Source: Candidatus Wolfebacteria bacterium
GTDB taxonomy: Bacteria > Patescibacteriota > Minisyncoccia > Phycocordibacterales > EsbW-18
NCBI GenBank assembly: GCA_022616195.1
Contig: JAKEFG010000016.1
Span: 1-38,258, forward strand
DNA: 38,258 nucleotides
Direction: 5' to 3'
The notes beneath the pieces were generated by a model. That model searched no databases, had not been told where the DNA came from, and saw only the letters and a list, made by a program, of their open reading frames with translations. The stretch's first letter is position 1; each line of letters starts with the position of its first letter. Both the position numbers and the translations under genes were made by a program. Shown here in pieces: positions 1 to 38,258 of this stretch.

Positions 1-1
1 C

Positions 2-136
2 CGAACCGTGCATACCATCCCTGCGTTTGCCTGTGCGCTGAGACAGTACGTTCCGTACTACAACACCGAGCGGCTCCATATGGGCATCAATTACCAGACA
101 CCCGTCGAAATACTCGCGGTGGTTCCAAGGTCTTGA
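2..136 (+). CDS. DDE transposase, C-terminal fragment (5' end outside window)
   Basis: The reading frame is open from base 2 to a TGA at 134-136 and gives 44 residues. They contain YYNTERLHMGINYQTP, the usual C-terminal end of IS3/IS481-type integrase-core transposases (a YN.ERPH..L...TP-like motif). The catalytic residues lie outside the window, so activity cannot be judged. The gene converges on dnaJ with only 16 bp between the stop codons. It was too short and too truncated for a family assignment beyond the rve/DDE superfamily. Confidence 0.75.
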   Translation, partial: RTVHTIPAFACALRQYVPYYNTERLHMGINYQTPVEILAVVPRS

Positions 137-152
137 ATACTAAACGGTGGGA

Positions 153-1241
153 TTAGATCCCCTCTTCTTTGAGCTCTTCAATGAGTTTCTGGGCCTTCCG
201 AGACAATTTCCCCGGCAACTCTATCTTAATCGTGATGAGAAGGTCGCCTCGTCTGCCACTCTCAACCGGCACCCCTTTGCCTTTCACGCGCAGTATCTCG
301 CCGTGTGAGACCCCTGCCGGCACTTTCACGTCCAACGCACCATCAAGCGTCTGTACACCATACGTGGCGCCCAAGAGTGCATCCGAGAGTTTTACATTGA
401 GATCCATGAGCAGGTCCGACCTCCCTTTCCTGAACACGGGGTGCTTGCGAACGTGCACTTTGACATAGAGATCACCCGGTGCCCCGCCGGCAATCGCTTC
501 GCCCGCGCCGGTAAGCCGAATCATTTCGCCATTTTCAATGCCGGGCGGAATGGTGATAGCGATTTCCTCCTGCTTGCGTGTAACACCCCCCCCCTTGCAC
601 TCCACACACTCTTTTTCGGGCATCTTGCCACGTCCATGGCACTTTGTGCATGTTGAGACTGTTGAAAACGTGCCGATGAACGACTGCCGTGTTTCATGTA
701 TTTTTCCTTGACCGTTACATGTTGGGCACGTTTTCATATTACTTCCAGGTTCGGCACCGCTACCGCTACAATGTCCACATATGGAGTGTTTGGTAAGAAT
801 CACCTCACGTTTGGTGCCAAACACCGCATCCTTGAAATCAATCTCCAGGTCAATGGAAATGTCGTGTCCGCGCCGCTCGCGTTGCCGTCCGCCAGCAAAA
901 ATATCACCAAACCCGCTGAAGATATCGCCGAGGTCAAACTCCACGCCACCTTGTGTGCCAAAACCCTGTGCAAAATTGGAAAAGTCAAAACCCTCAAACC
1001 CGGAAGCTCCTTGTCCTCTACCCCCGGCGCCTGAGAACACACGACCATATGCATCGTACTCGGCGCGTTTCTTGTCGTTCGAGAGCACGGAATACGCCTC
1101 GTTCACCTCCTTGAATTTTGTCTCGTCCCCGCCCTGTTTATCGGGGTGATACTTATGGGCGAGTTTGCGAAATGCTTTCTTTACGTCATCTTTCGACGCT
1201 TTCTTTTCTACCCCCAATATCTGATAGTAATCCTTACTCAT
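153..1241 (-). CDS. dnaJ: Chaperone protein DnaJ (Hsp40)
   Basis: Co-chaperone that delivers unfolded proteins to DnaK and stimulates its ATPase. The 362 residues show the full type-I layout: a J domain at the N-terminus with HPD at residues 32-34, a Gly/Phe-rich stretch (about 70-120), four zinc-binding CxxCxGxG-type motifs ([32 protein letters not shown]) and a C-terminal substrate-binding and dimerisation region. The length is typical of the family. The gene is separated from dnaK by three surface-protein genes and has its own promoter (1315-1342). The leader between contains two GC-rich hairpins. The ATG has no free Shine-Dalgarno; the only G-rich stretch is inside a hairpin arm. Confidence 0.97.
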
Positions 1242-1245
1242 ATGT

Positions 1246-1298
1246 TTTGTAGCCCCGACGCTTCAGTCGGGGTCCCGACCAGGGCGTCGGGATAGTTT
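1246..1298 (-). repeat. Two tandem GC-rich hairpins in the dnaJ leader
   Basis: Two adjacent inverted repeats lie just upstream of the dnaJ start: CCCCGAC-gcttca-GTCGGGG and TCCCGAC-cagggc-GTCGGGA (plus sense). Both would fold in the dnaJ mRNA. The same CCCCGAC/GTCGGGG arms occur in a nested palindrome inside smc (25196-25239), so this may be a small mobile palindromic element. A T-run follows on the plus strand, so the second hairpin could also act as a plus-strand terminator for transcription entering from the left. Confidence 0.6.
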
Positions 1299-1314
1299 TT
1301 TGACATACCGCACT

Positions 1315-1342
1315 ATTGTACACGTTTCAGAGCCACAATCAA
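1315..1342 (-). promoter_or_regulatory. Probable dnaJ promoter
   Basis: On the minus strand TTGATT (1342-1337) is followed after 16 bp by TACAAT (1320-1315), close to the sigma70-type consensus. It is about 75 bp upstream of the dnaJ ATG, so it would give a leader that contains the two hairpins. No CIRCE (HrcA) operator was seen. Confidence 0.5.
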
Positions 1343-1372
1343 GCCTGAAAAGATTTACCCATGAAAAACAAC

Positions 1373-2017
1373 CTACTGTTGAGATGACTCTGAGTAGTTG
1401 ATAGTGAGAAGTGTTGCAACAGAGAAGACAACGTGGAATGGTTTGCAGTAAATGACGACAGAGTTGTAATTGTGCGCGCCGATACCTGGAGGAATCTCGT
1501 AGTTCTGGTTCCCGCGGTTGCCTTTGAGTTCACCGAGGTCAACGTATTCGCCCAAGTCATCGCTTCCTGAGGGCGTCGGGTTCTCTGCAAGAAAGACGTG
1601 GAGGTCGGGACCGTTCGTTACCATGAAATTCTCAAGGCGGAGCACCTGAGCACCCCCCTCCTCAAACTCATACACCTGCGCCATACCGCTCCCTTGGTGA
1701 AAACTGTCGGCATCCGTGAAATCGCCCTCCGCAACAAGCATCGGCAATGAGCCGTTCGTCGGGGCATCTTCCATCACCGTGTCAGGCATCTCTTCTGCTG
1801 TCGTGGTGTCAGACACCGTAGCTACGTTGATCTGCACTTCAACAGGAACTCCCTCGTCTTCTTTAAGGGATGTCTCCACGGGCTCTCCATCTCGCGACAC
1901 AAGAAATGGCTCATTGACCTCCCTATTCAGAACAAGCGGGGAGACAAAATACCACAACAGGGCAAGAATTGCGATACTACCGATTACCCAGAGCGCTGTT
2001 TTCATAATGAGTCTCAT
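1373..2017 (-). CDS. Membrane-anchored DM13-domain protein
   Basis: 214 residues from the ATG at 2017. A membrane segment lies near the N-terminus (TALWVIGSIAILALLWYFV), then an acidic linker, then a C-terminal DM13-like domain with the VLRLENFMVTNGPDLHVFL and YVDLGELKGNRGNQNYEIP motifs. DM13 domains are found in surface proteins and have been proposed to take part in redox or electron transfer. The chosen start overlaps the stop of the upstream gene (ATGA, 2014-2017) and has a GGGG 8 nt upstream, which suggests translational coupling. Longer in-frame starts up to 2092 would overlap the neighbour by about 80 nt and look less likely. The protein is probably anchored with its domain outside the cell. 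Confidence 0.8.
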   Translation of the reverse strand: MRLIMKTALWVIGSIAILALLWYFVSPLVLNREVNEPFLVSRDGEPVETSLKEDEGVPVEVQINVATVSDTTTAEEMPDTVMEDAPTNGSLPMLVAEGDFTDADSFHQGSGMAQVYEFEEGGAQVLRLENFMVTNGPDLHVFLAENPTPSGSDDLGEYVDLGELKGNRGNQNYEIPPGIGAHNYNSVVIYCKPFHVVFSVATLLTINYSESSQQ

Positions 2018-2433
2018 CGTATCCCCGTATCGCACAATACCACTGTTTCTGTAAACGTACCCTCTGTGACGGCCACGGTTGTACTGTCGCATAACGGGTA
2101 CGGCGTCCCTCCTTGGGGAGCCACAGTATATGTTCCGGGGGCAAGCGGAATTTCAAACTTCCCTTCAGCGTTTGAGGTGATAATAGCAAGCGGATTATTG
2201 GAACCGAGGCGAAAAATTTCTATGGTTGTATTGTATGGTTTGTCAGGACACGGTACGCCTGCCTGAACGACAGGGCATTGCGGACCAAGCGTAACGGTGC
2301 CTCTGATGCCCGAGGTAACCTCGGTACCACCCGGTTCGACTATCGGTGCAAACACCTCTCTACTCTTGGTGAAAAATACACCAGCAAGGATGCCGAGAGC
2401 AATAACAACAAGAATAAAATACCATCCACGCAT
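2014..2433 (-). CDS. Membrane-anchored protein with a prealbumin/carboxypeptidase-regulatory-like domain
   Basis: 139 residues from the ATG at 2433. An N-terminal membrane anchor (WYFILVVIALGILAGVFF) precedes one beta-sandwich domain with GIRGTVTLGPQCPVVQAGVPC and a FEIPLAPGTYTV core. These are typical of the carboxypeptidase regulatory-like or CNA-B folds of bacterial surface proteins. It forms a two-gene unit with the DM13 protein through an ATGA overlap. An extended -10 box lies 8 nt upstream of the ATG, which supports this start and a leaderless transcript. A GTG at 2451 is a less likely alternative. The exact function is unknown. Confidence 0.7.
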   Translation of the reverse strand: MRGWYFILVVIALGILAGVFFTKSREVFAPIVEPGGTEVTSGIRGTVTLGPQCPVVQAGVPCPDKPYNTTIEIFRLGSNNPLAIITSNAEGKFEIPLAPGTYTVAPQGGTPYPLCDSTTVAVTEGTFTETVVLCDTGIR

Positions 2434-2441
2434 ACACAGCA

Positions 2442-2450
2442 AGTATACCA
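2442..2450 (-). promoter_or_regulatory. Extended -10 promoter, leaderless start
   Basis: Minus strand TGG-TATACT ends 8 nt before the ATG at 2433. The same arrangement is seen in front of alaS, smc, rnhB and thrS. Confidence 0.45.
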
Positions 2451-2510
2451 CAGCGCCAGCGGACAGTCGTCCGCGGGGTGCTGGGTTGAAGTGGGGCGCG
2501 CGGAGCGCGG

Positions 2511-2723
2511 TTACGCCGAAGCTGGAGCCGGCCTGAACTGGGCGCGCGCGACATGGTGCAACTCGGGTACCTCGTCACTCTGACGATCCCGTTGGCGTCC
2601 GCTGAGACAGAGGCGCTCCGCTGAATCGTCGGGGCACTCCCCGCCCGCGGCGCAATCCTCGCATAGACACCCCGCCAGACTTACCTGATCCAACTCCCCC
2701 ATCCGTTGCACGATACGCAACAT
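2511..2723 (-). CDS. Small Cys-containing orphan protein
   Basis: 70 residues that I do not recognise. It has a cysteine cluster (C19, C21, C24, C30, C39) in GCLCEDCAAGGECP that could bind a metal. The C-terminal half is Arg/Gln-rich and polar. The start is set by a strong Shine-Dalgarno (AAGGAG, 6 nt before the ATG). A TTGACC-18-TAGTGT promoter lies upstream at 2763-2792. This architecture matches the other orphan genes at 7026, 9952 and 26378 and sets them apart from the leaderless housekeeping genes. The DNA is GC-rich relative to its neighbours. Coding status is inferred from these signals only. Confidence 0.45.
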   Translation of the reverse strand: MLRIVQRMGELDQVSLAGCLCEDCAAGGECPDDSAERLCLSGRQRDRQSDEVPELHHVARAQFRPAPASA

Positions 2724-2762
2724 GGTCCTCTCCTTCTCCCCAGAGGGAAACAGTTCCATTAC

Positions 2763-2792
2763 ACACTACACCAATCGCGCGGCAGTGGTCAA
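2763..2792 (-). promoter_or_regulatory. Promoter of the small orphan gene at 2511-2723
   Basis: TTGACC (2792-2787), an 18-bp spacer and TAGTGT (2768-2763) on the minus strand, 40 bp before the ATG with the AAGGAG site. The rest of 2793-2987 shows no supported feature. Confidence 0.4.
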
Positions 2793-2987
2793 CTCACGCT
2801 TCTATTTCGTTTAATCAAACGGATCAAAGTCGCAGAGACGCACATCACCCTGCCAGCACCTGCCCAAGAATTCATACGAGTTTATCCGTCGTACGCCTTC
2901 CAAGTCGGTGTGCGGCCACGTACGCACAAAACCGAGTACAACTACCGCGACAACTATGATTACTACTATCCGCAACCACATAGTGTA

Positions 2988-4193
2988 TTACTTGTGAACG
3001 AGAGAAATAATCCACTGGACAATTTTCCAGAGCACAACCAGTCCAATAACAACAAGTGCAATGAATACCGTCATCTGCATCCATACGGGAGTGCCCTCTT
3101 TTGATGTGGAGCGTTCCTTGTCACTCTCATCGCCCCCCTCACGGCTCGGAATAAACTTTTCGACAAAGGCAGTAACCCTGCTGTCTGTTGGTACCTCCCA
3201 AACACTGTCGTCCTCGGCTGTCTCTGGCACAGTTGCTTCTTCAACTATCTGTGCATCTCCCGACCCAACCACAACGGCGACCGCCGAGCGGAGTGGCAAA
3301 CCGGAGAGCCGAATATCTTCTTCCGACAGCATCCCCTCGGCTTCCACCTTAGAGACATTGACTTGAAATGTCGTGTCGTCGCGGAGTTCCTTGCCCATAA
3401 GGTACGTCACGAGAACTGTTTTAGATGTGCCCGCGGGAACAATAGCGTCGGTGGCAACGGTAAGTTCCGCGCCATCGCCGCGATACTCTCCCGTTCCCCA
3501 CACAACGTCTCTCCCGTCTGTGTAGAACCCATCGTTTCCCCTGTCTTCAGCGATGATCACCTGTTCTATGGATTTATGGTCGCTCACCGTACCGCGCGCC
3601 TGCAGAATAAACGAAGTAATACGGAGGTCTTCAAGGTCATCGGCAAAAATTCGCAGAACAAGAAGTGTGACGAATGGGTCGTCCTTGAGCACACGCCATC
3701 GTAATTCTTCATCGGGGTCGGGGTTGCGGCTCCCGAGACGCACGCTTCCGGCACCCTTGTTGATGACCGTAAAGCCCGTGCCGCTTTTGTCAGCAACACA
3801 GTCCTCGTCTTCGTCATATTCTTTATTACCATCACTATCAAGCACGACATCGTACTCGCCCTCGTCAAGTTCATGAGTCCAAACGCGCGAGAGTGGTACT
3901 TCGCCGTCCGCATCAACCTTGATGCTCTCAACGGTTCCAGAGACATCCGTGAGTACTGTCTCGTCCTTCCACGTACCGCGGTCGTTCACCACAAAGACCT
4001 CTACGTGTGTGCCCGCGGCGGCTTCACAGATGCCGGAAATATAGATATCTTCATCAGTAGTTACCGTCTCAATACGAAGGCCGTTCTCATTTACCGCATT
4101 GATGTTCTCGGTGAGCGCCTCAACTAAAAAGACAGGTATGGAGAACAAGGTCATGAACACACTCGCCAAAAAAAATGTGTGAAGCCGCCACAT
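2988..4193 (-). CDS. Secreted or surface protein anchored by a C-terminal membrane helix
   Basis: About 401 residues from the ATG at 4193; a TTG at 4229 would add 12 residues. An N-terminal signal-like segment (FFLASVFMTLFSIPVFLVEA) is followed by beta-rich, acidic extracellular sequence with an Asp/Glu-rich, calcium-site-like stretch (SDGNKEYDEDEDC). A Ser/Glu-rich linker precedes a C-terminal membrane helix (MTVFIALVVIGLVVLWKIV). I do not recognise the family. The overall layout (signal, beta domains, linker, C-terminal anchor) is that of a cell-surface protein. It lies between dnaK and the other two surface genes, all on the minus strand. Confidence 0.7.
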   Translation of the reverse strand: MWRLHTFFLASVFMTLFSIPVFLVEALTENINAVNENGLRIETVTTDEDIYISGICEAAAGTHVEVFVVNDRGTWKDETVLTDVSGTVESIKVDADGEVPLSRVWTHELDEGEYDVVLDSDGNKEYDEDEDCVADKSGTGFTVINKGAGSVRLGSRNPDPDEELRWRVLKDDPFVTLLVLRIFADDLEDLRITSFILQARGTVSDHKSIEQVIIAEDRGNDGFYTDGRDVVWGTGEYRGDGAELTVATDAIVPAGTSKTVLVTYLMGKELRDDTTFQVNVSKVEAEGMLSEEDIRLSGLPLRSAVAVVVGSGDAQIVEEATVPETAEDDSVWEVPTDSRVTAFVEKFIPSREGGDESDKERSTSKEGTPVWMQMTVFIALVVIGLVVLWKIVQWIISLVHK

Positions 4194-4290
4194 GGCATTT
4201 GACACTAGCCTAATATTCGGTTGACGCAACTTCGGTCACCGTTCCATAGTCAAGAGCAATGTCCCCGCACCGATGTAGTTAGGGACGCGG

Positions 4291-6264
4291 TCAGCTTTTA
4301 TCTTCGTCCTTCTTGTCGTCCTTTCCGTCCTGCGGCCGAGGCTCGTCACTTCGTTCCTCGGCTTCTGTGTCGCGCACGTTTCCCTCCCTGCCGCTAGCGC
4401 TCTGGGCATCGCTTTGTCCCTGGGCTGATTGTGCCATATGCTGCCCAATTTTCTGCATCTCCTGTGACAGTTCCTCCGTCGCCTTTTTAATCGCTTCCAT
4501 ATCATTGCCGTCTTTGACTTTTTTCACTGCTTCAATCTTCTCCTGGACACCTTTTTTCACATCTTCTGGTATCTTTACTTGTCCTGAGCCTGCCGAAGGA
4601 TCACCCGCATCCTTGAGCGCTTTCTCGGCAACGATAAGCACCTGCTCGGCGAGGTTGCGCGTATCTATCGTTTCTTTCTTTTTTTTATCCTCGTCGGCGT
4701 GCGCTTCCGCGTCTTTCTTCATCCGCTCTATCTCCGCGTCCGAGAGTGCCGAGCTGCCCTCAATACGAATACTCTGCTCCTTGCCGCTCGCCTTGTCCTT
4801 GGCTTTGACGGTGAGGATGCCGTTGGCATCAATGTCAAAAGTCACCTCAACCTGCGGAACGCCGCGCGGCGAGGGCGGAATGCCGTCCAGAATGAATCGC
4901 CCGAGCGACTTGTTGTCCGTCGCCAAGGGGCGCTCGCCCTGTACCACATGAATCTCCACCGAGGTCTGATTGTCCGCCGCGGTTGAGAATACTTGCGACT
5001 TGCTCGCCGGAACCGTCGTGTTCTTGTCAATCAACTTGGTCGCGACACCGCCCAAGGTCTCAATACCGAGCGAGAGCGGAATAACATCAAGCAGGAGCAC
5101 ATCCTTCACGTCGCCCTGAAAGATGCCCGCCTGAATCGCCGCGCCCGCCGCCACCACCTCGTCGGGGTTGATGCTCTTGTTGGGCTCTTTGCCGAAAAGT
5201 TCTTTGACCGCGCTCTGTATCGCGGGCATTCTGGTCTGCCCTCCGACGAGGACAATCTCGTCAATATCCTTGAGCTCAAAGGGCGAGTCGGCCATCACCT
5301 GCTTGGTGATTTCAATGGAGCGGTCAATATAGTCCTTGGCGAGCTCCTCAAGCTTGGAGCGTGAAAGTTTGAGCAAGAGGTGCTGGGGACCCTCCGCACC
5401 GGAAGTGATGAACGGGATGTTGATTTCCGTTTCCGCAGTCGTGGAGAGTTCGTGCTTTGCTTTCTCCGCCGCTTCGTCCAGACGCTGAAGCGCGAGCGGG
5501 TCCTTGGAGATGTCAATGCCGGAGGTTTTCTTGAACTCGTCAATGAGCCAGCGGATGATGCGTTGGTCAATATCGCGCCCGCCCATGTGGCTGTCGCCGC
5601 CGGTTGCTTTCACTTCAACAGAGTTTTCACCTTCTTCGCTAGTACCCACTTCCAAAACCGAAATGTCAAAGGTGCCGCCGCCGAAGTCGTAGACCACGAT
5701 CTGCTCGTTCTTGCGCTTGTTGAAGCCATACGCGAGCGCCGCGGCTGTCGGCTCGTTGATGATGCGCTTTACCTCAAGCCCCGCGATTTTGCCCGCGTCC
5801 TTGGTCGCCTTGCGCTGTGAATCGTTGAAGTATGCCGGCACCGTGATGACCGCCTCGGTGATTTTCTCGCCGAGCTTTGCCTCCGCATCCGTCTTGAGTT
5901 TGCCTAAAATCATCGCCGAGACCTCCTCGGGGCTGTACTCCCTGTCATTCATCTTGACCCGCACGCCGCCGTCGGACGCCGCCACAATGTCGTAGGGTGC
6001 CTGCGCAATTTCTCGCTTCACCGTTTCCTCATTCGCCTTATGACCCATGAGGCGCTTGATGCCGTAGATGGTATTTTTTGGGTTGGTAACCGCTTGACGC
6101 TTCGCTATGAGCCCCACGAGACGTTCGCCCGTCTTGGAGATAGCCACCACAGAAGGCGTCGTGCGGTTCCCTTCCGCATTCTCAATGATGCGCGGCTCGC
6201 CGCCTTCAATGACCGCCATTGCGGAGTTCGTCGTACCTAGGTCAATACCCAAAATCTTACTCAT
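4291..6264 (-). CDS. dnaK: Chaperone protein DnaK (Hsp70)
   Basis: 657 residues. The ATPase domain starts with [15 protein letters not shown] and carries the phosphate and connector motifs ([30 protein letters not shown]). The substrate-binding domain (about 390-500) has the conserved [14 protein letters not shown] linker-proximal region. A helical lid and an Asp/Lys-rich tail follow. The protein folds and refolds clients with DnaJ and GrpE. grpE ends 31 bp upstream on the same strand. The lid contains an unusual GDPSAGSGQ segment (about residues 554-561), encoded by a small repeat shared with alaS (see 4580-4602). The usual C-terminal EEVD-like tail is replaced by a charged low-complexity tail. 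Confidence 0.98.
4580..4602. repeat. Small repeat inserted in frame in dnaK
   Basis: Plus-sense TGTCCTGAGC-CTGCC-GAAGGATC. The outer parts TGTCCTGAGC and GAAGGATC recur in alaS at 18060-18089 with a different, palindromic centre. In dnaK it encodes the atypical GDPSAGSGQ segment without breaking the frame. Confidence 0.65.
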
Positions 6265-6294
6265 ATTTCGTAAAGTTTAACTGACAACTACAAA

Positions 6295-6909
6295 CTACTT
6301 TGTAAACTCACCGACGTGGACTTTCGGTGCGCGGATTATTTTACCACCAAGCTCGTACCCTTTCTGTACCACTTCCACCACCACACCGTCCTTGTTTTTG
6401 TCCGCGACAGCGGTGCTCCCGATTGAGTCGTGTATGTTCGGATCAAACGGCTCGCTGAGAGGGTTGAGTTGCTTCACACCGTGCGCTTCAAGTGTGGAGA
6501 GGAGTTGTGCGTAAATATATTCCACCCCTTTCCGCCAGTTAGGGTCTCCTTTCTCCCACGCCACGGTGTCGCGGAACGCCATGTCAAAACTGTCCATTGC
6601 GGGCAACAATTCCTGTATGAAATCTTCCGTTGCAAACCGCGCAAAACGCTTCTTTTCTTCCTCCGCCTCGCGCTTGAAATTGATTAAGTCCGCCTTCGCC
6701 CGCTGCCATCCCGCGAGATATTCCTGCCTATCCTTCTGCGCTTGCTTCAGCTCCTCCCGTAATTTCTTTTCTCCCTTTCCTTTGAGTCCAGATACTGTGG
6801 TATCCTCCCCTTCCACTACAACATCATCGTACCGTGTTTCATCGTTGTCGCCTGCCCCGTTAGAAAACATTTTGCTATCGGGGTCAACGTGTTGATGCTT
6901 TTTCGTCAT
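6295..6909 (-). CDS. grpE: Nucleotide exchange factor GrpE
   Basis: 204 residues. A charged N-terminal extension is followed by a long coiled-coil helix (LKGKGEKKLREELKQAQKDR onward), then the four-helix and beta domain with FDPNIHDSIG and the C-terminal signature VVEVVQKGYELGGKIIRAPKV. GrpE dimers release ADP from DnaK. It is the first gene of the grpE-dnaK pair. A TATTAT sequence 8 nt before the ATG could be a leaderless -10 box. Confidence 0.96.
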   Translation of the reverse strand: MTKKHQHVDPDSKMFSNGAGDNDETRYDDVVVEGEDTTVSGLKGKGEKKLREELKQAQKDRQEYLAGWQRAKADLINFKREAEEEKKRFARFATEDFIQELLPAMDSFDMAFRDTVAWEKGDPNWRKGVEYIYAQLLSTLEAHGVKQLNPLSEPFDPNIHDSIGSTAVADKNKDGVVVEVVQKGYELGGKIIRAPKVHVGEFTK

Positions 6910-6949
6910 ATTTCAGCATAATAATAACATATTTTCTTTCTCTATGGGC

Positions 6950-6978
6950 TTGACAGTAAATCAATCATGTGATACCAT
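6950..6978 (+). promoter_or_regulatory. Promoter of the 7026 gene
   Basis: TTGACA (6950-6955), a 17-bp spacer and TACCAT (6973-6978). The transcript would have a leader of about 40 nt with a GAGGAG site (7011-7016) 9 nt before the ATG. Confidence 0.65.
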
Positions 6979-7025
6979 GTGGCTCGGAACAGAGACCACA
7001 AACCTGTCACGAGGAGACAACGACG

Positions 7026-7346
7026 ATGATCAAAATCTTGATGCTCTCCGAAGAGGGGCCCTCGGCCGGTGCCTCACGGGTCTTCGTGGAGTGCGCCAGA
7101 AGTGTCGATGGGAAGTCGGGGATGGGTATGGTCATCGCTGTCGACCGCTACCACATCCGCCTCTACGCGGGGGCCAACATCGCCCAGCGTCTCGCCGAGG
7201 CTATCGGCTGGTCGCTCGCCTCCCGCAATGGCGAGGCGGTGCTCGTCCTCACTGAGCCGCGCGGCAAGGATGTGCTCACGCGAATCGAGGAGATTCACAA
7301 CATCACGGAGAAGGTGATTCTCCGCTTTTGCCCCGAGTGCGCGTAG
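7026..7346 (+). CDS. Small orphan protein of unknown function
   Basis: 106 residues of no recognised family. It has alternating beta and helix character (MIKILMLSEEG at the N-terminus, VLVLTEP later) and ends in CPECA, a possible half of a zinc knuckle. The start is fixed by a GAGGAG site and the gene has a consensus-like promoter and a strong terminator, so it is a complete monocistronic unit. GC content is high compared with the flanking ribosomal and chaperone genes. It lies on the opposite strand between rpsI and grpE. Confidence 0.7.
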   Translation: MIKILMLSEEGPSAGASRVFVECARSVDGKSGMGMVIAVDRYHIRLYAGANIAQRLAEAIGWSLASRNGEAVLVLTEPRGKDVLTRIEEIHNITEKVILRFCPECA

Positions 7347-7369
7347 ACCTCAGATCTGACGAGAAGTGT

Positions 7370-7404
7370 ACGGGACCCCGCTAGAGGGTCCCGTAGTTGT
7401 TTTT
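7370..7404 (+). terminator. Rho-independent terminator of the 7026 gene
   Basis: A perfect 9-bp stem ACGGGACCC / GGGTCCCGT with a 7-nt loop, followed by a T-rich tract ending in TTTT. Confidence 0.85.
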
Positions 7405-7469
7405 ATGCAACTAACGTTTCGACCAATGCGGCGTCGCTTCGCTCCTTGAGAACCCACGGTTCATTCAAC

Positions 7470-7523
7470 GTCCCGCCCATAGCGGGACTGCTCTCCTCCA
7501 CGGGAGACCAACGTGTTCTCCCG
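7470..7523. repeat. Two hairpins downstream of rpsI
   Basis: GTCCCGC-ccata-GCGGGAC (7470-7488) and CGGGAGA-ccaacgtgt-TCTCCCG (7501-7523) lie between the plus-strand terminator and the rpsI stop. They may end or protect the rpsI transcript, but no T-run follows on the minus strand. Confidence 0.5.
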
Positions 7524-7550
7524 GCCCCACTCCGCCCCAATGAAGCAATA

Positions 7551-7958
7551 CTATCGTTTGCTCCATTGTGGGGCACGACGCGCTTTCTTGAGTCCAAATT
7601 TCTTGCGCTCTACCACGCGTGGGTCGCGTTTGAGATACCCCGCTTTCTTCAATGCCGGACGAAACTCTGTATTGTATTTGATAAGTGCGCGGGCAAGGCC
7701 GAGACGAATTGCCTCTGCCTGTGCTGTCTGCCCGCCACCCGATACTTTTACTGAAACAGTCGGCTGTTTTACCGTGATTCCCTCAACTGCAAGCGGGGCC
7801 TGTGCTACCAGCGCAAGGCGCGTTACCTGAAAATACTCGTCAAGTTTTCTGTCGTTTACGGTAACCGCCTTGCCTTCATCGGGCGTCATGCGGACGCGCG
7901 CAACCGCTTCCTTTCGGCGTCCGATACCCTCAAAATACTTTGTTTCTTTTGCTGCCAT
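7551..7958 (-). CDS. rpsI: 30S ribosomal protein S9
   Basis: 135 residues. It has the S9 core KYFEGIGRRKEAVARVRM and VSGGGQTAQAEAIRLGLARAL, and the basic C-terminal tail ending APQWSKR, which reaches the decoding centre. It follows rplM by 3 bp in the usual rplM-rpsI pair and ends the ribosomal cluster. Confidence 0.97.
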   Translation of the reverse strand: MAAKETKYFEGIGRRKEAVARVRMTPDEGKAVTVNDRKLDEYFQVTRLALVAQAPLAVEGITVKQPTVSVKVSGGGQTAQAEAIRLGLARALIKYNTEFRPALKKAGYLKRDPRVVERKKFGLKKARRAPQWSKR

Positions 7959-7961
7959 AAA

Positions 7962-8330
7962 TTATTCTTCAATGCGCAGGCGTTGCATCATATCTTTACG
8001 CAACTTGTTGTCCGGAAGCATACCATATACCGCACGGCGAATGAGCTCGCCGTATCCTTTTGTGGCAATAACGTGCTCCATCGTCTCGCGCTTAAAACCG
8101 CCGGGGTGATGCGAGTGGCGGTTGTAGGTTGTTCCAAGACGCTTCTTGCTTGTTAAAAGAAGTCCCGAAGCATTCGTCACTTTCACCGACACATCCGGCG
8201 CTTGGTGTCGTACGAACGCGGGCGTATCCTTGCCGCGAAGAATTGTTGCAATTTCTCCGGCGAGACGTCCGAGCACTTTGCCGCTCGCGTCTATCTCGTG
8301 CGTATATGTTTTTGTAATGTCTGTAGTCAT
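7962..8330 (-). CDS. rplM: 50S ribosomal protein L13
   Basis: 122 residues from the ATG at 8330 (MTTDITKTYTHEIDASGKVL). The L13 core VLGRLAGEIATILRGKD and the YNRHSHHPGGFK and YGMLPDNKLRKDMMQRL segments are clear. L13 is an early-assembly protein of the large subunit. Two palindromes (8355-8375 and 8385-8418) separate it from rplQ. Confidence 0.96.
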   Translation of the reverse strand: MTTDITKTYTHEIDASGKVLGRLAGEIATILRGKDTPAFVRHQAPDVSVKVTNASGLLLTSKKRLGTTYNRHSHHPGGFKRETMEHVIATKGYGELIRRAVYGMLPDNKLRKDMMQRLRIEE

Positions 8331-8354
8331 GGTGTTATGCCGAGAACCCGGCCA

Positions 8355-8418
8355 CACTTTTGCTCCGCAAAAGTGGGCGGGTCAAGTATGTTGTTGTCAC
8401 TTCGCTCTGCAACATACT
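8355..8418. repeat. Two palindromes between rplQ and rplM
   Basis: CACTTTTGC-tcc-GCAAAAGTG (8355-8375) and AGTATGTTG-(16 nt)-CAACATACT (8385-8418). The second overlaps the rplQ stop codon. They could be RNA processing or stability elements. No T-tract is present, so they are not classical terminators. Confidence 0.6.
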
Positions 8419-8770
8419 AGACAAACTCAATTACTGCCATCGGACTTGCGTCACTCTTGCGAACCGGAAGCTTGGTAATCCGCGTATAGCCTCCGGGGCG
8501 TTTTGCATACTGTGGCGCAATGGTCTCCACAAGCTTCTTGGTCGCCTTCGGTGCGCCGCCGAGGCGTGCTGACACCAACCGGCGCGTTGCAACAGAGTCC
8601 GACTTTGCTTTGGTAACAAGCTTTTCCACGAACGGGCGTAGTTCTTTTGCTTTTGCCTCGGTCGTCTGAATCCTGCCATGCAGCACCAGCGAGCGCGCAA
8701 GACCCTCTAGAAGCGCCGTGCGCTGTTTTCGTACCCGCCCGAATTTTCTGTTGTGGTTGTGGTGCCGCAT
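8417..8770 (-). CDS. rplQ: 50S ribosomal protein L17
   Basis: 117 residues with the L17 signature MRHHNHNRKFGRVRKQRTAL and LARSLVLHGRIQTTEAKAKE, ending in a short beta strand (PMAVIEFV). In most bacteria rplQ directly follows rpoA. Here the two are 1.5 kb apart because of the IS30-type element and a small orphan gene. Confidence 0.96.
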   Translation of the reverse strand: MRHHNHNRKFGRVRKQRTALLEGLARSLVLHGRIQTTEAKAKELRPFVEKLVTKAKSDSVATRRLVSARLGGAPKATKKLVETIAPQYAKRPGGYTRITKLPVRKSDASPMAVIEFV

Positions 8771-8774
8771 GAAC

Positions 8775-8802
8775 CAGCTACTAGCTATTAGGCGTTAGGC
8801 TC
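8775..8802. repeat. CTAG/TTAGGC-type short repeats upstream of rplQ
   Basis: An AT/GC-balanced stretch of repeated TAG- and TTAGGC-like words. Similar text (TAGGCGCTAGGC and its complement) occurs upstream of rpsM at 12921-12993. It is possibly a dispersed intergenic repeat. Confidence 0.4.
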
Positions 8803-8872
8803 TAGCCAAAAACAAAATAAAATGCCCCGAGGCGTTTATACTATAGCGTAAATAATGAGATTTTACAAATAC

Positions 8873-8918
8873 TTGACAAGGCTACAGCACTATGATAAAT
8901 TCTCTTTTAGAAAGGAGG
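8873..8918 (+). promoter_or_regulatory. Promoter and ribosome binding site cut off from their gene by the IS30-type element
   Basis: TTGACA (8873-8878), a 17-bp spacer and TAAATT (8896-8901), then AAAGGAGG (8911-8918). No start codon follows before the insertion begins at 8935. The matching open reading frame resumes at 9952, beyond the element. The promoter architecture equals that of the other orphan small genes. Confidence 0.6.
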
Positions 8919-8932
8919 CCTAAATTCCACCC

Positions 8933-9896
8933 CTAAAAAGGACACCCGCTTCTAAATACTCCACCCAGCTTAGCAACTTCATACGCACTTCGAAACCCGA
9001 GTACCGTTCGTGGTTTGTTGTTAATGATATCCGCGATCCGGTCGAGCATCTCCTGCGAGATCGCCGACAGGTCGGTTCCCTTCGGGAGGTACCGCCGTAT
9101 CATCTTGTTCACGTTCTCCACCGACCCCTTCTGCCAACTGCTGTACGGGTCGCAGAAGAAGGTGGGGATCCCCAAACGCTCGTGGTATCGGTTCTCGATC
9201 CCGTTGTCGAAGGTGACGGATCGTGCCTCAAACGTTTGGAGCGTCTGCTTGAGCACCCCGACATGCTCCTCGGGCTTGAGTGACGTGAGCTTGCGGATCG
9301 CCACCACGCGGCTCTTGCGTTCCACGAGTACCGAGACCGCACCGGAGCCTTGCCGCCCCGAGACGACGGTATCGCACGCAAGGTGTCCATACCTGCTCCT
9401 GTTGGTTGCGCCCAGGGGACGCCCCGCAATGGAGGTGCGGTTGGGGATCATCACGCGCCCGATCTTTGGTCTGCGTCGCTTCACCCGATACCGACCGCTG
9501 TACAAGAAGTGGCAGTATGGCTGCCCGCGGGAACTCCGGAGCCACCGGTATATGGAGTTCTTTGAGACGGACACCCCGATATCACGCTCCATGCGCGCGG
9601 CGATCTCTCTTGGATTCCAGTGCATCTTGAGCTTTTCGATGACGTATGCCCGTATCCCCCGGGACCGCTTCGATCGTCTGCCATCGGTATCGTCGGTGGG
9701 AAGCTCGTACCGTTGCCTTGTGGTGCGCTTTCTCCGGCACGTATACTCCGTTCACCCGGTTGCGCCTCAGCTCTGCCGATATGGTATTCGGACTTCTCCC
9801 CATGGCTCTCGCGACCTCTCGCACTCCGCACTCGCGATCGCGGAGTATTCTGATCTCGCTCCGCTCCGCCTTGCTCAACTTCTTCGCCTTTTTCAT
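8933..9896 (-). pseudogene. IS30-family transposase, frameshifted
   Basis: Two overlapping frames make up one transposase. The N-terminal part (9896 downward) has the IS30 helix-turn-helix (MKKAKKLSKAERSEIRIL, VARAMGRSPNTISAELRRN). The C-terminal part (to 8933) has the DDE core: HLACDTVVSGRQG, VTFDNGIENRYHERLG and YSSWQKGSVENVNKMIRR, including the final glutamate. The frame changes near 9713-9722, at AHHKA in the first frame and RQRYELPT in the second. A single-base indel or a programmed shift would explain it. The TAG stop is completed by bases just outside the left inverted repeat. All three acidic catalytic residues appear to be present. Confidence 0.8.
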
Positions 9897-9926
9897 ATGA
9901 CACCTAGGTTACCGGGTGTCCTTTTT
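8935..9926. mobile_element. IS30-family insertion sequence (about 992 bp)
   Basis: Perfect 14-bp terminal inverted repeats AAAAAGGACACCCG (8935-8948) and CGGGTGTCCTTTTT (9913-9926) flank an IS30-type transposase on the minus strand. No clear target duplication was seen. The element sits between a promoter with Shine-Dalgarno and the start of a small plus-strand gene, and thereby also between rpoA and rplQ. Confidence 0.85.
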
Positions 9927-9951
9927 CATTTGGGAATTTGTCAGGGGGCGT

Positions 9952-10191
9952 ATGAACCGCGAGATTGAGGTCTTCATCGGGTTGCCACCAAGCGCCACCA
10001 GGAAGAACACGGATGTGAGGGCTTTGATGCTGGCTCTCTCCGCCGCCGTCAGGAAGGCACTTGAGGGCAGTATCAAAGACAATCGTGGTACACTCTTTCC
10101 GAGAAAAGAGGAGGGAACGTTCATCAACGCCCTCGGAAACACTGTCATTGCGATTAACATCGATTCGGTTCCCCCGCGTTTCCGACGGTAG
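9952..10191 (+). CDS. Small orphan protein, separated from its promoter by an IS
   Basis: 79 residues of no recognised family: MNREIEVFIGLPPSATRKN at the start, a helix (RALMLALSAAVRKALEG), a later beta segment (NTVIAINIDSVPP) and a basic end. GGGGGCG lies just before the ATG. The original promoter and AAAGGAGG site seem to be at 8873-8918, on the other side of the IS30-type element, so expression is probably disrupted. A strong terminator follows (10220-10245), which supports a former monocistronic unit. Confidence 0.55.
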   Translation: MNREIEVFIGLPPSATRKNTDVRALMLALSAAVRKALEGSIKDNRGTLFPRKEEGTFINALGNTVIAINIDSVPPRFRR

Positions 10192-10219
10192 GTGTTCACT
10201 CCACCTCGCTCCCCGCCCG

Positions 10220-10245
10220 CGCCCGCTGAAGCGGGCGTTCGTTTT
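10220..10245 (+). terminator. Terminator of the 9952 gene
   Basis: CGCCCGC-tgaa-GCGGGCG stem-loop followed by TTCGTTTT. Confidence 0.75.
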
Positions 10246-10268
10246 GCTGGCGTCTAGAGCCCAGGATA

Positions 10269-10337
10269 CCCCAGTGAGATAGGCAAGGATACCATCTCAC
10301 GGGGTCCTTAAATAATCACTCTTGTGATTATTTAAGG
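10269..10337. repeat. Two strong hairpins at the end of rpoA
   Basis: CCCC(a)GTGAGAT-(13 nt)-ATCTCAC-GGGG (10269-10304) and a perfect 14-bp stem CCTTAAATAATCAC-tctt-GTGATTATTTAAGG (10306-10337). The second includes the rpoA stop codon. Neither has a U-tract on the minus strand, so they more likely stabilise or process the rpoA transcript 3' end. Confidence 0.65.
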
Positions 10338-11311
10338 ATAATGCCGTAGTTACCGAGAATCCGTTTGATTTCCTGGAGACCTTTGTCACCGAGCCCCTCA
10401 AGCGAAAGGAGGTCATCTTCTTTCTTACGCACGAGACCACCTACTGTTCGGATGTTGGCGTTGACAAGCGCGTTCTCGGTGCGGGTGGAGAGACCAAGCG
10501 ACTCAATGCGTGTCTTCAGGAACTCTTTGCGGTCTTCCGCCTGCTCCTCTGCAATTGCCTCGCTTTCAGCTTTGTGCTCATCCAGACCTTCTTTAAGCGT
10601 CTCTGCTCCCTCACTCTCTTCATCTTTGAACTCAACAACCGCTTTGAGCTGACGAATCATGGTTGTAATGGAGTGTTCAAGCACCTCGCGAGGTGTGACC
10701 GTCCCGTCGGTCTCAATAAAGAGCTTGAGACGGTTAAAATCAGTACGGTCGCCAACACGCATACTCTCCACTTCATAGTTTGCACGGCGGACCGGCGTAA
10801 ATGCCGCATCAAGTGTAATGGTTCCCGCTTCCACCTTTTCCTTCTGGAGCATCTCCTTGGGCATGTACCCGAGACCTTTTTCAACAGTCATCTCAATGTC
10901 CAGCGTGACTTTGCCGGTAATTGTCACAACCGGCTGCTCGGGATTGAGAATTTCCGCCTGGCTTGGTGCCTCGATATCCTTGGCAATGACATCCTTGGGA
11001 CCGGTAACCTTGAGCGAGAGCGTCTGTGGCTCATCACCATGAAGCTTTATGCGGATCTGTTTCAAGTTCAAAATAATGCCGATAACATCCTCGCGGACAC
11101 CTTCAAGCGTGGAAAATTCGTGATTTGCGCCCGCGATTTTTACCGACGTTATTGCCGCTCCCGGGAGCGACGAGAGAATGATGCGTCGGAGCGAATTGCC
11201 GAGCGTGTGCCCATAGCCCGGGTAGAGTCCGTCAATCTGGTATACCCCCAAGAACCCTTCCTCGGAGACAACCCCTGGTTTTGACGGAAGTTGAATAGTG
11301 TAGTCAGCCAT
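10328..11311 (-). CDS. rpoA: DNA-directed RNA polymerase subunit alpha
   Basis: 327 residues. The alpha N-terminal domain shows GHTLGNSLRRIILSSLPGAA and DVIGIILNLKQIRIKLHG. A charged linker (about 225-270) precedes the C-terminal domain with LGLSTRTENALVNANIRTVG and LSLEGLGDKGLQEIKRIL. It forms the assembly platform of RNA polymerase and contacts upstream promoter DNA. It follows rpsD by 38 bp, the standard alpha-operon order. Confidence 0.98.
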   Translation of the reverse strand: MADYTIQLPSKPGVVSEEGFLGVYQIDGLYPGYGHTLGNSLRRIILSSLPGAAITSVKIAGANHEFSTLEGVREDVIGIILNLKQIRIKLHGDEPQTLSLKVTGPKDVIAKDIEAPSQAEILNPEQPVVTITGKVTLDIEMTVEKGLGYMPKEMLQKEKVEAGTITLDAAFTPVRRANYEVESMRVGDRTDFNRLKLFIETDGTVTPREVLEHSITTMIRQLKAVVEFKDEESEGAETLKEGLDEHKAESEAIAEEQAEDRKEFLKTRIESLGLSTRTENALVNANIRTVGGLVRKKEDDLLSLEGLGDKGLQEIKRILGNYGIILK

Positions 11312-11349
11312 ACCTGTTGGAAATACTGTGCTAATTACAAACCTGTTAA

Positions 11350-11973
11350 TTATCTGCTGTAAAACTCAAGAACCAGCGCGAGGTCAAACGGCACGATCAT
11401 TGCATCAAATAACGGCGCTGCGGTTATCTCCCCCTCATGCTTTTTGTGATCATATGTGAGCCACATCGGTGTGATATGTTTTTCCATGTCCTCGCGTCTG
11501 ATATCAAAAAACGGCTTCGCGCGGCTTCCTTCACGCACCGCGATACGATCCTTAACGACAACCCGGTGAGACGGCACGAGAATCCGTTTGCCGTTCACGG
11601 TAATATGACCATGGGACACCAGCTGTCTCGCGGCGGCACGTGTCGGTGCCAATCCGGCACGGTACGTAACATTATCTAGACGCGACTCAAGAATTTCATA
11701 GAGGCGTTTCGTGGTATCTACGCCCCGTACTGCAATCGCCTCTCTGACATAGTTTCTAAATTGTCGCTCACCAATGCCATACGTAAAACGCACTTTCTGC
11801 TTCTCCATGAGTTGGAGGTTGTATTCGCTCATGCTGCGCCGGCGGCGGGCTGTGGGGGCTCTCTGTTTGCGCGCTTCCGCAAGCATAAACTTGTCCGTCT
11901 GACACTTCTCATACACAGCCGGCCCAAGACGGCGCCCTACTTTGAATTTTGCTCGTTTACGTACAGTGGTCAT
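11350..11973 (-). CDS. rpsD: 30S ribosomal protein S4
   Basis: 207 residues with the S4 helical N-domain (YNLQLMEKQKVRFTYGIGER) and the S4 RNA-binding fold (LDNVTYRAGLAPTRAAARQL, VSHGHITVNGKRILVPSHRV). The N-terminal zinc cysteines of some S4 proteins are absent. S4 nucleates assembly of the 30S 5' domain. Confidence 0.97.
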   Translation of the reverse strand: MTTVRKRAKFKVGRRLGPAVYEKCQTDKFMLAEARKQRAPTARRRRSMSEYNLQLMEKQKVRFTYGIGERQFRNYVREAIAVRGVDTTKRLYEILESRLDNVTYRAGLAPTRAAARQLVSHGHITVNGKRILVPSHRVVVKDRIAVREGSRAKPFFDIRREDMEKHITPMWLTYDHKKHEGEITAAPLFDAMIVPFDLALVLEFYSR

Positions 11974-11982
11974 AAGCTTATG

Positions 11983-12420
11983 TTATACACGGCGTGGTTT
12001 GGGCGGTTGCGGACCATTGAATGGTACCGGCGTGCGATCCTCTATGGTTGAAATGACCGCTCCCGAACGCGCTAAAAATGCTCGTATCGCGGATTCCCTA
12101 CCCGAGCCAACGCCCCGCACCACGACACGTATCTCCTTAAGTCCCAAAGCCTTTGCCTTTTCACCCAAGAGCTCACCCATTTGTGCCGCAGCAAAAGGTG
12201 TTCCCTTTTTCGCACCCTTGAATCCCAGACTGCCGCTTGAGGACCACGCGACGGCCCCACCATCCGGCTCAGTGAGAATTACCTTGGTGTTGTTGTACGT
12301 CGCCTGGACGTGAAGTACACCGTGCTCAAGCTTACGGCGCGATAGACGACCCGTACCCCTGCCCGCTGTTACGCCTTCTTTGGCTTCACCCCCCTTTTTT
12401 ACGACACGTTTCTTTCCCAT
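11983..12420 (-). CDS. rpsK: 30S ribosomal protein S11
   Basis: 145 residues. A basic Gly/Lys-rich N-terminal extension precedes the S11 core (HVQATYNNTKVILTEPDGG, SSSGSLGFKGAKKGTPFAAA, VRGVGSGRESAIRAF) and the end PFNGPQPPKPRRV. It lines the platform of the small subunit. A 120-bp gap holding an imperfect inverted repeat separates it from rpsM. Confidence 0.97.
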   Translation of the reverse strand: MGKKRVVKKGGEAKEGVTAGRGTGRLSRRKLEHGVLHVQATYNNTKVILTEPDGGAVAWSSSGSLGFKGAKKGTPFAAAQMGELLGEKAKALGLKEIRVVVRGVGSGRESAIRAFLARSGAVISTIEDRTPVPFNGPQPPKPRRV

Positions 12421-12435
12421 ACGCTTACGCTTTCA

Positions 12436-12541
12436 CAACACTAATTACAAATTGACACAAATGACACCAATACAAAACAACTTCTGAATGACTTTTGTTT
12501 CATTTGTGACATTCGCATGCATTTGTAATTGGTGTCGCATA
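12436..12541. repeat. Imperfect inverted repeat between rpsM and rpsK
   Basis: AATTACAAAT...ACACAAATGA near 12445 is mirrored by TCATTTGTGACA...ATTTGTAATT near 12510-12530. Together they form a long, imperfect AT-rich stem in the rpsM-rpsK intergenic mRNA. Its function is unknown. Confidence 0.5.
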
Positions 12542-12919
12542 TTAGGTTTTCTCAACCTTACGCTTACCAGAACCCATAGTCTTACGCGCGCCACGGAGCG
12601 TGCGTGCGTTCGTCTTTGTTCGCTGACCGCGCGACGGCAGATTCCGTGAGTGTCGCATGCCACGATATGACTTCGTATCTTTCAAGCGCTTGATGTTGCC
12701 ACTCACCCGCCGCTTGAGGTCACCCTCAATTACCTGTGATTCAATAAGTTCGCGAATCTTATTTTCCTCACCCGTGGAAAGTTCTGGAGGCTTCTTGCCC
12801 GCGTCGACACCAGCGTCGATTAGAATACGCATGGCACGTGAACGCCCAATACCAAAAATTGTCGTCAGGCCTATTTCAAGACGTCTATTGTCGGGAATTG
12901 CTATACCTGCAACACGCAT
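12542..12919 (-). CDS. rpsM: 30S ribosomal protein S13
   Basis: 125 residues. S13 signature: MRVAGIAIPDNRRLEIGLTT, IFGIGRSRAMRIL, then SYRGMRHSRNLPSRGQRTKT and a basic tail. S13 forms head-to-large-subunit bridges and contacts P-site tRNA. It follows rpmJ, as in the standard order. Confidence 0.97.
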   Translation of the reverse strand: MRVAGIAIPDNRRLEIGLTTIFGIGRSRAMRILIDAGVDAGKKPPELSTGEENKIRELIESQVIEGDLKRRVSGNIKRLKDTKSYRGMRHSRNLPSRGQRTKTNARTLRGARKTMGSGKRKVEKT

Positions 12920-12920
12920 A

Positions 12921-12993
12921 GTTTCTAGCTTTTAGCGGCTAGGCGCTAGGCATTAGTTTTGCTAACGCCTAAGGCCTAACGGCTAGCGTCCAA
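12921..12993. repeat. TAGGC/CTAAC-type short inverted and direct repeats upstream of rpsM
   Basis: Repeated words such as CTAGGCGCTAGGC and CTAACGCCTAAGGCCTAAC lie between rpmJ and rpsM. Similar words occur at 8775-8802 upstream of rplQ. Confidence 0.45.
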
Positions 12994-12994
12994 C

Positions 12995-13108
12995 TTACCC
13001 CTGTCGCTGATTGTGCCGAGGATTGTCACAAACAACCCGAATGCGGCCTTTACGCCGCACCATTTTACACTTCGCACACATTCTGCGTACCGATGCTTTT
13101 ACCTTCAT
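12995..13108 (-). CDS. rpmJ: 50S ribosomal protein L36
   Basis: 37 residues: [20 protein letters not shown], then [17 protein letters not shown]. The zinc ligands C11, C14, C27 and H32 are all present, and the length equals the family norm. The ATG directly abuts one arm of a 12-bp inverted repeat that spans the leader (13109-13223). Confidence 0.97.
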
Positions 13109-13223
13109 CCCGATAGTGTTAGATCGCAGATGTGCGACCACGCTTAGTCCGACTAACGATTATTGCTTCACTTTTCACACGCGACGCGCTTAAAAACATT
13201 CACCCGAGTGAAACACTATCGGG
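13109..13223 (-). repeat. Structured leader or MITE-like element in front of rpmJ
   Basis: Perfect 12-bp terminal inverted repeats CCCGATAGTGTT (13109-13120) and AACACTATCGGG (13212-13223). Smaller hairpins lie inside (TTAGTC/GACTAA; TCGCA/TGCGA). In mRNA the 3' arm ends immediately before the rpmJ ATG, so it would leave no accessible Shine-Dalgarno. It could be a MITE-like insertion or a regulatory leader. Confidence 0.6.
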
Positions 13224-13233
13224 ATTCACGCCC

Positions 13234-13467
13234 TTACAACCGCCTCGTGATACGCGCTTTGCCGCCGTATGAATCAAGCACGACCAGCACCCGGTCGCCT
13301 ACAAGGACACGAATACGATGAAGGCGCATCTTTCCTGCGAGGTATGCAAGAACCTCCTCACCCCCATCATGTAGTTGCACCTTAAAGAGTGTGTTGGGCA
13401 ATGCCTCAATCACGACTCCCTCTAACTCCGTGTCTTGCGAAGGACCTTGTGCTCCTGCTGTATCCAT
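13234..13467 (-). CDS. infA: Translation initiation factor IF-1
   Basis: 77 residues from the ATG at 13467. The S1/OB fold is clear: ELEGVVIEALPNTLFKVQL, VLAYLAGKMRLHRIRVLVGD, VVLDSYGGKARITRR. The length fits IF-1 (about 72). IF-1 blocks the A site during initiation. It heads the infA-rpmJ-rpsM-rpsK-rpsD-rpoA operon. Confidence 0.96.
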   Translation of the reverse strand: MDTAGAQGPSQDTELEGVVIEALPNTLFKVQLHDGGEEVLAYLAGKMRLHRIRVLVGDRVLVVLDSYGGKARITRRL

Positions 13468-13501
13468 TCGACAACGTTTTTGCGTATTGTGAAGCGCTGC
13501 T

Positions 13502-13531
13502 ATTCTAGCAAACCCCCCTACCACCTGTCAA
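13502..13531 (-). promoter_or_regulatory. Promoter of the infA/alpha operon
   Basis: TTGACA (13531-13526), an 18-bp spacer and TAGAAT (13507-13502) preceded by TGC (extended -10) on the minus strand. It gives a leader of about 30 nt before infA. Confidence 0.7.
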
Positions 13532-13584
13532 TCCCTACCGTATGTGAAAAAGTAAGTGTGGGTTCTGTATCAATAATCCTCGTC

Positions 13585-14952
13585 TTATACGGGGTCCTCA
13601 GCGTCCTGGAGCATCTCTTCAACCGTGATGCGCTTCGTGTTTTCGGGAAATGAACGCTTCCAGAGAGGACGCAGGTGGATTTCAGCCCGTTCAATGGCGG
13701 GGTATCCTGACAACACAGTATCTACAGCATCTTTCTCTTTACCTGCCAAATCTTCCTTTAGACGCTCACCGTCAAATGTCCAGATTACTGTTCCCGAACC
13801 CCCGAGTGTGAAGTTGACAGTACCCAATGCGGCCGGTGCAAGCGTCTCTTTATCAACGAGAGCAAACTCCAAATCAGTAAGGTTCATAAAACGCACCGGC
13901 TCGTCTGCATAACGAGCGATGGTGTTTCGAGCAATATAACCTGCAAGCTCGGCTTGATCAAACATAATGCCATAGAGCATGCCGCGCTCAATGACATTCA
14001 CCTCGTCTGTACGCTCCGTATTTGCATTTGGTTCGCTCGTAAACTCTATGAACACACCATCTATATAGAGAATGCCTCCCTCGGGAATCTGTGACTGTAC
14101 CTGCGCGGCGAGCGAGTCACCAAGCGAGCTGCGGATTGCCGCTCGTGCCGTCTCTTCATCGGCTTCCGAAACCGTCCTCTGTATTCCTGAAAACCCTCCT
14201 GTCATCGGCGTCTTGGAGCGTGCAAAAAACTTGAAATATCGCGGGTCATCTTGCTCCTTAAATGCAGGAATCGTAAAGTCGGTGTTGCCGATGTTGTACT
14301 GCGTTCCCGATGTATCGGCAAAAACTGTTGCGTCAACACTTCCGGGAACAACCTCTCCGGCATTATTGGTGAATCGTCCGGGAACCTCAACGGATTTATC
14401 AAGTCGATAAATGAGCCCTTCTGGCGTCTCAAACCGTGTGTTCTTAATGAGACGTTCGGAACTTTCACCGAAGTTGTTGAAAATAGTGATGATGCCAGAT
14501 GCTTTGGTGTCCACCTGTTCTTCTCCAGTCGCCCGTACTGTTTGCGAGCCAGTGTCAGTAAATGTAACTACTTGGAAACCAAGTTGTCCCGGCTCGGGGT
14601 CTGCGAATGCTTGGAATTGTCCGCTCACCGTAACCGATTCCTGTTGGGGCATCACAGCAAGTGTCGCGCCAGCAAATGCGGATGAGAGAATCAAAATAAC
14701 CACTACCAATGCGATAACAATGCCTGCCCCCCACAGCCAGAGTCGCCGCGCGCGTCCTTCGGCACGGAAACGCGGGGGCGGGGACGGCAGCATCGAGTTT
14801 TCTTGTACCGCCTCCGGTTGATCCTCTGCAACTGATTCTTCCCGCGTGGTGGGCGTCTCACGCGAAGCTGTGCGCTTGGCGCGCTCAATGGGAATGCGCC
14901 GAATGGTGCGTTTTTCCGGTGGAATCATGTCGTTCATCATTGTTCGTGGCAT
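13585..14952 (-). CDS. Single-pass membrane protein with a baseplate J/gp47-like region
   Basis: 455 residues. A basic, proline-rich cytoplasmic N-terminus (about 1-68) precedes a membrane helix (WLWGAGIVIALVVVILILSS) and a large outer domain. The domain contains KASGIITIFNNFGESSERLI, TRFETPEGLIYRLDKSVEVP, YNIGNTDFTIPAFK and TPMTGGFSGIQRTVSEADEE. These resemble the baseplate J-like proteins common in Patescibacteria. Its role is unknown; a part in an envelope-spanning machine is possible. It is next to a PilM/FtsA-like gene on the same strand. A TATACT lies 8 nt before the ATG. Confidence 0.75.
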   Translation of the reverse strand: MPRTMMNDMIPPEKRTIRRIPIERAKRTASRETPTTREESVAEDQPEAVQENSMLPSPPPRFRAEGRARRLWLWGAGIVIALVVVILILSSAFAGATLAVMPQQESVTVSGQFQAFADPEPGQLGFQVVTFTDTGSQTVRATGEEQVDTKASGIITIFNNFGESSERLIKNTRFETPEGLIYRLDKSVEVPGRFTNNAGEVVPGSVDATVFADTSGTQYNIGNTDFTIPAFKEQDDPRYFKFFARSKTPMTGGFSGIQRTVSEADEETARAAIRSSLGDSLAAQVQSQIPEGGILYIDGVFIEFTSEPNANTERTDEVNVIERGMLYGIMFDQAELAGYIARNTIARYADEPVRFMNLTDLEFALVDKETLAPAALGTVNFTLGGSGTVIWTFDGERLKEDLAGKEKDAVDTVLSGYPAIERAEIHLRPLWKRSFPENTKRITVEEMLQDAEDPV

Positions 14953-14960
14953 ATACTGTT

Positions 14961-14966
14961 AGTATA
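14961..14966 (-). promoter_or_regulatory. -10 box, leaderless start
   Basis: TATACT on the minus strand, 8 nt before the ATG at 14952. Confidence 0.4.
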
Positions 14967-14991
14967 CCTTCCTACCGAGACCCTGCAACAG

Positions 14992-16260
14992 TCAGCGCCG
15001 GGATAGTTCTTTTTGGCGTTCCGGGGTTGTCACAACATGTGGCAATGTCACGTGCATCATACTGCTCTGATAGAGCGCCGCAAGCGCAAGAAACGGGTCC
15101 GTGACAACGCCTTCGCGAAAGGTAACAAACGGCTGCAGAAGGGTGCCATTGATAGAAGTTACCTGCATTGGACGATGTGTCCGCGTATAGCGAGCCCATG
15201 CCTCATCTTCAATAAACGAGGTGAAAAGCGGTCCTGCCCAGTCACTTGTTGTCAAGAAGACATTACCGGGAATTTGTGCGTGGCTATCAAATCGTGCAAG
15301 CGCTTCTCCGAGCTGTGTGAGCCATGTCGTTTTGACCTCGGTCAGTACTCGTTCAAGCTTAGGTTCAATGTCAGTGCTCACCGTCTTTGACTCCCGTAGC
15401 GCGAGGAGGGTGCGTGCTTCCCCAGACGATGTGTGAAGTGTGCGGTTGAGCCCGCGCAGTACGTAGCGAGATCCATGAGGGAATGAGACTGTTTCCAAAA
15501 GCGCACCGCCGTGGGCAAGTGCCACATCGGTCACCTCACCGCTCACGTCAATAGAAAGAAAGTCTCTTGATGCCCCAATGTAGTTGGTGATGCCGCTCCA
15601 TGCAATAAGTGCAAATGAGTGGTGCTTTATTGTTCTTGCATGAAATACGCGAAACACCGTGTCTTCAATACGCTCACGCAGCACACGGGCAATGACACTC
15701 ACGGTGAGCGTAAACTGTGCTGAAGTCGCCCGCTTGCTGTACGGATTAGAAACAGTATACCCGTTGAGTTTGATATCCGTGACCGCCTTTTCAAGCATAT
15801 CTATATGCTCACCCATGCCGCTCTCGTAGTGTTCGCCCCCCTCGCGAGCAATTTCTTCCTCTTGCTTATGAACGGCACGTTCCACAACCTCTTTTGAAAG
15901 AATAAAAGGTTTCTCGTCATGCATATCGATAATGCGGGTCTGTGAGAGATACCACGGGGATGCATACGAACAAAGAATCTGATCCATGCGTCGGTGTACT
16001 CCTTTAGAAAATGTCAGATGGGCAAGTCCATCCTTCTCGATGTCATGGGCGACGGCATCAAGCGTAGAAAGCATTGAGGCAACAAATCGGTCAAAATTGA
16101 ACTCGTCCTGAAATACCATATACCGCCGCGTGTTGTAAACCACGTGCGGTTTTTCGTTCGGACGGATAAGGGTGAGCGCGGCACCAACAGATGCACTGCC
16201 GATATCAAAGACAACCGCAATGGTGACCTTTTGATGTTTTCTGCGAGAAAAGAAACCCAT
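14992..16260 (-). CDS. PilM/FtsA-like actin-fold ATPase
   Basis: 422 residues from the ATG at 16260 (MGFFSRRKHQ). The N-terminal VVFDIGSASVGAALTLI is a phosphate-1 loop of the actin/FtsA/PilM fold, and FLSIDVSGEVTDVALAHGG is a phosphate-2-like motif. The length and the position next to a bitopic membrane protein fit a PilM-like cytoplasmic partner of a pilus or other envelope complex. An alternative start is two codons upstream. A TATACT 8 nt before the chosen ATG supports it. Confidence 0.7.
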   Translation of the reverse strand: MGFFSRRKHQKVTIAVVFDIGSASVGAALTLIRPNEKPHVVYNTRRYMVFQDEFNFDRFVASMLSTLDAVAHDIEKDGLAHLTFSKGVHRRMDQILCSYASPWYLSQTRIIDMHDEKPFILSKEVVERAVHKQEEEIAREGGEHYESGMGEHIDMLEKAVTDIKLNGYTVSNPYSKRATSAQFTLTVSVIARVLRERIEDTVFRVFHARTIKHHSFALIAWSGITNYIGASRDFLSIDVSGEVTDVALAHGGALLETVSFPHGSRYVLRGLNRTLHTSSGEARTLLALRESKTVSTDIEPKLERVLTEVKTTWLTQLGEALARFDSHAQIPGNVFLTTSDWAGPLFTSFIEDEAWARYTRTHRPMQVTSINGTLLQPFVTFREGVVTDPFLALAALYQSSMMHVTLPHVVTTPERQKELSRR

Positions 16261-16268
16261 ACACAAAC

Positions 16269-16274
16269 AGTATA
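16269..16274 (-). promoter_or_regulatory. -10 box, leaderless start
   Basis: TATACT on the minus strand, 8 nt before the ATG at 16260. Confidence 0.4.
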
Positions 16275-16287
16275 TAACACCTCTCCA

Positions 16288-16392
16288 CTACTCCAATGCT
16301 GCTTTTATCATCCGAGTACCAGCGGGTGACGCTTCTTCTCTGAGAATTGTAAAGTGGCCAAGCTCTATCGTGATAAGTTGTTTCTGTGTCAT
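16288..16392 (-). CDS. 34-residue mini-protein resembling the AlaRS C-terminal end
   Basis: The peptide MTQKQLITIELGHFTILREE continues ASPAGTRMIKAALE. Its last 25 residues align closely with the last residues of AlaRS in this window (ELGNFKILKEEASSAGVRRI and KATLE). It therefore looks like a duplicated and diverged alaS 3' end with a new start codon. It lies 2 nt after the stop of the 47-residue mini-ORF downstream of alaS. No Shine-Dalgarno is evident. It may be a real mini-protein or a remnant. Confidence 0.45.
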   Translation of the reverse strand: MTQKQLITIELGHFTILREEASPAGTRMIKAALE

Positions 16393-16394
16393 GA

Positions 16395-16538
16395 TTATGT
16401 AATAGTGGGTTTTCGTTTCTTCTTGACCGACCGCATCTTGCCCTCTTTCATCACGCCCTCAAGGCGCGGCGGACGCGTGAGGTGACCCATCTCTCGCACT
16501 CGTCTCTTCTTATCAAATATCTTTTGTACTTGTTTCAT
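16395..16538 (-). CDS. 47-residue basic mini-protein
   Basis: Unrecognised, strongly basic peptide (MKQVQKIFDKKRRVREMGHL; later KEGKMRSVKKKRKPTIT). The Lys/Arg content suggests nucleic-acid binding if it is expressed. It lies 57 bp downstream of alaS and directly upstream of the AlaRS-tail mini-ORF. Coding status is uncertain. Confidence 0.4.
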   Translation of the reverse strand: MKQVQKIFDKKRRVREMGHLTRPPRLEGVMKEGKMRSVKKKRKPTIT

Positions 16539-16595
16539 ATCTTCTATATCCTGTGTCCTTCTGAAGTCGTGTGTGGCAACCCCTGTATGTCATCG

Positions 16596-18509
16596 TTATT
16601 CTAGCGTCGCCTTAATCCGTCGCACTCCGGCAGACGATGCTTCTTCTTTCAAAATCTTAAAGTTTCCTAACTCGCTTGTGTTGCTGACGTGAGGTCCTCC
16701 ACAGAATTCGATGCTGAAGATGCTCCCCTCCGCATCTTGGATTATATACACAGAAACAACATCAGGATATTTGGTGCCGAACTCCATCTCCGCGCCGAGT
16801 TTCTCCGCCTCCTCGCGCGGCATTTCTCGTCGCACGACAGCAAGTCCTGCTGTAATCCACTCATTCACTATTTCTTCAACCTTCTGTTTTTCTTCATCCG
16901 TCAGTTTGCGGTCAAAGGTAAAGTCAATCCGCAGACGCTCCGGCGTGATGTTACTTCCCCGCTGCTTCACTTCTTTGCCGAGAACCTTCTGAAGCGCGGC
17001 AAGCAACAGGTGATGTGCGGTATGCAATTTGACCGTTGCGTCGCTATGGTCAGCAAGCCCGCCCTTGAACTTCCCCGCCGACGCGGTGCGCGAGAGTTCC
17101 TGGTGTTTTCTATTCTCTAGATCAAATCCCCTCAATATTTTTCTTTTTTGCACATCCGTTAATGGGGAAAGTAAAATCCCTTTTCTTTTTTCATCATAAA
17201 TCTCGATGCTTAATTCAATTGGAAATCCATATGTTGAAAAGAGTTCAAAAAGCTCTTTACCTGAAAAAGGTTGGTGAATTGGAATGTCTTCTCCATCCTC
17301 ATATTGTTTCAATCCAGTAACTCGTGTAAAAATCTTATTAAGCATAGACAATCCTTTTTTAAGAGTCGCCTCAAACTTATTTTCCTCATCATCCAGCGTC
17401 TTCTGAACTATTCCAATGTTCTTAAGAACATTGGAATAGGTTTTTCCGTAGATATCAGCGATAGTTGACACAAATTCAGAAAGTTTGGTGTCTGCAAAAC
17501 CAAGTGTGTCCATGTGACGCACTGCTCGACGAATCAGACGACGCAGCACATAGCCGCGGTCGGTATTTGAGGGAATGATGCCATCGGAAATCAGAAATAC
17601 CGCCGCGCGGAGATGGTCGGCGACGATGCGCGACGAGCGTATATCATATTCGTATGCTTTCTCCTCAATCGCCCGTAGAAGCGGTTTGAAAAGGTCTGTG
17701 TCAAACACATTGTCCGTTTTTTGCATCACCGCCGCAATGCGCTCAAGCCCCGCGCCGGTGTCCACGTTTTTCTGCTTGAGTTTACCGATTACTTTCCCGT
17801 TTTCCTTCTCATACTCCATAAACACATCGTTCCAGATTTCCACCACCTGCTGATTGTCGTCCGCTTTTTGAAATTCCTCCGGCGAGAGATCACCAAGTCC
17901 TTGCGTCGTGATATCGTAGAACATTTCCGAGTCCGGTCCGCACGGACCGTTCTCGCCCGGGCTCCACCAGTTGTCCTCCGCTCCGCGATAATAGACACGG
18001 TGTTCAGGGATACCAATTGACTTCCAGATTTCCGCCGACTCCTCGTCGCGCGGCGCACCTGTCCTGAGCGACTCTGGAGTCGAAGGATCGTCCCCGGCAA
18101 ACACCGTTACATAGAGGCGCGCGGGGTCTAGGCCAAGCCCTTCCTCCTGCGAGGTCAAAAATTCATAGCTCCACGCGAGTGCCTCCTTCTTGAAGTAGCC
18201 TGCCCCGACACCGCCTTTTGCGTCGGAGTCGCCGAGCGACCAGTTGCCGAGCATTTCAAAAAACGTGAGGTGCGTATTGTCCCCCACTTCGTCAATGTCG
18301 TCCGTGCGGAGGCATTTCTGCACATTGACCAGCCGGTTGCCCTTCGGGTGCTTTTCTCCCAAGAGATACGGAACCAAGGGCTGCATACCTGCAGTCGTAA
18401 AAAGCGTCGTCGGGTCATTTTCAGGGATTAACGAAGCAGAAGGGACAATCGCGTGTCCACGCCGTTCAAAAAATTTTAAAAAACGCTCCCTGATTTCTTT
18501 CGATTGCAT
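16596..18509 (-). CDS. alaS: Alanine--tRNA ligase, short form
   Basis: 637 residues from the ATG at 18509 (MQSKEIRERFLKFFERRGH). The class II catalytic core (PSASLIPENDPTTLFTTAGM, THLTFFEMLGNWSLGD, GAGLERIAAVMQ) and the editing domain (HTAHHLLLAALQKVLG with HxxxH, CGGPHVSNTSELGNFKIL with CxxxH) are present. The protein ends there, so the C-Ala/DHHA1 domain of the usual roughly 870-residue enzyme is missing. The open frame extends upstream to 18803, but that part is the structured RNA. An extended -10 box 7 nt before the chosen ATG supports the start. Residues about 140-150 (DDPSTPESLRTG) come from a small inserted repeat. Confidence 0.95.
   Translation of the reverse strand: MQSKEIRERFLKFFERRGHAIVPSASLIPENDPTTLFTTAGMQPLVPYLLGEKHPKGNRLVNVQKCLRTDDIDEVGDNTHLTFFEMLGNWSLGDSDAKGGVGAGYFKKEALAWSYEFLTSQEEGLGLDPARLYVTVFAGDDPSTPESLRTGAPRDEESAEIWKSIGIPEHRVYYRGAEDNWWSPGENGPCGPDSEMFYDITTQGLGDLSPEEFQKADDNQQVVEIWNDVFMEYEKENGKVIGKLKQKNVDTGAGLERIAAVMQKTDNVFDTDLFKPLLRAIEEKAYEYDIRSSRIVADHLRAAVFLISDGIIPSNTDRGYVLRRLIRRAVRHMDTLGFADTKLSEFVSTIADIYGKTYSNVLKNIGIVQKTLDDEENKFEATLKKGLSMLNKIFTRVTGLKQYEDGEDIPIHQPFSGKELFELFSTYGFPIELSIEIYDEKRKGILLSPLTDVQKRKILRGFDLENRKHQELSRTASAGKFKGGLADHSDATVKLHTAHHLLLAALQKVLGKEVKQRGSNITPERLRIDFTFDRKLTDEEKQKVEEIVNEWITAGLAVVRREMPREEAEKLGAEMEFGTKYPDVVSVYIIQDAEGSIFSIEFCGGPHVSNTSELGNFKILKEEASSAGVRRIKATLE
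18060..18089. repeat. Small palindromic repeat inserted in frame in alaS
   Basis: TGTCCTGAGC-GACTCTGGAGTC-GAAGGATC (plus sense). The centre is a GACTC/GAGTC palindrome. The flanking words equal those of the dnaK repeat at 4580-4602. Confidence 0.65.
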
Positions 18510-18516
18510 AACCTGC

Positions 18517-18525
18517 ATTTTAACA
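18517..18525 (-). promoter_or_regulatory. Extended -10 promoter of alaS, leaderless start
   Basis: TGT-TAAAAT on the minus strand, 7 nt before the ATG at 18509. Confidence 0.5.
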
Positions 18526-18527
18526 CA

Positions 18528-18872
18528 AATGTAAAAGGTCTCGGGGCACTGAAGTGTACGCCGAGAACCTGTCGCCTTGTCGATAAGACCGCCTCTGAAC
18601 GAGGGCTTGAAGGTACAGAAGGCAGAGAGAGGAAAGTGCAACCGCTCGGAACTGACAGTACTAGTACGGGATAGGTCGCCAACGTGAGACGTCTCGAGAC
18701 GCCTGACTCGGCTGTCTCCGGCATGGTAAGACCAACGCGACTTCAGACTCTTACCAAGAGTACTGTTGGGTACAGCAGGGCGATCAAGCCCAACCCGTAG
18801 CAACTAAGCTGTCTGACGACAACCAGTCACTCCAGCTCACACGAGGAATTGAACCCTCTCCCTCTCTGCCTA
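18528..18872 (-). ncRNA. Unidentified structured RNA (about 340 nt) upstream of alaS
   Basis: A minus-strand unit has its own promoter (18879-18906) and terminator (18532-18569). The 5' end pairs with an internal 3' segment through a perfect 9-bp helix (GGCAGAGAG at 18870-18862 with CTCTCTGCC at 18629-18621), closing a domain of about 250 nt with further hairpins (GGTAAGA/TCTTACC; GGGC-uugauc-GCCC; GTCTCGAGAC). A GGGTTCAATTCC stretch near the 5' end recalls a T-loop but does not make a good T-arm. I could not match tmRNA (no tag frame), RNase P RNA, SRP RNA, 6S RNA or a T-box. The size suits a tmRNA- or RNase P-class RNA, or an alaS-linked regulatory RNA. Confidence 0.55.
18532..18569 (-). 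terminator. Terminator between the structured RNA and alaS
   Basis: On the minus strand GGT(T)CTCGG and CCGAGACC form a stem with an inner CACT/AGTG hairpin, followed by TTTTACATTT. Confidence 0.65.
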
Positions 18873-18878
18873 CGGAAT

Positions 18879-18906
18879 ATCTTATACGTCTAAAAAACTG
18901 TGTCAA
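18879..18906 (-). promoter_or_regulatory. Promoter of the structured RNA
   Basis: TTGACA (18906-18901), a 16-bp spacer and TAAGAT (18884-18879) on the minus strand. Confidence 0.6.
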
Positions 18907-18938
18907 GAATAACGGTAAAAAAATATCTACAAAAAACT

Positions 18939-19441
18939 CTATGCCAAAAACATCAAGAGAACGTAGAGAATGACAAAAATCCAGGGAATAACAAGCGACA
19001 TTTTGAAAAAATAATACTTTGCTCCTGGATACCGCTCTCGAATCATCACACTTTCAGCAGTATAGGGTGCAAGCGGCAGTTTCTTTTCCATGCAGTGAAT
19101 GATATGGAGTTTCATGGCGGTACGTTCTTTGTATGAATGAATGATCGCCCACCAAATGAGCAAAATCACGACCCCCATAAATGGCAGTACCACCCGCCAT
19201 TCTGAAACACCAGTGGTACATCAATGACGTTGGCAAACGATACGCCGAGTGCCGTGAGGAGAATAGTATTCATCGTAAGAAAGTAACTGTTCACTTTTTG
19301 CTTCAGTTCTCCCACCCACTGCACACTTTCAATATAGCCATGATACTGATCTAAAATGTGCGCTCGGTAGTCCGCTCCATATCCCTCGGAAGACGCAGCA
19401 AAAATAGTATCCGCACACAATGAATCTTTACCATCAATCAT
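18939..19441 (-). pseudogene. RipA-family-like membrane protein, frameshifted
   Basis: Two frames combine into one protein of about 167 residues. The first (19441 downward) has HILDQYHGYIESVQWVGELK and SYFLTMNTILLTALGVSFAN. The second has LPFMGVVILLIWWAIIHSYK, AMKLHIIHCMEKKLPLAPYT and ends with VIPWIFVILYVLLMFLA. The order of motifs (QY..Y...A, FFL..NT.LL..LG, SY..LN..KF..I...E..LP..P) is that of RipA-family octameric membrane proteins. Restoring one G in the short G-run at 19193-19195 rejoins the frames (QNGGVVLPFMG). It is a recent mutation or a sequence error. Confidence 0.65.
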
Positions 19442-19490
19442 GTTGTTAGTATACCCCTCACATCAGTGTACTTCCATTGCAAGGCACACC

Positions 19491-20765
19491 CTAAGGTTTT
19501 AATATTTTAGAAAATGCTCGTGTGTCTTTAAAGGGTCCAATAACTGCCAGGTTCATGTTTTTATTGTGGAAAATCTCTTTGGCAGCGCGTTGAATCGCCT
19601 GTGGCCTAACAGCTTTGATCTCTCGAGCAATTTCTTGCGATGTTTTAAGTCTTCGTTTGAGTGTCTCTTGTTCGCCATAAAAGAGCGCACATTCATCAGA
19701 TGATTCGAGTCCCATAAGCATTTTGCCCACTAAAAATTCTTGCGCTTTGCGGAGTTCTCGTTCTACCACAGAATCACTTTTTAGTTTTTCCAGTTCAGTG
19801 AGTATAGCACTAATGACTTCCTCAATTCGCGTGTTATCAACGCCCGCCCGAATGACAAATTTTCCATGATCGCTGTGCGGCTCAAACCCGGCACGGACGT
19901 AGTAACACACACCCAATTCCTCACGAAGGAGTTGAAACAGCCGAGAGCTCATGCCCTGCCCTAAGACCGCAGCAAGTACGTTCACCGCGGGTACACTTTT
20001 GTCAAACACCCTCGGCGCGTGAAAGCCGAGCGTAAAGTGACTCTGATCGCTTTTTTTATATTTTATTTTGACTTGCGGTTTGGACTGGGCGCATCGCACT
20101 CGTGGTTTTTTAGAAACATTTTGCTTTGGTAGGTCTCCAAACAATGCCCCTACTTCTCGAAATACGTCTCCGGGAGACACATCCCCTGCCACGACTACGG
20201 TGGTTGTAGGAGCAGTGTAATGTTTCGTTCGGTACGCAATAAAATCATCTCGACGCATGTTGCGGATGTTACGTTTTGTCCCCAAGATGCTCCAACCTGC
20301 GGGTTGATTGCCGTACATCAACTCATCGAGCAACTGATAGATTCCTTGCATCGGTTGATCTTCGTACATGTTGATCTCTTCAATAATCACCCCTTTTTCT
20401 TTTTCCATTTCAGTTTCCGGGACGAGCGGATGGAGATACAAATCACTTACAACATCAAGAATTTTCTTAAAATGCTTCTTACGAGCTTTTGCGTAGTAGC
20501 CGGTAAACTCGTACCACGTAAAAGCGTTGTTATCCGCGCCGATGCTGTCCAACTCATGCGCGACGACCGCAGCAGATGGTCGAGACGGTGTCCCCTTGAA
20601 CACCATATGTTCTAAAAAGTGCGAGATGCCGTTATTTGCTTTGGTTTCGTAGTGAGAACCCGCTTCCACCAACACAAACACCGTCACTGTCGGGTTGTCT
20701 TTCATGGGGACTGCAAGCACACGCAGACCATTATTGAGTACTTTTCGTCGGGGTTTCATATTCAC
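19491..20765 (-). CDS. M16-family (insulinase-like) zinc protease
   Basis: 424 residues. It has the inverted zinc motif HFLEH at residues 49-53 in NNGISHFLEHMVFKGTPSR and the downstream glutamate in EKEKGVIIEEINMYEDQP. A second M16 half-domain (SHFTLGFHAPRV, GQGMSSRLFQLLREELGVCY) carries the R/Y substrate-binding pair. The length fits single-chain two-domain M16 peptidases such as processing-peptidase homologues. It follows the frameshifted M29 gene by 6 bp in the smc-pcm-udg-M29-M16 string. Confidence 0.92.
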   Translation of the reverse strand: MNMKPRRKVLNNGLRVLAVPMKDNPTVTVFVLVEAGSHYETKANNGISHFLEHMVFKGTPSRPSAAVVAHELDSIGADNNAFTWYEFTGYYAKARKKHFKKILDVVSDLYLHPLVPETEMEKEKGVIIEEINMYEDQPMQGIYQLLDELMYGNQPAGWSILGTKRNIRNMRRDDFIAYRTKHYTAPTTTVVVAGDVSPGDVFREVGALFGDLPKQNVSKKPRVRCAQSKPQVKIKYKKSDQSHFTLGFHAPRVFDKSVPAVNVLAAVLGQGMSSRLFQLLREELGVCYYVRAGFEPHSDHGKFVIRAGVDNTRIEEVISAILTELEKLKSDSVVERELRKAQEFLVGKMLMGLESSDECALFYGEQETLKRRLKTSQEIAREIKAVRPQAIQRAAKEIFHNKNMNLAVIGPFKDTRAFSKILKP

Positions 20766-20771
20766 TGATAC

Positions 20772-22011
20772 TTAAAGCGTAAATTGTCCGTTTTTATAAA
20801 TAACCTTCTCGGTGTCGTCAGTAAGGTTTGCGGTAACTGTCCGAGGACTGGTCGAAATGATGTCGGTATGTACCGATGAATCATTGAATCCTAACCGCGT
20901 CCAGTCGGATTTCTTCAATTTACTTGGATCTCCATCATACCCATCGTGATAGGCATTTCCGAGTGCAATATGGCTGTTGCCGTGTAACCCCCCCCATGTT
21001 TTCATCAAAAAGCGTTTCTGCCATAAACTTCGTAATACGTGAAAAACGTCTGTCGGTCATGGAAAATTCACCCACTTTATCCGCATTGGTAGTCTTGATC
21101 ATTTCTCTAAGCACGTGCTGATTTTGCTGTGCCCGTGCTGTTACCACTCGACCGTTTTCGAATTCAAGTTCAATACCGGTGATCAAATTGCCATACCGAT
21201 ACAATGGTTGATTAAACTTGATCCACCCCTCAGTGCCACGCCAGTCAGGGGAACAAAAGAGTTCAAAGCTAGGAATATTGCGACCACTTCCCCCCATCCA
21301 TTTTCTTTTTTCTCCAAACGTAATACGAAGATCCACATCCGGACCATATACATGAAAAGTTTTTGCATCCAACTGATTCAATTTCTTGCGATACACCTCC
21401 ATTTGTTTTTGTACTTTCCTCCATTCAGTAACCGGACTTCGTTTGTCCAAAAAACATGCTTTGATGATTTGATTCCAATATGCCCGTTCTGAAAGTCTGG
21501 CCTCTCGTGCCCCTGCGGGTGTACCATAGAGCGCGACCGTCCAGGTGAACTTTCCACTGTTTTCCTTTGCCTCAAGCCATTTTTTATACGGTTTATACAC
21601 TTCTCCCCTGAGCATCATCTTTTTGGGATCTACTCCTTTGAGCGCTTCTTTATCAACGTCAGCAATGACGTAGAGTGAATGATCAATCGTATCTACTAAA
21701 CCTTTCAGATATGTTTTGGGAAAAAACGTAAGCTGCGCGTCGTTCGCCAATTCAAAAAAATCCCGCGACGGATTAAATGATTTACTATCGTCATCTGGAA
21801 AATAGTTAGCGAGCACATGCCCCCCTGCTTTCAGGATTGACCGATGAAGTTCCATATACAGTGGTTTTGCAAATTCACCAGCAGTTAAACGAACCACCTC
21901 ACCTCTTTTGATTCCTTTTCCACTGTTCAACGCAAAATTGACCAACACATCAGCATAACGCTCGAGAATTTTCTGAGGTGGGGTGTAAGGTCTATTTTTT
22001 GTTCTTGCCAT
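20772..22011 (-). pseudogene. M29-family aminopeptidase, split by a poly-G frameshift
   Basis: The first frame (22011 downward) gives the N-domain (ILERYADVLVNFALNSGKGI) and catalytic region to FMAETLFDENMGG. The second frame continues LHGNSHIALGNAYHDGYDGD and ends SSVHTDIISTSPRTVTANLT...YKNGQFTL, the classic M29 (AmpS/AmpT) C-terminal metal-binding region. The break is exactly at an 8-G run on the minus strand (plus C-run 20988-20995); seven Gs would restore the frame. The gene start overlaps the udg end by 20 bp. Transcriptional slippage, phase variation or a sequence error are all possible. Confidence 0.85.
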
Positions 22012-22621
22012 AAAACCGCTTCAATACTTTGAAATCTTTTTTGAGCGTTTCCACCAAACTCTGCGTGTAAATCGCCGCGGCGGGGTGATACTGGGGCACG
22101 ATTTTGATGCTCCCGAAAAGCCCGCTCGCGTCGTACACTGTACCATGCGCGCGGCTGATTGGCTCCAACTGTGCATCCAACCCGAATTTGCGCATGATGT
22201 ACTCCATGGAGAATCGCCCGAGCGTCGCAATAACCTTTGGTTGTATGACTTCAATCTGCCTGTCCAGAAACGGCGCATAGAGCTTGATTTCTTCCGGGGT
22301 TGGGTCGCGGTTCTCCGGCGGGCGATCTTTGACAATATTCGTGATGTAGACCTCCTCGCGCGGAATCCCGATTGAGGCAAGCAATTCATCCAAGAGTTTG
22401 CCCGCCCGCCCGCAGAACGGACGCCCCTGCTCGGCTTCGTTCCGCCCCGGCGCCTCACCGATGAACATGATAGGAGCATCATGACTCCCCTCACCCAAGA
22501 CCGCGTGATAGTTATTCGCCATGCGGTATTCGTAGAGCGGCGACTCTTTGAGATTCACCACCTCGTCGCGTATTTCCCGCATCTTGTCGGTTTTTGTCCC
22601 CCCTTTCACCATATTATTCAC
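21992..22621 (-). CDS. Family 4-like uracil-DNA glycosylase without the Fe-S cysteines
   Basis: 209 residues. Motifs of family 4 UDGs: PIMFIGEAPGRNEAEQGRPF (GEAPG motif), AGKLLDELLASIGI, VYITNIVKDRPPENRDPTPE, KVIATLGRFSMEYI and VPQYHPAAAIY. The four cysteines that bind a 4Fe-4S cluster in this family appear to be missing. The N-terminal CxxC region reads NLKESPLYEYR, the third position is D in IVKDRPP, and the fourth is Y in IKLYAPFL. It would excise uracil from DNA in base-excision repair if active. It is co-directional with pcm, 5 bp away. Confidence 0.85.
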   Translation of the reverse strand: MNNMVKGGTKTDKMREIRDEVVNLKESPLYEYRMANNYHAVLGEGSHDAPIMFIGEAPGRNEAEQGRPFCGRAGKLLDELLASIGIPREEVYITNIVKDRPPENRDPTPEEIKLYAPFLDRQIEVIQPKVIATLGRFSMEYIMRKFGLDAQLEPISRAHGTVYDASGLFGSIKIVPQYHPAAAIYTQSLVETLKKDFKVLKRFYGKNKK

Positions 22622-22626
22622 TAAGT

Positions 22627-23250
22627 TTAAGAAACGAGGGGCACAAACGCAAACCCCGGAAACTCTTTTGAACGTACGCCCCCATTTTTGTCTTTTGTAA
22701 ACCGATAGATGGTGTCACCGATGGGTATAACCAGAGCGCCCCCCGGTTTGAGCTGGTCCAGAAGTTCCTCCGCCATTTTCTTGTTTGGTGCACTTGCCGA
22801 GACCAAAATACGGTCAAACGGAGCTTTTTGAAAAAGCCCCAGTTCACTCTGCGCTTCAAGAATTTCCACATTATGAAAATCATATTTTTTGAGATTCTCT
22901 CGTCCAAATTCCACCAACGTCAGGACTCGTTCAACTCCGTAGACCTTCCCTTTCCCACCAATCATGTGAGCGAGGAGCGCCGTGGTCCAACCGGACCCGC
23001 ACCCGACATCAAGCACGATACCGCCCTCCCGTACGCCAAGCTGTTCCAGCATAAAGGCAACGACTGTCGGCTGTGAGATGGTCTGCCCCTCGCCTATCGG
23101 CAAGGGGTAATCTTCGTACGCTTCCACTTTGTAGTCATCGCGCACAAAATCCGCACGGTCTATGGCGCGGAACGCCTGCTCTACCCGTGCATCCTGCAAC
23201 ACCCGCGTGTCTTTTTTAAGACGGTCAAGAAGTTGTTCCTGCGTTTGCAT
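22627..23250 (-). CDS. pcm: Protein-L-isoaspartate O-methyltransferase
   Basis: 207 residues. The PIMT motifs are clear: the pre-motif I QTISQPTVVAFMLEQL, the SAM-binding VLDVGCGSGWTTALLAHMIG, VYGVERVLTLVEFGRENL, FDRILVSASAPN and LKPGGALVIPIGD. The enzyme repairs damaged aspartyl residues in proteins. The ATG directly follows the smc stop (TAG-ATG), so the genes are probably cotranscribed. Confidence 0.94.
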   Translation of the reverse strand: MQTQEQLLDRLKKDTRVLQDARVEQAFRAIDRADFVRDDYKVEAYEDYPLPIGEGQTISQPTVVAFMLEQLGVREGGIVLDVGCGSGWTTALLAHMIGGKGKVYGVERVLTLVEFGRENLKKYDFHNVEILEAQSELGLFQKAPFDRILVSASAPNKKMAEELLDQLKPGGALVIPIGDTIYRFTKDKNGGVRSKEFPGFAFVPLVS

Positions 23251-25500
23251 CTATTTTGCAACCCTTACTGCTTCCTCAAAATCAACCGAGAGGAGTTGGG
23301 ACGCGCCGTCGGCGCCCATGGTGACGCCGTAGAGAACACCCGCGCGCGACATTGTTTCGCGGTTGTGGGTAATAAGAATTATTTGCGACTCTTTGGCAAG
23401 CCGCTCCACCATGTCGCCATAGCGCCGGGAGTTCGCCTCGTCAAGCGCCGCATCCGTCTCGTCCAGGATCAAAAATGGCGGCGGGTTCACCTGCGACATC
23501 GCAAAGAGAAGAGCAATGGAGGTGAGTGCTCGCTCGCCGCCCGAGAGCATCTGAAGTCCTTTGACGCGCTTCCGCGGTAAGGAGACCACAACCTCCACAC
23601 CATCCTCCAAAACCTCATCCTCGTCCGAAAGTTCTTCATCAAGCATGAGTGCCGCTTCAATATCGCTCCGGCGTCGTGTGCGCTCTTGCACCACCTTCAG
23701 AGATGCGATACCGCCGCCGAACATTATGGCAAACAACTCTTGAAATCCTTCGTTTATCTTGGACAAACCATTTTCAAATTCCGTACGGAGCGTTTCCTCA
23801 AGCCCGGCAATAAGCTGTTTGAGCGATTCCGCCGACTTTACAAGGTCAGCAAGCTCGCGTTCAAGAAACACATCGCGGTCTGCAACCTCTTCGTACTCTT
23901 TCATAATCTCTTCACCCGAGCCACCGCCCGCGTCCTCAAGACGAATTTTGAGTTTCTCCAGCTCCTTGCGGCGCTTCTCCTGCTCGGTGCGCGGTGCAAC
24001 AGCGTGCACGGGTTTATATGCAAGCGCCTCTTTCCCGGCGAGTACGTCCGCCTCGCGTTTTTCTTCGGCAAGTTCTTTCTCAAAACGCTCCAATGTCCGC
24101 AATTCCGCGTCAATCTTTTGCAATTCAGTCCGCACTTCTTGCTCCCGCGTGCTCACAGCGAACACACGGCGCTCCGCATCGCGCCCGGAATCCATGTCGG
24201 CTTCCACTGCGCGCTTGAGCATGTTGTACTTTTCGGAGAGTTCTTTTTCGCGTTTCTCAAGCGAATGAAGCGTATCGTCAAGCTTTTGCTTGTCATCACG
24301 GAGCGTATCCAGTGTGGTGTCTTCTTTCACCGTCTGCCCTTCGGTGATACGCGAGAGAAATGAGCCAAACATCTCCTGTACGGTTTTGATAATTGCTTGA
24401 AGTGCACCCGAGTCGTCTGTCCCTGACCCTTTTTGGAGCTCCGCCGAGACGTCCTTGGCAAATGCCTTTACCTCGGCAATGCGTACCCGCTCCTCATCCT
24501 CACGCTCGCGGACGCGCTCGTGCGCGGCAATCTCTCCTTCCAGACGTCCCACCTCGCGCATATGCGTATCTTTCTCGTCTCGCACCCGCGAAAGCTCTGC
24601 TTCAAGCGCAAGAATATCGCTCTTTTTTTCACCAGCCCGTTCAAGTTCGGCAAGTGTTTCTTTTGCTTCCGCAAGCTCACGTGAGAGTCTTTCCAACTCA
24701 CCTGCGCGGGGGGAGCGGTCATTGGTGAGCCGCTTCCGCTCATTTGTGATATACCACTCCTCTTCCGCAAGATAGAGACGGTACAGCCGCACCAACTCCG
24801 TACGCATCTCGCGTGTCTTCTCCACCTTCTCCACCTGTCGTTTGAGAAAAGCGAGGTGTGGCTTGATTTCACGCCGAAGCGACTCAACTTCCTTGATGTT
24901 CTGTTCTGTTTGCTCCAGCTTATGCAAGCTTTCTTCCTTTTTGTACTGGTATATTTTGAGGCCGAGCGCGTCTTCAATCATCTCCTTGCGTTCTCGCATA
25001 TTCACGCTCAAAATCCGATCCGTTTCACCTTGTGAAATGATATGGTGTCCCGAGGCGCCAATATGTGCGCCGGCAAGAAGCTCCACAATATCTCTAAGGC
25101 GGACTGTGGAACCATTGAGAAGATAGTCGGTGGAGGAGTCGCGATGAATCACACGCTCTACCACCACCTCGTCAAAATCAACATCAAGAAGACGGCCCCG
25201 ACGCTCCGCCTGCTCCGACCCGGGCGTCGGAGGTCGGGGCAGGTTATCAAACGTCAGTTTGACGTCCGCGCGCCCCGACTTGGGAACTTTCTGCGAGCCG
25301 TTCCATATTAAATCCTCCGTACGCTTACCGCGCATCTGGGTCATCCGCTGTTCGCCCAAAACAAAGCGAAACGCCTCGGCAATGTTTGATTTGCCGGACC
25401 CGTTGGGTCCGACAATCGCCGTTATGGGCGTTTTGAATTCAAGCCGCGCTTTCTTGGCAAACGATTTGAAGCCGGAAAGTTCAAGTGATTTGAGGTACAT
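23251..25500 (-). CDS. smc: SMC-type chromosome segregation ATPase, short form
   Basis: 749 residues against about 1150-1200 for bacterial SMC. Walker A is GPNGSGKSN (31-39). The signature motif is MLSGGERALTSIALLFAMSQ and Walker B is PFLILDETDAALDEANS. The two coiled-coil arms are short, and the region between them (about 330-560) shows no canonical Gly-rich hinge, only more coil and linker. The start has an extended -10 box 7 nt upstream. Residues about 87-101 (RPPTPGSEQAERRGR) are encoded by a nested palindrome (25196-25239) and have no counterpart in typical SMC heads. It is the first gene of a five-gene string. Confidence 0.9.
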   Translation of the reverse strand: MYLKSLELSGFKSFAKKARLEFKTPITAIVGPNGSGKSNIAEAFRFVLGEQRMTQMRGKRTEDLIWNGSQKVPKSGRADVKLTFDNLPRPPTPGSEQAERRGRLLDVDFDEVVVERVIHRDSSTDYLLNGSTVRLRDIVELLAGAHIGASGHHIISQGETDRILSVNMRERKEMIEDALGLKIYQYKKEESLHKLEQTEQNIKEVESLRREIKPHLAFLKRQVEKVEKTREMRTELVRLYRLYLAEEEWYITNERKRLTNDRSPRAGELERLSRELAEAKETLAELERAGEKKSDILALEAELSRVRDEKDTHMREVGRLEGEIAAHERVREREDEERVRIAEVKAFAKDVSAELQKGSGTDDSGALQAIIKTVQEMFGSFLSRITEGQTVKEDTTLDTLRDDKQKLDDTLHSLEKREKELSEKYNMLKRAVEADMDSGRDAERRVFAVSTREQEVRTELQKIDAELRTLERFEKELAEEKREADVLAGKEALAYKPVHAVAPRTEQEKRRKELEKLKIRLEDAGGGSGEEIMKEYEEVADRDVFLERELADLVKSAESLKQLIAGLEETLRTEFENGLSKINEGFQELFAIMFGGGIASLKVVQERTRRRSDIEAALMLDEELSDEDEVLEDGVEVVVSLPRKRVKGLQMLSGGERALTSIALLFAMSQVNPPPFLILDETDAALDEANSRRYGDMVERLAKESQIILITHNRETMSRAGVLYGVTMGADGASQLLSVDFEEAVRVAK
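25196..25239. repeat. Nested palindrome inserted in frame in smc
   Basis: Outer arms CCCCGAC (25196-25202) and GTCGGGG (25233-25239); inner arms CTCCGAC (25213-25219) and GTCGGAG (25226-25232). The same outer arms form a hairpin in the dnaJ leader. Confidence 0.7.
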
Positions 25501-25507
25501 AGCGCAT

Positions 25508-25516
25508 AGTTTAGCA
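25508..25516 (-). promoter_or_regulatory. Extended -10 promoter of smc, leaderless start
   Basis: TGC-TAAACT on the minus strand, 7 nt before the ATG at 25500. Confidence 0.5.
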
Positions 25517-25538
25517 CCCTATCTATGCCTCCTCAATT

Positions 25539-26231
25539 TCATTTCCAGCCCGTTTCCTCAAGCGCGTTCTGTGCCGCATCCTGTTCCGCCTCCTGTTTTG
25601 ATTTTCCGCCACCCTCCGCTATCTTTCGCTCTCCGATGAACACGCCCACGGTGAAATGCCGATCGTGGTCGGGACCGACTTCGTCAAGCGTCTGGTATGT
25701 CGGCGTAATGCCGGACTTTTCCTGTGCAATTTCCTGAAAGTGACTCTTGGCGTCCTGCCATAAACGATGCGCTACAATGTCATCCGCCAGCGGGAAGAGA
25801 TACTTGGCGACAAAAGCACGCGCACGCTCGTACCCCTGATCCAGATACAGAGCGCCGAGCAACGCCTCAAACGTATTCGCGAGAATGTACTGCCGGGCCC
25901 GCCCGGTGTCTTTTGCCTCGCCTTTGGAGAGCAGGAGATACTCATTTATACCAAGGTCCGAAGCAACTGTTGAGAGCATTGTGGTATTTACCATCGCTGC
26001 CCGGTAGGATGTTAGATCACCCTCGGTTTTATCGGGGTATTTGTCGAAAAGAAACTCGGTGGTAACCAGTTCGAGCACAGCGTCGCCCAAGAACTCAAGC
26101 CGCTCGTTGTGTTTGAGTTGCAGATGTTTGTTCTCGTTGATGTATGAGCGGTGCGTTAATGCCCGCGCAAGCAAACGCTCGTCTTTGAAAGTTACCCCTA
26201 TGCTGCTTTGAAACTCTTTAAAATTTTTCAT
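25539..26231 (-). CDS. rnc: Ribonuclease III
   Basis: 230 residues from the ATG at 26231. The RNase III signature NERLEFLGDAVLEL and the second acidic site in ANTFEALLGALYLDQGY form the catalytic domain. A dsRNA-binding domain follows (PTYQTLDEVGPDHDRHFTVG, GGGKSKQEAEQDAAQNALEE). It cleaves double-stranded RNA in rRNA and mRNA processing. An open frame continues upstream to a TTG at 26282 through a short CGAAT-rich repeat (26233-26275), so the repeat may have entered the leader or the N-terminus. Confidence 0.95.
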   Translation of the reverse strand: MKNFKEFQSSIGVTFKDERLLARALTHRSYINENKHLQLKHNERLEFLGDAVLELVTTEFLFDKYPDKTEGDLTSYRAAMVNTTMLSTVASDLGINEYLLLSKGEAKDTGRARQYILANTFEALLGALYLDQGYERARAFVAKYLFPLADDIVAHRLWQDAKSHFQEIAQEKSGITPTYQTLDEVGPDHDRHFTVGVFIGERKIAEGGGKSKQEAEQDAAQNALEETGWK

Positions 26232-26232
26232 G

Positions 26233-26275
26233 CTATCTCGACACGAATCCACGAATGAAAACGAATGACACGGAT
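26233..26275. repeat. CGAAT-type direct repeats upstream of rnc
   Basis: ACACGAATCCACGAATG then AAAACGAATGACACGGAT: short direct repeats of ACGAAT just before the rnc ATG. Similar words (ACGCGAATCAACGCAGAT) occur in the inserted segment of thrS at 34481-34521. Confidence 0.45.
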
Positions 26276-26327
26276 AAAGCAAAAAGCTCCTAAAATACTA
26301 CCTTTTTGAGGGTCTAAAACAAAACAC

Positions 26328-26356
26328 TTGACAAAATCAAGAAATAAGTATATCAT
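26328..26356 (+). promoter_or_regulatory. Promoter of the 26378 gene
   Basis: TTGACA (26328-26333), a 17-bp spacer and TATCAT (26351-26356), followed by AAAGGAGGGGGT before the ATG. Confidence 0.7.
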
Positions 26357-26377
26357 ATGAATCGGAAAGGAGGGGGT

Positions 26378-26566
26378 ATGCTCACAAGAAAGAAGCTCTG
26401 GACGGTTGCCTGGACGACGTGGGTAGTGCTGTCCTGCGTCGTGCTAGTCGGGAAAATCCTGGGTCTCTTGTCACTCCCGTGGGGTTTATTGATGTGCATC
26501 CCGATGATCGCTGTTGGTTGGACTGTTTTTGAAGTCCGCCAAAACGCCCGTGGACTCCCCCCGTAA
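26378..26566 (+). CDS. Small two-helix membrane protein
   Basis: 62 residues from the ATG preceded by AAAGGAGG. Two hydrophobic segments (TTWVVLSCVVLVGKILGLL and WGLLMCIPMIAVGWTVF) are separated by a short turn. The N-terminus is basic and the C-terminus polar. No family was recognised. It is a complete unit with a TTGACA promoter, a strong Shine-Dalgarno and a long terminator hairpin, like the other orphan genes, and lies on the strand opposite to rnc and nusB. Confidence 0.7.
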   Translation: MLTRKKLWTVAWTTWVVLSCVVLVGKILGLLSLPWGLLMCIPMIAVGWTVFEVRQNARGLPP

Positions 26567-26591
26567 GGTTTCTCCGTTCTCTTCCCCGCCT

Positions 26592-26627
26592 GGGCGCGCG
26601 ACCTCGTCGCGCGCCCGCTCTGCTTTT
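26592..26627 (+). terminator. Terminator of the 26378 gene
   Basis: Perfect 10-bp stem GGGCGCGCGA-cctcg-TCGCGCGCCC followed by GCTCTGCTTTT. Confidence 0.75.
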
Positions 26628-26655
26628 CTAGACCCTGAACCCTCTACTCTCGCAT

Positions 26656-27546
26656 TCACTTCTTGAGCAAAAGGTGCACCGCCTTGGTAATAATCGGCAA
26701 GATGTCATCATACGCGTTCAAGCTCACTACTTCGGAGAGCTTGAACCACTTGGCGTCATCAAGTCCCCCCGTACTTCCGAGCTTCAAATCCTGATACGGC
26801 GCCTCGGCGAGAAAATATGATACTTGCTTGCGAATTTTTCCTTTTTCCGGGTGTGACGCCACATACTCGTTGTTCCCGAGTTCATCACCAACAGCAATAT
26901 CCAAACCGAGTTCTTCTTTGATAGCTCGCATCGTTCCCATTTTGACATCCTCGCCTTCTCCAACGCCCCCTTTGGAAAGCGTCCAGTGCCCGAACACGTC
27001 GTGTACAAGAGCGAGATACACGTTGCCGTTTTTCTTTGCATACACGACCGCGCCGGCAAGTTTTTCAATAGGCATTCTTTCAAACGGAATGTCCTTTGGT
27101 TTCTTTGACGTCTCGTCCTTTCCGGGCTCACCGAGCTCTTTGTATACTGAACCTAAAACTCCATTCACAAACTTGCCGCTGGACTCTCCGCCATAGGTCT
27201 TCGCAAGTTCAATCGCTTCGTTGATTGCAACCTTTGCCGGCACCTCGTTTCTATCCGCAAAGAGAAGTTCGTAGAGCCCGATACGAAGTACGTTGCGATC
27301 AACAACAGAAATCTTCTCAAGCGGCCAGTCAGGGGCCGCTTTTGTCATAATCGTGTCAATGTCACCCTGCTTCTCTAGTACGCCTCTCAAAAGCTTCTCC
27401 ATGAACACAAAGTCGCCCATGCCGGGGGCGAATTCTTCCGCATTGCGGTGGAGCGCATCAGAGATAGTAGCAACATCAGTACCTGAAAAATCGTGTTCAA
27501 AGAGTGTTTGAAGCACAACTGATCTGGAAAGGTGCCGATTTGCCAT
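26656..27546 (-). CDS. nusB: NusB-Nudix fusion protein
   Basis: 296 residues from the ATG at 27546. Residues 1 to about 140 are NusB: MANRHLSRSVVLQTLFEHDF, APDWPLEKISVVDRNVLRIG, VPAKVAINEAIELAKTYGGE, SGKFVNGVLGSVYKEL. Residues about 165-296 form a Nudix hydrolase-like domain (AGAVVYAKKNGNVYLALVHD) with the box GGVGEGEDVKMGTMRAIKEE. The REUxEE glutamate next to R is replaced by A (RAIKEE), so activity may be altered. NusB binds boxA RNA with S10 in antitermination and rRNA synthesis; the Nudix part may hydrolyse or sense a nucleotide. Confidence 0.9.
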   Translation of the reverse strand: MANRHLSRSVVLQTLFEHDFSGTDVATISDALHRNAEEFAPGMGDFVFMEKLLRGVLEKQGDIDTIMTKAAPDWPLEKISVVDRNVLRIGLYELLFADRNEVPAKVAINEAIELAKTYGGESSGKFVNGVLGSVYKELGEPGKDETSKKPKDIPFERMPIEKLAGAVVYAKKNGNVYLALVHDVFGHWTLSKGGVGEGEDVKMGTMRAIKEELGLDIAVGDELGNNEYVASHPEKGKIRKQVSYFLAEAPYQDLKLGSTGGLDDAKWFKLSEVVSLNAYDDILPIITKAVHLLLKK

Positions 27547-27653
27547 GGTTCGTTTGGATTCTACTCTAGCATATATATTAATTTTGTAAAGAACTCTACA
27601 GCACGCGCCCTTCTTCCAAAAACCAACTACGCCCCCTGACAAACCCCGGCGGG

Positions 27654-27977
27654 CTACTTTTTAGAAAGTGTCTCTGCATCAAGTGGTGCTGCCACCTTTT
27701 CTTCTCCTGCTGACGCCTTCTTTTCAGCCGCCTCGTTCGCTTTCTTTTCTTCGCCAAGCTCACGACGTTTGCGCTCTACTCGCTCTGCTTTGCGTGCCGT
27801 GCGCGCAGCAATATCTATCACCTGCCGTCCCTTGTACTGACCGCAGTGGGCACATACTTGATGCCGTATATGTTTCTCGCCGCAGTTTGCGCACACGGAA
27901 AAACGTGGCTCCTTGAGCGCGTGGTGTGACCGACGGTTGCCGGTATGCGAACGAGTATGACGCATGTGAACCACCAT
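27654..27977 (-). CDS. rpmF: 50S ribosomal protein L32 with a C-terminal extension
   Basis: 107 residues from the ATG at 27977 (MVVHMRHTRSHTGNRRSHHA). The zinc knuckle CANCGEKHIRHQVCAHCG provides four cysteines. The core normally ends near residue 60. Here a charged Ala/Lys/Glu extension of about 45 residues follows. A TATACT 9 nt before the ATG supports a leaderless start. Confidence 0.93.
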   Translation of the reverse strand: MVVHMRHTRSHTGNRRSHHALKEPRFSVCANCGEKHIRHQVCAHCGQYKGRQVIDIAARTARKAERVERKRRELGEEKKANEAAEKKASAGEEKVAAPLDAETLSKK

Positions 27978-27986
27978 AGTAACCAC

Positions 27987-27992
27987 AGTATA
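27987..27992 (-). promoter_or_regulatory. -10 box of rpmF, leaderless start
   Basis: TATACT on the minus strand, 9 nt before the ATG at 27977. Confidence 0.45.
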
Positions 27993-28017
27993 CCCGAGCA
28001 CCTTAAAAAATACAAGA

Positions 28018-28629
28018 TCACACGAAAGACGTTACGAACGTCTTTCGATGGAGCGGTGAGACACCGTGTTGACGAAGTAATCGTACATGTTCCGCAGTGG
28101 CGTATCCCTTGTGCCGTTCAAATCCATATACCGGAAACTGTTGTGCGTACCACGTCATTCGTCGATCACGGAGCACCTTCGCGACAACTGAGGCAGCCGC
28201 AATCACAGGTTCCGAGTCGTCCCCTCTTATAATGCTCTCTTGAAACAAAAACTTGTGAGAAGCGGTAAGCCCTCCATCAAGAAGAATCCTGGAATTCTTG
28301 GGTTGCACAGATAGTCCTTTGAGCGAGCGGTCAAGCGCAAGTTGTATTGCCCGTACAATACCAATACGGTCAATTCGCTCTGGGCCGACAAACGACACCC
28401 TGAAATCAACCATGGCTGCCGCTCGTGCCGATGAAAGTCTCGCAAACCAGTTGTTCCGCTCTCTCTCACGAAGCCGTTTCGAATCTTTGATGCCGTAGAG
28501 CAACTTTTGAACCCCCAAAATATGAGACCGGCGAACAAGGAATGCCCCAACGGCTACTGGTCCTGCAAGCGGCCCGCGACCAACCTCATCAACACCCACA
28601 AGACAGATGTAATCTTGCCAATGTTTCAT
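28018..28629 (-). CDS. rnhB: Ribonuclease HII
   Basis: 203 residues from the ATG at 28629. The catalytic acids are in CLVGVDEVGRGPLAGP (DE), IKDSKRL, SRILLDGG and PVIAAASVVAKVLRDR. It removes ribonucleotides and RNA primers from DNA. The gene is divergent from dnaE. A TGC-TATACT ends only 6 nt before this ATG, so starts further upstream are unlikely. Confidence 0.95.
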   Translation of the reverse strand: MKHWQDYICLVGVDEVGRGPLAGPVAVGAFLVRRSHILGVQKLLYGIKDSKRLRERERNNWFARLSSARAAAMVDFRVSFVGPERIDRIGIVRAIQLALDRSLKGLSVQPKNSRILLDGGLTASHKFLFQESIIRGDDSEPVIAAASVVAKVLRDRRMTWYAQQFPVYGFERHKGYATAEHVRLLRQHGVSPLHRKTFVTSFV

Positions 28630-28635
28630 AGAGTA

Positions 28636-28644
28636 AGTATAGCA
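28636..28644 (-). promoter_or_regulatory. Extended -10 promoter of rnhB, leaderless start
   Basis: TGC-TATACT on the minus strand, 6 nt before the ATG at 28629. Confidence 0.55.
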
Positions 28645-28668
28645 GGGCATGGGGATAGTAGAGGGCGA

Positions 28669-28674
28669 TATAAT
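28669..28674 (+). promoter_or_regulatory. -10 box of dnaE
   Basis: TATAAT, 10 nt before the ATG at 28685; no good -35. It suggests a very short or absent leader. Confidence 0.5.
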
Positions 28675-28684
28675 ATGCTCACAC

Positions 28685-31600
28685 ATGGCTTCTTCCCCAT
28701 TCGTACATCTTCACACACACTCTCACTACTCGCTTCTCAATGCACTGCCGAAAATCCCGGACCTTGTTGCAACCGCCAAGGAGCATGGGATGTCGTCGCT
28801 TGCACTCACCGACAACGGCAACCTCTACGGCGCCATAGAGTTCTACAAGACATGCCAAAAAAACGACATCAAGCCGATTATCGGCGTTGACTTTTATCTG
28901 GCATTTCGTACCCGCCATGATAAAGAGGCGGGTATTGACAACCGCCGCCACCGGCTCGTGCTCCTTGCCGAAAATGAGATTGGGTACAGAAACCTCATTA
29001 AGCTCGTCACCCGCTCGCACCGTGAGGGATTCTATTACAAACCGCGCATTGACCATGAACTTCTGCGTGAACACCACGAAGGGCTCGTCGCCATACTGCC
29101 GTCATTTAACAGCGACATATCATCACTCGTGAAAACGCGCGACCGCGCGGGTGCGGAGCAGAAGCTCGCCGACTACCGGGAAATTTTCGGTGCAGAGAGT
29201 ATATTTCTTGAACTCACCCACCACCCGGAAGTTGACGGACACCCGACCCTTCAGAAAGACATAACCGCGCTCGGAAGAGCGATGGGAGTGCCGCTTGTCG
29301 CCGCACACAACGTGTATTATCTCACACCCGAGGACAAACAGGCGCGCGACACGCTCCTCTCAGTGCAATCCACCGTAGGATTCCGCGAGCAGAGTGGTCT
29401 AACGAATAATGAAGAGGACTTCTCGTTCATCAGTCCCGCGCAGGCGGAGGAATACTTCCGCACCGCGCCCGACGCGTTGGAGAACACAGTGCGCATCGCC
29501 GAACGATGTACGCTTAAGCTCACGCTCGGCTCGTGGCTTTTCCCAAATGTTGCAATACCCAACGGTACAACATACGACAGTGAGTTCAGACGGCTTGTAG
29601 AGGCGGGACTAAAACGACAGGAGCTCCCTGAAACAAAGGAGGTGAGAGACCGAATTGAATATGAAATCAAGACGATTTGTGACAAGGGGTATGCGCCGTA
29701 TTTTCTCATCGTTGGAGACCTCATGCGGTTTGCACACCAGAACGGGATTCTTACCACTATTCGTGGTTCCGTCGCAGGTTCTATGGTCACCTACCTCATG
29801 GGTATCACGAACATCAATCCGCTTGAATACGAGCTGCCATTTGAACGATTCCTGAATCCCGATCGCCCATCGCCGCCCGACATTGATATGGACTTCGCCG
29901 ACAACCGCCGTGACGAGGTCATTGCATACACACGGGAGAAATATGGTGAAGATCGCGTCGCGCAAATAGGCACGTTCGGTACCATGATGGCACGCGGTTC
30001 CGTGCGTGACACCGCGCGCGCCATGGGATACGACTACAGCGTTGGTGACCGTATTGCCCGTATCATCCCCTTTGGCTCGCAGGGATTCCCCATGACCATT
30101 GACCAAGCGATGGAGCAAGAGTCGGAGCTTCGCGAACTCTACGCAAAAGATGCGGACAGCAGAACAATTATTGATATGGCAAAAAAAATCGAGGGGTGTG
30201 CGCGGCACATCGGCGTGCATGCCGCGGGTGTCGTCATATCTCCCGTTCCGCTTGACGACATTGTTCCCATCCAACCGGATACCAAGAACGAAGGCAAGCT
30301 CATCACCCAATATGATATGCACTCCGTTGAAGACGTGGGGCTCTTGAAGTTTGATTTTTTGGGACTGACCAACCTTGCAGTGCTCGCCGACGCCATCAAG
30401 CGCGTCAAAAAACTTTTGGACATTGACATAGACATTGAAAACATTCCCCTTGACGATGCAGAGACATTCGCCATGCTCGCGCGCGGCGAGACTGTGGGCG
30501 TCTTTCAACTTGCCGGACAGGCAATGACAAAATTTCTCAAAGAGCTGAAGCCGAACAGCATCCACGACATCAACGCCATGATTGCGCTTTATCGCCCGGG
30601 GCCGATGCAAAACATCCCGCACTATATCGCCCGCAAGCACGGGCAGGAATCGGTAACGTACTATCATCCGAAGATGCGTGAGTTTCTTGATAAGTCCTAT
30701 GGTATTTTAGTCTACCAGGACGACCTTCTGATGACCGCGCTCGCGCTCGCGGGCTACACCTGGACAACGGTGGATGCGTTTCGCAAGGCGGTCGGGAAAA
30801 AGATACCGAAGGAAATGGCCCGCCAGCATGAGATTTTCGTAAAAGGGTGCATGGAACACTCGGGTATGACGGATACACAGGCGGAAGGTCTCTGGAACCT
30901 CTTTGAGCCGTTTCAAGGGTACGGCTTCAATAAAGCGCATGCCGCAAGCTACGGGCGCGTCGCCTACCAGACCGCGTATATGAAAGCGCGCCACCCAATG
31001 ATGTATATGGCGGCGCTGTTGACCGCTGACGCGGGCGACGTGGACAAGGTCGCCGAAATCATCAACGAGTGTAAGCGGATGCACATTGAGGTACTGCCAC
31101 CCGATATCAACGAAAGCTTGGGTGACTTTACCGTCGTGCTTGATGCAGACGAAAAGCCGACGCACGCCATCCGGTTCGGGCTGTATTCCATCAAAAACTT
31201 CGGGCAGGGCATCGCGGAGAGCATCATCGCCGAGCGCAAGGCGCGGGGTGCATTTGTGTCGCTCGCCGACTTTCTGGAACGCGTCAAAGACCGCAATCTC
31301 AATAAAAAATCACTGGAGTCACTCATCAAGTGCGGCGCGCTTGACGAGTTCGGCGAGCGAGGGATGATGCTCGGCAACATTGATGATTTACTCTCTCATT
31401 CTCGCGCTGCACATGACAAGTCTGAGAATCAGGAGTCGCTCTTTGCGCTTCTCCCCGAGGACGCATCGGTGAGAGACCTCACACTCCAGCCGTCAGAACC
31501 CGCAAGTGACATCGACAAACTCGCTTGGGAAAAAGAGCTTCTGGGACTCTATATCTCTGGACACCCACTCGACCGTTTCCGAGAAAAACTTGAGGGGCGT

Positions 31601-31888
31601 GACTGGGACATCGCGCGTGCCAAAGACGTGCTTGAGCCGGGGAATTCCACAATGGTCTGGGGGGTAATTGAAGAGAGTCGGCGCATTATCACACGCGGTG
31701 GTGAACACATGGCATTTCTACGCGTTGCCGACTATACCGGCTCGCTTGAGGTCGTGGTATTTCCGAAGCTCTACCGCATCTGCGCCGACAAAATAAATAC
31801 CGGCACCTGCGTTGCGGTCAAAGGCATTATGTCCGACCGCAACGGCGACATCTCCCTTCTCGCCGACGCGGTGAAAGAGTTAAAATAG
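28685..31888 (+). CDS. dnaE: DNA polymerase III subunit alpha
   Basis: 1067 residues from the ATG at 28685 (MASSPFVHLHTHSHYSLLNA). The PHP domain (HLHTHSHYSLL), the C-family polymerase palm with PDIDMDFADNRRDEVIAY, the fingers region (YRPGPMQNIPHYIARKHGQ, GYGFNKAHAASYGRVAYQTA) and a C-terminal OB fold (MVWGVIEESRRIITRGGEHM, EVVVFPKLYRICAD) are all present. It is the replicative polymerase catalytic subunit. The stop TAG at 31886-31888 lies 4 bp before the first unit of the guide-RNA-like array. It is slightly shorter than the E. coli protein. Confidence 0.97.
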   Translation: MASSPFVHLHTHSHYSLLNALPKIPDLVATAKEHGMSSLALTDNGNLYGAIEFYKTCQKNDIKPIIGVDFYLAFRTRHDKEAGIDNRRHRLVLLAENEIGYRNLIKLVTRSHREGFYYKPRIDHELLREHHEGLVAILPSFNSDISSLVKTRDRAGAEQKLADYREIFGAESIFLELTHHPEVDGHPTLQKDITALGRAMGVPLVAAHNVYYLTPEDKQARDTLLSVQSTVGFREQSGLTNNEEDFSFISPAQAEEYFRTAPDALENTVRIAERCTLKLTLGSWLFPNVAIPNGTTYDSEFRRLVEAGLKRQELPETKEVRDRIEYEIKTICDKGYAPYFLIVGDLMRFAHQNGILTTIRGSVAGSMVTYLMGITNINPLEYELPFERFLNPDRPSPPDIDMDFADNRRDEVIAYTREKYGEDRVAQIGTFGTMMARGSVRDTARAMGYDYSVGDRIARIIPFGSQGFPMTIDQAMEQESELRELYAKDADSRTIIDMAKKIEGCARHIGVHAAGVVISPVPLDDIVPIQPDTKNEGKLITQYDMHSVEDVGLLKFDFLGLTNLAVLADAIKRVKKLLDIDIDIENIPLDDAETFAMLARGETVGVFQLAGQAMTKFLKELKPNSIHDINAMIALYRPGPMQNIPHYIARKHGQESVTYYHPKMREFLDKSYGILVYQDDLLMTALALAGYTWTTVDAFRKAVGKKIPKEMARQHEIFVKGCMEHSGMTDTQAEGLWNLFEPFQGYGFNKAHAASYGRVAYQTAYMKARHPMMYMAALLTADAGDVDKVAEIINECKRMHIEVLPPDINESLGDFTVVLDADEKPTHAIRFGLYSIKNFGQGIAESIIAERKARGAFVSLADFLERVKDRNLNKKSLESLIKCGALDEFGERGMMLGNIDDLLSHSRAAHDKSENQESLFALLPEDASVRDLTLQPSEPASDIDKLAWEKELLGLYISGHPLDRFREKLEGRDWDIARAKDVLEPGNSTMVWGVIEESRRIITRGGEHMAFLRVADYTGSLEVVVFPKLYRICADKINTGTCVAVKGIMSDRNGDISLLADAVKELK

Positions 31889-31959
31889 AAAAGGGCGAGA
31901 GAGAACAGCGCCCCACTCGATCCAAGAGCGACCATCTACTGTCTCGTTCTCTCTCGCCC
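31882..31959 (-). terminator. Terminal array unit acting as terminator
   Basis: On the minus strand the 14-bp outer stem GGGCGAGAGAGAAC/GTTCTCTCTCGCCC of the last unit is followed at once by TTTTCTATTTT, giving a rho-independent-like end for the array transcript. Confidence 0.6.
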
Positions 31960-32481
31960 TTCAACCCACCACAAAGCTACGGGAAGACAGTCTTACTATC
32001 GTGCACAAAGCACACCCGCTCGATCGTCTTCCCTCTTCAAACAACTCTAAACCATTGAGGTTGTTTGAAGAAGGGGTGAGACATCCCGTGACCCGTCTTC
32101 TCAGACAAACGCCCAATCGTCTCACCCAAAGAACTATCGAGAGGACACAATTCATGGATCGTCTGTAGGAACAATAGACAGACTGTCAATCGTGTCCTCT
32201 CTCCATAGAGAGGGCGAGACACGATGCTCATCGTCTTTCTAGACACCGGTCTCATCGTCTCGCCCAAGAACTGTGGGAAGACAGCGGGTAAATCGTGCAG
32301 AAGCACAAAAAGGATATCGTCTTCCCCCTTCAGAGGTTTCTTGGGTAAAAACCCTCTGAAGAGGGGGCGAGACACGGAGGGAATCGTCTTGAAAGACAGT
32401 TTCCGCATCGTCTCGCCCCGTAGGTTACCGGCAGACATTGTCGCTGTCGTACTTGTTGTACACCATCGCTGTCGTCTGCCG
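31893..32481 (-). repeat. TIGR-like guide RNA array, distal part (8 units)
   Basis: Eight nested-hairpin units: 31893-31959, 31981-32033, 32074-32127, 32139-32201, 32212-32265, 32275-32326, 32364-32419, 32429-32481. Each has outer arms of 8-14 nt specific to the unit, a 12-nt strand, an inner hairpin with 4-bp stem (GTGC/GCAC, GTCT/AGAC or GTAC/GTAC), a second 12-nt strand and the closing arm. Every 12-nt strand starts with A (plus sense) and most end in ATC. In RNA sense this reads AC-GA-N9-U-GU. The unit next to dnaE has a degenerate inner stem. Plain hairpins sit between units at 32034-32071 and 32328-32361. Orientation is inferred from the promoter at 34226 and the terminal U-tract. Confidence 0.85.
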
Positions 32482-32499
32482 TGAACTGAAAGAACTATG

Positions 32500-33774
32500 C
32501 TACGCCGCTTGCGCCTCGTCCCGCGCGATCCTGCCAGACCGCTCGAACCCCCACCACGCGCGGTAGAGCCACTCCGTGAACTTTGTCCTCGTCCGCCAGA
32601 GCGCCATCTTGTGGATGTGTCCGTTGGTATATTTGAGCACTCCGTCCACCTCGACGGGCTCGGGGTGCCGCTCGCGAAGCACTGTCTTCCAGTGCCGGAG
32701 TTTCTTACCCCAGCGCGAATCGGGGCGCCGGTTCCACTGGTCGCCGAGAAGGAAGAGTGCCTGGCGGATGTCGGGATGCCAGTTCGCGACCTCTCCCCTG
32801 CGCCTCCTGGGGAAGCGGCCGTCCTCGAGCACGTGACAGCCACAGAAGGTCTTGAACTTGGCCACAGTCGGGAACCGCCGGATGTCGATGACCGCAGCGA
32901 TGATGGGCGCGGCAAGCGCCGGCCCGACCCCCTCGATGGGCTCAAGGAGTTCCGTGTAGAGATCGAGTGCTCCGAGTGCTTTCGCGAGTTCACGCTCGCG
33001 GGCGCCCTCCTCCGCGAGGAGTGCCGTGAGAATGCGGTCGCTCGCGCGCCGCGCGTCGTGCGCCTTCTCAAGCCCACCCTCGGGGTACCCCCCTTCCGGC
33101 GAGCAGAAGACCTGCCCGATGGTGTGCTGACGGAGCCGCTGCTCGCAGGCGATACGCCCCTTCATCGCGTCGATGCGGTCCCGGTGGGCTTCGCGCACGC
33201 GGATGAGCGCGAGGTCGCGGTCGGTGACTGGGAAGAAGAGCGCTGCCCGCTCGCGGACCAAGAGCGCGAGGGTGCGAGCGTCCTCCCCTCGCTCACCGCT
33301 CCGCTCCCTGGCGAGAACGAAGGGTGGGATGCGGAGGACCTCGACGTCGATCTCGCGCGCCCGCCGTGCGAGCGCGAACGCGAAGTAGTTGCCGCTCCCG
33401 CCGAGCACCATCCCCACGCGGTCGCCCGGCGAGAGACCTCCATAGGCCGCCGGTACGCGATGCACGCGGTAGACGAGCTTGCCGTCACGCCGGAGATGCG
33501 TCTCTGGCAGACCTTCGACGGACTCGTCTGCCTTCACCCGGCGCCACATGATGTGGTGCGGCTTGAAGCCCGAGAGGTTGTCTCCCGGCTCCACCCGCCG
33601 AACCTCGACCGGGAATTCGCCGAGGGCGTAGTCGAACTCCGCCTGCTCGTCTGGGAGCTCGAGGGTCTCAACCTCGTCTCCCTCTAGGATGACAACCTGG
33701 GTGGGATGGGCCTCACCCTCGGCCGTCGTCTTCACCCGATGCCGGATCCCGATGAACCTCGTCGCTTCTTCCAC
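32500..33774 (-). CDS. Tas-like protein: IS110-related with Nop-type domain, probably nuclease-dead
   Basis: 424 residues, GTG start with AAAGGAG 6 nt upstream. Residues 278-345 form the IS110 C-terminal/Nop-like RNA-binding region (EPIEGVGPALAAPIIAAVID, RRFPTVAKFKTFCGCHVLED, RRRRGEVANWHPDIRQALFL). A helical coiled region lies before it (about 185-275). The N-terminal part resembles the IS110 DEDD/RuvC fold (VGMVLGGSGNYFAFALARRA, GEDARTLALLVRERA). By eye the first Asp (GID) is GIR, the EATG glutamate is lost (LGGSG), and one Asp of the DxxDA pair is Arg. Flanking guide-like arrays instead of IS ends point to a TIGR-associated (Tas) protein rather than a transposase. GC content is well above the neighbours, which suggests transfer. 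Confidence 0.8.
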   Translation of the reverse strand: MEEATRFIGIRHRVKTTAEGEAHPTQVVILEGDEVETLELPDEQAEFDYALGEFPVEVRRVEPGDNLSGFKPHHIMWRRVKADESVEGLPETHLRRDGKLVYRVHRVPAAYGGLSPGDRVGMVLGGSGNYFAFALARRAREIDVEVLRIPPFVLARERSGERGEDARTLALLVRERAALFFPVTDRDLALIRVREAHRDRIDAMKGRIACEQRLRQHTIGQVFCSPEGGYPEGGLEKAHDARRASDRILTALLAEEGARERELAKALGALDLYTELLEPIEGVGPALAAPIIAAVIDIRRFPTVAKFKTFCGCHVLEDGRFPRRRRGEVANWHPDIRQALFLLGDQWNRRPDSRWGKKLRHWKTVLRERHPEPVEVDGVLKYTNGHIHKMALWRTRTKFTEWLYRAWWGFERSGRIARDEAQAA

Positions 33775-33788
33775 GACACGCTCCTTTC

Positions 33789-34123
33789 GTTCCCTAAGGA
33801 ACAGTTGGCCTGTCCTGACGGGCGGTTAGAGAAGAAACACTCGTGCTTTCGTGCTTTGCGCACAGCGTTTTCTTCGTCTCTTCTCTCTTTGTTGAAGCGG
33901 CACAATCTCGCTTTACGTCCCGCTGTGCGGGACAGTCGCGCCATCGTGCCGCCTCGTGACATCAAAGAACATGAGGGGAAATATTGCTGGCATAGCGTTT
34001 CTCTAACGCAGTCGTATCTACGTTCCCCCTCTCCAGAAACCTTTCTCGACTGAAAAACCTCTGGAGAGAGGGTGGGACAGCTCTTCCCTCGTTTACTGCA
34101 ACAAAAAGAGGATCGTCCCACCC
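33789..34123 (-). repeat. TIGR-like guide RNA array, promoter-proximal part (4 units and a half unit)
   Basis: Full units 33828-33886, 33897-33952, 33973-34031 and 34070-34123, all with 12-nt strands around an inner hairpin (one strand has 13). The outer arm of 33973-33982 has one mismatch and one wobble with 34022-34031, yet the spacing is kept. A plain hairpin (CTCTCCAGA/TCTGGAGAG, 34029-34068) overlaps a unit end. A half unit (GTTCC-ctaa-GGAAC, 33789-33802) abuts the tas start, and its 11-nt strand contains the tas Shine-Dalgarno. In the unit at 34070-34123 the core is exactly 12+12+12 nt. Confidence 0.85.
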
Positions 34124-34157
34124 AACAGTGTGCGGACACGATTTCTGAACCGTTAAC

Positions 34158-34193
34158 GCGGAGCTAACATCTGTACCATCCCCACCACTCCGC
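34158..34193 (-). repeat. Leader hairpin of the array transcript
   Basis: GCGGAG (34158-34163) and CTCCGC (34188-34193) are inverted repeats right at the predicted 5' end of the array transcript. Confidence 0.4.
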
Positions 34194-34197
34194 TCTA

Positions 34198-34226
34198 TGA
34201 ATAGCATGTAACAAATTATTTGTCAA
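34198..34226 (-). promoter_or_regulatory. Promoter of the array-tas-array transcript
   Basis: TTGACA (34226-34221), a 17-bp spacer and TATTCA (34203-34198) on the minus strand. It is the only good promoter seen upstream of the arrays and reads through 34123-33789, tas and 32481-31893. It is divergent from thrS. Confidence 0.7.
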
Positions 34227-34304
34227 CTCCGCTGCTGTGGCAATTACAAAGGGTGAAAATGAGTTGCATTAATCCAGTGGAGAGATAGCGCACGGCATAA
34301 AAAA

Positions 34305-34313
34305 TGCTAAAAT
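34305..34313 (+). promoter_or_regulatory. Extended -10 promoter of thrS, leaderless start
   Basis: TGC-TAAAAT, 9 nt before the GTG start at 34323. Confidence 0.5.
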
Positions 34314-34322
34314 ATCACATAC

Positions 34323-36158
34323 GTGAAGAAATCCACCGAACAACTTGGACTCATGCGGCACTCGCTTGCACACTTGCTTGCAGCAGCAGTGCTTGAACTC
34401 TATCCGAACGCCAAACCTTCCATTGGTCCATCTATTGAAAACGGTTTCTACTATGACTTCGATTTCTCCGCTTCGCGGAGTGCAGATTCCCGCAGATTGA
34501 AACGCGAATCAACGCAGATATCAGACAAGGACCTCCCGAGGATTGAGAAAAAAATGAAGGAACTGCTCCCGTCGTGGGAGCTGTTTGAGCGCATTGAGGT
34601 AACGCCCGATGAGGCGCGGCAGATGTTCTCCGGCAATCCCTACAAGGTTGAGTTGATAGATGAACTTGAGAAAAACGGCGAGCAGATTTCCCTCTACTAC
34701 TCCGGTCCCCGCAACAGCATCCCCGATGCTAACGAAGCTACCAAGCTAACGAAGCTACAAGCTGGTTTTCTCGATTTGTGTCGGGGCGGACACGTCGAAC
34801 ATCCATCAAAAGACATTGACTCCGACGCGTTCACACTCACCCACATCGCCGGTGCGTACTGGCGCGGCGATGAAAAGAACCCCATGCTCACGCGCATCTA
34901 CGGACTCGCATTCAACACCAAAAAAGAACTTGAGGAGCACCTCGCGATGCAGGAGGAGGCAAAAAAACGAGACCACCGAAAACTTGGGAAGGAGCTCGGT
35001 CTCTTTATGTTTCATGAGACCTCGCCAGGCATGCCGTACTGGCTCCCAAAAGGTGTTGTACTCTACAACGAGCTGGTCAACTTTTGGAGAGAAGACCATC
35101 GAGCACGAGGGTACCAGGAAATCGTATCTCCCCTACTGAACAAGAAAGAGCTCTATATAACCTCGGGGCACTACGATCACTACTGGTCAGAAATGTTTGT
35201 TGCTGAAACAGGGGATGAAGATGAGGAATACGGTGTCAAAGCGATGAACTGTCCGAATGCCCATGTGGTATTCGCGAGCCAGCCGAGAAGCTACAAAGAT
35301 TTGCCCCTACGGCTCTCCGACACCGATACGCTCCACCGACACGAACGCTCAGGAACACTTAGTGGATTGCTCCGCGTCCGCTCCTTCAGGCAGGACGACG
35401 CACATATCTACGTTGCCGAAGACCAAATTGAGGCAGAATACCAACGAGTGTTTGAAATTGTCGAACGGTTCTACTCGCTGTTTGGCATGTCGTACTCATA
35501 TCGGTTGAGCACGCGACCCGAAGACATCATGGGAAACCCGGAAACATGGACCACCGCAGAGAACACGTTGAAAAAAATCCTCGACGAGAACAATAAGCCG
35601 TTTACAGCGGGTGACAAGGAGGGTGCTTTTTACGGGCCAAAGGTGGACATCATGATGAAAGATGTGCTCGGCCGGGAGTGGCAGATGGGCACTATCCAGC
35701 TTGACTTCCAACAGCCCCGTCGGTTCAACTTGGAATATACCGACAAAGACGGCACCAAAAAGATGCCTATTGTCATACATCGTGTCATCTATGGCTCGCT
35801 TGAGCGTTTTATCGGTATACTTATCGAACACTATGCGGGTGCGTTCCCGCTTTGGCTCTCGCCGATACAAATCAAGGTGCTTCCTATTGGCGAAGGGCAG
35901 TACGAATACGCACAACACGTACACCAAACACTCAAGGAGCACGGCATTCGCGCGGAGCTTGATGACAGCAACGAGACCTTGGGTAAAAAAATTCGCAACT
36001 GGAAGCTTGAGAAAGTTCCCTATGCGCTTGTTATTGGGGACAAGGAGGTTGAAAGTCAAAAGTTAAAAGTGGAAAGTAGAGACAGTGAGAAATCAGAATC
36101 TCTCGCGCTTGAAAAACTCTTGGAAAAACTCCAGAAAGAAATCGCAAACAAAGCGTAG
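34323..36158 (+). CDS. thrS: Threonine--tRNA ligase without TGS domain
   Basis: 611 residues, GTG start. It opens with the editing-domain motif MRHSLAHLLAAAV; the N-terminal TGS domain of about 60 residues is absent. GFYYDFDF and FLDLCRGGHV (usually CRGPHV) follow. Class II motifs: RARGYQEIVSPLLNKKELY, RLSDTDTLHRHERSGTLSGL, LRVRSFRQDDAHIYV, and motif 3 HRVIYGSLERFIGILIEHYA. The anticodon-binding domain ends the protein. Residues about 49-66 (SASRSADSRRLKRESTQI) replace the usual short linker and are encoded by a palindrome plus CGCAGAT repeats. The last part is encoded by AAAGTCAAAAGTTAAAAGT-like repeats. Confidence 0.95.
   Translation: MKKSTEQLGLMRHSLAHLLAAAVLELYPNAKPSIGPSIENGFYYDFDFSASRSADSRRLKRESTQISDKDLPRIEKKMKELLPSWELFERIEVTPDEARQMFSGNPYKVELIDELEKNGEQISLYYSGPRNSIPDANEATKLTKLQAGFLDLCRGGHVEHPSKDIDSDAFTLTHIAGAYWRGDEKNPMLTRIYGLAFNTKKELEEHLAMQEEAKKRDHRKLGKELGLFMFHETSPGMPYWLPKGVVLYNELVNFWREDHRARGYQEIVSPLLNKKELYITSGHYDHYWSEMFVAETGDEDEEYGVKAMNCPNAHVVFASQPRSYKDLPLRLSDTDTLHRHERSGTLSGLLRVRSFRQDDAHIYVAEDQIEAEYQRVFEIVERFYSLFGMSYSYRLSTRPEDIMGNPETWTTAENTLKKILDENNKPFTAGDKEGAFYGPKVDIMMKDVLGREWQMGTIQLDFQQPRRFNLEYTDKDGTKKMPIVIHRVIYGSLERFIGILIEHYAGAFPLWLSPIQIKVLPIGEGQYEYAQHVHQTLKEHGIRAELDDSNETLGKKIRNWKLEKVPYALVIGDKEVESQKLKVESRDSEKSESLALEKLLEKLQKEIANKA
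34466..34521. repeat. Inserted repeat in thrS
   Basis: CTCCGC-ttc-GCGGAG palindrome (34466-34480) followed by three CGCAGAT-type words up to 34521. It is in frame within a housekeeping gene. ACGCGAATCAACG resembles the repeat upstream of rnc. Confidence 0.55.
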
Positions 36159-36564
36159 ATGCACGCCGGTGGCTACATGTTTTTCGGTTGAAGCATGCCA
36201 CCCGGTTGCCCTCCGTGTCCGTGAACATGGCGAACCGCCCGATGCCGGGAATGTCCATCGGGTCTCCAAGCACCTTACCACCCGCCCCTTGTACCATTGC
36301 AATTTTTCCGTCAAGGTCATCAACGGAAATGACGAGGTGCGGTACCTCATCGTCTTTTTGTCTTTGGTAAAATCCACCGTTGATAGTGCCTGGTGTTTTC
36401 ACCATTCTGTTTTCGTCCGTTTCCGTCGTATCGACAAGAACATAGTCACCCATTTCAGGGCCGAGCTGTGTCGTATGCCAGCCAAACACGCTCTCATAAA
36501 ACTTTCGCATCCGGCTTTTGTCTTCCGCTGGCATCTCAAAGTGAACAACAGGGTTCATTTTCAT
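36031..36564 (-). CDS. VOC-family (glyoxalase/bleomycin-resistance-like) protein
   Basis: 177 residues. The VOC fold occupies residues 1 to about 127 (NPVVHFEMPAEDKSRMRKFY, ESVFGWHTTQLG, PHLVISVDDLDGKIAMVQGA, MDIPGIGRFAMFTDTEGNRV). The last 45 or so residues are antisense to the 3' end of thrS (overlap of 128 bp) and include the AAAGT repeat, so the original stop seems lost. Substrate unknown. It is the first of five co-oriented small genes reaching the window end. Confidence 0.8.
   Translation of the reverse strand: MKMNPVVHFEMPAEDKSRMRKFYESVFGWHTTQLGPEMGDYVLVDTTETDENRMVKTPGTINGGFYQRQKDDEVPHLVISVDDLDGKIAMVQGAGGKVLGDPMDIPGIGRFAMFTDTEGNRVACFNRKTCSHRRASTLCLRFLSGVFPRVFQAREILISHCLYFPLLTFDFQPPCPQ
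36048..36080. repeat. AAAGT-type direct repeat at the thrS 3' end
   Basis: GTTGAAAGTCAAAAGTT then AAAAGTGGAAAGTAG: tandem AAAGT words that encode VESQKLKVES in thrS and, on the other strand, the tail of the VOC protein. Confidence 0.45.
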
Positions 36565-36594
36565 AGTTGTAGCATCACTGGTATTTCTAATATT

Positions 36595-36975
36595 CTAAGC
36601 ACCTACCATCACCTTAAAGCCACCGTAGGCCATGCGCTTCATATCAAACGGCATTGGCTTCTCCTTCCATTTCGGGTCATTCATCAGCGGATCTTTCATG
36701 ACTTTGGCGTTCACGATATCGCGGTGCTTCTTTGACTTGAACACGATAAAAGAAAACCAGACCGCTTCATTGGATTTGGCTTTAGCCATTTCCGGAAATA
36801 GGCGGTGCTTCATGCCACCCATCATTTTCGGACGGATATCGTCGCCGACACACTCCTTATAATCCAGTGCACCATATTTCATCCATAGCTTTTTCCCAAA
36901 TTGTGCCATCGTGCGATACTCCGCAAGTTTTTTCTTCGGAACTACGATTACGAACCCGTCTATATATTTAGCCAT
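36595..36975 (-). CDS. DUF1428-family protein
   Basis: 126 residues with MAKYIDGFVIVVPKKKLAEY, YGALDYKECVGDD, NEAVWFSFIVFKSKKHRDIV and the C-terminal PMPFDMKRMAYGGFKVMV, the typical DUF1428 ends. It is a predicted dimeric alpha/beta-barrel protein of unknown function, often found near VOC-type genes. Confidence 0.88.
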   Translation of the reverse strand: MAKYIDGFVIVVPKKKLAEYRTMAQFGKKLWMKYGALDYKECVGDDIRPKMMGGMKHRLFPEMAKAKSNEAVWFSFIVFKSKKHRDIVNAKVMKDPLMNDPKWKEKPMPFDMKRMAYGGFKVMVGA

Positions 36976-37011
36976 ATTTTTGTTGTAACTATGTATAGTG
37001 AGCTTGTCGAA

Positions 37012-37302
37012 TTACCATACCTTATAAATTTCGCGGCTGCCAGAGACATACATTTCATTCATGTCCTTGAATTTTTCATTCATTTTGCGGTTCTCCGGCG
37101 TGTCGGCCATCATCTTCTTCGTGTTCTCCTCATAAGCCGCCAAGCTATCATGGGTGCTCGCCACGATGACACGGTGCCATTGCCCCGTCATGTCGGTCAT
37201 CACATAAGTCCCTTTCTGGCTTTCCGCCCACTCTTTGAAGAGCTTGGCGAGTTTTGAGGCATTGCCCGGCTTACAAACGAAGACGTCGTGAACAATAATC
37301 AT
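37012..37302 (-). CDS. Small dimeric alpha/beta-barrel-like protein
   Basis: 96 residues from the ATG at 37302 (MIIVHDVFVCKPGNASKLAK). A beta-alpha-beta pattern with LFKEWAESQKGTYVMTDMTG, WHRVIVASTHDSLAAYEENT and REIYKVW suggests an ABM or NIPSNAP-like fold. The function is unknown. A 9-bp inverted repeat lies about 85 bp upstream. Confidence 0.7.
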   Translation of the reverse strand: MIIVHDVFVCKPGNASKLAKLFKEWAESQKGTYVMTDMTGQWHRVIVASTHDSLAAYEENTKKMMADTPENRKMNEKFKDMNEMYVSGSREIYKVW

Positions 37303-37385
37303 AATAGTGTGACTTAGTGAACTGCTAATGAGATCACTTTTTGAGTATCTCACGTTTTGCGTGAACGTGCTATTAATATTCGTAC

Positions 37386-37413
37386 CTTGATTTGCACCGA
37401 GGTACAAATCAAG
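37386..37413. promoter_or_regulatory. Inverted repeat, possible operator
   Basis: CTTGATTTG (37386-37394) and CAAATCAAG (37405-37413), overlapped by GTACC/GGTAC (37382-37405). It is located upstream of the 37012-37302 gene. It could bind a repressor or fold in RNA. The rest of 37414-37566 holds GC-rich hairpins (such as ACGCACG/CGTGCGT near 37470), possibly the 3' end of the next VOC gene. Confidence 0.4.
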
Positions 37414-37566
37414 TATGGTGATAAAATCTTAACATTTGCGCGAACCTATTTCGAGAAGAACACCTGACGCACGCGCCGCGTGCGTGGTAACTCTTGTGCT
37501 TGCCCGCCCGCCCAGTGCGCGCACAAACCCCATCCGCGTCAGCGGACGAGGTTGCTCCCTTAACCG

Positions 37567-38025
37567 TTACCGATTACTACCGAGTGGTTCTGCCAGTCCG
37601 ATGAGAAGTCCTTCGGGGCCACGGATGTAGCAGAGCCGATATGAGTCACCATACTGAACTACTTCGCCGACGAGCTGTGTGCCACGCTTTCGGAGCCGCT
37701 CGAGCGTCTCATCAATGTCGCTCACGGTGAACATGACACGTAGGTAGCCGAGAGCGTTTACTGGGGCGTTCCGGTGATCGGCAACTGTAGGCGGGGTGAG
37801 AAATCTCGAGAGTTCAATCCGGCTATGGCCATTGGGGGTGACCATCATGGCAACCTCGACGCTTTGGTTGCCTAATCCGGTGATGCGTCCGGCCCATTCT
37901 CCTTCTACCATTGCTCGTCCCTCAAGCTTCATACCAAGCTCGGTGAAGAAAGCGATAGCCTCATCAAGGTCCTCCACCACGATGCCGACATTGTCCATCC
38001 GCAGTAGTTTTGATTTGTTAGTCAT
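37567..38025 (-). CDS. VOC-family protein (glyoxalase-like)
   Basis: 152 residues. Two beta-alpha-beta-beta-beta modules: LLRMDNVGIVVEDLDEAIAF, FTELGMKLEGRAMV, SVEVAMMVTPNGHSRIELSR, then YLRVMFTVSDIDETLERLRK and LCYIRGPEGLLIGLAEPLG. It has candidate metal ligands typical of glyoxalase I-like proteins (E in the strand IELSR; late E in LAEPLG). Substrate unknown. Confidence 0.88.
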   Translation of the reverse strand: MTNKSKLLRMDNVGIVVEDLDEAIAFFTELGMKLEGRAMVEGEWAGRITGLGNQSVEVAMMVTPNGHSRIELSRFLTPPTVADHRNAPVNALGYLRVMFTVSDIDETLERLRKRGTQLVGEVVQYGDSYRLCYIRGPEGLLIGLAEPLGSNR

Positions 38026-38042
38026 TTTCTTCTACCGCTTTC

Positions 38043-38258
38043 TCAATACTCGGCAATGATTATTTTCTTCTGCCCCATCATGGTCTTGAATGCGTCCGGC
38101 TTCTTCATGAGCTCCTCCATATCTTCCGGCGCGACTTGCCAGCTTACGCCATACTTGTCTTTGAGCCAGCCACAAACGCTTTCCTCTCCGCCGTCTGCGG
38201 TGAGCTTCTCCCAATAATAATCAATTTCTGATTGGTCAAGGCAGGCAACCGAGAGCGA
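38043..38258 (-). CDS. PhnB-like VOC protein, 5' end outside window
   Basis: 71 C-terminal residues. SLSVACLDQSEIDYYWEKLT, GEESVCGWLKDKYGVSWQVA, PEDMEELMKKPDAFKTMMGQ and KKIIIAEY match the end of PhnB/3-demethylubiquinone-methyltransferase-like VOC proteins, with the diagnostic CGWLKDKYGVSWQ stretch. It is co-oriented with the neighbouring VOC gene, 17 bp away. Confidence 0.85.
   Translation of the reverse strand, partial: SLSVACLDQSEIDYYWEKLTADGGEESVCGWLKDKYGVSWQVAPEDMEELMKKPDAFKTMMGQKKIIIAEY

What the first reader, a model, noticed from the sequence alone, without database searches (positions are those of the whole stretch)
32500..33774. Tas-like protein appears to have lost its DEDD/RuvC acids
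Alignment by eye to the IS110 DEDD pattern gives GIR for GID, LGGSG for (M)EATG and an Arg at the first Asp of the DxxDA motif, while the hydrophobic framework and the Nop-like region remain. If correct, the protein keeps guide binding and DNA recognition but cannot cut, pointing to silencing, regulation or immunity by blocking rather than cleavage.
Basis: inference. Interest (0 to 1): 0.8.

Follow-up and report, generated by a model that had tools for sequence, protein, structure and literature searches.

The report
Nuclease-dead Tas protein with guide array
A small CPR bacterium carries an RNA-guided protein of the TIGR-Tas family whose DNA-cutting site has been replaced, throughout its branch, by conserved non-cutting residues, next to about eleven two-part guide RNA units, so it probably grips chosen DNA rather than cutting it; a branch of this kind has already been reported.

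Summary
The minus-strand ORF 32500-33774 (424 aa) is a TIGR-Tas protein (NCBIfam NF052498, 134.9 bits, cut-off 100). Its AlphaFold model is closest to TasR (9mty, Z 19.2) and has an N-terminal RuvC fold. The first catalytic Asp is Arg11, the EATG-type motif is LGGSG, and the first Asp of DxxD is Arg162; only Asp165 remains. All 21 sequences of this branch show the same loss. The replacement residues are themselves unusually conserved, so the site was remade rather than left to decay.

The finding did not mention the guides. Eleven stem-loop units (ACGA-N9-TGT-hairpin-ACGA-N9-TGT) flank the gene on its own strand. The motif recurs at relatives' loci (85 on the tas strand, 0 antisense) with strong stem covariation, and no spacer is shared between loci. 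The module lies between dnaE and thrS, which adjoin without it in three relatives.

No guide target was found in the searched parts of the host genome, its rRNA or viral contigs. Faure et al. 2025 already describe a CPR TasR clade with inactive RuvC and stem arrays, so this is a new member of a known kind. Blocking by binding is the best-supported mechanism but is unproven.

The parts
32500..33774 (-). tas gene, 424 aa, TIGR-Tas protein with inactive RuvC domain
   Evidence: NF052498 134.9 bits; model closest to 9mty TasR
33226..33765 (-). RuvC-fold domain, residues 4-183, including an insertion at about 51-112 that some relatives lack
   Evidence: VIA-align to RuvC 4ld0 Z 9.1; alignment
33742..33744 (-). 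codon of Arg11, at the place of the first catalytic Asp
33391..33405 (-). codons of LGGSG (124-128), at the place of the catalytic Glu motif
33280..33291 (-). codons of R162-G-E-D165, at the place of DxxD; only D165 kept
   Evidence: alignment to TaTasR
32533..33225 (-). coiled coil and Nop-like RNA-binding part, residues 184-414
34070..34123 (-). guide unit 1 (upstream), spacers TCCTCTTTT and GGGAAGAGC
   Evidence: covariance model 45.3 bits (this unit was in the model's training set); fold z -4.1
33895..33954 (-). guide unit 3 (upstream), degenerate second half
   Evidence: 20.1 bits, E 0.0016; fold z -7.0
33830..33884 (-). guide unit 4 (upstream), spacers AGAAAACGC and AAGCACGAG
   Evidence: 31.6 bits
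32428..32482 (-). guide unit 5, spacers CAGCGATGG and CAGCGACAA
   Evidence: 29.9 bits
32365..32418 (-). guide unit 6, spacers TGCGGAAAC and TTCCCTCCG
   Evidence: 53.6 bits (in training set)
32274..32327 (-). guide unit 7, spacers TATCCTTTT and TTTACCCGC
   Evidence: 46.2 bits (in training set)
32212..32265 (-). guide unit 8, spacers TGAGACCGG and TGAGCATCG
   Evidence: 51.2 bits (in training set)
32140..32200 (-). guide unit 9, spacers TTGACAGTC and TCCATGAAT
   Evidence: 34.6 bits
32074..32127 (-). guide unit 10, second box ACGG; spacers TTGGGCGTT and GTCACGGGA
   Evidence: 39.4 bits
31980..32034 (-). guide unit 11, spacers TCGAGCGGG and TAGTAAGAC
   Evidence: 34.4 bits
31890..31961 (-). 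last unit with a 16-bp outer stem followed by a T-rich stretch; a weak guide unit that may also terminate the transcript
   Evidence: 21.5 bits for 31898-31954; 16-nt perfect inverted repeat

Best explanation
This is a chromosomal TIGR-Tas module that matches the published CPR clade with an inactive RuvC domain and a stem array. Shown by sequence: a Tas protein lacking three of four RuvC acids, and about eleven two-spacer box C/D-like stem-loop units on the same strand. Inferred: the array is transcribed and processed into single stem-loop guide RNAs; a Tas dimer binds one; the two 9-nt spacers pair with opposite strands of an 18-bp DNA target, as in TasR; and the complex stays bound without cutting, blocking transcription or replication of the target, most likely incoming mobile DNA. 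The remade site (R11, H12, R13, K15, R158, K/R162) may hold the nucleic-acid backbone where TasR would cut.
For: Family and fold. Loss of acids. Site under selection. Guide units on the tas strand at relatives' loci, 85 against 0 antisense, stem covariation. Spacers differ at every locus, which suggests changing targets. No recurrent neighbour gene within 1.5-3 kb, so no obvious partner. TasR binds DNA by two spacers, and the authors suggest non-cleaving blocking for nuclease-less TasA (PMC12045711).
Against: No target was found in the half of the host genome scanned or, for six guides, in IMG/VR beyond single chance-level matches. DNA binding, guide processing and expression are untested. The module is on the chromosome and was not found in viral contigs, phages or plasmids, unlike most TIGR systems.
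Confidence: 0.6

Rival explanations
1. A proto-snoRNP: the complex targets RNA, and the dead RuvC domain docks an RNA-modifying enzyme, as the Nop5/Nop56 N-terminal domain docks fibrillarin.
For: Box C/D-like units with stems, Nop fold (Nop5 Z 7.4); proposed as an evolutionary intermediate by Faure et al..
Against: Fibrillarin below cut-off in the host (17.4 bits against 27); complementarity to the rRNA region equals shuffled spacers (6.96 against 6.93); no dispersed units in the genome; spacers not shared between loci.
Confidence: 0.12
2. A recruiter: it marks a target for a host nuclease or another host factor bound by the remade RuvC domain.
For: The former catalytic columns are conserved beyond chance, as expected of a binding surface.
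Against: No partner gene recurs beside tas within the flanks available.
Confidence: 0.15
3. A regulator of host genes through guides matching the chromosome.
For: Chromosomal location; absent from phage and plasmid collections.
Against: No spacer pair matches above mispaired controls in 52% of the host genome; three guides have no match with up to 2 mismatches in the whole genome.
Confidence: 0.06
4. It still cuts, through D165 and nearby non-canonical acids or another site.
For: D165, E46 and D118 are invariant.
Against: D118 is at the start of its strand, away from the catalytic end, and E46 is in a helix (inference from topology); positions 11, 125 and 162 carry no acid in any of 21 sequences.
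Confidence: 0.04
5. A decaying IS110-type transposase.
For: Transposase_20 match and a weak DEDD_Tnp_IS110 match.
Against: IS110 equivalog 40.4 bits against cut-off 140, TIGR_Tas 134.9 against 100; profile match to TasR 6e-23 against 0.003 for IS621; guide arrays at the locus; conserved, not decaying.
Confidence: 0.02

Closest known systems
CPR clade of TasR with inactive RuvC and stem arrays (Faure et al. 2025, PMC12045711; example Candidatus Buchananbacteria RIFCSPHIGHO2_02_FULL_56_16)
   Same: CPR host, RuvC plus Nop protein, catalytic acids lost, stem-loop array with two 9-nt spacers
   Different: [quoted passage not shown] the window protein lacks one there (relatives L009, L010, L022, L023 have it) and instead has an insertion inside the RuvC domain. 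The paper's supplement could not be read, so identity with that clade is by description.
Active TasR (TaTasR, PDB 9mty)
   Same: Whole-chain fold, Z 19.2; two spacers of 9 nt
   Different: Three of four catalytic acids missing; stem array instead of dual-repeat array
TasA (solo Nop) with stem arrays
   Same: No nuclease activity expected; stem-loop arrays
   Different: The window protein keeps a conserved RuvC-fold domain
IS110 family transposases (IS621)
   Same: RuvC, coiled coil and Nop-like parts; Z 17.3
   Different: No DEDD site, no Ser where the IS621 ESGSS motif aligns, an array instead of one bridge RNA
Box C/D snoRNP (Nop5/Nop56-fibrillarin)
   Same: Nop fold; inactive RuvC-like N-terminal domain; two-guide box C/D-like RNA
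   Different: No fibrillarin, no rRNA complementarity found, clustered units

Membership tests
TIGR-Tas | Tas protein with Nop-like domain | tested here: met
   NF052498 134.9 bits, cut-off 100; 9mty Z 19.2
[quoted passage not shown]
TIGR-Tas | Array processed into guide RNAs bound by Tas | not testable with these tools
   Needs small-RNA sequencing
TIGR-Tas | Each spacer pairs with one strand of a DNA target | tested here: inconclusive
   No target found
Active TasR nuclease | Four conserved acids in the RuvC site | tested here: not met
   R11, LGGSG, R162; only D165 kept
CPR TasR clade with inactive RuvC | Inactive RuvC, CPR host, stem array | tested here: met
   description in PMC12045711
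[quoted passage not shown]
   Absent in the window protein, present in some relatives of the same branch
IS110 transposase | DEDD RuvC plus serine nucleophile in the C-terminal domain | tested here: not met
   Below the IS110 equivalog cut-off; acids and Ser missing
Box C/D snoRNP | Fibrillarin methyltransferase in the genome | tested here: not met
   One match of 17.4 bits, cut-off 27
Box C/D snoRNP | Guides complementary to rRNA | tested here: not met
   Mean longest complement 6.96 against 6.93 for shuffled spacers, over one 6-kb rRNA region

The most novel reading that the evidence does not exclude
The former nuclease site has been rebuilt into a new conserved functional site (IGIRHRxK, LGGSGD, K/R162 with D165) that does something specific at an RNA-guided target, such as clamping the strand or docking a host factor, giving CPR bacteria a cut-free RNA-guided system that is more than a TasR that lost its activity.
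Probability: 0.2. Interest if true: 0.75.

Novelty: new member of a known kind. Interest (0 to 1): 0.45.

Why it matters
A natural nuclease-dead RNA-guided binder with two 9-nt spacers would be a natural counterpart of dCas9, and what such systems do is an open question in the TIGR paper. This locus is a compact test case: one gene, about eleven guides, an explicit unit consensus and a list of conserved site residues to mutate. It also indicates that the dead site is under selection, so the RuvC fold still has a job.

Tried and rejected
Guide targets: 12 spacer pairs (one from a doubtful unit near 33975-34030), four orders, gaps -2 to 8, in 329 kb of the host against mispaired controls: nothing above chance. 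Three guides with up to 2 mismatches in the whole host genome: none. Six guides, exact, in IMG/VR: 0, 0, 0, 1, 1, 0 contigs, about what chance gives. rRNA complementarity: chance. Near-palindromic targets, suggested by guides 5 and 8 whose two spacers start alike: not supported over 70 units. Relatives in viral contigs, phages, plasmids: none. Rfam: no match. PADLOC: no match. An active TasR in 380 CPR genomes, sought with a TaTasR fragment: none recognised; the further hits looked at were IS110s or divergent Tas. The doubtful upstream unit near 33975-34030 is not found by the covariance model and is left out of the parts.

Full report
What is there. The ORF at 32500-33774 on the minus strand encodes 424 residues from a GTG codon preceded by AAAGGAG. 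NCBIfam places it in the TIGR-Tas RNA-guided endonucleases (134.9 bits, cut-off 100) and far below the IS110 transposase cut-off (40.4 against 140). Pfam gives Transposase_20; DEDD_Tnp_IS110 stays below cut-off, 13.9 bits against 29. The AlphaFold model from nine sequences has mean pLDDT 88. Its best solved match over the whole chain is TasR with tigRNA and DNA (9mty, Z 19.2, 284 residues), then IS621 (Z 17.3); TasH matches the C-terminal part (Z 16.6), and residues 4-183 match RuvC Holliday resolvases (Z 9.1).

The active site. TaTasR's catalytic Asp is residue 11 (D11A is the dead mutant in PMC12045711). Strand 7-11 of the window protein reads FIGIR, so residue 11 is Arg; the structural alignments to TaTasR (6 to 6), IS621 (4 to 4) and T. 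thermophilus RuvC (4 to 0) begin in that register. The strand that should lead to the catalytic Glu is 119-123, followed by LGGSG; hhalign to IS110 sequences suggests a register three residues away, but no acid lies in 119-139, so the conclusion does not depend on it. The A2 profile aligned to TaTasR places its DENDS on window R162-G-E-D165-A: the first Asp is Arg, the second stays. Coordinates could not be superposed here, so the Glu position is the least certain.

It is a property of the branch. Relatives lie in 9 genome contigs (Adlerbacteria, Magasanikbacteria, Uhrbacteria, Andersenbacteria and others), and in 4 of 60 near genomes and 14 of 380 genomes of the phylum, both counts including the window's own genome and the second including four divergent proteins. 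Among 21 sequences of the branch residue 11 is R in 19, H in 1, V in 1; residue 125 is G in 20, S in 1; residue 162 is K or R in 21; D165 is kept in 21. In a 20-sequence alignment the RuvC core is about as conserved as the Nop part (0.667 and 0.644 against 0.683), and the four catalytic-site columns are more conserved than random sets of four RuvC-core columns (0.5% of sets reach them). R6, R13, K15, P24, T25, E46, D118, G126, S127, R158 and D165 are invariant. This points to a site remade and selected, not one decaying.

The guides. On the minus strand, the tas strand, units of the form stem-ACGA-N9-TGT-hairpin-ACGA-N9-TGT-stem lie downstream (8 units, 32482 to 31898) and upstream (3 units, 34123 to 33830) of the gene. 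The box pattern with up to two mismatches gives 7 matches in the window against 0.19 expected. At 25 loci the motif, with no stem required, occurs 85 times on the tas strand and never on the other; in 281 kb of other host sequence it occurs once. The outer stem pairs at 91 to 56% Watson-Crick over seven positions, against 55 to 27% with shuffled partners, and then stops. On 23 units of equal length 91.6% of cells pair (68.8% shuffled, at most 53.5% when slid), with 74 double changes against 23.6 shuffled; the box columns were selected and say nothing. A covariance model finds nine units in the whole genome at the E-values used, all at this locus; four of them were in its training set. The tenth base after ACGA is T in 135 of 140 cases, which sets the spacer at nine bases; spacer positions are near uniform and no spacer recurs between loci.

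What it does. For an autonomous non-cleaving binder: the acids are gone throughout the branch, and no neighbouring gene recurs beside tas within 1.5-3 kb. Guides that differ at every locus argue for changing, probably foreign, targets. Against a housekeeping RNA-modification role: no fibrillarin above cut-off, rRNA complementarity at chance, no dispersed units. Against host regulation: no spacer pair matches the host above mispaired controls in the 52% scanned, and three guides have no match with two mismatches in the whole genome. No home in viral contigs, phages or plasmids was found, and no target in IMG/VR beyond single chance-level matches. The blocking mechanism is therefore inference, from TasR's structure and from the authors' suggestion for TasA.

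Mobility. dnaE and thrS adjoin without tas in three relatives (L086, L089, L090), and the nearest relative with tas (G001, 59% identical) has it on another contig. The gene has 67% GC in a 52% window and the distribution is patchy, so the module looks horizontally acquired; no element ends or target-site duplication were identified.

What is known. Faure et al. 2025 (PMC12045711) describe a distinct clade of TasR in CPR bacteria with an inactive RuvC domain, large Nop insertions and stem arrays, and suggest it may be a step toward box C/D snoRNPs. The window system fits except for the Nop insertion, which it lacks though some relatives have it. It is a new member of a known kind. Added here, as far as the readable literature shows (supplement not readable): the conserved replacement residues with evidence of selection, an explicit unit consensus with covariation, spacer turnover, the empty site, and negative target searches.

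Noticed in passing
L028 382-3258 (G273:C25): A distant Tas protein has the same unit architecture with different boxes, ATTA-N9-TAT instead of ACGA-N9-TGT: the paired box position has switched from C-G to T-A (7 units on the tas strand, none antisense). By eye this protein keeps the first Asp (RIDGGKN) and the Glu (MEAGGG) but not DxxD, a possible intermediate.
   Followed up: partly
L025, L026, L027: Three other divergent CPR Tas proteins lack a clear Asp and Glu at the RuvC site and have no array of either box type recognised.
   Followed up: partly
L023 742-990 (-): The covariance model finds two weak units (23.8 and 14.8 bits) on the strand opposite to tas, the exception to the same-strand rule.
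   Followed up: no
L008 2986-4500: This relative's tas gene is split between two frames near its 3' end, a frameshift or assembly error.
   Followed up: no
window 32497-33687 (+): A 396-aa ORF lies antisense to tas; long antisense ORFs occur at many relatives' loci too, probably a by-product of high GC and codon use.
   Followed up: no
G000:C11:4018-5154 (L093): The genome holds a second ThrS-like gene, 50% identical to the one at 34323-36158, cut by a contig end.
   Followed up: no
window 26659-27642 (-): One ORF carries both a NusB domain and a NUDIX domain, an apparent fusion.
   Followed up: no
L095 304-321, L116 3730-3747: Single exact 18-base matches of guides 7 and 5 in viral contigs; chance level, but the only candidates found.
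   Followed up: no
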